A stretch of DNA of 39,864 nucleotides, taken from NCBI GenBank assembly GCA_024224155.1, contig JAAENP010000343.1:1-39864 (forward strand), written 5' to 3'. This DNA comes from a bacterium (GTDB lineage Bacteria > Acidobacteriota > Thermoanaerobaculia > Multivoradales > JAHEKO01). The position numbers and the translations under genes were made by a program. Of the stretch, positions 1-39,864 are shown piece after piece. How positions within the stretch are numbered: the first letter of the stretch is position 1; each line of letters starts with the position of its first letter. The notes under the pieces are model-generated. The model saw only the letters and a list, made by a program, of their open reading frames with translations, was not told the DNA's origin and did no database searches.

Positions 1-1
1 G

Positions 2-19
2 ATGATGAAGATCAAGTAA
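2..19 (+). CDS. possible 3' end of an upstream gene (partial)
   Basis: Only the last codons (ATG ATG AAG ATC AAG TAA) would lie in the window, if this frame is coding at all. The stop is 9 bases before the patatin start, which would fit a tandem gene pair. Nothing can be said about function. Confidence 0.2.
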   Translation: MMKIK

Positions 20-28
20 CGTGGCGCA

Positions 29-814
29 ATGAAGAACCGTCTCGGAATCGTCCTCTCGGGCGGCGGCAGCCGTGGAATCGCCCACATCGGCGTGCTCAGG
101 GCGCTCGAGGAGCACGGCCTGGCTCCGGACTGCATCGCCGGCACCAGCTCGGGCGCCATTGTCGGCGCCCTCTACGCCGCGGACTACCCGCCGGAAGAGA
201 TGCTCGAGTTCTTTAAGGTGAAAAGCCCGTTCAAGCTCTCGAAGTTCGCCCTGGGCAAACCCGGGTTCATCGACACCGAGAAGGTCGTGGCCGACTTTTT
301 GGAGTATTTTCCCGAGAACTCCTTCGAGGCCCTCGCCAAAAGCCTCTTCCTGACCGCCACCGACATCGTCAACGCCCGGCTCGAGATCTTCACGTCCGGA
401 CCCCTGATCCCGGCGATTCTGGCTTCCTCTTCGGTACCGATGGTTTTTACTCCCACCGAGATCGACGGCCGCTGGTTCTCCGACGGCGGCATCATCAACA
501 ACTTCCCCGTGGAACCGATCAAGATGCTGTGCGACACCCTGATCGGGGTCTACGCCAGTCCCTTGCGCGAAGTCGACCGGTCGACCCTCAAGAACTCACT
601 GGCCGTGTCCCAGCGAGCGATCGAGGTGGGCATGTTCTTCAGCTCCAAGCGCAAGTTTCACCAGTGCGACGTGTTCCTCTGCCCCGAAGATCTCGCCAAA
701 TTCGGCGCGTTCGACAGCAAGCATTTGCGCGAGATCCTCGAGATCGGATACGCCGCAGCCTTGGAGCGAGTCGATTCGATCCGGAAATCTTTGGAGAAAT
801 ATAGAGGGGACTGA
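29..814 (+). CDS. patatin-like phospholipase
   Basis: A 261-residue single-domain patatin-family serine acyl hydrolase (RssA/YchK-like). The N-terminus carries the glycine-rich oxyanion-hole segment GGGSRG (residues 11-16). The nucleophile elbow GTSSG follows, with Ser40. The catalytic Asp is D152 in SDGG, so the Ser-Asp dyad is complete. There is no signal peptide, so it is probably cytoplasmic or membrane-associated. The substrate is likely phospholipid or acyl ester but cannot be specified. The start is the first ATG; no strong ribosome site precedes it. The TGA stop sits in the loop of a small GGGG-actga-CCCC palindrome (806-818), so the extreme C-terminus may have been altered by a repeat element. 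The family call is firm; the physiological role is not. Confidence 0.93.
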   Translation: MKNRLGIVLSGGGSRGIAHIGVLRALEEHGLAPDCIAGTSSGAIVGALYAADYPPEEMLEFFKVKSPFKLSKFALGKPGFIDTEKVVADFLEYFPENSFEALAKSLFLTATDIVNARLEIFTSGPLIPAILASSSVPMVFTPTEIDGRWFSDGGIINNFPVEPIKMLCDTLIGVYASPLREVDRSTLKNSLAVSQRAIEVGMFFSSKRKFHQCDVFLCPEDLAKFGAFDSKHLREILEIGYAAALERVDSIRKSLEKYRGD

Positions 815-818
815 CCCC
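806..818. repeat. short GGGG/CCCC palindrome over the patatin stop codon
   Basis: GGGG (806-809) and CCCC (815-818) flank ACTGA, which contains the stop codon of the upstream gene. Similar GGGGnCTGACCCC-type palindromes occur in REP elements linked to REP-associated tyrosine transposases in many bacteria. Here there is only one short copy and no transposase nearby, so this is a suggestion. Confidence 0.3.
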
Positions 819-928
819 CAAGGCCATCGGTGCCTATCCGCGCCTCGAGGGATTGGATGTAGAGTTCAGGGCCTGGGATAAGCACACCCGACTTCAACCG
901 ACAGCCAGCGAGGCAATCAGGAGCACCA

Positions 929-1942
929 ATGAGCGAGAAGGTCTGGCACGTAGCCGTCAGTGGAAAGCAGCAAGGCCCCTACAGCGAGGAGGAGATCGTC
1001 GACAAGATCAAGAACGGCCAGCTGGCCCGCAAAGCCAGTGTCTACGGTCCGGGGATGACCGAGTGGGAACCGCTCGTGAGCCGCGCCGAGTTCTCCGGAG
1101 CCTTCGCGGTAGCGCCGCCGCCTCCGCCCCCCGGAGCTCTCGGCCAGGCCCACGAGATCGACTACGAGGTCCACGGCGAAGAGATGCAGTTCGTCGAGAT
1201 CACTCTCGATCCCGGCGAGGCCTGCGTCGCCGAGGCCGGCTCGTTCATGTACATGGACCCGGGCATCGAGATGGAGACGATCTTCGGCGACGGTTCCGCG
1301 AAGAGTCAAGGCGGCGGCTTCATGGGCGCGCTCTTGGGCGCCGGCAAGCGCATTCTCACGGGTGAGTCCCTGTTCATGACGGTCTTCGGCAATGGCGGTT
1401 CCGGACGCCAAACGGTCGCCTTCGCGGCACCCTATCCGGGCTGCATCCTTCCGATCGACCTCAAGCAGCACGGCACGATCCTCTGCCAGAAGGACGCCTT
1501 TCTGTGCGCAGCCAAGGGCATCGCGGTCGGCATCGCCTTCCAGAAGCGTCTCGGCGCAGGCCTGTTCGGTGGCGAGGGCTTCATCCTGCAGAAGCTCGAG
1601 GGTGACGGCCTTGCCTTCGCGCACGCCGGCGGCACCGTCGTCAAGCGGGAGCTCGCTGCGGGCGAGACCCTGCGCCTCGACACCGGCTGCCTGGTGGCCT
1701 TCGATGAGAGCGTGAAGTACGACATCCAGACCGTCTCCGGCATCAAAACCGCGCTGTTCGGCGGCGAGGGACTCTTCTACGCCGCCCTGACCGGACCGGG
1801 AACGATCTGGATGCAATCGCTGCCGTTCAGTCGCCTGGCGAGCCGCGTCTACGCGGCCGCGCCCCAGACCGGAGGCACGCGCAAGGGCGAAGGCTCGATC
1901 CTGGGCGACCTCGGCGGCCTGGTAATGGGGGATCGGGGGTAA
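929..1942 (+). CDS. GYF_2 domain plus AIM24 family protein
   Basis: A 337-residue protein in two parts. Residues about 4-55 form a GYF_2 domain ([18 protein letters not shown], then [10 protein letters not shown]), a small module found at the ends of bacterial membrane and scaffold proteins. After a linker with a run of six prolines, residues about 72-330 form an AIM24-type domain (TIGR00266-like), with [19 protein letters not shown], a glycine-rich [14 protein letters not shown] segment and [12 protein letters not shown]24 proteins are beta-rich and of unclear bacterial function; the mitochondrial homologue supports inner-membrane organisation. There is no signal peptide or transmembrane helix. 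AGGAG lies 5 bases before the ATG, which supports this start. Confidence 0.88.
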
Positions 1943-2083
1943 GCCGCCGGCGAGTTTCGCGCGCTCGCAGGCGAGGCGGCACCGGCGCGACGCTATCCCT
2001 TCGATGACCATGGACGACGATCCGGAGAAGACCGAGGCGGCCCGTGGTGAATCGCCTGTCGGCCGCCGTCGACGCGCGGCCCC

Positions 2084-3301
2084 CTAGAGCGCCGCCACGG
2101 CGTCCGCCAACCGGTCGACCTCCTCGATCGTGTTGTACATCAGGACTCCCGTGCGCAGCACGCCACCGGCGTCGGCGAGCCCTAGCGACTCGATCGCGCG
2201 AATGGCGTAGAAGTCGCCGTCCCACACCTGAAGGCCCTGCTCCCCGAGCCGGGCCGCGGCTTCTTCCGGCCGCATGCCGTCGATCGTGATCGCCACGGTC
2301 GGAGCCCGCTCCTCTTCGCCGAAGCCCGGGCCCCAGCGCGTGACCTTCCGAAGCCGGCCGAAGCGCTCCCAGAGATGCCGAGCCACTTCGCGTTCGTGCT
2401 CACCGATCTGGGCGAATGCGTCGAGGAGCGCCGAGCGCAGGTCCTCGCCATCTCCGAAGCTCGCGATGTACTCGATCGCCGCCGCCACGCCGGCGATGGC
2501 CGCGTGATTCTGGGTCCCGGTCTCGATCCGGTAAGGAGCGGCCTGATCCTGCATTCGCAGGCGATCGGTGTCGATGGTGTCGAGAAGCCCCGGCCGCGAA
2601 TAGAGCACTCCCACGTGCGGACCGTAGAACTTGTAGGCCGAGCACAGGAGAAAGTCGGCGTCGAGCGCTTCGACGTCGAGCGCAAAGTGCGGCGCGTAGT
2701 GCACGGCGTCGAGCACCAGATGCGCCCCGACCTCGGAGGCGAGCCGGCGAGCCCGCGCCACGTCGTTGACGGTCCCGAGCGCGTTCGAGGCCAGCCCCAT
2801 CGCGACCAGGCGCGTGCGCTCGTTGATCTGGCGCTCGAAATCGTCGACATCGAGGCGGCCGTCCGGCAGCAGCGCGATTTCGCGCACCACGATCCCCCGT
2901 TCTTCGAGCCGCAGCCACGGCCCACGGTTGGCCTCGTGATCGAGGGCGGTGATGACGACCTCGTCGCCCTCGGCCCAGCCGCGCGCGAGCGCCCGACTTA
3001 GTGAAAAAGCGAGCGTCGTCATGCTCGCGCCAAACGAAACCGTCTTGCCATCCTCGGATCCGAGAAACCTCGCAACGGTTTCTCGAGCCCGCGCCATCAG
3101 GGCATCGGTCTCGCGGGAGGTCTGGAAAAACCCGTGGGTATTGGCATTCGAGGTCCGGTAGTAATCCGACATTGCATCGATCACCGGTGCGGGAACCTGG
3201 CTTCCCGCCGGCCCGTCCAGGAACGCAAGCTCGTGGCCGGCGCGTGTCCGCGCCAGGGCCGGAAAGTCCGGACGACAATTGGTGAGTTCTCGAATCGACA
3301 T
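2084..3301 (-). CDS. cysteine desulfurase-like aminotransferase, class V
   Basis: A 405-residue PLP-dependent fold-type I enzyme of the cysteine desulfurase-like class V family (closest to the VC1184/TIGR01976 type). The PLP lysine is K224 in CSAYKFYGPHVG. Cofactor contacts include H122 (ALDHEAN) and D198/H201 (LDAVHYAPH). The N-terminal FLDGPAGSQVP segment is also typical. Some members are desulfurases or lyases and many are uncharacterised, so a role in Fe-S assembly should not be assumed; no suf or isc partner genes are adjacent. An in-frame ATG 33 bases further upstream exists, but MSIRELTNCR is where the family normally begins. Confidence 0.9.
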   Translation of the reverse strand: MSIRELTNCRPDFPALARTRAGHELAFLDGPAGSQVPAPVIDAMSDYYRTSNANTHGFFQTSRETDALMARARETVARFLGSEDGKTVSFGASMTTLAFSLSRALARGWAEGDEVVITALDHEANRGPWLRLEERGIVVREIALLPDGRLDVDDFERQINERTRLVAMGLASNALGTVNDVARARRLASEVGAHLVLDAVHYAPHFALDVEALDADFLLCSAYKFYGPHVGVLYSRPGLLDTIDTDRLRMQDQAAPYRIETGTQNHAAIAGVAAAIEYIASFGDGEDLRSALLDAFAQIGEHEREVARHLWERFGRLRKVTRWGPGFGEEERAPTVAITIDGMRPEEAAARLGEQGLQVWDGDFYAIRAIESLGLADAGGVLRTGVLMYNTIEEVDRLADAVAAL

Positions 3302-3389
3302 GGCGACGATCCTAGCCGACAACGATGAACGCACCTACCCGGCTGACTCTCTGCTTCCTGACTGGATTCGACCGGCCGTGAGCGGGAGC

Positions 3390-3827
3390 TCAGAGGCCGC
3401 CAACGGCTGGCGCGAGAGTCGCTTTGGCCTCGATTCGAACCTCGACCTCGGGAGCTACCTTGAGAAACAGGACGCTCGGCCTGTGCAGGCCCCACTTTGC
3501 ATAGGGAACGACGAGGCTCGCCCTGACAAGAATCCGGTCGTTGTCTTTCTCGACCCGTACCGGAACCGAGACGGGGTGCTCGTCACCGTGAATGGCCATC
3601 CTTCCGTCGAGCGTCAACTCGCTGCCTCCCGTCTCCAAGAGCCTCCCCTCGACGCCGGTCACGCGGAAGACGATTGACGGGAAGCGCTCGCTCTCGAGCA
3701 CCTTGTTGTGCATGGCCCGGTCGCGTCTCTTGTTGCCGGTGACCGCCTTTGGGGCGTCGACCGCGACCTCGCCGTCGGCAGCGCCGGTCTCCAAATCGAA
3801 GCGAATCTCCCCCAATTCGAGAAACAA
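3390..3827 (-). CDS. YceI-like domain protein, frameshifted (3' part)
   Basis: The open frame encodes 145 residues covering most of a YceI-like beta-barrel domain (FLELGEIRFDLETGAADGEV, RDRAMHNKVLESERFPSIVF, GDEHPVSVPV). YceI proteins are exported lipocalin-like barrels that bind isoprenoid lipids. The normal beginning, a signal peptide and the first strand, is missing from this frame. It is found directly upstream in another frame (3883-3969). Removing one A at 3884 (plus strand) would join them and restore LDPEETEITFGLEATGHTVQ, which fits the family. This is therefore a single-base frameshift: a real pseudogene, an assembly error, or a truncated product starting at the internal ATG. An ATG for the restored reading frame is also not evident. 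Confidence 0.75.
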   Translation of the reverse strand: MFLELGEIRFDLETGAADGEVAVDAPKAVTGNKRRDRAMHNKVLESERFPSIVFRVTGVEGRLLETGGSELTLDGRMAIHGDEHPVSVPVRVEKDNDRILVRASLVVPYAKWGLHRPSVLFLKVAPEVEVRIEAKATLAPAVGGL

Positions 3828-3882
3828 CCGGCCCTGAACCGTGTGGCCGGTGGCCTCGAGTCCGAAGGTGATCTCGGTCTCT

Positions 3883-3969
3883 TACGGGATCGAGAGTCAA
3901 GATCTGCTCGGCAGCGAACACCGGGCCCACGAGCGACCAACCGAGAGCCCAGGAGAGTGCTGCAAGGCT
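3883..3969 (-). pseudogene. detached signal-peptide end of the YceI-like gene
   Basis: This frame reads a hydrophobic stretch after arginines, SLAALSWALGWSLVGPVFAA, followed by EQILTLDPV. That is a plausible signal peptide plus the first strand of a YceI domain, out of frame with the rest. The open frame runs back to about 4005 without an ATG, so the native start may be non-ATG or may be hidden by a second error. Confidence 0.6.
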
Positions 3970-3995
3970 TTCTCGTCGCCGCTCGATACCGGAAC

Positions 3996-4907
3996 ATGAA
4001 TGCGATCACGACATCGCGCCTGCTCGCCCTTGTCTGTCTCCTCGCGGGCACTCAATTCCCGGCGTCTTCCCAGATTCTCCTCGATTCGACCGAGGAGCTG
4101 GCATGGGACCGTCCTGAGACCTGGGCAATGAAGTACTTCACCGCGGTCTCGATGATGAGCGGCTACGGAACCTCCGAGGAGCTCGACAAGGGCGCGATCT
4201 CGATCGCGTTCGACGCCGGTTGGGTACCGAGCCTGAGCGAAGACGAAAGGCGGGTTGGCTTTATCGGAAGCAAGGTGGAAGATCTCAATCGCACGTCCGC
4301 TTTCGGGCGCGTGCGCGCGAGTTTCGGACTCCCTTCGCGCTGGACCCTGACCCTGGGCTTTGTACCACCGCTCGAGATCGGCGGCGTCACACCCGAGATC
4401 TACAACCTGGCTTTAGGGCGCCCCTTGTTCTCGAGATCGAGTTGGTCGCTCTCGGCTCGCGCCCAGGTCCAGTCCGGCTCCCTCGAAGGTGACCTCACCT
4501 GCCCCGCTGACGTGATCGGCTCTACCGATCCGGCGGTCAACCCCGACAACTGTCTCGAGCCCTCGAATGACAAAGTCACGATGGACTACACCGGAATCGA
4601 ATGGACATACAGCCGGACCGCACACGACCACTGGCGTCCCTACATAGCCGTCTCGGCTAACTACCTCGACCTCAAATTCCAGGTTCGAGCTCGTTACAGT
4701 CTCTTCCTCGACCGAAGTCTCCTGCTGGCTGACGGCTGGACCCCGACTCTTGCCGTCGGAGCCCGGTATCAGACGCGCCGCCGCATTACTCTGGCGGGCG
4801 AGGTCTTTTACGCTCCTCTGGATGTCGTGCGCGACGCGGCTCGTGGCTCGGAAAACGACGATCTCCTCAACGCGCGCCTGTTGATCGAGTACCGCATCCG
4901 CTCGTGA
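3996..4907 (+). CDS. outer-membrane beta-barrel-like protein, unknown function
   Basis: A 303-residue protein with a clear signal peptide (LLALVCLLAGTQFPASSQ) and a mature part rich in alternating polar/hydrophobic beta strands. Arg and aromatic residues sit at strand ends (WTLTLGFVPPLEIGG, YIAVSANYLDLKFQVRARYS, TLAVGARYQTRRRITLAGEV). It ends in LLIEYRIRS, as barrel proteins often do. The frame stays open further upstream, but the ATG chosen directly precedes the signal peptide. It is divergent from, and slightly overlaps, the upstream end of the broken YceI-like gene. No family can be named; an outer-membrane barrel is inferred from the composition. Confidence 0.7.
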   Translation: MNAITTSRLLALVCLLAGTQFPASSQILLDSTEELAWDRPETWAMKYFTAVSMMSGYGTSEELDKGAISIAFDAGWVPSLSEDERRVGFIGSKVEDLNRTSAFGRVRASFGLPSRWTLTLGFVPPLEIGGVTPEIYNLALGRPLFSRSSWSLSARAQVQSGSLEGDLTCPADVIGSTDPAVNPDNCLEPSNDKVTMDYTGIEWTYSRTAHDHWRPYIAVSANYLDLKFQVRARYSLFLDRSLLLADGWTPTLAVGARYQTRRRITLAGEVFYAPLDVVRDAARGSENDDLLNARLLIEYRIRS

Positions 4908-4913
4908 AAGAGC

Positions 4914-4943
4914 AGCGCGGGCACTGAAGAGCTCAGCCGCGCT
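4914..4943. terminator. possible bidirectional terminator between convergent genes
   Basis: AGCGCGG (4914-4920) pairs with CCGCGCT (4937-4943) across a 16-base loop, in the 34-base gap between the outer-membrane protein gene and the sigma factor gene. It is GC-rich but has no U-tract. Confidence 0.25.
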
Positions 4944-6246
4944 AGCGCACCGCGCCTCCCCCTCTTTCTCGGGTCTCTTCGGTCTCCGCCAAGCGCACCA
5001 TCAAGGACCGGCGGACCGGAGCACTTACGGCAAGCTGCAAGGCCCTCTGACAGGCAGCGCGCGACTCTGCGAAGCGTCCGACCTGAGACAGAAGCTCAGC
5101 GCGCGTCGCGTGCAGCGGGTAATAGCTCTGCAATGCCGGCTCGGTCTCGACCTCGTCAAGCGCCTCCAAACCGGCCCATGGCCCCTCCAGCCGTGACAGC
5201 GCGATTGCGCGATTGAGGCTGATTACAGGCGACGGTTCGATCGCCAAGAGCTGATCGTAAGCGGACACGATGCGTTGCCAGTCCGTGGCGCCATAGTTCT
5301 CCGCAAGCGCATGACAGGAGGCGATCTCAGCTTCCAGGTGATACCGCGAGAGCTCATTTCCTTCCGCCGCCGCCTCGAAATGCTCGAGACCTCGGGCCAG
5401 CACTCTCCGATCCCACAGGGAGCGGTCCTGCTCGTCGAGGCGGATCGGATCGCCGGCCTCGTCGGTCCGAGCTCCCAGACGGCACGCCTGAAAGAGCAAC
5501 AGAGCCGTCAGGGCGCGAACCGAAGTCGTCGCGGTAACCGGGTGGTCGGCTAGCAGCTCGGCCAGGCGGATCGCCTGATGGCACAGCTCGAAGCGAACCA
5601 GATCCTCGCCCTCGTGAGCGCTGTGGCCTTCGTTGAAGATCAAATAGAGAGACTCCAATACCGAATCTAGACGTGCCGGCATCTCGTGCGGTTCCGGCAT
5701 TTCGAAGGAGACCTCTAACTCGCGCAGCTTTCGCTTCGCACGCACTAACCGCTGTGCGATCGCGGATTCGCGGGCTAGGAAGGCGCGCGCGATCTCGGCC
5801 GTGCTGAAAGCCGCGGACATCTTCAACGTGAGGGCGATACGCGCGTTCCGACCTAGAGCGGGATGACAGCACATGAAAACCAGCCGGAGCTCGTCGTCTC
5901 GGATCTCGTCGGCAAACCGAGCGTCATGCGCTTCGAAGCTGTGGCGTCGACTGAATATGGAGCGCTCGATCTGACTCTCCTTGGATCTCCAGTTGGCCCT
6001 GCGGCGCACAGTATCCAGAGCTCGGTTCTTCGCGACCTGAATCAACCAGGCACTCGGATTGTCTGGAACGCCGTGAAACGGCCACTGCTTGAGAGCCTTG
6101 AGAAAGGCCTCCTGAACGACTTCCTCGACCAGATCCAACTCTTGAGGGCCGAAGATGCGGGTGAGGGTGGAGATCATCTGCCCCGCCCTGCGACGGAACA
6201 GATGATCTACCCAACGCTCGATCGGACTCGCGACCGCGGCGACCAT
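4942..6246 (-). CDS. ECF42-type RNA polymerase sigma factor with C-terminal helical domain
   Basis: A 434-residue sigma-70 family protein. The N-terminal ECF core has region 2 (VEEVVQEAFLKALKQWPF, NPSAWLIQVAKNRALDTVRR) and region 4 (AFSTAEIARAFLARESAIAQ). It is followed by a long extension of about 230 residues, DUF6596 with TPR-like helices (LYLIFNEGHSAHEGEDLVR). This layout is typical of ECF42 sigma factors, where the extension replaces a separate anti-sigma factor. The start ATG overlaps the stop of the upstream DGPF gene as ATGA (6246-6243 on the minus strand), which indicates translational coupling. An upstream in-frame ATG at 6306 would lie inside that gene and is less likely. Confidence 0.93.
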   Translation of the reverse strand: MVAAVASPIERWVDHLFRRRAGQMISTLTRIFGPQELDLVEEVVQEAFLKALKQWPFHGVPDNPSAWLIQVAKNRALDTVRRRANWRSKESQIERSIFSRRHSFEAHDARFADEIRDDELRLVFMCCHPALGRNARIALTLKMSAAFSTAEIARAFLARESAIAQRLVRAKRKLRELEVSFEMPEPHEMPARLDSVLESLYLIFNEGHSAHEGEDLVRFELCHQAIRLAELLADHPVTATTSVRALTALLLFQACRLGARTDEAGDPIRLDEQDRSLWDRRVLARGLEHFEAAAEGNELSRYHLEAEIASCHALAENYGATDWQRIVSAYDQLLAIEPSPVISLNRAIALSRLEGPWAGLEALDEVETEPALQSYYPLHATRAELLSQVGRFAESRAACQRALQLAVSAPVRRSLMVRLAETEETRERGGGAVR

Positions 6247-6599
6247 CAGCCGTGAAGCGGGTCGATCTCCCGCAGTTCCACCCAGCCGTGGTCCAAGTGC
6301 GGGCACTCGCGAGCAATTGCCACAGCCTCCTCGTAGTCGGCGGCCCGGATCATGAAAAAGCCCGCCATGACCTCTTTGGCCTCACTGAAGGGGCCGTCAA
6401 CCACACGGACCGCGCCACCCTGCTTCGACAGATGTTTGCCTCCCTCGTCCTTGAGCTTTTCTCCTCCGGCGAGCGTACCCGCCGCGGCCAGGCCTTCCCG
6501 CCAGGTGGAGTACTTTTGGATTACCCGCTGGATATCCTCCGGCGATACTCCCTCGAACGCACCGGGGTTCTCGTGAAGCAGCAGCATGAAACTCGACAT
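6246..6599 (-). CDS. YCII-related DGPF domain protein
   Basis: A 117-residue YCII/DGPF protein. It begins SSFMLLLHENPGAFEGVSPE and carries the family motif VDGPFSEAKEVMAGFFMI. DGPF proteins are usually encoded next to ECF42 sigma factors and are thought to be either regulon members or partners; their biochemistry is unresolved. The start is the second ATG, because AAGGAG lies 7 bases upstream of it; the ATG at 6620 lies before that ribosome site. It is the first gene of a two-gene operon and overlaps the sigma factor start by four bases. Confidence 0.92.
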   Translation of the reverse strand: MSSFMLLLHENPGAFEGVSPEDIQRVIQKYSTWREGLAAAGTLAGGEKLKDEGGKHLSKQGGAVRVVDGPFSEAKEVMAGFFMIRAADYEEAVAIARECPHLDHGWVELREIDPLHG

Positions 6600-6890
6600 T
6601 TGATTTCTCCTTTTGGACACTGACGTTATCGCTTCGGCTCGGCTTATAGACGAAGCGCGGTCTCAGGAATCGACAGACGGGCGGTTTTGCCCGCAAACCA
6701 CCCTTGCGGGCTGCGGTATCGCCCACCCCTCAGGCTGTAGCGCACTCCCAGCGACCGCTCCAAGATGAATCGGGACTTTTTGCTAACGTCACCGAAAGGA
6801 GGCTGTGGCCAGGAAGCGACGCTCGAGGGCAGCCGCCGGCTGTCAGGTCAAGGCGTACCGAGCGGGACTGCAGAGCCGCAGTGAAAGCGC

Positions 6891-7808
6891 ATGAGCACCA
6901 TCGGAACCGTTCTTTGTCCAGTCGACTTCAGTCCTCTTTCCGAACGGAGCCTGCTCCTCGCGGTAGAGATTTGCCGGCGCACTGATGCCAAGCTGGTGCT
7001 CGAGCACAACCTCGAGTCTCGCCCGCCCGCCTACCTCGGGGTCGGCTGGATGTGGTCCGAGGAGCACGAAAGCGAAGAGCAGGACAAGGGCAAGATAGCA
7101 ATCAAGCGCATTCAGGAGATGTTCAAGAAGATCCCCGAAGGCATCGAGTACGAGGCCAAGATCACGCGCGGACCGATCGACGAGAGCCTGCTTCACCTCG
7201 CCAAGATCCTGCCGGCGGGCATGATCGTCATGGGGACTCACGGACCCTCGACCTCAGAGCATCAATCGTTGACGGAGAAGATCATTATCCAGGCCCCCTG
7301 CACCGTCTTGACTACCGGCGAGAGCTATCGGCCGGAGAGCGTGTTCGGCGTCGGCAAGGAAGAGCCGGAGCACATGTCGATGCTCGTCCCCTACGATTTT
7401 TCCTCGCGCGCGAAGGCCTGTCTGGACGTCACCCTGGCGATGGCTCGCCGCATGCCGCACCGCATCCACCTGCTTCATGTCGCACAGCCCAAGAGCAGTC
7501 TGGCGGGCGAGCCGGATAAGTCACCCGAAATCGAGAGGCTGCGCGAGAAACTCGCCGCTTTGATACCCGACGAGCTTGCCGATCGGATGGCGATCGACGT
7601 CTCGATCGGGGAACCGGTGCCCCGCATCCTGGAGGCGGCCCGGGAGATCGGCGCCCTCTTCATCCTGATGCCGGCCCACGGTAAGAGCCCGTTGAAGAGG
7701 TTCCTCTTTGGCACTACGACCCTCGGGATCTTGCACGGCGCCGACTGTCCGGTCTGGTTCATGTCCTCCGCAGCCCGGCGTCATCCCCCCGAATGGGCCG
7801 CTGCCTGA
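6891..7808 (+). CDS. tandem universal stress protein (UspA family)
   Basis: A 305-residue protein with two Usp domains. Domain 1 (about 1-145) opens TVLCPVDFSPLSERSLLLAV and has MIVMGTHGPSTSE. Domain 2 (about 158-295) opens MSMLVPYDFSSRAKACLDVT and has FILMPAHGKSPLKRFLFGTT. The ATP-binding pattern G-x2-G-x9-G(S/T) is nearly kept in domain 2, though its first Gly is Pro. The final GS/T step is not seen in domain 1, so only domain 2 may bind nucleotide. The protein is cytoplasmic. The small Cys-rich gene starting 19 bases downstream is probably co-transcribed. Confidence 0.93.
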   Translation: MSTIGTVLCPVDFSPLSERSLLLAVEICRRTDAKLVLEHNLESRPPAYLGVGWMWSEEHESEEQDKGKIAIKRIQEMFKKIPEGIEYEAKITRGPIDESLLHLAKILPAGMIVMGTHGPSTSEHQSLTEKIIIQAPCTVLTTGESYRPESVFGVGKEEPEHMSMLVPYDFSSRAKACLDVTLAMARRMPHRIHLLHVAQPKSSLAGEPDKSPEIERLREKLAALIPDELADRMAIDVSIGEPVPRILEAAREIGALFILMPAHGKSPLKRFLFGTTTLGILHGADCPVWFMSSAARRHPPEWAAA

Positions 7809-7826
7809 CAGGCGCGAGGAGGTCGT

Positions 7827-8162
7827 ATGGACTGGGAAACCGCGAAAACCGAGACCCTGGAGCTCTGGCTGAAGATCCGGCGGATGATCGACGAGCCCGA
7901 CGAGCTCGAGCTGTTGACCGAGATCAACGCGATTTGCGCCCTGTGCGATGCGGCAGCGGCCGAAGAGCCGCGCAGCCTCACACGATGTGAGCGCTGCCTG
8001 GCGTTTCAGCAGTTCGGTGGCTGCCACGGCATCAATCTCGAGATGAGCGAGCGGGTGGTCGAGAAGGACTGGGACGCCGTGCAAGTACTCGTCGATCGGT
8101 TCATTCACGTCCTCGAGAACCTCGAGGTGCCTCGAGAGGGAGAGGGAGCGGAAGCGAGCTAG
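7827..8162 (+). CDS. small cysteine-rich protein, probable metal binding
   Basis: A 111-residue acidic helical protein of no family I recognise. Five cysteines are arranged C37-x2-C40-x13-C54-x2-C57-x8-C66-H, the spacing of a zinc or Fe-S site. The rest is charged helix (LWLKIRRMIDEPDELELL; WDAVQVLVDRFIHVLENLEV). GAGGAGG precedes the ATG by 6 bases, which supports both the start and expression. The 18-base gap to the universal stress protein gene suggests one operon. The role is unknown; a stress or redox function would be guilt by association only. Confidence 0.8.
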   Translation: MDWETAKTETLELWLKIRRMIDEPDELELLTEINAICALCDAAAAEEPRSLTRCERCLAFQQFGGCHGINLEMSERVVEKDWDAVQVLVDRFIHVLENLEVPREGEGAEAS

Positions 8163-8191
8163 CCCGAGCCGTTGAGCCCGCTCGAGCAACC

Positions 8192-9151
8192 TCAGCGCGG
8201 CTTTGGGACCTTGCCCGGCGCCAATCCCGCCGCGGCCGCGGCAATAGTGGTCCCCATGGCGTCGTCCCTGCCGCCCATGCCGTAGACCACGATCTGGCTG
8301 CCCTCCTCTCGGCCGAGGCGCTCGAGAACGTTCAATCGATACATCTCCATCGCCCGCGGGGTCAGCGAGGCCGAGGCCTCCAGGAGCTTCTCGGCAATGA
8401 TCTTCTCGGCCTCGGCCTCGGCGATCTTGGCCTGGGCGGCGCGGCGCGACTGCGCCAGCACGCTCAGCTCCTGGATCAGGTCCGGCGGGACGTGGACGTC
8501 GGTGATCTCGACCGAGGTGACGTCGACGCCGAACGAGCTCGCCGCGCTGTCGATGATGTTCTTGAGCTTGTCCGACACCGTTTGCCGATCGCCGAGCAGA
8601 TCACTCAAATCCATCGTACCGACGGTGTCTTTCAACGCACTGTTGGCGGCCTGGAACACCGCCTCGTTGTAGTTCGCGACGTGGAGAGCGGCGCGCTCCG
8701 GGTCCTCCACCCGCATGAAGATCACCGCCTCGGTGCCCACCGGCACGTTATCGGCAGTGAGAGTCTCGGCGGCCTTGATCACCCTCGTCTGTACGCGAAT
8801 GTCGAGGATCGCGGCCACCGAGCGAAAGAAGGGCGGATAGGGAATCACCCAAAACAAACCCGGCCCCTTGACACCGATGAACTTCCCCAATCGCAGCAGG
8901 ACGACGCGCTCGTACTCCGGAATGACGTAGAGCGTGCGGCTGACCATGATCGCGAGAATCAACGAAATCAGTCCGCCCACGGCCAGGGTCGCCGGTCCCA
9001 GGAACGTGGCCACCGCGGCCAGGACTCCGGACAGCAGCAGCGTCAGGCCGAAGAAAACCGCGAGCGAGAACAGAAAGATAACCAGACGCAGAAACGCCTG
9101 CACCGTATTCAAACTTCGAGTCGTCCGACCACCGATCGTGATGTTCGCCAC
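8192..9151 (-). CDS. SPFH/band-7 membrane protein (slipin type)
   Basis: A 319-residue stomatin-family protein. Two hydrophobic stretches (about 20-50 and 55-75) are followed by the SPFH domain with YVIPEYERVVLLRLGKFIGV, GPGLFWVIPY and RVQTRVIKAAETLTADNVPV. A coiled-coil segment (AQAKIAEAEAEKIIAEKLLE) precedes a short C-terminal tail. Slipins form oligomeric membrane scaffolds and usually pair with an NfeD-type protease; no nfeD is visible here. The rhomboid protease gene lies 147 bases upstream on the same strand and could be functionally linked, since both act in the membrane. Confidence 0.9.
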   Translation of the reverse strand: MANITIGGRTTRSLNTVQAFLRLVIFLFSLAVFFGLTLLLSGVLAAVATFLGPATLAVGGLISLILAIMVSRTLYVIPEYERVVLLRLGKFIGVKGPGLFWVIPYPPFFRSVAAILDIRVQTRVIKAAETLTADNVPVGTEAVIFMRVEDPERAALHVANYNEAVFQAANSALKDTVGTMDLSDLLGDRQTVSDKLKNIIDSAASSFGVDVTSVEITDVHVPPDLIQELSVLAQSRRAAQAKIAEAEAEKIIAEKLLEASASLTPRAMEMYRLNVLERLGREEGSQIVVYGMGGRDDAMGTTIAAAAAGLAPGKVPKPR

Positions 9152-9298
9152 GCTGGAGCCCCCTCCTGAGTTCGTCTTGGAGCGAGCAGACTAGCACGGC
9201 GGAAGCGCTTGATTGCGCGGGCTTGTCAGCCTGCGGGAGCGCACGTCCACGCTCGAGTGGAACCGGGCGGCCGGATACGGCAGTGCGCAGTTGCCGGT

Positions 9299-10078
9299 CT
9301 ATCTGTAAACGGCGGAACGTGGCCAGCCGATGCGGGGGAGCGCTCGGGCGGTTGCCGCTCGGTGGGCGGCCACGAGCCTGGGATCGCGAAACACGTAGAC
9401 CAGCACGACGCCGGCCAGAAAACCGCCGACATGCGCCCAGAAGGCGACACCGCCGGCCTCACTACCCAGACTCGGGAGCCCCATCAGAACTTGGAGTCCG
9501 AACCAGTAACCGAGCATGCCCCAGGCCGGCACGTTGATCATGCGCGCGAGGAAACCCAGAATGAGGAGCGTCTGCACGCGCACCGTCGGAAAGAGAACCG
9601 CGTAGGCGCCCATCACGCCCCCGATGGCCCCGGAAGCGCCGACCATTGGGATGGCGCTCTCCGGATTCGAGAGCATCTGGGCCGCGTCGGCGGCGAAGCC
9701 GCAGAGAAGGTAGAACACGACGAAGCGAAACCGACCCATTACGTCTTCGACGTTGTTGCCGAAGATCCACAGGAACCACATGTTGCCGATCAAGTGCATC
9801 CAGCCGCCATGCATGAACATGGAGCTCACCGCCGTCCACCAACTGCCCGAGGAGTCGATCGCACAGAGGAACTCGGGACCGAGCCGGACCGACGAACCGG
9901 ACGGAATGTAGCCCAGAACCTCACCGGGGATCAGCCCGAGACTGCAAATCGACTCGACCAGTGCCGGATGCGACCCCATGCCCTGCACCAGGACCCAAAC
10001 CAGCACGTTGGCGGCCAGCACAACAACCGTCGTCACTGCGGGCCGAAGTGTCGGATTCTCGTCTCGAATGGGAATCAT
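9299..10078 (-). CDS. rhomboid family intramembrane serine protease
   Basis: A 259-residue polytopic membrane protein with the rhomboid core. It shows HGGWMHLIGNMWFLWIFGNN (the TM2 region with conserved His and Asn), the nucleophile S149 in GASGAIGGVMG, and the catalytic H216 in AFWAHVGGFLAG. Rhomboids cleave single-pass membrane proteins within the bilayer. The insert between TM1 and TM2 (about residues 37-80, with two Cys) is periplasmic in related proteins and may pair as a disulphide. It is divergent from the small gene at 10250. Both active-site residues are present, so it should be active. Confidence 0.93.
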   Translation of the reverse strand: MIPIRDENPTLRPAVTTVVVLAANVLVWVLVQGMGSHPALVESICSLGLIPGEVLGYIPSGSSVRLGPEFLCAIDSSGSWWTAVSSMFMHGGWMHLIGNMWFLWIFGNNVEDVMGRFRFVVFYLLCGFAADAAQMLSNPESAIPMVGASGAIGGVMGAYAVLFPTVRVQTLLILGFLARMINVPAWGMLGYWFGLQVLMGLPSLGSEAGGVAFWAHVGGFLAGVVLVYVFRDPRLVAAHRAATARALPRIGWPRSAVYR

Positions 10079-10249
10079 CGCGGACCGATTCTCGGTCTCT
10101 GGCCCGCAATATGCAAGTCAAAAGGAGGGCGCGAGGACACGAGCGGCACGCATCTCGCAGACAGAATCACCATGGGACGTTCGGCAACCGCGACAAACCC
10201 GAACCAGCGGACGAACGTATTCAGAGGCAACCGGGAAAGGAGCACGGTC

Positions 10250-10519
10250 ATGCATCGATCCACCGGGTTCCAGCAAACGCTTCCAGAGCTTTTTCCAAAA
10301 GCACCGACCGGCAACTTGGCCGGTAGAGGTGTTTTTCGGAAATGGCAGGCGCCGACTTTTGCCGAGTTCCTCCGTCAGATCGAGCACGAATTCGGCGATG
10401 CGGTCGATATTTCGTCACTGCAGCTGACACGGGCCGACCGCGACGAGGCCTTGACGCCCGCCTCGGTCAGATCTCTTTGCGAGCTCGTCGGCGTACCGCC
10501 AGAAGATTTCGGCGTCTAG
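10250..10519 (+). CDS. small protein of unknown function, 89 residues
   Basis: The ATG is preceded by AAAGGAG with good spacing, and the frame closes at a TAG shared with the convergent yceH-like gene. The product is a basic N-terminus followed by a helical segment (TFAEFLRQIEHEFGDAVD, then LTPASVRSLCELVGVPPEDF). The second half is reminiscent of the helices of an acyl- or peptidyl-carrier-like fold, but there is no DSL phosphopantetheine motif. A much longer open frame runs upstream, but it is antisense to the rhomboid gene and is rejected as coding. Confidence 0.55.
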   Translation: MHRSTGFQQTLPELFPKAPTGNLAGRGVFRKWQAPTFAEFLRQIEHEFGDAVDISSLQLTRADRDEALTPASVRSLCELVGVPPEDFGV

Positions 10520-11172
10520 TCGGCCTCGGATCCGGCCTCCAGTCGTTCGAGGGCGGCGGTGAGCTCCTCGACCTTGGCCTCGAGGGCTGCGACTCGATCC
10601 GCGAGAGAGGTCGAGGGGCCTTTCGCAATGACCCCGGTGGCCGGTGAAACGGCCTCTACGGACTCGGCTTCGCTCACGGCTCCAGCGATCAAGTGCGCCC
10701 AACGGTTTTCTTTCTGTCCCGGCCGCCGGGACAGCTCTACGACCAGCTCTCTGCCCTCATTCGTGAGGCGTCGCAGCCCCTCTTCCAACTCTCGTAGGCT
10801 GCCAAAGGCGTGCAGTCGGGTGCTTCGCGAGCGCAGCTCACCAACGGTCTGGGGGCCGCGGAGCATGAGCAGGGTCAGAACGGCCTTCTCCTCCGGATCG
10901 AGCTCCAGACGCCGGCTGATCGACTGGCGCCAGCGCTCGGTCCGCGCGCCTTCACTCCGCCAAACCAGCGTGTCCTTGGCCAGCGAGTCGAGCGCCTCAA
11001 CGACTTCGGTCTCGGTGAGTCGCATGACCGGATCCCGATTGCTCTTCTGGTTGCAGGCGGCGATAAGAGCGTTCACCGTCAGTGGGTAGTACTCCGGGGT
11101 TGCCTGCTCCTTCTCCAGGAGCGCGCCGAGAACGCGTATTTGATTTGGGTTCAGATCGTCAATGATCTTCAT
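10516..11172 (-). CDS. yceH: YceH family protein (DUF480)
   Basis: A 218-residue protein of the YceH/UPF0502 family. It has the hallmark opening LNPNQIRVLGALLEKEQATP, then YYPLTVNALIAACNQKSNRD, and a second winged-helix-like repeat (LTLLMLRGPQTVGELRSRST). The C-terminal tail is coiled coil (LADRVAALEAKVEELTAALE). The family is conserved, with two winged-helix domains, and its function is unresolved; DNA binding is plausible. It converges on the small gene at 10250, and the two share the palindromic stop CTAG. Confidence 0.93.
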   Translation of the reverse strand: MKIIDDLNPNQIRVLGALLEKEQATPEYYPLTVNALIAACNQKSNRDPVMRLTETEVVEALDSLAKDTLVWRSEGARTERWRQSISRRLELDPEEKAVLTLLMLRGPQTVGELRSRSTRLHAFGSLRELEEGLRRLTNEGRELVVELSRRPGQKENRWAHLIAGAVSEAESVEAVSPATGVIAKGPSTSLADRVAALEAKVEELTAALERLEAGSEAD

Positions 11173-11227
11173 GATCCGGCTACCTTATCCCGCGCTTGCC
11201 GTGGCGTTTCACTAGAATGCCGACCAA

Positions 11228-12319
11228 ATGGCGACATCCGACTGGATGATCTACGGGGCGACCGGCTACACCGGCGAGCTGACGGCCCGCGAGGCTAGAC
11301 GCCGCGGCATGCGTCCGATCCTGGCCGGCCGGAACCGCGAGCGCGTGCAGGCGCTGGGGCAAGCGCTCGAGCTGCCGGTTCGAATCATCGGTCTCGACGA
11401 CCTCGCCGGCCTTCAACAGGCGCTCGGGGAGATCGCGCTGGTTCTGCACTGCGCCGGACCTTTCGTTCACACCAGCCCGCCGATGGTCGAGGCTTGTCTC
11501 GGCAGCCGGACCCACTATCTCGACATCACCGGTGAGATCGCGGTCTTCGAGTCCGTTCTGGCCATGGGCGACAGAGCCCGAGCCGCGGGCGTCGCGCTGC
11601 TGCCCGGAGTCGGATTCGACGTGGTACCCACGGACTGCCTGGCCGCGAGTCTGGCGGCGGCGCTACCGGATGCCACGCGTCTCGAACTCGCCTTCATCGC
11701 CAGCGGTGGCTCGGCGAGTCGCGGCACGCTGAAGACCATGGTCGAGGCGATGCCCGCCGGCGGCGCCGTGCGCAAGAACGGCAGGATCACACCGGTTCCA
11801 CTCGCCTACGACGCCAAGGAGATCGAGTTCTCCTGCGGCAAGCGCTGGGCAATGACTATCCCCTGGGGCGACGTCTCGACCGCCTTTCGCAGCACCGGCA
11901 TTCCCAACATCCGCGTCTACACCGGGCAACCACCAAACGCAATTCGCCGGGCACGGCGCATGCGAGCCCTCCTGCCCGTGGCCGGACTACGACCGGTGAA
12001 GAGATTCCTCCAGTGGCGGATCGAGCGCACCGTAACCGGCCCCGACGAAGCCACACGCGAGACCGCGCGCACCTTCGTGTGGGGACAGGTCGAGAACCCC
12101 GCTGGCGAGCGCGTGACCGGAACCCTCGAAACCCCCGAGGGCTATGCCTTCACCGCGCTGTCGTCTGTCGAATGCGCGCATCGAGTGCTCGCGGGGCAAG
12201 TCGAGCCCGGTACCTGGACTCCGTCCATGGCCTTCGGACCCGGCTTCGTGGGAGAGCTGCCAAGAGTATCGGTCGGAGAGCTGAAGAGGGCGGGGTCCAA
12301 AACCCCGCCCTCGTGCTGA
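11228..12319 (+). CDS. saccharopine dehydrogenase-like NAD(P)-binding oxidoreductase
   Basis: A 363-residue cytoplasmic enzyme. The Rossmann motif GATGYTG (residues 10-16) at the N-terminus is followed by LAGRNRERVQALG and LHCAGPFVHTSPPMVEACL. The domain order matches the saccharopine dehydrogenase NADP-binding family and the related trans-acting enoyl reductases (FDVVPTDCLAASLAAALPDA). It is unlikely to act in lysine metabolism, since no partner genes are present. Relatives act on polyketide, isoprenoid or lipid enoyl groups, but the substrate cannot be read here. Its last codons form a strong hairpin (12286-12312). Confidence 0.87.
   Translation: MATSDWMIYGATGYTGELTAREARRRGMRPILAGRNRERVQALGQALELPVRIIGLDDLAGLQQALGEIALVLHCAGPFVHTSPPMVEACLGSRTHYLDITGEIAVFESVLAMGDRARAAGVALLPGVGFDVVPTDCLAASLAAALPDATRLELAFIASGGSASRGTLKTMVEAMPAGGAVRKNGRITPVPLAYDAKEIEFSCGKRWAMTIPWGDVSTAFRSTGIPNIRVYTGQPPNAIRRARRMRALLPVAGLRPVKRFLQWRIERTVTGPDEATRETARTFVWGQVENPAGERVTGTLETPEGYAFTALSSVECAHRVLAGQVEPGTWTPSMAFGPGFVGELPRVSVGELKRAGSKTPPSC
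12286..12312. terminator. 11-bp perfect hairpin overlapping the end of the oxidoreductase gene
   Basis: GAGGGCGGGGT (12286-12296) pairs perfectly with ACCCCGCCCTC (12302-12312) across a 5-base loop. It lies just before the stop codon of the plus-strand gene and just past the stop of the minus-strand NBR1-Ig gene, so it could end transcripts from both sides. There is no downstream U-tract, so either factor-dependent termination or mRNA 3' stabilisation is possible. Confidence 0.6.
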
Positions 12320-12337
12320 TTCGCTACCGCGACTCGC

Positions 12338-13168
12338 TTACATGTCGCGGCCGTCCTTGCGCAGGGCTTCCTTGCTCATGAAACCCTGGGGTTTGCACTT
12401 GACGTCGACGTTGCGCGAGACCTCTTCGCCGAAGGGGCGTCCACTCTTCATCATCGTCCACTTGGTCTCATAGGTGCCCGGCGTCTCAGGCGCCATCAAC
12501 TCGAGCTCGAATGCGTACTTGTCGCCAGCCGCCACCTCGGTACCGTCGGGCATCTTGAACTTGTGGCCGTCCGGGCGAAAGACTTCGTCGGTACCCATCA
12601 CCGGGCCCAGCTTGTAGAACTTGGCCTCGGTCCATGCGGACTTGCCGGTGTTCTTCATCCGCACTTCGACGGCGAACGGCTCGCCGCAGGGTACCGCTTC
12701 CGGAAACAGCGCCCGACCCAATTCGGCGTCGTCACAAAAGACACGAATGGCCTGCGAGATCGGCGTGCCGTACGGTGCCCCTTTGGTCATCATCGACCAA
12801 TGAGTCTCGTAGGTGCCCTCTTCCGCTGGAGCGGTGAGCTCCAAGGTAAACGTGTGCCGACCACGTAGCGGCACCTCGGTACCCTCGGGCATCTTGAACT
12901 TGAAACCGTCCGGCCGGAAGACCTCGTCTTCTCCCTTGAGTGGTCCCAGCTTGTGGTAGTCCGCTTCGGTCCACTTGGTATTGGTCGGGTTGATCATGGT
13001 CACGTCGACGGTGAACGACTCGCCGCACATGACCGCTTCGGGCCAGTCCGCGGCCTCGACGACCGAGCGGTAGTACCGCGCCACGGCCGCATTATCCTGC
13101 GCCGCCACCGGGACGGCAAGCCCCGCGAGCAGCAAGCACAAAACGGCTTTTTGCATGGATCTGGACAT
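12338..13168 (-). CDS. exported tandem NBR1-Ig-like domain protein
   Basis: A 276-residue protein with a Sec signal peptide (AVLCLLLAGLAVPVAAQ). Two similar beta-sandwich repeats follow, each like the NBR1-Ig-like domain. Each repeat has a PEAVxCGExFxVxV start, an N-T/G-W-T-E-A motif, DEVFRPDGxKFKMPxGTEV and a GTYETxWxMM end. Each repeat also carries two Cys likely to form a disulphide. In eukaryotes this domain binds cargo in autophagy; in bacteria it appears in exported carbohydrate or cell-surface proteins of uncertain function. AGGAG 9 bases upstream supports the first ATG. The upstream DNA has an AT-rich patch (about 13220-13245) that may be the promoter. Confidence 0.85.
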   Translation of the reverse strand: MSRSMQKAVLCLLLAGLAVPVAAQDNAAVARYYRSVVEAADWPEAVMCGESFTVDVTMINPTNTKWTEADYHKLGPLKGEDEVFRPDGFKFKMPEGTEVPLRGRHTFTLELTAPAEEGTYETHWSMMTKGAPYGTPISQAIRVFCDDAELGRALFPEAVPCGEPFAVEVRMKNTGKSAWTEAKFYKLGPVMGTDEVFRPDGHKFKMPDGTEVAAGDKYAFELELMAPETPGTYETKWTMMKSGRPFGEEVSRNVDVKCKPQGFMSKEALRKDGRDM

Positions 13169-13395
13169 TCTCTGACTCCTATCAATTCCTGCCGCCGCCG
13201 GGAATCGGCGAGGCGTAGTCTCGTATTACGCAAATATTATCGCGTTTCATGTGCCAACCGGGCCCCTGAGAGCTGCGGTGCCAGCAAGCCCGACTTCCCG
13301 CCAGGCAACCTCGCCCCCGGCTCCACGTATGTAATCCCAAGACCAGTCGAACCCGGCGGACTCGGTCCGCCGACCGATGCACCAAGCTGAACCGC

Positions 13396-13704
13396 ATGGT
13401 CGGCCTCTTGGTGTCTCTCTTCGTTGTCGGATTCTTCGGCTGGGCCGTGGTCGGGATGATCCTGCGCTTCAAGCGCGCAGGCTCCGCCGAGCGCGCGGGA
13501 CACGGACTGACCATGATGCTCATCGGAACTCTTCTCGGCCTGCTTCCTGTGACTTTCTCATCCTTGATGGGCGCTATCGCACCGCAGGTGCAGGCCAACT
13601 TGCCTGGCGTCCAGTTCTTTTTTCTGACGCTGATACTGATTCCGCTCTGTCTTGCGCTGGCGGCCGTCAAGTCGGCGGAGTCCCTGCGCACCTCCGGACC
13701 CTAG
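13396..13704 (+). CDS. small membrane protein, possible fragment of a membrane sensor
   Basis: A 102-residue protein with three predicted membrane helices (about 3-22, 38-60, 72-92). The segment LIGTLLGLLPVTFSSL followed by FFFLTLILIPLCLALAAVKS resembles the last helices before the kinase or phosphatase domain in multi-TM sensor proteins. In those proteins the sequence continues with an AYAIxRxR-like motif and a catalytic domain, but here it stops after 11 more residues. It may be a decayed remnant, or a genuine small membrane protein. No clear ribosome site is seen. Confidence 0.5.
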   Translation: MVGLLVSLFVVGFFGWAVVGMILRFKRAGSAERAGHGLTMMLIGTLLGLLPVTFSSLMGAIAPQVQANLPGVQFFFLTLILIPLCLALAAVKSAESLRTSGP

Positions 13705-13932
13705 GACCGAGCTAGCGAGTCCCGAGGGTGAGCGATCCGCTCGCGCTCCATGTCGCCGTCGCCCCAGAGGTCGGCAAAGCTACGCTGGCGGTGCCGACGA
13801 TGGTGAGTCCGGAAGCTCAGCGAAGCCGTAGTTCGAGCATGACGACGAGGGCAAGCGCAAACGTGTCTTGGCTGCACCTGCGCGGTCCGATCAACGTTTG
13901 CGTGGAAAGCGGAGTCTGAGCGGTGCTTCGGA
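13705..13932. other. gap without a convincing gene
   Basis: The short open frames here (for example 13728-13919, plus strand) have no ribosome site, no recognisable domain and arginine/serine-rich shadow-like composition. If the upstream membrane gene is a fragment, this would be decayed remainder, but I see no kinase or phosphatase motif in any frame. Confidence 0.4.
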
Positions 13933-14526
13933 TCAGCTCGCCGAACCGTGGGCAAGTCGCAGAAACCTCCGGCAAGCTCTGCAAAAGCGAAAGCCTCGGG
14001 CGTCGATCACCGCGCGCTTATAGCTACGCTCACCATGCCGGTTGTAATCACCCTTGGTCATCGGACAGTAGCCATCGCCCGCTCTCTCGAACGAGTAGTG
14101 ATGCGTGAGTCCGAAATTGTGCCCCAGCTCGTGCAGACCGACTTTGAGCAATCGGGTGATCGACCGCGTCGGATCGGAACCGCTGATCCGGCGAGTCGAG
14201 ACCACGGCCACATGATTGCGGTTGTCCTTGCAGCCGAACATGAAGCGAAAGAAGTCGGTCGCCGACCGATCCAGCAGATCGGCGTCGGTGATACCCAGGA
14301 TGTGCCCACCCAGGCTTTGATCGAGATCCTGGGTCAACAGGTCGGCCTCGATTTCTTCGACCTCGGGCGACCGATGATCGACCAGACAGACGGAATCGAC
14401 GAAACCGGAGAACGCCTCGCGGATCCGTGCGGCAAGAGCAGCGTGCTCGGAGCGACTTATCGGCCGCCCGAGACGGACCAATTTGAGCTTCGAGAGCTTT
14501 CTCGCCGACAAGCCGTTGTGCTGCAT
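13933..14526 (-). CDS. archaemetzincin-like zinc metalloprotease
   Basis: A 197-residue protein with the metzincin zinc motif HELGHNFGLTH (H132, E133, H136, H142). Downstream are a C-x-M (C154, M156) and a CxxC pair (C182, C185), the signature order of the archaemetzincin (M54) family. Two things differ from the usual pattern HExxHxxGxxHC-x4-C-x-M-x17-CxxC. The Cys after the third His is replaced by His (H143), and both spacers are longer (10 and 25 residues). There is no signal peptide in this frame; a stop codon 21 bases upstream rules out extension. The start codon has only a cramped GAAGGA before it. Protease activity is likely but the substrate is unknown. Confidence 0.82.
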   Translation of the reverse strand: MQHNGLSARKLSKLKLVRLGRPISRSEHAALAARIREAFSGFVDSVCLVDHRSPEVEEIEADLLTQDLDQSLGGHILGITDADLLDRSATDFFRFMFGCKDNRNHVAVVSTRRISGSDPTRSITRLLKVGLHELGHNFGLTHHYSFERAGDGYCPMTKGDYNRHGERSYKRAVIDARGFRFCRACRRFLRLAHGSAS

Positions 14527-14669
14527 TCCTTCGCCGACGACAAGCTAGCCCAGAACCGGCCGGAGGCAAAGTCAGCAGCCGACGAAGACCGCGAGTGCTA
14601 ATCAGCCACGCAAGGAAGATCGCTCGGCGGGACTTGGTGAAACAGCCGAGATGAGAACGTAGACGCCGG

Positions 14670-15899
14670 ATGCACTCGACGGTCTCCCGCGAAAAAGTCT
14701 CATCTTCACCCTCTGCCCAGCGCTGGCGGATGCTGGTCCTGCTCTCGATCGCGGAGGTCCTCGGTATGTCGGCCTGGTTCTCGGCGAGCTCGATCTCGCC
14801 CCAACTTCAGTCTCTATGGCAGCTGAACCTGGGCCAGGTGGGCTGGTTGGTGGGCGCGGTGCAACTGGGCTTCGTCGCCGGTACGGCCGCTGCCGCGGTG
14901 CTCAATCTCGCGGATGTGGTTTCTTCGCGGTCCTACTTCGCCTCCTGTGCGCTGGGAAGCGCTCTGGTCAACGCCGGGCTCGTGGCGGCACCTGGGTACG
15001 CGACCGCTCTCGCACTGCGATTCCTTACCGGAGTTTTCCTGGCCGGCGTCTACCCGCCGGCGATGAAGATGATCGCGACCTGGTTTCGAGCCCGCCGCGG
15101 TCTTGCCATCGGGACGATCGTCGGAGCGCTGACCGTCGGCAAGGCGACACCGTATTTGATTCGGGCCCTCAATCCGGCTGACTTCAGAGTCGTGCTGCTG
15201 GCGACCTCGGTTGGAAGTCTCCTGGCGTCCGCCCTGGTTGCGCTCTTCTACCGCGAGGGACCGTTTCAATTCGAGCGCAGAGCCTTCGCCTGGGGGCTCA
15301 CCGGGACGGTGCTCCGTCACCGCCCCACCCGTCTGGCGACAGCCGGATACCTCGGACACATGTGGGAGCTCTACGCCATGTGGACATGGATACCGGCGTT
15401 CCTGGCCGCATCGCTCGCGGCCACCGAGACGAGTCCGCAAGAGTCATTCTGGCTCGGCAAGGACCTGCTCGCGTTTGGCGCGATCGCGGCCGGCGGACTC
15501 GGCTGCGTATGGGGCGGGTGGGAGGCCGACCGGCTGGGTCGGGAGCGACTGGTCAACCTGGCCATGGCGGCGAGCGGCACCGCGTCGATCGGAATCGGCC
15601 TGGTCTTCGGCGCCAGCCCTTGGCTCCTGGCGCTCGTAGCCTGGACCTGGGGGTTCTTCGTGGTCGCCGACTCGGCTCAGTTCAGCACCCTGGTGACCGA
15701 GGTCACCCCTCAACACGCAGTCGGAACGGCGCTGACCCTGCAAACGTCTCTTGGTTTCCTGCTCACCATGGCGACCATCCAGCTGGTTCCTCTCCTGGTG
15801 GACCTGGTGACCTGGCGTTGGGCGTTCGCGGTTCTCGCTCTGGGGCCCGCCGCCGGTATCGCTGCGATCCGCAGACTGGCGGTGCTCCGAGCTGGCTAG
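14670..15899 (+). CDS. MFS transporter
   Basis: A 409-residue major facilitator superfamily permease with about 12 hydrophobic helices. It has a cytoplasmic N-terminus, AEVLGMSAWFSASSISPQLQ in helix 1, and the helix 4-5 region LRFLTGVFLAGVYPPAMKMI followed by TWFRARRGLAIGTIVGALTV. That sequence resembles anion/nitrate- and cyanate-type MFS porters more than drug exporters. The substrate cannot be assigned. It ends on a CTAG stop shared with the convergent GH2 gene. Confidence 0.88.
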   Translation: MHSTVSREKVSSSPSAQRWRMLVLLSIAEVLGMSAWFSASSISPQLQSLWQLNLGQVGWLVGAVQLGFVAGTAAAAVLNLADVVSSRSYFASCALGSALVNAGLVAAPGYATALALRFLTGVFLAGVYPPAMKMIATWFRARRGLAIGTIVGALTVGKATPYLIRALNPADFRVVLLATSVGSLLASALVALFYREGPFQFERRAFAWGLTGTVLRHRPTRLATAGYLGHMWELYAMWTWIPAFLAASLAATETSPQESFWLGKDLLAFGAIAAGGLGCVWGGWEADRLGRERLVNLAMAASGTASIGIGLVFGASPWLLALVAWTWGFFVVADSAQFSTLVTEVTPQHAVGTALTLQTSLGFLLTMATIQLVPLLVDLVTWRWAFAVLALGPAAGIAAIRRLAVLRAG

Positions 15900-18568
15900 A
15901 GGCCGAGGCCTTGGGGATCGAATCTCAGCCAGACAACGTCGCGCCTCGAGGCTGTCTCATCTCGGGCGTCGGTTTCGGTGACCGGAGCGAGGTCGATCGA
16001 GCGGTGGAACTTGGTGCCCATCGCCGGAATTCGGCTGAGAAAGGAAATCGTTCCGAGGGCGGGCACCTCGGCTTTGGCATTCCGCGCGTCGCCCGGAAAG
16101 TCCGGCGCCAAGACGCCGACAAACAGCCCCTCACTCTCGACCGCGACCGTGACCGAACCTGCGAGAGTCCTGCCGTCCAACAGTCTCATCCAGCGCACCC
16201 CTGAATAGAACCCTCTCGCTGAGCGCCCCGGGGTGTCCTGATCGACCGACCGCCTCCAGAGGCCGGGTTGCGGACCGGCCAGGCGATTGGCCCATACCGG
16301 CCAGGGTCCGTCGCCGAGCCACTCGAGCCTAGAGGGCTCGAAGTCCGCCAGCCGGAGGGTGAAACCGGCGGCGTTCGGGTCCATGTTTCCGCCGCGCTCA
16401 ACCTCCAGCCTGATCCAGCCCGAAGCGTACTCCGTCCAGACGGTGGAGAAGTCTCCGGCTCCGATCGCACCTATCTGCTCAACCGATTCAATCCACCCAG
16501 GAGGAGCGCTTTCGGCTCCAGTGACCGCTCCCTCTTGGACAGGTAACCAGCTCTCGAGCAGGTCTGAGCGCCCTTCGTTCCAACCGGCCCACTCTCCTAT
16601 CTCCCGCCCATAAGGATCCAGCGCGACCAGACGTAGAACGTCGAACGCCCCGTCGGGTACGACTCCAAGGCTCACGCGGCCGCGCTGCCCGGGACCGAGC
16701 CTGGGGCCACGGCGTTCGAGCTCGAACAAGACGCGCGGCTCCGAGCCGGACACGGGATCGGGAACTGCGAGTCCTTGCCAGCGAAGCGTGCACTCCGAAA
16801 GATCGGTTCGAAAGAAGCGGTTCCGGACGTCGAGGAGACCGTTCTTCCAATCGGCGCTCTCGATCTCGATCGGCGACCAGATCTGCCGCACCGCCTGATA
16901 ACTCGCCTCTGGTTCTCGGTACGGCCCGACGATGCCATCCGGTGCGTAGTTGCCACGCGTGTCGATTGCCCCGGCACGGTCGGTACGAACCACTCCTTCG
17001 TCCAGAAGCGCCCAGAGAAAACCACCGGCCCCTCGCGGCGAGCTCGAGATGGCCCGCCAGTAGTCGGCCAGGCCGGAGCCACCGCCTCCGTCATAGAGCC
17101 CATGCAGCATTTCGGTCGGAAGCACGAGATCCGGCGCTCTCCCCAACCGAAGCAGGCGGCCGAGGCTCGAGTCGGACCCCAGGGTCTCGCGCAACTCAGC
17201 GTAGGTGGGATAGTGCCTGGCGTTGACACCAGCGGCCGTCGATCCCGGATGAATCACCGGTCGGCGCTGCGGATCGTGGCGTCCGAACTCGCCATCGAGA
17301 AGGCTGTTCCAGCCGCCCTCGTTGCCGTTGGCCCACAGAATCACCGAAGGGTGGTTGACGTCGCGGCGTACCAGTTCGCCGATCAGGCGGCTGCCGATAC
17401 CCGAGCGATAGGCATCGTGCCAGCCGGGAAGCTCGTCGACTACGTAGATGCCGAGCTCGTCGCAGGCCTCCAAGAACGACGAATCCGGTGGGTAGTGCGA
17501 TGTGCGCACTGCATTGGCGTTGAGGCCCTTGATCAGCTCGGCGTCCCGGCGGTTGAGACCGCGGTTCAGGGTGCGGCCCGATTCGGGCCAGAACGAGTGC
17601 CGGTTGACGCCCTTGAGCAACACGCGATGGCCGTTGACAAAGAGACCCTGGTCCGGCCGCAGCTCGATGGTTCTGAAGCCGAACTTCCACGCTTTCGGCC
17701 TGTGGAGCGCGTGTCCGTCCTCGCTGAGCCGGGCATCCAGAGAGTAGAGCCTTGGCCGCTCGCCGCTCCACGGTTCGACCCCTGGAATCCGCCCTCGAAT
17801 GGTGATCTGGTCCCGCCCGCCGTCTACCCGACTCGTCAAAACCGGCCCCACTTCGCTGGCTCTCGGGCCGATCTCACGCACCTGGACGGTTACCTCCTCG
17901 CCACCCTCGACCCCGGCGAGCTCTATCTCGACGGCCAACTCACCGTCGTGACGAGCGTCGATCGCCACATTGGAGATCGAACGGGCCGGAACCGACTCCA
18001 GGTAGACCGGCCGGTAGATACCTCCGAACACCCAGTAGTCCGCCTCGCGCTCGGCGCGATTGACCGAGTCGTCCGCCGATGCTTCGGACACTTCGACCTC
18101 CAGCAGGTTCGATCCCCCGTACTCGAGCCGATCGCTCACGTCATAGGCGAACCGGGTGAAGCCACCACGGTGGGGAGGGCCGGCTGATCTGCCGTTGACC
18201 TTCACCACGGCATCTGTCATCACGCCCTCGAACACGAGTCGAACGAGGCGTCCCCGCCAAGCCTTGGGAACTACGAACTCGTGGCGGTACCGACCGACTT
18301 CGGCGTGGAGCCTGGCCTCCGGATCGTCCTTGCCATAGGCATAGCTTCCCAAGCCTTCGAGCTCCCATTGCGACGGCACCGGAATCTCGATCCAGGATCC
18401 GGCGCCGCGGCCCCGATCGATCTGGAACTCCCAGTCGACGCCATCGCCAAGACCGGTTCCCGAGAGGTAGCGCCTTTCGGTGGAGGAGTCATCAATGAGG
18501 TTGCCGACGGCGGGACAGGCCAAGCCCAGCCCGACAAAAAGTAACCATACGGCTACAAATACTGGCAT
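15896..18568 (-). CDS. exported glycoside hydrolase family 2 (beta-galactosidase-like)
   Basis: An 890-residue GH2 enzyme. After an N-terminal hydrophobic leader ending LGLAC (signal peptide, possibly lipoprotein), a jelly-roll sugar-binding domain (WIEIPVPSQWELEGLGSYAY) and an Ig-like domain lead into the TIM barrel (LLKGVNRHSFWPESGRTLNR, NANAVRTSHYPPDSSFLEAC). The acid/base is probably E417 in ANGNEGG. The nucleophile is probably E486 in LPTEMLHG, where the family usually has an E-x-GH context. A C-terminal domain follows (16000-16600). GH2 includes beta-galactosidases, -glucuronidases and -mannosidases; specificity is not readable. No Shine-Dalgarno precedes the ATG. A CATATAAG box 12 bases upstream could give a nearly leaderless mRNA. 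Confidence 0.9.
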   Translation of the reverse strand: MPVFVAVWLLFVGLGLACPAVGNLIDDSSTERRYLSGTGLGDGVDWEFQIDRGRGAGSWIEIPVPSQWELEGLGSYAYGKDDPEARLHAEVGRYRHEFVVPKAWRGRLVRLVFEGVMTDAVVKVNGRSAGPPHRGGFTRFAYDVSDRLEYGGSNLLEVEVSEASADDSVNRAEREADYWVFGGIYRPVYLESVPARSISNVAIDARHDGELAVEIELAGVEGGEEVTVQVREIGPRASEVGPVLTSRVDGGRDQITIRGRIPGVEPWSGERPRLYSLDARLSEDGHALHRPKAWKFGFRTIELRPDQGLFVNGHRVLLKGVNRHSFWPESGRTLNRGLNRRDAELIKGLNANAVRTSHYPPDSSFLEACDELGIYVVDELPGWHDAYRSGIGSRLIGELVRRDVNHPSVILWANGNEGGWNSLLDGEFGRHDPQRRPVIHPGSTAAGVNARHYPTYAELRETLGSDSSLGRLLRLGRAPDLVLPTEMLHGLYDGGGGSGLADYWRAISSSPRGAGGFLWALLDEGVVRTDRAGAIDTRGNYAPDGIVGPYREPEASYQAVRQIWSPIEIESADWKNGLLDVRNRFFRTDLSECTLRWQGLAVPDPVSGSEPRVLFELERRGPRLGPGQRGRVSLGVVPDGAFDVLRLVALDPYGREIGEWAGWNEGRSDLLESWLPVQEGAVTGAESAPPGWIESVEQIGAIGAGDFSTVWTEYASGWIRLEVERGGNMDPNAAGFTLRLADFEPSRLEWLGDGPWPVWANRLAGPQPGLWRRSVDQDTPGRSARGFYSGVRWMRLLDGRTLAGSVTVAVESEGLFVGVLAPDFPGDARNAKAEVPALGTISFLSRIPAMGTKFHRSIDLAPVTETDARDETASRRDVVWLRFDPQGLGL

Positions 18569-18878
18569 CCGTGAATTGTGCTTATATGCTTACCCATAAG
18601 GCTTCTGCACAATGACAATAGCTAGACATCGGCCGTGGCAACTCTCAGGGACCGAGCACGGATCCCGACTCAGGCTGTGCTCTCGGACCGTCCTTGCGGT
18701 CAGCTCCCGACGCCTGCACGGCTCCCACTCTACCCGCAAACCCGGCTCGCACCCATTGCGCCCGCCGCGCCTACCTTACAGGGTGGTCCGGGATGCCAGC
18801 CTCAGGGCGGTGGCGCGATCATTCCAGCTAATGCCACGATGCAATCCGCGGTCATCGCATCATAAGGTGTTACAGACA
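18569..18878. other. 310-bp divergent intergenic region
   Basis: This lies between the GH2 gene (minus) and the 21-haem cytochrome gene (plus). It holds the GGGTAAGCATATAAG box near the GH2 start and AAGGTG 9 bases before the cytochrome ATG. The cytochrome frame is open back to an ATG at 18612, but that part reads as arginine/proline-rich noncoding sequence ahead of a clear signal peptide. I see no RNA gene. Confidence 0.5.
18581..18595 (-). promoter_or_regulatory. AT-rich box GGGTAAGCATATAAG, possible promoter
   Basis: On the minus strand this reads GGGTAAGCATATAAG, ending 12 bases before the GH2 start codon. A near copy, GAGTAACCATATA, lies upstream of the minus-strand 11-haem cytochrome gene (23891-23903). 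In this GC-rich DNA the shared box may be a -10-type element or a regulator site. Confidence 0.3.
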
Positions 18879-21845
18879 ATGCCAGCGCTTTCAGGCTTCC
18901 ATAGGACGATTCGATTCTCGGCAGCGCCGGTATTGGTTGCCGCGCTCCTTTGCGCAATTCTGCCCGTCTCAGCCACCCTCGCCCAGGACGCCGAGGAGTG
19001 CCTCTTCTGCCACGAAGACGCCGACATGACCGGGACCCGGGACGGTCAGGAGATCTCGGTCTATGTAGACCCCGAGGCGTACGCGGCCTCGATCCACGGC
19101 GACTGGGATTGCGTCTCATGCCATGTCGACCTCGAAGGCGCTGACATGCACGATGACGAGGTCGAGCCGGTGAGCTGCGGTGAGTGCCACGATGCCGAAG
19201 CCGCAGGCCTCGAAAAGAGTCGCCACGGCCGCTTCCGGGCGACCAACGAGCGCTGGGCGCCGAGCTGCGCCGACTGCCACGGTAGTCATGACATCCAGGC
19301 GGCCACCGTCGGAACGTTGAAATGTTCCAACTGTCATGCCACCGCGGTCGCACATCAGCGTCGCAGCCTGCACGGCGAGGCGGCCACTCGCGGCGATCAG
19401 TTCGCCCCGACCTGCACCGATTGCCACGGCGGCCACGACATCCTGCCGTCCTCCGATCCACGAGCCATGACCGCAGTGATGAACGTGCCGCTTCTGTGTG
19501 GTCGTTGCCACCAGGAGGGATCCGAGGTCACCATCAACCGCGAAATCTCGCAAGACAGCATCCTCGAGAACTACTCGATGAGTATCCACGGCGAGGGCCT
19601 GTATCGGCAAGGCCTCACCGTGACCGCCGTCTGTACCTCATGCCACACGGCCCACGACATCCTCCACCACGAAAACCCCGCTTCGAGTATCAACCGTGAC
19701 AACGTCGCCCGAACCTGCGCTGCCTGCCACGGTCAGATCGAGCAAGTGCACCGCAAGGTCATCGAAGGCCGGCTTTGGGAAGAAGAGCCGCACAAGATCC
19801 CGGCCTGCGTCGACTGCCATTCGCCGCACAGGATCCGGCAGGTCTTCTACCCCGCGGGCCTGGCAAACCAGGACTGTCTCACCTGTCATTCCGATCCGTC
19901 CCTGACCATGGAGCGCGACGCTCAGACGATCTCGCTCTTCGTCGACGAGGCCATTTACTTCGGCTCGGCGCACAACGACACCGCCTGTGCTCAATGCCAC
20001 ACCGACGTCACCCCGTCACTAACTCGCTCGTGCGAAACCGTCACCTCGAAGGTGGATTGCAGCATCTGCCACGCCGAGCCGGTGGCCGAGTACACGGGCG
20101 GGATCCACGGCTCTCTGATCGCTGAGGGTGACCCGGATGCCCCCACCTGCATCGACTGTCATGGCAAGCACGACATCCAGCTGAAGGAGGTGCCTTCATC
20201 GCCGACCTTTGCACGCAACGTTCCCGCGCTGTGCGCGAACTGTCATCGAGCCGGTGAGCAGGCGGCGGTGCGAATCGAGTCTGAGATCGAGGACATCTTC
20301 GACAGTTACCTGGACAGCATCCACGGCAAGGGGTTGGTCGAGAGCGGTCTCCTGGTAACCGCCACCTGCGCCGACTGCCATACAGCGCACGGCGAGCGGC
20401 CTCCCACCGACGAGCTGTCGTCGGTTCATCACGACAACATCGCGGCAACCTGCGGGGGCTGCCACCACGGCATCGAAGAGACCTTCAAAACCAGCATCCA
20501 CTACCCGGCGGAAGCCGACCCCGAGCATCGCTTTCCGAACTGCGAGGACTGTCACTCATCGCACACCATCAGTCGTACCGACCAGCAGGATTTCAGGTTC
20601 ACGATGATGAACCAATGCGGTCGCTGCCACGAAACCGAGGCCGAGACCTTCTTCGACACGTTTCACGGCAAGGTCTCCCGGCTCGGCTCGGCGGGCTCCG
20701 CCAAGTGCTACGACTGCCACGGTACTCACGACATTCTACCGGCCTCGAACCCTGCTTCGGCTCTGGGCCGGGATCGGGTCGTCGACACTTGTGGCAACTG
20801 CCACGAGGGCTCCCACAAGCGGTTTGCAGGCTATCTGACCCACGCCACCCACCACGATCCCGACAAGTACCCCTGGCTCTTCTGGACCTTCTGGGCCATG
20901 ACCACCCTCCTGGTCGGCACTCTGACCTTCGCCCTTCTGCACACGCTGGCCTGGCTGACCCGGCTGTGGTTGAACCGGGAGGAGTGGAAGAAGCACAAGC
21001 TCCTGGCAAAAGCCAACAGCAAAAAGCTCTACCGCCGCTTCAACCGCTTCAACCGGACCTTGCACGTGTTGATGCTGGTGAGCTTCTTTACCCTTGCGCT
21101 AACGGGCATGGCGCTCAAGTTCTCCTACATGGCCTGGGCTCAGGCCGTGTCCTGGCTACTCGGCGGCTTCCACACAATGGCGACCCTGCATCGGATCGGC
21201 GCCGTGTTTTTGGTGGCGATCTTCTTCGTCCACCTCTGGGACGTGTGGCGCAAGAAGAAGGCATCCGGAGAGACCTGGCTTCAGATGATCGCCGGCCCCA
21301 ACTCGATCCTGTTCAATAGACGCGACGTCAAGGAAGTAGTTCAGTCGATTCGCTGGTTCTTCGGCATGGGTTCACGCCCCCACTACGGTCGCTATACCTA
21401 TTGGGAGAAGTTTGACTACTTCGCGGTCTTCTGGGGCGTGCTCGTGATTGGCTCGACCGGGTTGATCCTGTGGTTTCCCGAAGTCTTCACTCACATTGTC
21501 CCGGGTTGGTTCGTCAATGTGGCCACCATCATCCACAGCGATGAAGCCCTGCTGGCGGTGGGATTTATCTTCACCATCCATTTCTTCAACACCCACTTCC
21601 GGCCTGACAAGTTCCCCATGGATCCGGTCATCTTCACCGGCCGGGTCACCCTGGACGAACTGCAGTACGACAAGCCCGGTGAGTACGAAGAACTGGTCAA
21701 GAGCGGGCAGCTCGAAGAGCACCTGGTCGATCCCGTCCCCAAGCCGGCCGAGAAGGCGATCCGGTTCTTCGCCTACACCGCGCTGGCGATCGGGCTCGTC
21801 CTGATCGCCCTGATCGTCTATTCGATGCTCTTCGGTTACCGCTGA
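18879..21845 (+). CDS. 21-haem cytochrome c fused to b-type cytochrome, CbcL-like
   Basis: A 988-residue exported and membrane-anchored electron-transfer protein. A signal peptide (AAPVLVAALLCAILPVSATLAQ) precedes 21 CxxCH haem-binding motifs between residues 41 and 642. About five membrane helices follow (665-988) with helix histidines (TLHVLMLVSFFTLALTGMAL; GFHTMATLHRIGAVFLV; TIIHSDEALLAVGFIFTIHF), a cytochrome b561/FdnI-like domain. This is the layout of CbcL of Geobacter, a quinol-oxidising inner-membrane cytochrome, which has far fewer c-haems. The haem region is an internal duplication: CLFCHEDADMTGTRDGQEIS at haem 1 matches CLTCHSDPSLTMERDAQTIS at haem 11. It would carry electrons from menaquinol to periplasmic or outer acceptors. 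The start is chosen by the signal peptide and AAGGTG. Confidence 0.92.
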   Translation: MPALSGFHRTIRFSAAPVLVAALLCAILPVSATLAQDAEECLFCHEDADMTGTRDGQEISVYVDPEAYAASIHGDWDCVSCHVDLEGADMHDDEVEPVSCGECHDAEAAGLEKSRHGRFRATNERWAPSCADCHGSHDIQAATVGTLKCSNCHATAVAHQRRSLHGEAATRGDQFAPTCTDCHGGHDILPSSDPRAMTAVMNVPLLCGRCHQEGSEVTINREISQDSILENYSMSIHGEGLYRQGLTVTAVCTSCHTAHDILHHENPASSINRDNVARTCAACHGQIEQVHRKVIEGRLWEEEPHKIPACVDCHSPHRIRQVFYPAGLANQDCLTCHSDPSLTMERDAQTISLFVDEAIYFGSAHNDTACAQCHTDVTPSLTRSCETVTSKVDCSICHAEPVAEYTGGIHGSLIAEGDPDAPTCIDCHGKHDIQLKEVPSSPTFARNVPALCANCHRAGEQAAVRIESEIEDIFDSYLDSIHGKGLVESGLLVTATCADCHTAHGERPPTDELSSVHHDNIAATCGGCHHGIEETFKTSIHYPAEADPEHRFPNCEDCHSSHTISRTDQQDFRFTMMNQCGRCHETEAETFFDTFHGKVSRLGSAGSAKCYDCHGTHDILPASNPASALGRDRVVDTCGNCHEGSHKRFAGYLTHATHHDPDKYPWLFWTFWAMTTLLVGTLTFALLHTLAWLTRLWLNREEWKKHKLLAKANSKKLYRRFNRFNRTLHVLMLVSFFTLALTGMALKFSYMAWAQAVSWLLGGFHTMATLHRIGAVFLVAIFFVHLWDVWRKKKASGETWLQMIAGPNSILFNRRDVKEVVQSIRWFFGMGSRPHYGRYTYWEKFDYFAVFWGVLVIGSTGLILWFPEVFTHIVPGWFVNVATIIHSDEALLAVGFIFTIHFFNTHFRPDKFPMDPVIFTGRVTLDELQYDKPGEYEELVKSGQLEEHLVDPVPKPAEKAIRFFAYTALAIGLVLIALIVYSMLFGYR

Positions 21846-21871
21846 GCGGCTCTTCGCTGACTCGCCGGCCG

Positions 21872-23767
21872 CTAGCCCTCGCTCGTCGACTGCTTCTTGC
21901 GCGCGGGCACTCTGGCCGGCCTTCGGTGGCGAGTCGAGCGCCCATTCAACCAGGCGGTGTCCATGGGGTAGATCTCGGGATCGAAAATCACCGAGTAGAA
22001 GTGCCAGACCAGAATCGCGAGCGTGGCGAGAACGGCCTCGTAGAAGTGAATCACCGTCGACAGATCGGCTACCCAACTCGGCAGCCAACGCAGGGTCCAT
22101 TCCTCGAACCACAACAGAAAGCCGGTCGCCGCCATGATGACCGTGCCCCAGATCACCGCCAGGTACTCGGCCTTCTCGACGTAGCCGACCCATGGCTCCG
22201 GCGGCGGCACGGTCCGGCGTCCGGCCAGAAAAGAGACCTTCTCTTTGATCTCGACCCAGTCCGCCCGCCCGGGCCACATCTCGGCGATACACCGTCTCGC
22301 CCGTCTGTCCCTGAGGAGGTGGATGACATGCACGGCGCCCGCAGCCAGCATCACCACCGCCGCGACGCGGTGAATCCAGCCGCGGAATCCGAACAGCGAC
22401 AGCGACCACCAGGCCTCCGGGTACTTCAAGGCGAAACCGGTGTAGGCGAGAACAATGAAACTCAGCGCCAACAGAGCGTGAGCAAGGCGAAAGCCCTGCG
22501 ACATACGCTCCGGCGCGTCGGCCGATGCCGGCCCCATCCTTGGCTCGGGATGCCGGGCTTTTCGGTAGAGGTCGAGCAGGTTGTGCAGCAGCATGACACC
22601 GATCGTGACGAAGATCAGTGAAAGATAGGCTTTGCGCACCCAATACACCACCGCGTGCTCCCTCTTGGTGGGCAAAACGTGGACCGGACCGATGGCGAAC
22701 TGAGCGCCCGCACCGGGATGGCAGTGGCCGCAGGTCGCCGCCAGGTTGGCGGCATGAGTATGGGCCGCAGGATCCGACGAGGGCAGGATGTCGTGGACGC
22801 CATGGCACGAGGCACAATTGGCGACCGTGACCGAGCCGCCACGCGAAGCGAGGCCGTGAAAGCTGTCCGAATAGGCCGGCACCTTGTCCTCGGACATGCC
22901 GAACTTCGCCGACAGCCGGAGATCGCCGTGGCAGCGACCACAGGTAACCTTGGGCAGGTTGGTGGCAAAGACCGGGGACTCCTCGTTCGCCGGTCCCAGA
23001 ATGCGATGCTCACCGTGACAGTCGGTGCAGACCGGCGATTCTTGGATGCCGTGTCTGGCGGCCTTGCCGTGGACACTGGCCTCGTACACCGCGGTAATCT
23101 TCTCGTGGCATTGGCCGCAGGTCTCGGGCACTCGTTCGCGGTGGACCTTCGAGCTCACGTCGGCCGCCGGCAGGATGTCGTGGGCGCCGTGACAACTGCT
23201 GCAGTTGGCGCCGCCGTTGCCCTCGATCACGGCACCGGCGTGAACGCTCGCGGAATAAGCCGCCAATGGCTGCACCAGCCGGATGCCCAGCTCGCCTGCA
23301 AGATCGGCGTCGGCGTGGCAGGCACCACAGGTCTCGGCGATTCTGTGCAAGTGAATCGGCGACCCCGGATCGGTCTGCGAAACCAGCTCGTGGATCGCGC
23401 CGTGGCATACCTGGCAGCCACCACTCGGCCATTCTGCAGCTCCTCCCGCGCGGCCGTGGACACTGCTCTCGAGCACCATGGCCGTTTCGTCGTGGCAGTC
23501 GGCACAGCCCGGTGTCAGCCCACCGTCCATGTGCTCCTCCGACTCGGTGCCCGGATGGCAATCGATGCACTCGGCGAACTCGTGCACCGAGGCCGCCAGG
23601 GTCTCGGCCGGGTCGTCATGGCAGTCGAGACAACCGGCCTCCTGTCCCTGTACCGGCAAGGCCAGAGCCAAGAATCCGAGCAAAACAGTGGCCGCAGCTC
23701 CCTGGCAGGAAAGTTCTCGGGTCGACACGACTCGCTTACCTCCTCGAAGACCGGCCTCCGCCGGCAT
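21872..23767 (-). CDS. 11-haem cytochrome c fused to b-type cytochrome, CbcL-like
   Basis: A 631-residue smaller relative of the convergent 21-haem protein. A signal peptide (GAAATVLLGFLALALPVQGQ) is followed by 11 CxxCH motifs (residues 46-350), several in the family context CxxCHGxHDI. A b-type cytochrome membrane domain follows (about 365-600; LAHALLALSFIVLAYTGFAL, WIHRVAAVVMLAAGAVHVIH, TVIHFYEAVLATLAILVWHF). The C-terminus is arginine-rich. Quinol oxidation coupled to a c-haem wire is inferred from the CbcL-type layout. AAGGA 5 bases before the ATG at 23767 fixes this start; the frame is open to an ATG at 23905, but that would put 46 basic residues before the signal peptide. It ends 26 bases from the stop of its neighbour. 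Confidence 0.91.
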   Translation of the reverse strand: MPAEAGLRGGKRVVSTRELSCQGAAATVLLGFLALALPVQGQEAGCLDCHDDPAETLAASVHEFAECIDCHPGTESEEHMDGGLTPGCADCHDETAMVLESSVHGRAGGAAEWPSGGCQVCHGAIHELVSQTDPGSPIHLHRIAETCGACHADADLAGELGIRLVQPLAAYSASVHAGAVIEGNGGANCSSCHGAHDILPAADVSSKVHRERVPETCGQCHEKITAVYEASVHGKAARHGIQESPVCTDCHGEHRILGPANEESPVFATNLPKVTCGRCHGDLRLSAKFGMSEDKVPAYSDSFHGLASRGGSVTVANCASCHGVHDILPSSDPAAHTHAANLAATCGHCHPGAGAQFAIGPVHVLPTKREHAVVYWVRKAYLSLIFVTIGVMLLHNLLDLYRKARHPEPRMGPASADAPERMSQGFRLAHALLALSFIVLAYTGFALKYPEAWWSLSLFGFRGWIHRVAAVVMLAAGAVHVIHLLRDRRARRCIAEMWPGRADWVEIKEKVSFLAGRRTVPPPEPWVGYVEKAEYLAVIWGTVIMAATGFLLWFEEWTLRWLPSWVADLSTVIHFYEAVLATLAILVWHFYSVIFDPEIYPMDTAWLNGRSTRHRRPARVPARKKQSTSEG

Positions 23768-24056
23768 TCTGTCCTTCTTGCTGGGCGGCGCGCGCCGCCT
23801 CACAAGGCGGACCCAAATACCACCCCGCCGGACAGTGAACGTTCGAGCTCTCTGGAAGTGCCGCCGAGGCGAGTCGGTTCTATGCGTCTCTATATGGTTA
23901 CTCATTCTCCTTTCACAGCCTTCGACCAGGCACGGTATTCACGACTGTAGATCCATCGACTACACTCCCGGCGAGAGCCGCGCCTTTTCGGAAGAGGCAA
24001 CTCGTGGACCTGCCTTCCGTAGAAGGCTTGAGAGAAGAACCGAGGAGAACCGCCGC
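23768..24056. other. 289-bp divergent promoter region
   Basis: The region separates the 11-haem cytochrome gene (minus) from the methyltransferase gene (plus). It contains the box GAGTAACCATATA (minus strand, 23891-23903) and GAGGAG before the methyltransferase start. No small gene or RNA is evident. Confidence 0.4.
23891..23903 (-). promoter_or_regulatory. AT-rich box GAGTAACCATATA
   Basis: On the minus strand this lies about 125 bases upstream of the 11-haem cytochrome start. It matches the box at the GH2 promoter (GGGTAAGCATATA) at 11 of 13 positions. It could be a promoter -10 region or a shared regulator site. Confidence 0.3.
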
Positions 24057-24704
24057 ATGCCCCGACGACTCCAACGCCACCCCCGACCTTCGAACCGTTC
24101 GCTGGCGATCGCAATTGCCGGCCTGGCGCTTGTGGCGTGCAGCCTGCGGGGCGCCAGCATGGCCGAGATCGAGCGCATTGCGACGTTACTGCAGCTCGCG
24201 CCGGGGCACGTGCTCGCGGACGTCGGCGCCGGCGACGGCGATTTTTCCGAGAAGCTAGCCGCAAAGGTCGGGCCCGAAGGGCGGGTCTTTGCCACCGAGG
24301 TCAAGAAAGACCTGGTCAAGAAAATCGAGAAACGCATGAGCCGCAAAGGCCTTTCACAAATCGAGGCGGTCCTGGGCAACCAGGATGAAATCGGCTTGCC
24401 GCCGGACTGCTGCGACGCCGTTCTGCTGCGCCTCGTCTACCATCACTTCGTCAAGCCCGAGAGAATGCGCGCCGAGCTCTGGCAAGCCCTCAAACCGAAC
24501 GGGCTGATCGCCATCATAGACATCACGCCGCAGGAGCACTGGAGCAAGCTGCCCGGGGTGCCCGATCGTGGTGGCCATGGCATCCCCAAGGGCGACCTGG
24601 TCGCCGAAATGGTGGGCGCCGGATTCGAGTTCGTCGAGCAGCAAAACAACTGGAACAACCAAGAGGACCGATTCGCGGTTCTGTTCCGCAAGCCGAGAGC
24701 CTAG
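24057..24704 (+). CDS. class I SAM methyltransferase with lipoprotein-type leader
   Basis: A 215-residue protein. The C-terminal 180 residues form a Rossmann methyltransferase: motif I is LADVGAGDGDF (53-63), then VFATEVKKDLVKKIEKRM, and CDAVLLRLVYHHFVKPERMR, with LKPNGLIAIIDITPQEHW as the motif III region. Residues 1-28 (RRLQRHPRPSNRSLAIAIAG, then LALVAC) look like a lipoprotein signal peptide with Cys28 as the lipidated residue. That is odd for an enzyme needing cytoplasmic SAM. Similar exported predicted methyltransferases are common in environmental genomes and lack a known substrate. GAGGAG 9 bases upstream supports the start. It converges on GH105 with a shared CTAG stop. Confidence 0.85.
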   Translation: MPRRLQRHPRPSNRSLAIAIAGLALVACSLRGASMAEIERIATLLQLAPGHVLADVGAGDGDFSEKLAAKVGPEGRVFATEVKKDLVKKIEKRMSRKGLSQIEAVLGNQDEIGLPPDCCDAVLLRLVYHHFVKPERMRAELWQALKPNGLIAIIDITPQEHWSKLPGVPDRGGHGIPKGDLVAEMVGAGFEFVEQQNNWNNQEDRFAVLFRKPRA

Positions 24705-25816
24705 ATCGCATCGCCGGATTCTCGATCAGCCTCTTGCAGGGCGAGAACCTGCTCCGCAGCCAGTAGAAAGGCCCCGCTGGCGTAGACCTCGGAGTGCCGC
24801 CCGGAGACCCGGCCGGGCTTGGCGCCGGGCTTCTGGACCCAACCGAGGCGGCCCTCTCCATCGACGTTTCGGAAGAGTCCTTCCCAGGCCGCCGCGACCA
24901 CCGGCAGAAAGTCCTCGGGGTCGAGGATGCCCTGGTGAACCCCCCAGGCGAGAGCGAAACAGAAAAGCGCCGATGCGCTGCTCTCTCCGGGAGCCGACGA
25001 GCTCGAGCCCAGAAGATCCGAACGCCAGAGTCCGTCGTCGGCTTGAAGCTCCGCAATCCGCTCGGCAAGGTCGCGGAAGACCCGCCTGTAGAAGATCTCG
25101 CTTGAACGAGCTTGCCCCAATTCGTCTATCAGGCGGGCCAGACCCGCCAGAACCCAACCGTTACCTCGAGCCCAGAATCGAGGATCTCGCTCATCGCGGA
25201 ACCTGAGATCGCGATGGAACAACCGGTGCTTCTCGTCATAAAGAAGGTCGTACGCCTCGCGCCACAGCCGATCCATGAAATCGAGGTATCTGGCGTCACC
25301 GGTCGCTCGGGCAAGCTTGGCCAGAGCCGGAGGCGACATGAACAACGCGTCGCACCACCAGTAGTCGATCCGCTGATGCTCCTTGGTCCAGCTCGGCGGC
25401 TCGCTCATCATCCGATCGATCGCAATCTGAAACGGTCTGTATCGCTCAGCGCCGTTTTCGATCCGAATGAGCTCGAGATAGGTCTGGGCGATGGCGTGAT
25501 CGTCGGCGTGGCGGTGGCGCGCCCCGATCTGCCAACCGGCTCGTTCACCGACCGCGATCATCGCCTCGAGGTACTTCGAGTCGCCCGTAAGGCGGTAGGC
25601 CGCCATGACGCCGGAGTAGAAAACGGCGTTGGTCCAGTCTTTGGGATCGTATTCGGGGTGATCGAGCTGCCAGTCGGCCACCCTGGCCGCCACGGCTCGG
25701 ATCTGCGCCGGCTCCAGTGGATCGACCTCGGCCTCCGATACCGCCCGGGGCTCAGCGGCGCAGCCTCCGACCGACAGCCAAAAGGCCATGACGAACACGG
25801 TAAGGATTCGCTGCAT
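24701..25816 (-). CDS. GH88/GH105 unsaturated uronyl hydrolase
   Basis: A 371-residue alpha/alpha-barrel glycosidase of the GH88/GH105 group (YteR/YesR-like). These enzymes remove the 4,5-unsaturated uronic acid left at chain ends by polysaccharide lyases. Visible family features are WTNAVFYSGVMAAYRLTGDS, HADDHAIAQTYLEL, and YWWCDALFMSPPALAKLARA with the probable catalytic Asp156. WARGNGWVLAGLARLIDEL is also conserved. The leader LTVFVMAFWLSVGGC ends in a lipobox-like Cys, so it is probably a lipoprotein. An ATG at 25855 would also fit, only 6 bases after the stop of the lyase-barrel gene. Either way it is the second gene of a minus-strand pair with that fusion. Confidence 0.9.
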   Translation of the reverse strand: MQRILTVFVMAFWLSVGGCAAEPRAVSEAEVDPLEPAQIRAVAARVADWQLDHPEYDPKDWTNAVFYSGVMAAYRLTGDSKYLEAMIAVGERAGWQIGARHRHADDHAIAQTYLELIRIENGAERYRPFQIAIDRMMSEPPSWTKEHQRIDYWWCDALFMSPPALAKLARATGDARYLDFMDRLWREAYDLLYDEKHRLFHRDLRFRDERDPRFWARGNGWVLAGLARLIDELGQARSSEIFYRRVFRDLAERIAELQADDGLWRSDLLGSSSSAPGESSASALFCFALAWGVHQGILDPEDFLPVVAAAWEGLFRNVDGEGRLGWVQKPGAKPGRVSGRHSEVYASGAFLLAAEQVLALQEADRESGDAI

Positions 25817-25861
25817 CGGAGCACCGTCTCGCGCTACCATCTCGCCATTCGCCACCGACAG

Positions 25862-28843
25862 CTACAGCGTTTCTTTGGTGGTTACCAGGTACTGGATGCT
25901 CTCGATCGAGCCGCCGGCGTCGAGCGGAAACGCCACGTCCAAATGAACGACGGTCTTGCCGCTCGAGCGGGTCGGGCTCATGCGCAGGCCGAATCCCACA
26001 TCCCTCAGCACGCCGAGATCGTCTTCGCTATCGGAGCCCGCAAACCAGGCCGTGCCGATGTCCAGAAACACTGCCGCCCCGAGAGTGGCGAGCTTGAACA
26101 CCTCCCTCTTCGAGTAGTAACGCTGCTCCAGCGTCAGGAGCAAACGGCGATCGCCGCTCTGGAAGCGAAGCGGGTAGCCACGCAGACCGCTGTCACCTCC
26201 GATCAGGAGCTGCTGTTCCGCGTCCAGGTTCTCAACCGCCGCGGCCTGAAACTCGGCGTAGAAGATGTGTCTACCCAGGTTTCTGCGATAGAAGCGGACC
26301 GTTCCGCTAAGTGCAGCATTCGCAAAGCCTTCTTTCGACCACCGAGTGCCGCCGGTGCTGTCGATGAAGAGCAGCCTTCCGGGACCCAGGTGGAATCCGC
26401 TCGAAGCGTCGAATCCCACCAGCGCCTCGTCACGGTCACCACCGAATGCGGGCGAAGACCAGCCCGCCCGGGCGCTGATCACCGTACCGAGGTTGACGTC
26501 CTCGATACGAGCGATCTTGTCAAGATCTGCCGCTTCGATGAACCGGTCTTCGACCCAGTCAAAGCCGATCCAAGGATAGGAGATCGTGCGGTCGGGGGGG
26601 AGATCCGTTGGAGGCGGTCGGTCCGCGAGCTGGGTGAAGCGATCGCGCAGGAACGTAAAGCCGAGACTCAAGCGCCGAGCCACACCGTCGTGAAGTCCTC
26701 GAGAGAACCCCCAGAACGCAGTCAGCTGATCGATCTCGTGCCGGAACTCAGTCGCGACCTCGCCGCGCTCGAAGAGCGGATCGATCCGCTCTTCCGTCAG
26801 AAGCGTAATGCCCTTGGATCGCCGCGAATCGAGAGCGAAGAACGGACGCTTCAGCTTGAGAAAGCGGCGGTAGCCATCGGAGTTCTCCTCCAGTAACACC
26901 TCGGCTTCGGCCCGCGTCCCGAAGAGATTGAAGTCCCGGAATTGAAACTCGTTCCTAGTGCGTTCGACATCGGACTCGCGGCTGACGCCCAACTCCTTTC
27001 CGGTGCCCAAGAAGTTCGTGTCCTCGATGTGAAACCGTGTGCTGTTCTCGCCTCCGCTCCTTGAATACGAAGCGCCGCCGGTCAGGGTCCACACGTCGCG
27101 AGTTCTCACCACAACGTCGACCTCGCCACCGATCTCCTCGCTCTTGCGCCGATACGCGGTGGGCCGGATTTCCGCCTCGTACAGGTAGCCCTTGCTGCGC
27201 AGCAGGCGCTCGGACTCCTCGAGTAGCCGATGCGAATACGGATCGCCGCTCTTGAAGAGAAGCTCTTTTCGAATCACGTTCTCCGCCGTCTTGCGTCGAT
27301 AGCGGTTCACCATTCGAAACAGCTTCCGATTCTCGGTCGGGTCGCTCTCGTCGAAGACATTGCCGACCTCCACCGAGATCGCGCCGATCCGCACGTTACT
27401 GGCCTCCAGAAAGCCCTTCGGCGGAACCACGTGGTCGCTTGACGCAGACTCCGCCGTACCCGCTTCCCCTTCTTGCGCTTTCCTGTAGACGCGCAGCCGG
27501 CTGGGCTCCGGATGGGGCGGGTCACGTGGCCGATCACGATTGACCGGTAAGGTCTCCCACCGAAGGAAGTACTCGCCGCGGCGATCGTGGATGAACTCGC
27601 GCACCTCCATGCCGGGAACCGGGGATTCCGGCTCATTCAGAAGTCGGAGACCGTCAGGGATCGGCAGCGTTACAACCGGCGTCAGCGTATCCTCGTCCAA
27701 GACCCAGATGCCGGCTCCCTGCTCGACATGCCGAAACTCCTGGGTCAGGTTGCCGTGCTCGTCGATCGTCGGGGGCCTCACGACGGTCGCTTCTTGCAGC
27801 GTTCCGGTCCTCGCTAAGTCCCAGCGATAGGTCCAGTCGCTGGCCCTGGCTACCTCCCAACCGTTGCCTGCCCAGCGGCTGTTGTAGGCCTGGCTCTTGC
27901 CGGCGGCGTCGTACTTCGAGTAGGTGACGATTGGCCGGTGCCGAGCGTCCCAACCTACGCCGAACGCGACGCCGGCCAGCCCGCCACCCGATCGGACCGG
28001 GTCGACCAGAGCCTCTTCGACCCCGGGCCGTATCGGCAAATCGAGACGCTTGCCGGAGGCGGTCTCCCAGTGGATCAGATCCCGGCTGCGGGCGTACGAG
28101 AGATCGTGATTGGTTGCCCCATCGGGGCTTTCGCGCCACAGCCAGACCAGATGGAAGTAGCCGTCGGGTCCCTTCACCGGACCGACGGAATAGGCGCTCT
28201 CGGATTCCTCGCCGTCCAGCAGCGGCTCGGACAGGTGGCGACGCCAGCGCCTCGAGTCGACATCGTATGCGTTCAGAATCTGCGTGCCGTTGCCGCTCTT
28301 GCCGTCCCGATACTGAAAGTAGAGCTCGTCCTCGGCGCCATGAATGAAGCGTGGGTAGCTCACCCGTTTCTCGAGCTCCCCGACCATGCCCGGCGTCTCG
28401 AACGACGAGATGTCATGCGCTGCCGTGGACCGGAAATACACCAGCCTGTCACCGTGCATGTTGCCGCTGACGTGGATGAAACCTGCCAGGTCTACCGCCA
28501 TGGCGAGGTAGTTGTGGGAGTCCCAACCGACGACCGAAGGCAGGCGTTGAAAGCTCCAGTCGGCCGAGTCCAGCGATCGCTGCGCCACCGTCATCCGGCG
28601 CTGGGGGTCGTAGAAAGCGACGTACTGCCACCGCCCGGCTGTCTCGAGAGCGAAATGTACCGGGTGACCCGACCAGACCGGCGCCACATCGACGCTCTCC
28701 AACCCCGCGGGCTCGGCTTCGGCCGCGACCGGAACCTGCAGCCGTAGGATCCAAATCAGCGCGATCGCTACTGCCTTCGAGCTTCCGCTGCCTACGCGGG
28801 TGATTCCAGTCAAAGTACAGATCTCCCGAACGGCCGAGAGCAT
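25862..28843 (-). CDS. BNR_4 polysaccharide-lyase-like propeller fused to POTRA and Omp85 barrel
   Basis: About 993 residues in one open frame. A signal peptide (AVAIALIWILRLQVPVAAEA) is followed by a BNR_4 beta-propeller (about 46-456) with YVAFYDPQRRMTVAQRSL, DSHNYLAMAVDLAGFIHVSG, and YPRF...YRDGKSGNG. Candidate catalytic residues are H110, H130, Y163 and R179. Their spacing (20 and 16 apart) agrees with the His/His/Tyr/Arg set I recall for PL24/PL25 ulvan lyases. A POTRA domain (484-586; NVFDESDPTENRKLFRMVNR) leads into an Omp85-type barrel (586-993), with the L6-loop motif GGDSGLRGYP. This suggests a lyase tethered to an outer-membrane barrel. ATG 28945 would overlap the divergent gene; a TTG at 28813 with GGGAG 9 bases before it is an equally good start. 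Confidence 0.85.
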   Translation of the reverse strand: MLSAVREICTLTGITRVGSGSSKAVAIALIWILRLQVPVAAEAEPAGLESVDVAPVWSGHPVHFALETAGRWQYVAFYDPQRRMTVAQRSLDSADWSFQRLPSVVGWDSHNYLAMAVDLAGFIHVSGNMHGDRLVYFRSTAAHDISSFETPGMVGELEKRVSYPRFIHGAEDELYFQYRDGKSGNGTQILNAYDVDSRRWRRHLSEPLLDGEESESAYSVGPVKGPDGYFHLVWLWRESPDGATNHDLSYARSRDLIHWETASGKRLDLPIRPGVEEALVDPVRSGGGLAGVAFGVGWDARHRPIVTYSKYDAAGKSQAYNSRWAGNGWEVARASDWTYRWDLARTGTLQEATVVRPPTIDEHGNLTQEFRHVEQGAGIWVLDEDTLTPVVTLPIPDGLRLLNEPESPVPGMEVREFIHDRRGEYFLRWETLPVNRDRPRDPPHPEPSRLRVYRKAQEGEAGTAESASSDHVVPPKGFLEASNVRIGAISVEVGNVFDESDPTENRKLFRMVNRYRRKTAENVIRKELLFKSGDPYSHRLLEESERLLRSKGYLYEAEIRPTAYRRKSEEIGGEVDVVVRTRDVWTLTGGASYSRSGGENSTRFHIEDTNFLGTGKELGVSRESDVERTRNEFQFRDFNLFGTRAEAEVLLEENSDGYRRFLKLKRPFFALDSRRSKGITLLTEERIDPLFERGEVATEFRHEIDQLTAFWGFSRGLHDGVARRLSLGFTFLRDRFTQLADRPPPTDLPPDRTISYPWIGFDWVEDRFIEAADLDKIARIEDVNLGTVISARAGWSSPAFGGDRDEALVGFDASSGFHLGPGRLLFIDSTGGTRWSKEGFANAALSGTVRFYRRNLGRHIFYAEFQAAAVENLDAEQQLLIGGDSGLRGYPLRFQSGDRRLLLTLEQRYYSKREVFKLATLGAAVFLDIGTAWFAGSDSEDDLGVLRDVGFGLRMSPTRSSGKTVVHLDVAFPLDAGGSIESIQYLVTTKETL

Positions 28844-28910
28844 ACCGAAAAGGAATCGGAGACGTGGCGCGAGCCTGACCGAGTGCTCCGCCTCCAGTAA
28901 ACTGCTCACT

Positions 28911-29582
28911 ATGGAGTTCCATCCCGAGGCTCTGTCCGTCCGCAATCGCTACAAGCTCCTGATCGGCGCCATTGTGCCTCGACCGATCGCCTTCGTCTCC
29001 ACGGTCTCGACCGACGGCACGACCAATCTGGCTCCGTTCTCGTTCTTCAACGGCGTTGGGTCGAACCCGATGACTCTCCTTTTCTGCCCGAGCAACCAAC
29101 CGGACGGATCCGAGAAAGACACTTTGCGCAACTGCAAACCGACCGAGGAAGGGGGAACCGGCGAGTTCGTAGTCAACGTGGCCACCGAAGCCTATGCCAC
29201 GGCAGTGGCTGCCGCCGCCGAGCCCCTTCCGGCGGAACAAAGCGAGTTCGATCTGACCGGCCTGGCCAGCGTGCGGTCGCAGGTCGTCCGTCCTCCCCGC
29301 GTCGCCGAGTCCCCTATCGCCTTCGAATGTCGGACCACCGAGGTCATACGCACGAATCCGGGGCGCCCCGGCGGAGGCAACGTCGTGCTCGGCCGGGTCG
29401 TCCACGTGTTCGTGCGAGACGACCTGGTCAACGATCGAATGCACATCGACGCCGACAAGCTGGCGGCCATCGGGCGCATGGGCGGAGCCGGCTACGCCAC
29501 GACTCGGGATCGGTTCGAAATGCCCCGCGGTCGCGCCGCCCTGGACGCCGGCCGGCGTCAGCCGCCCCAGCGTGAGCGGTAG
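28911..29582 (+). CDS. flavin reductase family protein
   Basis: A 223-residue protein of the FMN-binding flavin reductase (DIM6/RutF-like, split-barrel) family. The flavin region reads LIGAIVPRPIAFVSTVSTDG and NLAPFSFFNGVGSNPMTLLF, followed by FVVNVATEAYATAV. Such proteins bind FMN and reduce flavin for a partner monooxygenase or carry out their own reductions. No monooxygenase is adjacent. The start was set at the ATG just before the family's first strand; a longer frame exists upstream but overlaps the neighbouring promoter. It is divergent from the lyase-barrel gene and may share a promoter region with it. Confidence 0.88.
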   Translation: MEFHPEALSVRNRYKLLIGAIVPRPIAFVSTVSTDGTTNLAPFSFFNGVGSNPMTLLFCPSNQPDGSEKDTLRNCKPTEEGGTGEFVVNVATEAYATAVAAAAEPLPAEQSEFDLTGLASVRSQVVRPPRVAESPIAFECRTTEVIRTNPGRPGGGNVVLGRVVHVFVRDDLVNDRMHIDADKLAAIGRMGGAGYATTRDRFEMPRGRAALDAGRRQPPQRER

Positions 29583-29616
29583 CGCACGTAGCTCCGGTTG
29601 CGGCTGGTAGAGACGT

Positions 29617-30837
29617 TCAGGAGGGTTCTTTCGGCGACCTGTCCTGAGCATCCTTGCCGTCGGGTTCCTCGGCTCTCACGACCCCGGCTGCCATCAGACG
29701 CGCCAGGACCATGAGAATCGCCGCCAACCAGAAGGGCCAGCGAATGCCGACGAACTGAAACACCGCACCCGCCCAGATCGGTCCCACCATGCGGGACACG
29801 CCACCAAATGCCTGTTGAACGCCCAGGATCATCCCGGTCTGGCCCTCCGGGGCTTGCTCGGAAACCAGTGAGGTCGTGGTGGGAAAGAGCAGTGCCGTGC
29901 CGATGGGTATGAAGGTGATCGCGGCACACAGCGTCCAGATCGAGCCCGCGAAGGGCGCCAACGCCATCCCGAAAGCCACACCCAGAGCCCCCATACGCAT
30001 CGCCCGACGCTCGCCGAATCTGGTCACCGCCGGTCCGAGAAGCAGCGAGCGCATGATCAACGAAACTCCTCCGACATACATAAAGAACCATCCGATACTT
30101 CTCTCGTCGATCCCAAACACACGCTCGAGATAGAGGGCGAAGATGCCGTTCATGGCCATGAACGACATCATGCCGAAGGTGTAGATCCAGACCAGACGCG
30201 GTAGCGGCCGCGTCGGATGGAGCAGAAACTCGACGATCGCTCCGCGTGTCGCACCCTTCTGCCGCCGGCGGCTCGAGGTCGACGACACCTCGGGTTCCGG
30301 CAACCAGCGCCATCCAAAGGCAAAATTCAGCAAGCAAACGGCGGCAGCGAGATAGCCGGGACCGATTCGCCCTACCGCGAGCGAGCCCACAACGGGGCCC
30401 ATCATGACGCCGGCGCTGGTCGCCGCGGTCAACCAACCGAGAGCCTTGGCGCGCTCCTCCCGACCGATCGAGTCGCTGACGTAGGCCTGAATGACACCGG
30501 TGGTCCCGCTTGCCGCACCCTGAACGAAACGGGACAGGAAGAGTAGCCAGACGGAATCGGCGATCTCGAAAATCGAATAGGCCGCCGCCGCAACCAGGAG
30601 TCCCATCAGAATCATCGGCCGCCGGCCATAGTGGTCCGACAGCCGCCCCCACATTGGAGCCGAAACGAGCTGCGCGAGCGCGAACATCGACACCAGCGCG
30701 CCCACCCGAACGGGATCTGCGCCGAGTTTCTCGGCGTAGAACGGCAGTAGCGGTAGGACGATGAAGAAGCCCAGCATGTCGACAAAGACCGTCGCCATGA
30801 GCACCCATATCTTCTTGAGTGCACCGCCCTCGCTCAC
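29617..30837 (-). CDS. MFS drug-exporter-type transporter (DHA1)
   Basis: A 406-residue major facilitator with 12 helices. It carries the DHA1/TetA-type opening VDMLGFFIVLPLLPFYAEKL and motif A in the loop between helices 2 and 3 (GRLSDHYGRRPMILMGL). Helix 5 has the exporter-like GPVVGSLAVGRIGPG. It starts with GTG, whose first bases overlap the TGA stop of the ABC permease (GTGA, 30837-30834), so translation is coupled to the uptake operon. It may export a chelator or metabolite related to the ABC substrate, but that is a guess. Confidence 0.9.
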   Translation of the reverse strand: MSEGGALKKIWVLMATVFVDMLGFFIVLPLLPFYAEKLGADPVRVGALVSMFALAQLVSAPMWGRLSDHYGRRPMILMGLLVAAAAYSIFEIADSVWLLFLSRFVQGAASGTTGVIQAYVSDSIGREERAKALGWLTAATSAGVMMGPVVGSLAVGRIGPGYLAAAVCLLNFAFGWRWLPEPEVSSTSSRRRQKGATRGAIVEFLLHPTRPLPRLVWIYTFGMMSFMAMNGIFALYLERVFGIDERSIGWFFMYVGGVSLIMRSLLLGPAVTRFGERRAMRMGALGVAFGMALAPFAGSIWTLCAAITFIPIGTALLFPTTTSLVSEQAPEGQTGMILGVQQAFGGVSRMVGPIWAGAVFQFVGIRWPFWLAAILMVLARLMAAGVVRAEEPDGKDAQDRSPKEPS

Positions 30838-32510
30838 TCGGTGGCCTCTTTACGGCTCCAGAACACGAAGGCCAGGGCGCTCGCGACCATCAGGAAGACT
30901 CCATAGGCGGCTGCGATTCCGGTCTCCTGCAAGCGCAGGTTCGACAGAATCTCGATCGAGATCGGCCGGGTCTCGAAAGTGTAAAGAACGATCGAGGTGA
31001 CGAAATCCCCGAGAGCGGTGATGAAGGCCAGGCCGGCACCGGCCGCCAGCGCCGGCCGCAACATCGGCAGCACCACGCGACGGAGCGTTCGCCAGCGACC
31101 CGCGCCGAGAGAAGCGGCGGCCTCCTCGAGCGAAACGTCAAACTGGCGCAAACCAGCGAATGCGCTCCGTCCGGTCACCGGCAAACTGCGAACCAGATAG
31201 GCCAGCGGCAGAATCACTGGAGTGCCGATCAAAACGAAACGACCCGCATAGGGCGCCGAAACACTGAACGCGGTCGCCAGGGCAACGGCGAAGACAGTGC
31301 CGGGAACCGCCCACGGCAAAGCCACCAGGGTCTCCAGAAGCGCACCCAGCCGGCCACCGGCCTTGATCGAGCTTCGCGCCGCCGCGAGTCCGAGCGTCAC
31401 CGCGCCGGCCGTGGCCACAAGCGCCATCCAGAGTGAGTTTACGATCGGGCGCAGGCGCTCGGCTCCCGCGGCCAGCTGGCTGTAGTTCGAGACATCCAGG
31501 ACCGGCGGCACCGCCTCCACCGTCCAGGTTCCCGGAGGCACGAACGAGACCAGGATGAGCGTCAGGTGCGGAAGCAGGAGAAAGAGCGCCAGGGTCCAGC
31601 CCAAGGCGGCGGCCGCAAGCCGTGAGCGCCGGCTCTCGAGTGTGCGCCGTCTCGGGGCCAGACCACGCACTCCTCCGACCACGGCCACCCGACGCCGGTC
31701 GAACGCCAGCAGCGCTCCCAGACCCGCCACGGCCGCCAGGGCCAGAACCACCGTTTCGACTTGCGCCGCCACGATCTCGCCGTTGAGTTTCGAGGCCACG
31801 ATCTGCGTCGTCATCACGCGGAAGCCGCCACCGAATATGTAAGGCGCCGAGAACGAAGACAGCGAGGTCATGAAGGTGAGAAGCGCGGCGCCGGCGAGTG
31901 CCGGGCGCAAGAGGGGTAGAACCACCCGCCGCAGACGCCTAAACCTGCCGGCACCCAAGCTGGCGGCGGCCTCTTCCATCGACGGATCGAGCCGGGTCAA
32001 CGCCGCGCGGGTAAAGAGATAGAAGTAGACGTACATCGAGTAAGCGTGGACCAGGAGAATCGCGCCCGCACCTCTTAAGCGCCAGGGCGGCGCGTCGAGA
32101 CCCAAAGTGAACTGCACGCTCCGCGTCAGGAAACCGCTTTCGCCGTAGAGGAACAAGAATGCGAGGACGCCCACGAGTGGCGGCAAGGCCACCGGCAGCG
32201 CAACCAGGCCGCCAAGGATGGACCGGCCGGGGAACTCGAGCCTGTCGAACACGAACGCCAGCGGTACTCCGATGGCCGCGGCGAGCAGGACCGAAGCGCC
32301 CGAGATCCACAGGCTGCGCCAGAGTGCCAGCCACTCGTCGGCACGCTCGGCGAAGGCCTGAAAGTGACCGAGCGTCGGCGCCCTCGGAATGCCCAGGGCC
32401 TCGAAGAGCGTCAAGATGAGTGGATAACCGACGATCCAGACGAGCACCGTTGCCAAGGCCAAGCCCCCCAGCCGAGGCACGGCCTTTCGCGACTGCGAAG
32501 AAAGGTTCAC
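30834..32510 (-). CDS. ABC transporter permease, fused double permease of the Fe(III)/AfuB type
   Basis: A 558-residue inner-membrane protein made of two permease halves. Each half has its own EAA loop: EEAAASLGAGRFRRLRRVVL in the first half and EEAAASLGAGRWRTLRRVVL in the second. Both halves keep the ALPVALPPL/ALPWAVPGT-type helix pattern. Double permeases like this belong to the iron(III), thiamine and phosphonate uptake families. It starts with GTG and overlaps the ATPase stop codon (GTGA, 32510-32507). It lies between ATPase and MFS genes in a coupled operon. Confidence 0.92.
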   Translation of the reverse strand: MNLSSQSRKAVPRLGGLALATVLVWIVGYPLILTLFEALGIPRAPTLGHFQAFAERADEWLALWRSLWISGASVLLAAAIGVPLAFVFDRLEFPGRSILGGLVALPVALPPLVGVLAFLFLYGESGFLTRSVQFTLGLDAPPWRLRGAGAILLVHAYSMYVYFYLFTRAALTRLDPSMEEAAASLGAGRFRRLRRVVLPLLRPALAGAALLTFMTSLSSFSAPYIFGGGFRVMTTQIVASKLNGEIVAAQVETVVLALAAVAGLGALLAFDRRRVAVVGGVRGLAPRRRTLESRRSRLAAAALGWTLALFLLLPHLTLILVSFVPPGTWTVEAVPPVLDVSNYSQLAAGAERLRPIVNSLWMALVATAGAVTLGLAAARSSIKAGGRLGALLETLVALPWAVPGTVFAVALATAFSVSAPYAGRFVLIGTPVILPLAYLVRSLPVTGRSAFAGLRQFDVSLEEAAASLGAGRWRTLRRVVLPMLRPALAAGAGLAFITALGDFVTSIVLYTFETRPISIEILSNLRLQETGIAAAYGVFLMVASALAFVFWSRKEATE

Positions 32511-33583
32511 TCTGGGTCTCGCTCGACCGGAAAGGCCGTGGGCACGATGGAGCCGGACCGCAAGCGAAGCCCCAGCCGATCGCCCGGGGCGAGGTCGCCT
32601 TCGGTGGCAAACTCGATCTCGGAGCCTTGATCGAGCTTGACCCGCACGAGATTCTCGCGTCCGGCAAAACGCCGCTCCGTCACCTCTCCGTCAAGTACGC
32701 CCGAATCCTCCCGGCCTGCCTGTTCCCAGGCCTCGGGCCGAACGTAGACCTCGACTCGACGGCCTATTGCCGCCGCGTCCTCGTCCACGGCGACCGGGAA
32801 CCTGAGCGACGAATCGTGGGAGGCGTCGAGCTCCACCAGGGCATCTGCAACGAGCCGGCCTCGTAGTACCGAGGCCCGGCCGACAAAGCCCGCAACGAAG
32901 GGCGTTGCCGGCCGGCGATAGAGCTCTTCAGGGCTTCCGATCTGCTCGAGCCTGCCGTGGTTGAGAACTGCCACCTTGGTACCTACGTCGAAGGCCTCCT
33001 CTTGTTCGTGAGTCACCCAAACGGCCGTGATGCCGATGTGCTCGAGGGTCCCCGCCAGCTCCTGGCGCGTCCGCTCACGCAGCTCCGGATCGAGATTCGA
33101 GAGCGGCTCATCGAGCAGGAGCAAGCGTGGCTCTGGCGCGAGCGCGCGCGCGAGCGCCACCCGCTGCTGCTGGCCGCCCGAGATGGCGTCGATTCTGCGA
33201 TCGGCGAAACCCGCCAGATCGACCTGTTCCAGAGCCCGCTCGACCGCACCTCGGATGTCGCCTTTCGACCGGCCCCGGGACTCGAGGCCGAACGACACGT
33301 TCTCGCCCACGCTCAGATGAGGAAAGAGAGCGTAATGCTGGAACACCAGCCCGAAGTTCCGCTCGGCCGCGGGCAACGCGCCGACCGACTTTCCTGCCAC
33401 CAGAACCTCGCCCCGATCGACAGTCTCGAAGCCGGCAATCAAACGCAGCAACGTCGTCTTGCCACTGCCGCTCGGCCCGAGCAGAACCAGCGTCTCGCCT
33501 TCCTCGACCTCGAGCGAGATCTCCCGCAGGACGACCGTCTCGCCGAAGCTCTTCGCGATGCCCTGGAGCTCCAGAAACGCCAT
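32507..33583 (-). CDS. ABC transporter ATP-binding protein (FbpC/PotA type)
   Basis: A 358-residue ATPase with Walker A GPSGSGKTT, Q-loop VFQHYALFPHLSVGEN, signature ISGGQQQRVALARAL, Walker B LLLLDEPLSN and switch His VTHEQEEAF. The C-terminal third is a TOBE-type regulatory domain. This is the subfamily that energises iron(III), polyamine, thiamine or phosphonate uptake. The start at MAFLELQGIA is preferred over an ATG 18 bases upstream because it directly precedes the family's first strand. A large palindrome separates it from the binding-protein gene. Confidence 0.94.
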   Translation of the reverse strand: MAFLELQGIAKSFGETVVLREISLEVEEGETLVLLGPSGSGKTTLLRLIAGFETVDRGEVLVAGKSVGALPAAERNFGLVFQHYALFPHLSVGENVSFGLESRGRSKGDIRGAVERALEQVDLAGFADRRIDAISGGQQQRVALARALAPEPRLLLLDEPLSNLDPELRERTRQELAGTLEHIGITAVWVTHEQEEAFDVGTKVAVLNHGRLEQIGSPEELYRRPATPFVAGFVGRASVLRGRLVADALVELDASHDSSLRFPVAVDEDAAAIGRRVEVYVRPEAWEQAGREDSGVLDGEVTERRFAGRENLVRVKLDQGSEIEFATEGDLAPGDRLGLRLRSGSIVPTAFPVERDPE

Positions 33584-33629
33584 CACACAAGCCTCTGCCA
33601 TGCCATCGACACGAGGCTCGACAAGGGGT

Positions 33630-33742
33630 TTCGCAAATGGCTGAAGACCCCAGGCACGCGACCGAGGGCTCCGCAGGCGTACTTCGAAGTACGTCGAGGA
33701 CGCCCGAGAGAGCGTAACGCCGGAGATTCAGTCATTTCCGAA
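33630..33742. repeat. 113-bp imperfect palindrome, REP/MITE-like intergenic element
   Basis: The centre is a perfect 16-bp palindrome CGTACTTCGAAGTACG (33678-33693). The ends are inverted copies matching at 14 of 17 positions: TTCGCAAATGGCTGAAG (33630-33646) and ATTCAGTCATTTCCGAA (33726-33742). Partial complementarity continues between them (CGAGGGC against GCCCGAG). It fills most of the gap between binding-protein and ATPase genes, so its RNA would fold strongly inside the operon. The size and form resemble ERIC- or NEMIS-type elements. Confidence 0.65.
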
Positions 33743-33750
33743 GCCGCGGT

Positions 33751-34800
33751 CTATCCTTTGGACCGGACCTCGCGGTCCCACCTTCTCATCCACTCCTGCC
33801 CTCGCTCCCCCAGCAGATCCCAGTCAATCTGCGCCGGCCGGATCTCGGCGAGCGCCAGCTCCGCCCATTCGGGCAGCGAGCCGGGCGGGAGATCATCACG
33901 CGCCGGCAGCCGAAAGACCTCGCGCGCCACCAGGCCCAGAGCCTCCTCACTGCCGATCCAGTCGATGAAGTCCTGGGCCGCTTCGGCGTGAGGAGCTCCT
34001 GCGACAAGCCCGATCGCGTCGTCGATCACGGGCGTTCCGCTGGTCGGAAACTTGTAGCTCACCGGAGCATCGCGCTCACCCAGCAGAAGCGCGTCGGTGA
34101 GCTCCCAGATCGTGACCAGGCCCTCTTGGCGGACGATCTTCTCGAACAGGAGCGCCGGGTTCTGGACATAGTCCGAAGTCTGGGCGTCGAGCCGGCGCAG
34201 CCAATCGAGCCCTGCATCTTCCGAGCCGGTCTCAGCGACCGATCTCGCCAGAATCAGCCCAAACGCGGTACGCATGGTTCCACTGGCGAGGGGATCCCGG
34301 ATCACGACCTTCTGCCGCCAGCGCGGATCCAAAAGGTCTTCCCAATCCCGCGGCGCCTCGGACTCAGGAATGGCCGCCGAGTTGTAAAGCAGAACCGGCA
34401 CGGCTCGATAGAGTCCAAAGTAGAGATCCCCGGAGTGCCGACTCTCCGGCGGCAAGTGATCGGCCCAACTCGGGCGATATGCGGCCAGAAGACCCTCGGT
34501 TGCACCGCGCGAGAGGATCGTGTCGGGGCCGCCGAACCAGAGGTCGGCCTGAGGGTTCGCTCGCTCCGAGCGCACTCGATCGTAGACTTCCTGTGAGCCC
34601 ATATCGAGCCAGCGAACGTCGACCTGGGGATTGGTCGCCTCGTAGGCCTGCTCGACCAGCTCCAGAAGGTCGCGACCGTGCGGCGAGTAGAGCACCACCG
34701 GCGTGCGGCCGTCCGAGCAGGCGCTCAGAAGCATCACCCACAGCAGTAAGAAGCCCTTCGCACCAGCCTGAAAAGATGCACCTGCGCTGCGCGAAGACAT
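33751..34800 (-). CDS. ABC transporter substrate-binding lipoprotein
   Basis: A 349-residue periplasmic binding protein of the Fbp/AfuA-like class. The leader GFLLLWVMLLSAC ends in a lipobox Cys. The mature start VVLYSPHGRDLLELVEQAYE, the segment DLWFGGPDTILSRGATEGLL and the later WEDLLDPRWRQKVVIRDPLA are typical of iron(III)/2-aminoethylphosphonate/thiamine binding proteins. It is first in the minus-strand operon with ATPase, double permease and MFS. The ligand is not certain, as tyrosine pairs that bind iron are not obvious to me. The start at MSSRSAG was chosen because it puts a short n-region before the leader; ATG 34830 is an alternative. Confidence 0.88.
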   Translation of the reverse strand: MSSRSAGASFQAGAKGFLLLWVMLLSACSDGRTPVVLYSPHGRDLLELVEQAYEATNPQVDVRWLDMGSQEVYDRVRSERANPQADLWFGGPDTILSRGATEGLLAAYRPSWADHLPPESRHSGDLYFGLYRAVPVLLYNSAAIPESEAPRDWEDLLDPRWRQKVVIRDPLASGTMRTAFGLILARSVAETGSEDAGLDWLRRLDAQTSDYVQNPALLFEKIVRQEGLVTIWELTDALLLGERDAPVSYKFPTSGTPVIDDAIGLVAGAPHAEAAQDFIDWIGSEEALGLVAREVFRLPARDDLPPGSLPEWAELALAEIRPAQIDWDLLGERGQEWMRRWDREVRSKG

Positions 34801-34851
34801 GACGTCGGATTCTATCGGCTCACCCGACATCAGTCCCTTTATACTTCGCCG

Positions 34852-35811
34852 ATGGGAATGAACCGCAAGCTCGGGGCCACCGCCGTCTTGCTCATGGTCC
34901 TATCCGCAGCAGTCGAACCGGCGCCGGCCGACGCCGAAGAGAGCTCGCTCGCGAGAATGCTCCAGAGCATCACCCACGATTTCGACCGCGAAGGCCTCGA
35001 GCCCGGCATCGTCTTCCAGGGAGAGGCCGGAGACCTCCAGGCCGGCGTCCGTTGCGCCACTCGGCCGATTGCGGACTTCGAGAGGCAGTTCATCGGATCG
35101 GCCGTAGCGGAGCACCTTCGAGCAGCGGGTACCCGACATCGCATGAAGGACCTCGAGATACCGGTCCATTTCCACATCCTGCGCAAGAAGAACGGAGACT
35201 GGAACATCACCGACCAGCAGATCGCGGAACAGCTGGACGTTCTCAACCGGTCCTTCACGGCCCACGGCTTCAGCTTCACCCTCGATGGCGTGTCACGGCG
35301 CAAGAAGAACAAGTTCGCCAAGAAGTGTCTCAGCGAAAAGGTGGAAACCAAGTTCAAGAAACGCTATGCCCTGGACCCGACTACCACGCTCAACATCTAC
35401 ACCTGCCGCCCAAAGGACGACGTTCTCGGCTACGCGTACTTCCCTTCGGACTATCCGGAAGACAGCTTCATGCACGGAATCGTCCTGCTGCACTCCACCT
35501 TCCCGGGTGGCAAGGCTACGCCTTTCGATCTCGGTGACACCGCGGTGCACGAGACCGGGCACTACCTAGGCCTCTACCACACGTTCGAGGGCAAGTGCTC
35601 GGCAAAGAACGATCGGATCTCCGACACCCCCCGCGAGAAAATGCCCGCCTCGGGCTGTCCTGTGACCCGCGATACCTGCCCCGAACCCGGCCTCGACCCG
35701 GTCACAAACTTCATGGACTACAGTGACGATGACTGCGTGGAAGAGTTCACTCCGGAGCAGGAGCAGTGGATGAAGGACCAGATCGCGACATTCAAGCCGG
35801 GCCTGATGTAG
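34852..35811 (+). CDS. secreted pappalysin-type zinc metalloprotease (M43)
   Basis: A 319-residue exported protease. A signal peptide (AVLLMVLSAAVEPAPADA) and a pro-region of about 100 residues precede the catalytic domain (VPVHFHILRKKNGDWNITDQ). The zinc motif is HETGHYLGLYH (H233, E234, H237, H243) and the Met-turn is NFMDYSDDDC (M288). Cys-rich sequence between them (GKCSAKNDRI, ASGCPVTRDTCPEPG) matches the M43B pappalysin/cytophagalysin family. Such enzymes degrade extracellular protein. It lies 15 bases before the 2-oxoglutarate dehydrogenase gene but is unlikely to be linked to it in function. Confidence 0.92.
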   Translation: MGMNRKLGATAVLLMVLSAAVEPAPADAEESSLARMLQSITHDFDREGLEPGIVFQGEAGDLQAGVRCATRPIADFERQFIGSAVAEHLRAAGTRHRMKDLEIPVHFHILRKKNGDWNITDQQIAEQLDVLNRSFTAHGFSFTLDGVSRRKKNKFAKKCLSEKVETKFKKRYALDPTTTLNIYTCRPKDDVLGYAYFPSDYPEDSFMHGIVLLHSTFPGGKATPFDLGDTAVHETGHYLGLYHTFEGKCSAKNDRISDTPREKMPASGCPVTRDTCPEPGLDPVTNFMDYSDDDCVEEFTPEQEQWMKDQIATFKPGLM

Positions 35812-35826
35812 GTCGCCCCGCCGGCC

Positions 35827-38274
35827 ATGAACGTAGATCGGGTACTGGAGGCCTTCCGCCGCTGGGGCTACCTGGAGGCGGATCTGGACTGGCTCGAACG
35901 GCTGGTCCCGGAACGACACCCCGAGCTTCACGATTGGACCTCGGACTCCGAGCAGGAGACCGCCCGACGCGCTCGCGAAGCCTACTGCGGCACGCTGGCG
36001 GTCGAGTTCGGTCACATTCCGGACCCGGAGAGGCGGCGGTGGATCGCCGACGCGATGGAAACCGCAAACGAGGCTGCTTCGAACGAGGCAACTCTGGAGC
36101 TGCTGCTCCGGGCCGCCACGTTCGAAGAAACGCTTCAGAGCCGCTACATCGGCAACAAACGCTTCTCGGTCGAGGGGCTGGAGGCCCTCGTGCCGCTGCT
36201 CGCCGAGATGCTCGAGACCGCCGCCGAGCGCGAGGCGGCGAAGGCGGTCCTGGCCATGAGCCATCGCGGGCGCCTCAATGTCATGGCGCATGTCGTCGGC
36301 GTTCCCCTCACGAAGCTGCTGGCCGGATTCGAGGACGTAGCGCCGAGGAGCATCATGGGCGCCGGCGACGTCAAGTACCATCTCGGCGCCACCGGCCTCT
36401 ACAAGGCCCGCGGTGGTCGCGAGCTGAGCATTCACCTGGTATCCAATCCCAGCCACCTCGAGGCGGTCGCTCCGGTTGCAATGGGCAGGGTCCGGGCCAA
36501 ACAGATGCGCCTCGACGACCGCGACGGAGTCAAGGTCGTTCCGATCATCATGCACGGCGACGCCGCGTTCGCCGGGCAAGGTATTGCCGCCGAAGCGCTC
36601 AACCTCGCCGAGGTCGACGGATTCTCCGTAGGCGGAACGGTCCATGTCGTGGTCAACAACCTGATCGGCTTCACCACCGAGCCGGCGGCGCTTCACTCTT
36701 CGCGGTTCGCGTCAGATATCGCCAAGCGCTTGCCGATTCCGGTCTTTCACGTCAATGGCGAGGACCCGGACGCGGTCGCGCGGGTGGCGCGGATCGCGAT
36801 GGCCTATCGATACGAGTTCGGCAGCGATGTGGTCGTCGACTTGATCGGCTTTCGGCGCCACGGGCATAGCGAAATCGACGACCCGACCATGACCCAACCT
36901 GACATCTATGCCCGAGTCAAGGCGCGACCACCGCTGTGGAAGACCTACGCCGAGCGGATCGGAACCGCTGCCGACGAGCTCGACACCCTGGTCGCCGCGG
37001 TACGCGAGGAGTTCGGACAAGCCAAGCAGATAGCGGAATCTCTGGAAGAGATTCCTGTCTTGCGCCGGCTGCCGTCCTACTGGGACGCGTTCGAGGGCGG
37101 CGGGCACAACGACAGGCACGAAGTCGACACCGGGTTGCCTGCCGAAGCCATCGAGGAGTACACCCGCCGGCTGACCACCGTACCCGACGGATTCAGCGTC
37201 CACCCCAAGCTTCTGAAGCTGCTCGAGCAGCGTCGCGAAATGGGCGCCGGCCAACGCCCGGTCGACTTCGGCATGGCTGAGGCGCTGGCTCTCGCGTCCC
37301 TTCTCGACGGCGGCCGTCCGGTTCGCATCAGCGGCCAGGACACCCGCCGGGGAACGTTCAGCCATCGGCACTCGGTTCTGGTCGACGTCGAGAGTGGCGG
37401 CGAATACTGTCCTCTCGACCACATCTCGGAGCACCAGGCCGGGTTCGAGATCTACAACTCGGTGCTCTCCGAGGCAGCCGTACTCGGCTATGAATACGGC
37501 TTCAGTCGCGACTATCCGGAGGCGTTGGTGGCCTGGGAGGCACAGTTCGGCGACTTCGCCAACGGCGCCCAGATCATCTTTGACCAATTCGTAACCGCCG
37601 GCGAGGACAAGTGGGGACTGCTGTCGGGCCTGGTGGTGCTCCTGCCGCATGGCTACGAGGGACAGGGCCCCGAGCACTCGAGCGCAAAGATGGAGCGCTT
37701 TCTTCAGCTCGCCGCCGAGGACGCCATTCAGATCGCCTACCCTTCGACCGCTTGCCAGTATTTCCACATTCTGCGCAGGCAGACGCTACGCAAGTGGCGC
37801 AAGCCGCTGATCGTTTTCACCCCCAAGAGCATGCTCAGGCACGCGGCTGCGGCGTCGCCACGCGAGGCTCTGTCACGGAACCGGTTCTCCAACGTCTTTA
37901 CCGAAAAGACCGTGGACTCGGCCCGGCGCGTCATCCTCTGCACCGGCAAAATCCGTCACGAGCTCATGGCGGAGCGAGCCAGGAACCAGCTCGACGATGT
38001 CGCCATCGTCTCGATCGAGCAGCTCTATCCGTTCCCGCACCGCGAGGTCGGAGCCGAGCTCGACCGGCATCCCGACGCGCGCGAGATTCTCTGGGTCCAG
38101 GAAGAGCCCGCCAACATGGGCGCGCTCTTCTTTGTCGTGCCGCGGATCGAGCAGGTGAGTCGTGGTCGTCACGTGCGCACGATCAAGCGAGCCGCCAGCG
38201 GCAGCCCGGCGACCGGCTCGTTCAAGGCCCATCAGCTCGAGCAGAGAACTCTAATCGAGCTGGCCTTTCGTTAG
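35827..38274 (+). CDS. sucA: 2-oxoglutarate dehydrogenase E1 component
   Basis: An 815-residue thiamine-diphosphate enzyme that decarboxylates 2-oxoglutarate for the TCA cycle and passes the succinyl group to E2 lipoyl domains. Recognisable segments are RYIGNKRFSVEGLEALVPLL, AMSHRGRLNVMAHV, GDVKYHLGATG, the diphosphate-binding region MHGDAAFAGQGIAAEALN with VNNLIGFTTEP, and RRHGHSEIDDPTMTQP. The transketolase half has GQDTRRGTFSHRHSV. It is shorter than the usual ~930 residues, mainly at the N-terminus, which begins close to the first conserved helix. No E2 (sucB) or E3 (lpd) gene is in the window. No good ribosome site precedes the ATG. Confidence 0.95.
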   Translation: MNVDRVLEAFRRWGYLEADLDWLERLVPERHPELHDWTSDSEQETARRAREAYCGTLAVEFGHIPDPERRRWIADAMETANEAASNEATLELLLRAATFEETLQSRYIGNKRFSVEGLEALVPLLAEMLETAAEREAAKAVLAMSHRGRLNVMAHVVGVPLTKLLAGFEDVAPRSIMGAGDVKYHLGATGLYKARGGRELSIHLVSNPSHLEAVAPVAMGRVRAKQMRLDDRDGVKVVPIIMHGDAAFAGQGIAAEALNLAEVDGFSVGGTVHVVVNNLIGFTTEPAALHSSRFASDIAKRLPIPVFHVNGEDPDAVARVARIAMAYRYEFGSDVVVDLIGFRRHGHSEIDDPTMTQPDIYARVKARPPLWKTYAERIGTAADELDTLVAAVREEFGQAKQIAESLEEIPVLRRLPSYWDAFEGGGHNDRHEVDTGLPAEAIEEYTRRLTTVPDGFSVHPKLLKLLEQRREMGAGQRPVDFGMAEALALASLLDGGRPVRISGQDTRRGTFSHRHSVLVDVESGGEYCPLDHISEHQAGFEIYNSVLSEAAVLGYEYGFSRDYPEALVAWEAQFGDFANGAQIIFDQFVTAGEDKWGLLSGLVVLLPHGYEGQGPEHSSAKMERFLQLAAEDAIQIAYPSTACQYFHILRRQTLRKWRKPLIVFTPKSMLRHAAAASPREALSRNRFSNVFTEKTVDSARRVILCTGKIRHELMAERARNQLDDVAIVSIEQLYPFPHREVGAELDRHPDAREILWVQEEPANMGALFFVVPRIEQVSRGRHVRTIKRAASGSPATGSFKAHQLEQRTLIELAFR

Positions 38275-38280
38275 CAGACA

Positions 38281-38365
38281 GGGGGACACAATACGTAATG
38301 CAACGGACGGCCTGGCACCGACCGTCATGAATACAGTCATCGTTGCATTACGTATTGTGTCCCCC
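38281..38365. repeat. 25-bp perfect inverted repeat, REP-like hairpin element
   Basis: GGGGGACACAATACGTAATG continues to 38305 and is repeated, inverted and exact, at 38341-38365 ending TACGTATTGTGTCCCCC. The 35-base centre has its own GACGG/CCGTC hairpin (38306-38310, 38322-38326). Similar GGGGACA...ATACGTAAT palindromes are found with REP-associated tyrosine transposases, so this is probably a MITE-like REP copy. It lies between sucA and the band-7 gene and could also act as a terminator. Confidence 0.8.
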
Positions 38366-38389
38366 CGCCGATAGGAAGAGAATCGCTTT

Positions 38390-39340
38390 ATGCCAATCGT
38401 AACGCCAAAACAGCTCCGCCAACTTCAAAAGGACATGGGACCGAGCAAGGGAGGTGCGTCGATCATGCCATTCCGAATCGTCCGGCCCTACCAGAAAGGC
38501 CTCATCGAGCGCCTCGGCAAGTACCAGCGAACCGCTGAGAGCGGCCTCAATATCGTCCTGCCGTTCATTGAAAGACTGATCAAGGTCGACATGCGCGAGC
38601 AGGTCGTGGACGTTCCGCCTCAGAGCGTCATCACCAAGGACAACGTGGTGGTCGAGGTCGACGCGGTGGTCTACTACGAGGTCACCGATCCGGTGAAGGT
38701 CACCTACAACGTCGCGAACTTCTATGCCGCCGCCACCAAGCTGGCCCAGACCAACTTGAGAAACCTGGTCGGCGACCTGGCTCTGGACGAGTCCCTGACC
38801 TCGCGCGAGGTGATCAACTCGAAGCTGCGAGAGATCCTCGACCAGGCCACCGACAAGTGGGGAGTCAAAGTCGCCCGGGTCGAGCTCCAGCGCATCGAGC
38901 CGCCCACCGACGTGACCGAAGCCATGCATCGTCAGATGAAGGCCGAGCGCAACAGACGCGCCGCAATTCTCGAAGCCGAGGGCCAGAAACAGGCCCAGAT
39001 CCTGGAAGCGGAGGGACACAAGGAGGCCGACATTCTCGAAGCCGAGGGCCAGGCCGAAGCCGTCAGGCGCAGGGCCGAAGCCGAGCAGTTTCGCCGCAAA
39101 GCGGTGGCGCAGGGCGAGGCCGAAGCGATCACTCATACCTTTCAGGCAATCCACGCCGCCAAGCCGACACGCGAGCTGATCGCCCTCAAGTACCTGGAAG
39201 CGCTCGAGACGATGGCGAACGGCAAAGGCTCGAAGGTCTTCCTGCCCTATGAAGCCTCGGGCGTTTTGAGCAGTCTCGCCACCATGCGCGAGATCTGGCA
39301 AGACGAGGCGCCTGCGCAAGAGCCCAATCGCGAGCCGTAG
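38390..39340 (+). CDS. SPFH/band-7 protein (QmcA/stomatin-like)
   Basis: A 316-residue stomatin/prohibitin-family protein. The SPFH domain (about 27-180) has [60 protein letters not shown] and [21 protein letters not shown] coiled coil follows with three ILEAEG repeats (about 190-215). Unlike typical QmcA proteins there is no N-terminal membrane helix; instead residues 1-25 are a polar, lysine-containing stretch. It may therefore attach to the membrane only peripherally. No nfeD-like partner gene is adjacent. The start ATG has no strong ribosome site; a second ATG at residue 26 ([10 protein letters not shown]) is possible. Confidence 0.9.
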
Positions 39341-39673
39341 AATGGCACTGGTCGACAAGCAGGTCGACCGAGTTCTTCTGCTGGGCATGACTCTGTGTCG
39401 AGAGTGTCGCGCCGGTGCCGCCCCTTCGTGGACAAAGAGAGGTCCACTTCGGGGCGCACGCTGCGCTCCTTCAGTTATCGAGCCGAGAGGTTGAGAGGGA
39501 AGAGGAAGTGTAGCGGTCGACCTCCGTGTCGGCCGAACTCCGCACCTCCCGAGCACACCCAGAGCCCGAGACCTGAGGGCCGGCCGCGTGCACCTCGGAG
39601 CGAGGCTCTCCATCTACTGATGGCTCGCGAAGAGGTGGCACCTGCGGCCCGCTGACACATCGGCAGGTGACCG
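39341..39673. other. 333-bp region without a convincing gene
   Basis: It holds a 7-bp hairpin GGTCGAC-aagcag-GTCGACC (39350-39369) just after the band-7 stop, a possible weak terminator without a U-tract. The remaining open frames are Arg/Pro-rich and lack ribosome sites or domains. It separates convergent genes. Confidence 0.4.
39350..39369 (+). terminator. possible terminator after the band-7 gene
   Basis: GGTCGAC (39350-39356) and GTCGACC (39363-39369) form a 7-bp stem with a 6-base loop, starting 10 bases after the stop codon. No U-run follows, so efficiency would depend on Rho or be low. Confidence 0.3.
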
Positions 39674-39864
39674 TCAGGACAAAGCCAGGTACAACCCGAA
39701 GCCGAGCGCGAACCCGAGTGGCAGGGTCGTCAGCCAAGTCGCCGCGATCTTGCCGATCGTGCTCCATTCGAGCTTGCCGTTGACCAACCCGATACCGAAG
39801 ATCGCCCCGCAAGATACGTGGGTCGTCGACACAGGCACACCTATCCGCGACGCTCCCAGAACCA
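39674..39864 (-). CDS. inorganic phosphate transporter PiT family, C-terminal end (partial)
   Basis: The minus strand reads to the window edge with VLGASRIGVPVSTTHVSCGA then IFGIGLVNGKLEWSTIGKIA, and ends AATWLTTLPLGFALGFGLYL-ALS. The PVSTTHV motif and the closing membrane helix are characteristic of PiT/Pho4-type low-affinity phosphate permeases, which import metal-phosphate with protons or sodium. Only about 62 C-terminal residues are visible; the start lies beyond 39864. Confidence 0.82.
   Translation of the reverse strand, partial: VLGASRIGVPVSTTHVSCGAIFGIGLVNGKLEWSTIGKIAATWLTTLPLGFALGFGLYLALS

Follow-up and report, generated by a model that had tools for sequence, protein, structure and literature searches.

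A lyase-type BNR_4 propeller on a single-POTRA Omp85-type barrel in one family of Acidobacteriota

Introduction

Enzyme-bearing Omp85 proteins have received very little study, and patatin proteins are the basis of the debate over type Vd secretion. A stretch of 39,864 nucleotides from an acidobacterial contig (JAAENP010000343.1 of assembly GCA_024224155.1, hereafter the window) raises the question of whether an enzyme of another kind can be carried in the same way, as a single reverse-strand gene seems to join a propeller of the BNR_4 type to an outer-membrane barrel. The original prediction, made from the sequence alone, read this protein as a surface lyase that is displayed or secreted by its own barrel. 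Here, we consider whether the joined frame is real, what each half is, and on which side of the outer membrane the propeller would act.

A continuous gene in four genomes

The gene at 25862..28843 (-) encodes 993 aa counted from its ATG, contains no internal stop, and comprises in order a signal peptide, a BNR_4 propeller, a linker, a POTRA domain, and an Omp85-type barrel. Direct reading of the translation predicts a Sec-type signal peptide at about residues 1-43 (28715..28843, -), with the hydrophobic core AVAIALIWILRLQVPVAA and a 15-residue hydropathy maximum of 2.04. The linker (residues 455-484; 27392..27481, -) is hydrophilic and fast-evolving, coincides with the predicted junction near 27463, and measures 30-60 aa across four fusions. 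These fusions occur in the window's own genome (G000) and in G001, G002, and G004, all from one acidobacterial family, with three genomes belonging to one genus and one to another; the other three proteins share 75, 65, and 54% identity with the window protein. The frame that had been read as continuous from propeller to barrel is indeed so, being free of internal stops and the same in all four genomes.

A more prosaic explanation is that a frameshift, a missed stop, or a chimeric contig has united two adjacent genes, as the contig belongs to a 576-contig draft and a fifth genome, G009, carries propeller and barrel as two separate, overlapping genes in exactly matching order. However, the identical frame recurs in four genomes, and the hydrophobic signal sequence with which the G009 barrel gene begins is gone from all of the fused proteins, in which the hydropathy maximum of the linker is -0.23 to 0.86, compared with 2.03 in the split gene. 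When codons are compared with those of the window protein, at dS of about 1 or more, dN/dS is 0.17-0.24 for the propeller, 0.09-0.23 for the POTRA domain, and 0.10-0.25 for the barrel; the linker, at 0.24-1.26 over few codons, is less constrained than these domains. Because both halves are under purifying selection while the linker drifts, an error of frame or assembly is rejected; together with the continuity in four genomes, this rules out the artefact for practical purposes, and we give it only a minute residual probability.

The fused propeller ends where complete free-standing relatives end, so two whole domains have been joined. BNR_4 is present in 5 of the 149 genomes of the class, which are precisely the four fusion genomes and G009, and many genomes across the order encode the barrel half on its own, at about 550 aa. 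In G009, the stop codon of the propeller gene overlaps a possible start of the barrel gene (TTGA). The simplest history is that the propeller was acquired within the family, set beside a resident Omp85-type gene, and later fused with this neighbor, in which case G009 would have retained or regained two genes; the trees do not separate an older two-gene state in G009 from a fusion that was split again.

A search for further fusions, as suggested with the original prediction, yielded the three others described above, and no additional BNR_4-Omp85 fusion was seen among 396 genomes of the phylum (17 with BNR_4). The survey draws the fusion from one family of genomes, with each phylum sampled to a maximum of 400 genomes. 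A coarser look at 394 genomes from the phylum of L033, a 1474-aa candidate in which neither Pfam nor reading shows a barrel, also revealed none. A long frame from that phylum (genome G752) proved to be GH2 plus BNR_4 instead, in a single 1055-aa protein (L088, 3638-6805, +). In the plasmid collection, no record covered 80% of the query, and among the matches listed the propeller or the barrel occurred alone. Barrel relatives were not found in viral contigs. IMG/VR contigs classed as viral (L091-L096) do encode proteins of 641-931 aa with BNR_4 and conserved lyase-type His, Tyr, and Arg; these are phage-tail-like by reading and are possibly phage depolymerases.

Long frames on the same barrel branch in G036, G018, G033, and G026 were also considered as carriers of other passengers, and by reading they look like upstream read-through, each having a signal peptide or hydrophobic stretch immediately before the POTRA domain. 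A same-branch barrel in G006 (L038, 895-2433, +) is missing most of its POTRA domain, has a short DUF218/YdcF-like stretch in frame ahead of it, and lies near a transposase-like ORF, a context that reads as that of a rearranged or misassembled copy.

The propeller and its predicted active site

That the N-terminal half is a BNR_4 propeller is confirmed by a full-length match to PF15892 (residues 72-337 on profile positions 1-272; E 3.4e-78, 263 bits against a cut-off of 27.3). Pfam, sequence search, and fold search together define a seven-bladed, PL42/GH145-like propeller at residues 46-456 (27476..28708, -), and the structural model used spans these residues and is confident only for about residues 63-335. 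By phmmer, the nearest solved proteins are those of the Bacteroides GH145 group (E 3.8e-41 to 2.9e-37), followed by the PL42 lyase FoRham1 (7e-12), and GH145 is due for renaming to PL42 according to the FoRham1 study (PMC8377490). Sequence matches to PL24 are marginal (Uly1, 0.0024; LOR_107-type, 0.04 or worse), and PL25 structures gave no match to the propeller at E 1 by sequence, with a weak pairwise match at 0.10. The fold search places PL42/GH145 at Z 27-29, PL25 at 25.6, and PL24 at 21-22, with lectins next at 16. The relation to PL24 and PL25 proposed at the outset therefore holds for fold and superfamily, but the nearest characterized family is PL42/GH145, not PL25.

PL42 (formerly GH145; FoRham1, BT3686, BACINT_00347, BACCELL_00856) is thus the closest family in sequence (E 4e-41 to 7e-12) as well as in fold, although its characterized members are only about 20-30% identical to the fusion propeller and lack an Omp85 part. 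The PL25 and PL24 ulvan lyases (PLSV_3936, LOR_107, Uly1) share the propeller fold (Z 21-26) and a related His/Tyr/Arg chemistry, whereas they have no barrel and match the fusion very weakly or not at all by sequence.

Alignment to FoRham1 and 13 relatives predicts a lyase active site within 28133..28516 (-), in which His85, His105, Tyr150, Arg166, Ser170, Tyr202, and Arg220 of FoRham1 correspond to H110, H130, Y163, R179, S183, Y218, and R237. In FoRham1, His85 serves as base and acid with His105 as its partner, and Arg166 is the neutralizer; the equivalents of these residues line a single active site in the FoRham1 crystal structure (PMC8377490). All seven anterior residues, shared with PL42/GH145, are kept in the 14 proteins compared, save H130 in two, and in every fusion. 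The His/His/Tyr/Arg candidates of the original prediction are found among them, conserved as H110, H130, Y163, and R179. Their supposed PL25 spacing is matched in part: the His-His distance of 20 and the Tyr-Arg distance of 16 equal those of both PL25 and FoRham1, but H130 and Y163 are 33 residues apart rather than 45.

BT3686, the nearest characterized relative, is a reported hydrolase, and Bacteroides members have been described as lacking lyase activity (PMC8377490). The posterior catalytic His48 of BT3686 is, however, absent from the fusion propeller, where A69 takes its place (T, I, S, and V in the other fusions and G009), and this position varies freely among propeller relatives. The rhamnose-binding Asn275-Gln276 pair of FoRham1 is missing as well, with no NQ at the LINQT position in relatives; for this reason, specificity for Rha-GlcA is not claimed. 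Because the anterior residues are kept, the posterior His is absent, and a GH88/GH105-type gene comes next in three genomes, the propeller is judged to be a likely uronate lyase.

The POTRA domain and the barrel

A POTRA domain at residues 518-578 (27110..27292, -; PF07244, E 2.3e-6) aligns with the last POTRA of BamA and stands directly before an Omp85-type outer-membrane beta-barrel of about residues 601-993 (25865..27043, -), which is recognized by profile matches and by free-standing homologues. The NCBIfam BamA model matches residues 518-649 (E 1.3e-13), and the Omp85_fam model gives a weak match to residues 860-972. A profile built from 24 homologues of the C-terminal half finds solved BamA at 1.6e-8, over the POTRA domain and the start of the barrel, and the POTRA-domain protein 9ccg at 2.9e-13, at the barrel end. 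The motif GGDSGLRGYP (26171..26200, -) of the conserved Omp85 loop, in which LRGYP starts at residue 887, is invariant as GGD.GLRGYP among the 24 homologues. The predicted POTRA domain and Omp85-type barrel with this motif are supported by PF07244, the NCBIfam BamA model, and the homologue profile. Profiling the C-terminal half separately gave a divided outcome, in that the POTRA domain and BamA model matched but Pfam PF01103 (Omp85) had no match to the barrel at E 0.01; because of the latter, we regard the barrel as a divergent branch. No description of this single-POTRA branch, which is distinct from patatin-Omp85, was found in the literature searched. AlphaFold prediction of the full chain from a 4-sequence alignment gave a pLDDT of 38, most likely as a result of the shallow alignment depth.

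Many genomes in the L033 phylum encode distant homologues of the barrel half (about 26%) as free-standing proteins. On a plasmid of Pseudoalteromonas xiamenensis, another distant homologue (27-29%; L081, 5848-7506, +) is encoded immediately downstream of the gene for a phosphoethanolamine-lipid A transferase.

Neighboring genes and loci of relatives

The next gene (24701..25855, -) encodes an unsaturated-uronyl hydrolase of the GH88/GH105 type (PF07470, E 1.7e-65) with a lipoprotein-like N terminus by reading, and its best solved relative is 4CE7, an unsaturated 3S-rhamnoglycuronyl hydrolase (E 3.6e-67). This gene adjoins the fusion in the window, in G001, where the two overlap start to stop by 4 bases, and in G002, where they are 26 bases apart; it is not adjacent to the fusion in G004 or to the split pair in G009. 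Taken more widely, the window does not form a polysaccharide locus and contains an ABC transporter, a flavin reductase, multihaem cytochromes, and a GH2 gene several kb off. The GH2 glycosidase (15896-18568, -) lies about 6 kb past the GH88/GH105 gene, and a GH2 gene is also near the fusion in G001. Two large ORFs (18612-21845, +, and 21872-23905, -) each combine multihaem cytochrome c7/c3 repeats with a cytochrome b561-type membrane part.

The propeller also has free-standing relatives at 36-50% identity, which form an uncharacterized BNR_4 subfamily (Alteromonas 76-1 ALT761_RS20465, Asticcacaulis, Catenovulum, Bacteroidota G843) that shares the same propeller to near its last motif but has no POTRA domain or barrel, and its genes are often near GH88 or lyase genes. 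On the ulvan plasmid of Alteromonas 76-1, the relative is near GH88, a PL25-type BNR-4 gene, and sulfatases; in Asticcacaulis, it is near GH88 and kduI; and in two Bacteroidota, the relatives are near PL8 and heparinase-type lyases.

Proposed function and alternatives

PlpD, long regarded as a self-secreting type Vd protein, has been shown by protease and crosslinking experiments to hold its patatin domain in the periplasm, against its POTRA domain, and its authors judge the export of a folded domain to be highly unfavorable (PMC11116518). Because PlpD has the same layout and retains its passenger, a periplasmic tether is the reading that we favor here, with PlpD serving as a precedent with a different passenger and not as proof of a periplasmic propeller. 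We put at about an even chance the full proposal that the protein is a uronate lyase fixed to the outer membrane on its periplasmic side, using PL42-like chemistry and feeding the GH88/GH105 neighbor; its lyase chemistry, its location, and its joint action with the neighbor are all drawn by analogy from homologues. The Sec signal would direct the protein to the periplasm, the C-terminal single-POTRA barrel would insert in the outer membrane, and the propeller would fold on the periplasmic side, held by the flexible linker and the POTRA domain as in PlpD. If the anterior face works as in the PL42 enzyme FoRham1, R179 and Y218 would hold the carboxylate of a 4-linked glucuronate-type sugar while H110, aided by H130 and Y163, abstracts the proton at C5. 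Elimination of the 4-linked group would then yield a 4,5-unsaturated uronate. The GH88/GH105-type lipoprotein from the next gene could then take off this unsaturated uronate.

In the type Vd idea as first conceived, by contrast, the barrel would export the N-terminal propeller and polysaccharide would be cut outside the cell. The order of signal peptide, N-terminal enzyme, POTRA, and barrel matches the arrangement formerly proposed for type Vd secretion (PMC4104836), linkers of 30-60 residues could span a barrel, and a lyase acting on intact polymer would be most useful extracellularly. However, the POTRA domain sits between the linker and the barrel, G009 makes the propeller from a gene of its own, and the behavior of PlpD argues against the export of a folded domain. 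Display or secretion of the lyase by its own barrel, as originally predicted, is therefore unsupported, there being no sign of export in the sequence, and we consider it unlikely, as we do the broader claim that the lyase either passes outward through the Omp85-type barrel of its own chain or acts on glycan entering through that barrel. Two further readings, both improbable in our estimation, concern the propeller itself. At the non-reducing ends of oligosaccharides, it might eliminate water or a small substituent, in the manner of a dehydratase, leaving unsaturated uronate for the GH88/GH105 neighbor without cutting polymer; an unsaturated end would suffice for this neighbor, the natural substrates would be periplasmic oligosaccharides, and for P29_PDnc of ulvan degradation a PL-type mechanism eliminating water has been proposed (PMC8511951). 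The tested residues of that enzyme (D248, E254, E255, D269, D290, R300, K303, and Y306; PMC8511951) nonetheless differ from the His/Tyr/Arg set of the propeller, and a BNR_4 dehydratase was not found in the literature searched. Alternatively, the propeller might be non-catalytic, resembling BamB or TolB or binding glycan, and might aid barrel assembly or envelope sensing. BamB is a propeller partner of BamA, and the surroundings of the fusion are not a full carbohydrate locus. WD40-Omp85 with a TolB-like propeller is, moreover, a known subfamily (PMC4104836), and one is encoded in the window's genome. Such a role accords poorly with the complete lyase active-site set in every fusion, with propeller relatives in catabolic loci, and with a uronyl hydrolase as the next gene.

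If the lyase reading is correct, a polysaccharide-lyase-type enzyme would be held at the outer membrane by its own barrel, and the literature searched yielded no description of such an arrangement. If self-export or the cutting of incoming glycan were true instead, the type Vd layout would gain a new class of passenger, and the fusion would retain a lyase at the outer membrane of a bacterium that has no polysaccharide locus around it. A second, unrelated enzyme in this layout, together with its two-gene relative, offers an independent test of whether passengers of this kind remain periplasmic, and a simple absorbance assay suffices to monitor lyase activity.

Comparison with known Omp85 proteins

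Domain-bearing Omp85 proteins are already known as a kind, and what is new is the pairing of a single-POTRA Omp85 scaffold with a lyase-type domain related to PL42. The available part of the survey by Heinz and Lithgow describes ten Omp85/TpsB subfamilies, including patatin-, WD40-, and metallo-domain forms, and a BNR_4 form is not found among them there (PMC4104836). A search of mostly open-access papers likewise returned nothing relevant on BNR_4 or a polysaccharide lyase joined to Omp85. The patatin-Omp85 proteins of type Vd (PlpD, FplA) share the layout of signal peptide, N-terminal enzyme, one POTRA, and Omp85 barrel, but their enzyme differs in fold and chemistry, the fusion having BNR_4 and no patatin domain. 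WD40-Omp85 and Metallo-Omp85 also combine an Omp85 barrel with a non-POTRA N-terminal domain, which in one case is a propeller; these domains are not BNR_4, whereas the fusion propeller retains the active site of an enzyme and precedes a POTRA domain.

The window's own genome also encodes a patatin-POTRA-Omp85 protein of 778 aa (L100, 284-2620, +; contig C156) and a WD40-Omp85 protein of 1004 aa (L098, 2229-5243, -; contig C431), so that domain-bearing Omp85 proteins recur in this lineage. Finally, a 2103-aa chain from the same genome (L097, 723-7034, +; contig C387) has an AsmA/TamB-like N-terminal part followed by POTRA and an Omp85 barrel, and appears to be TamB and TamA fused in one chain; at least seven further genomes in the family contain matching open frames of 2008-2621 aa.
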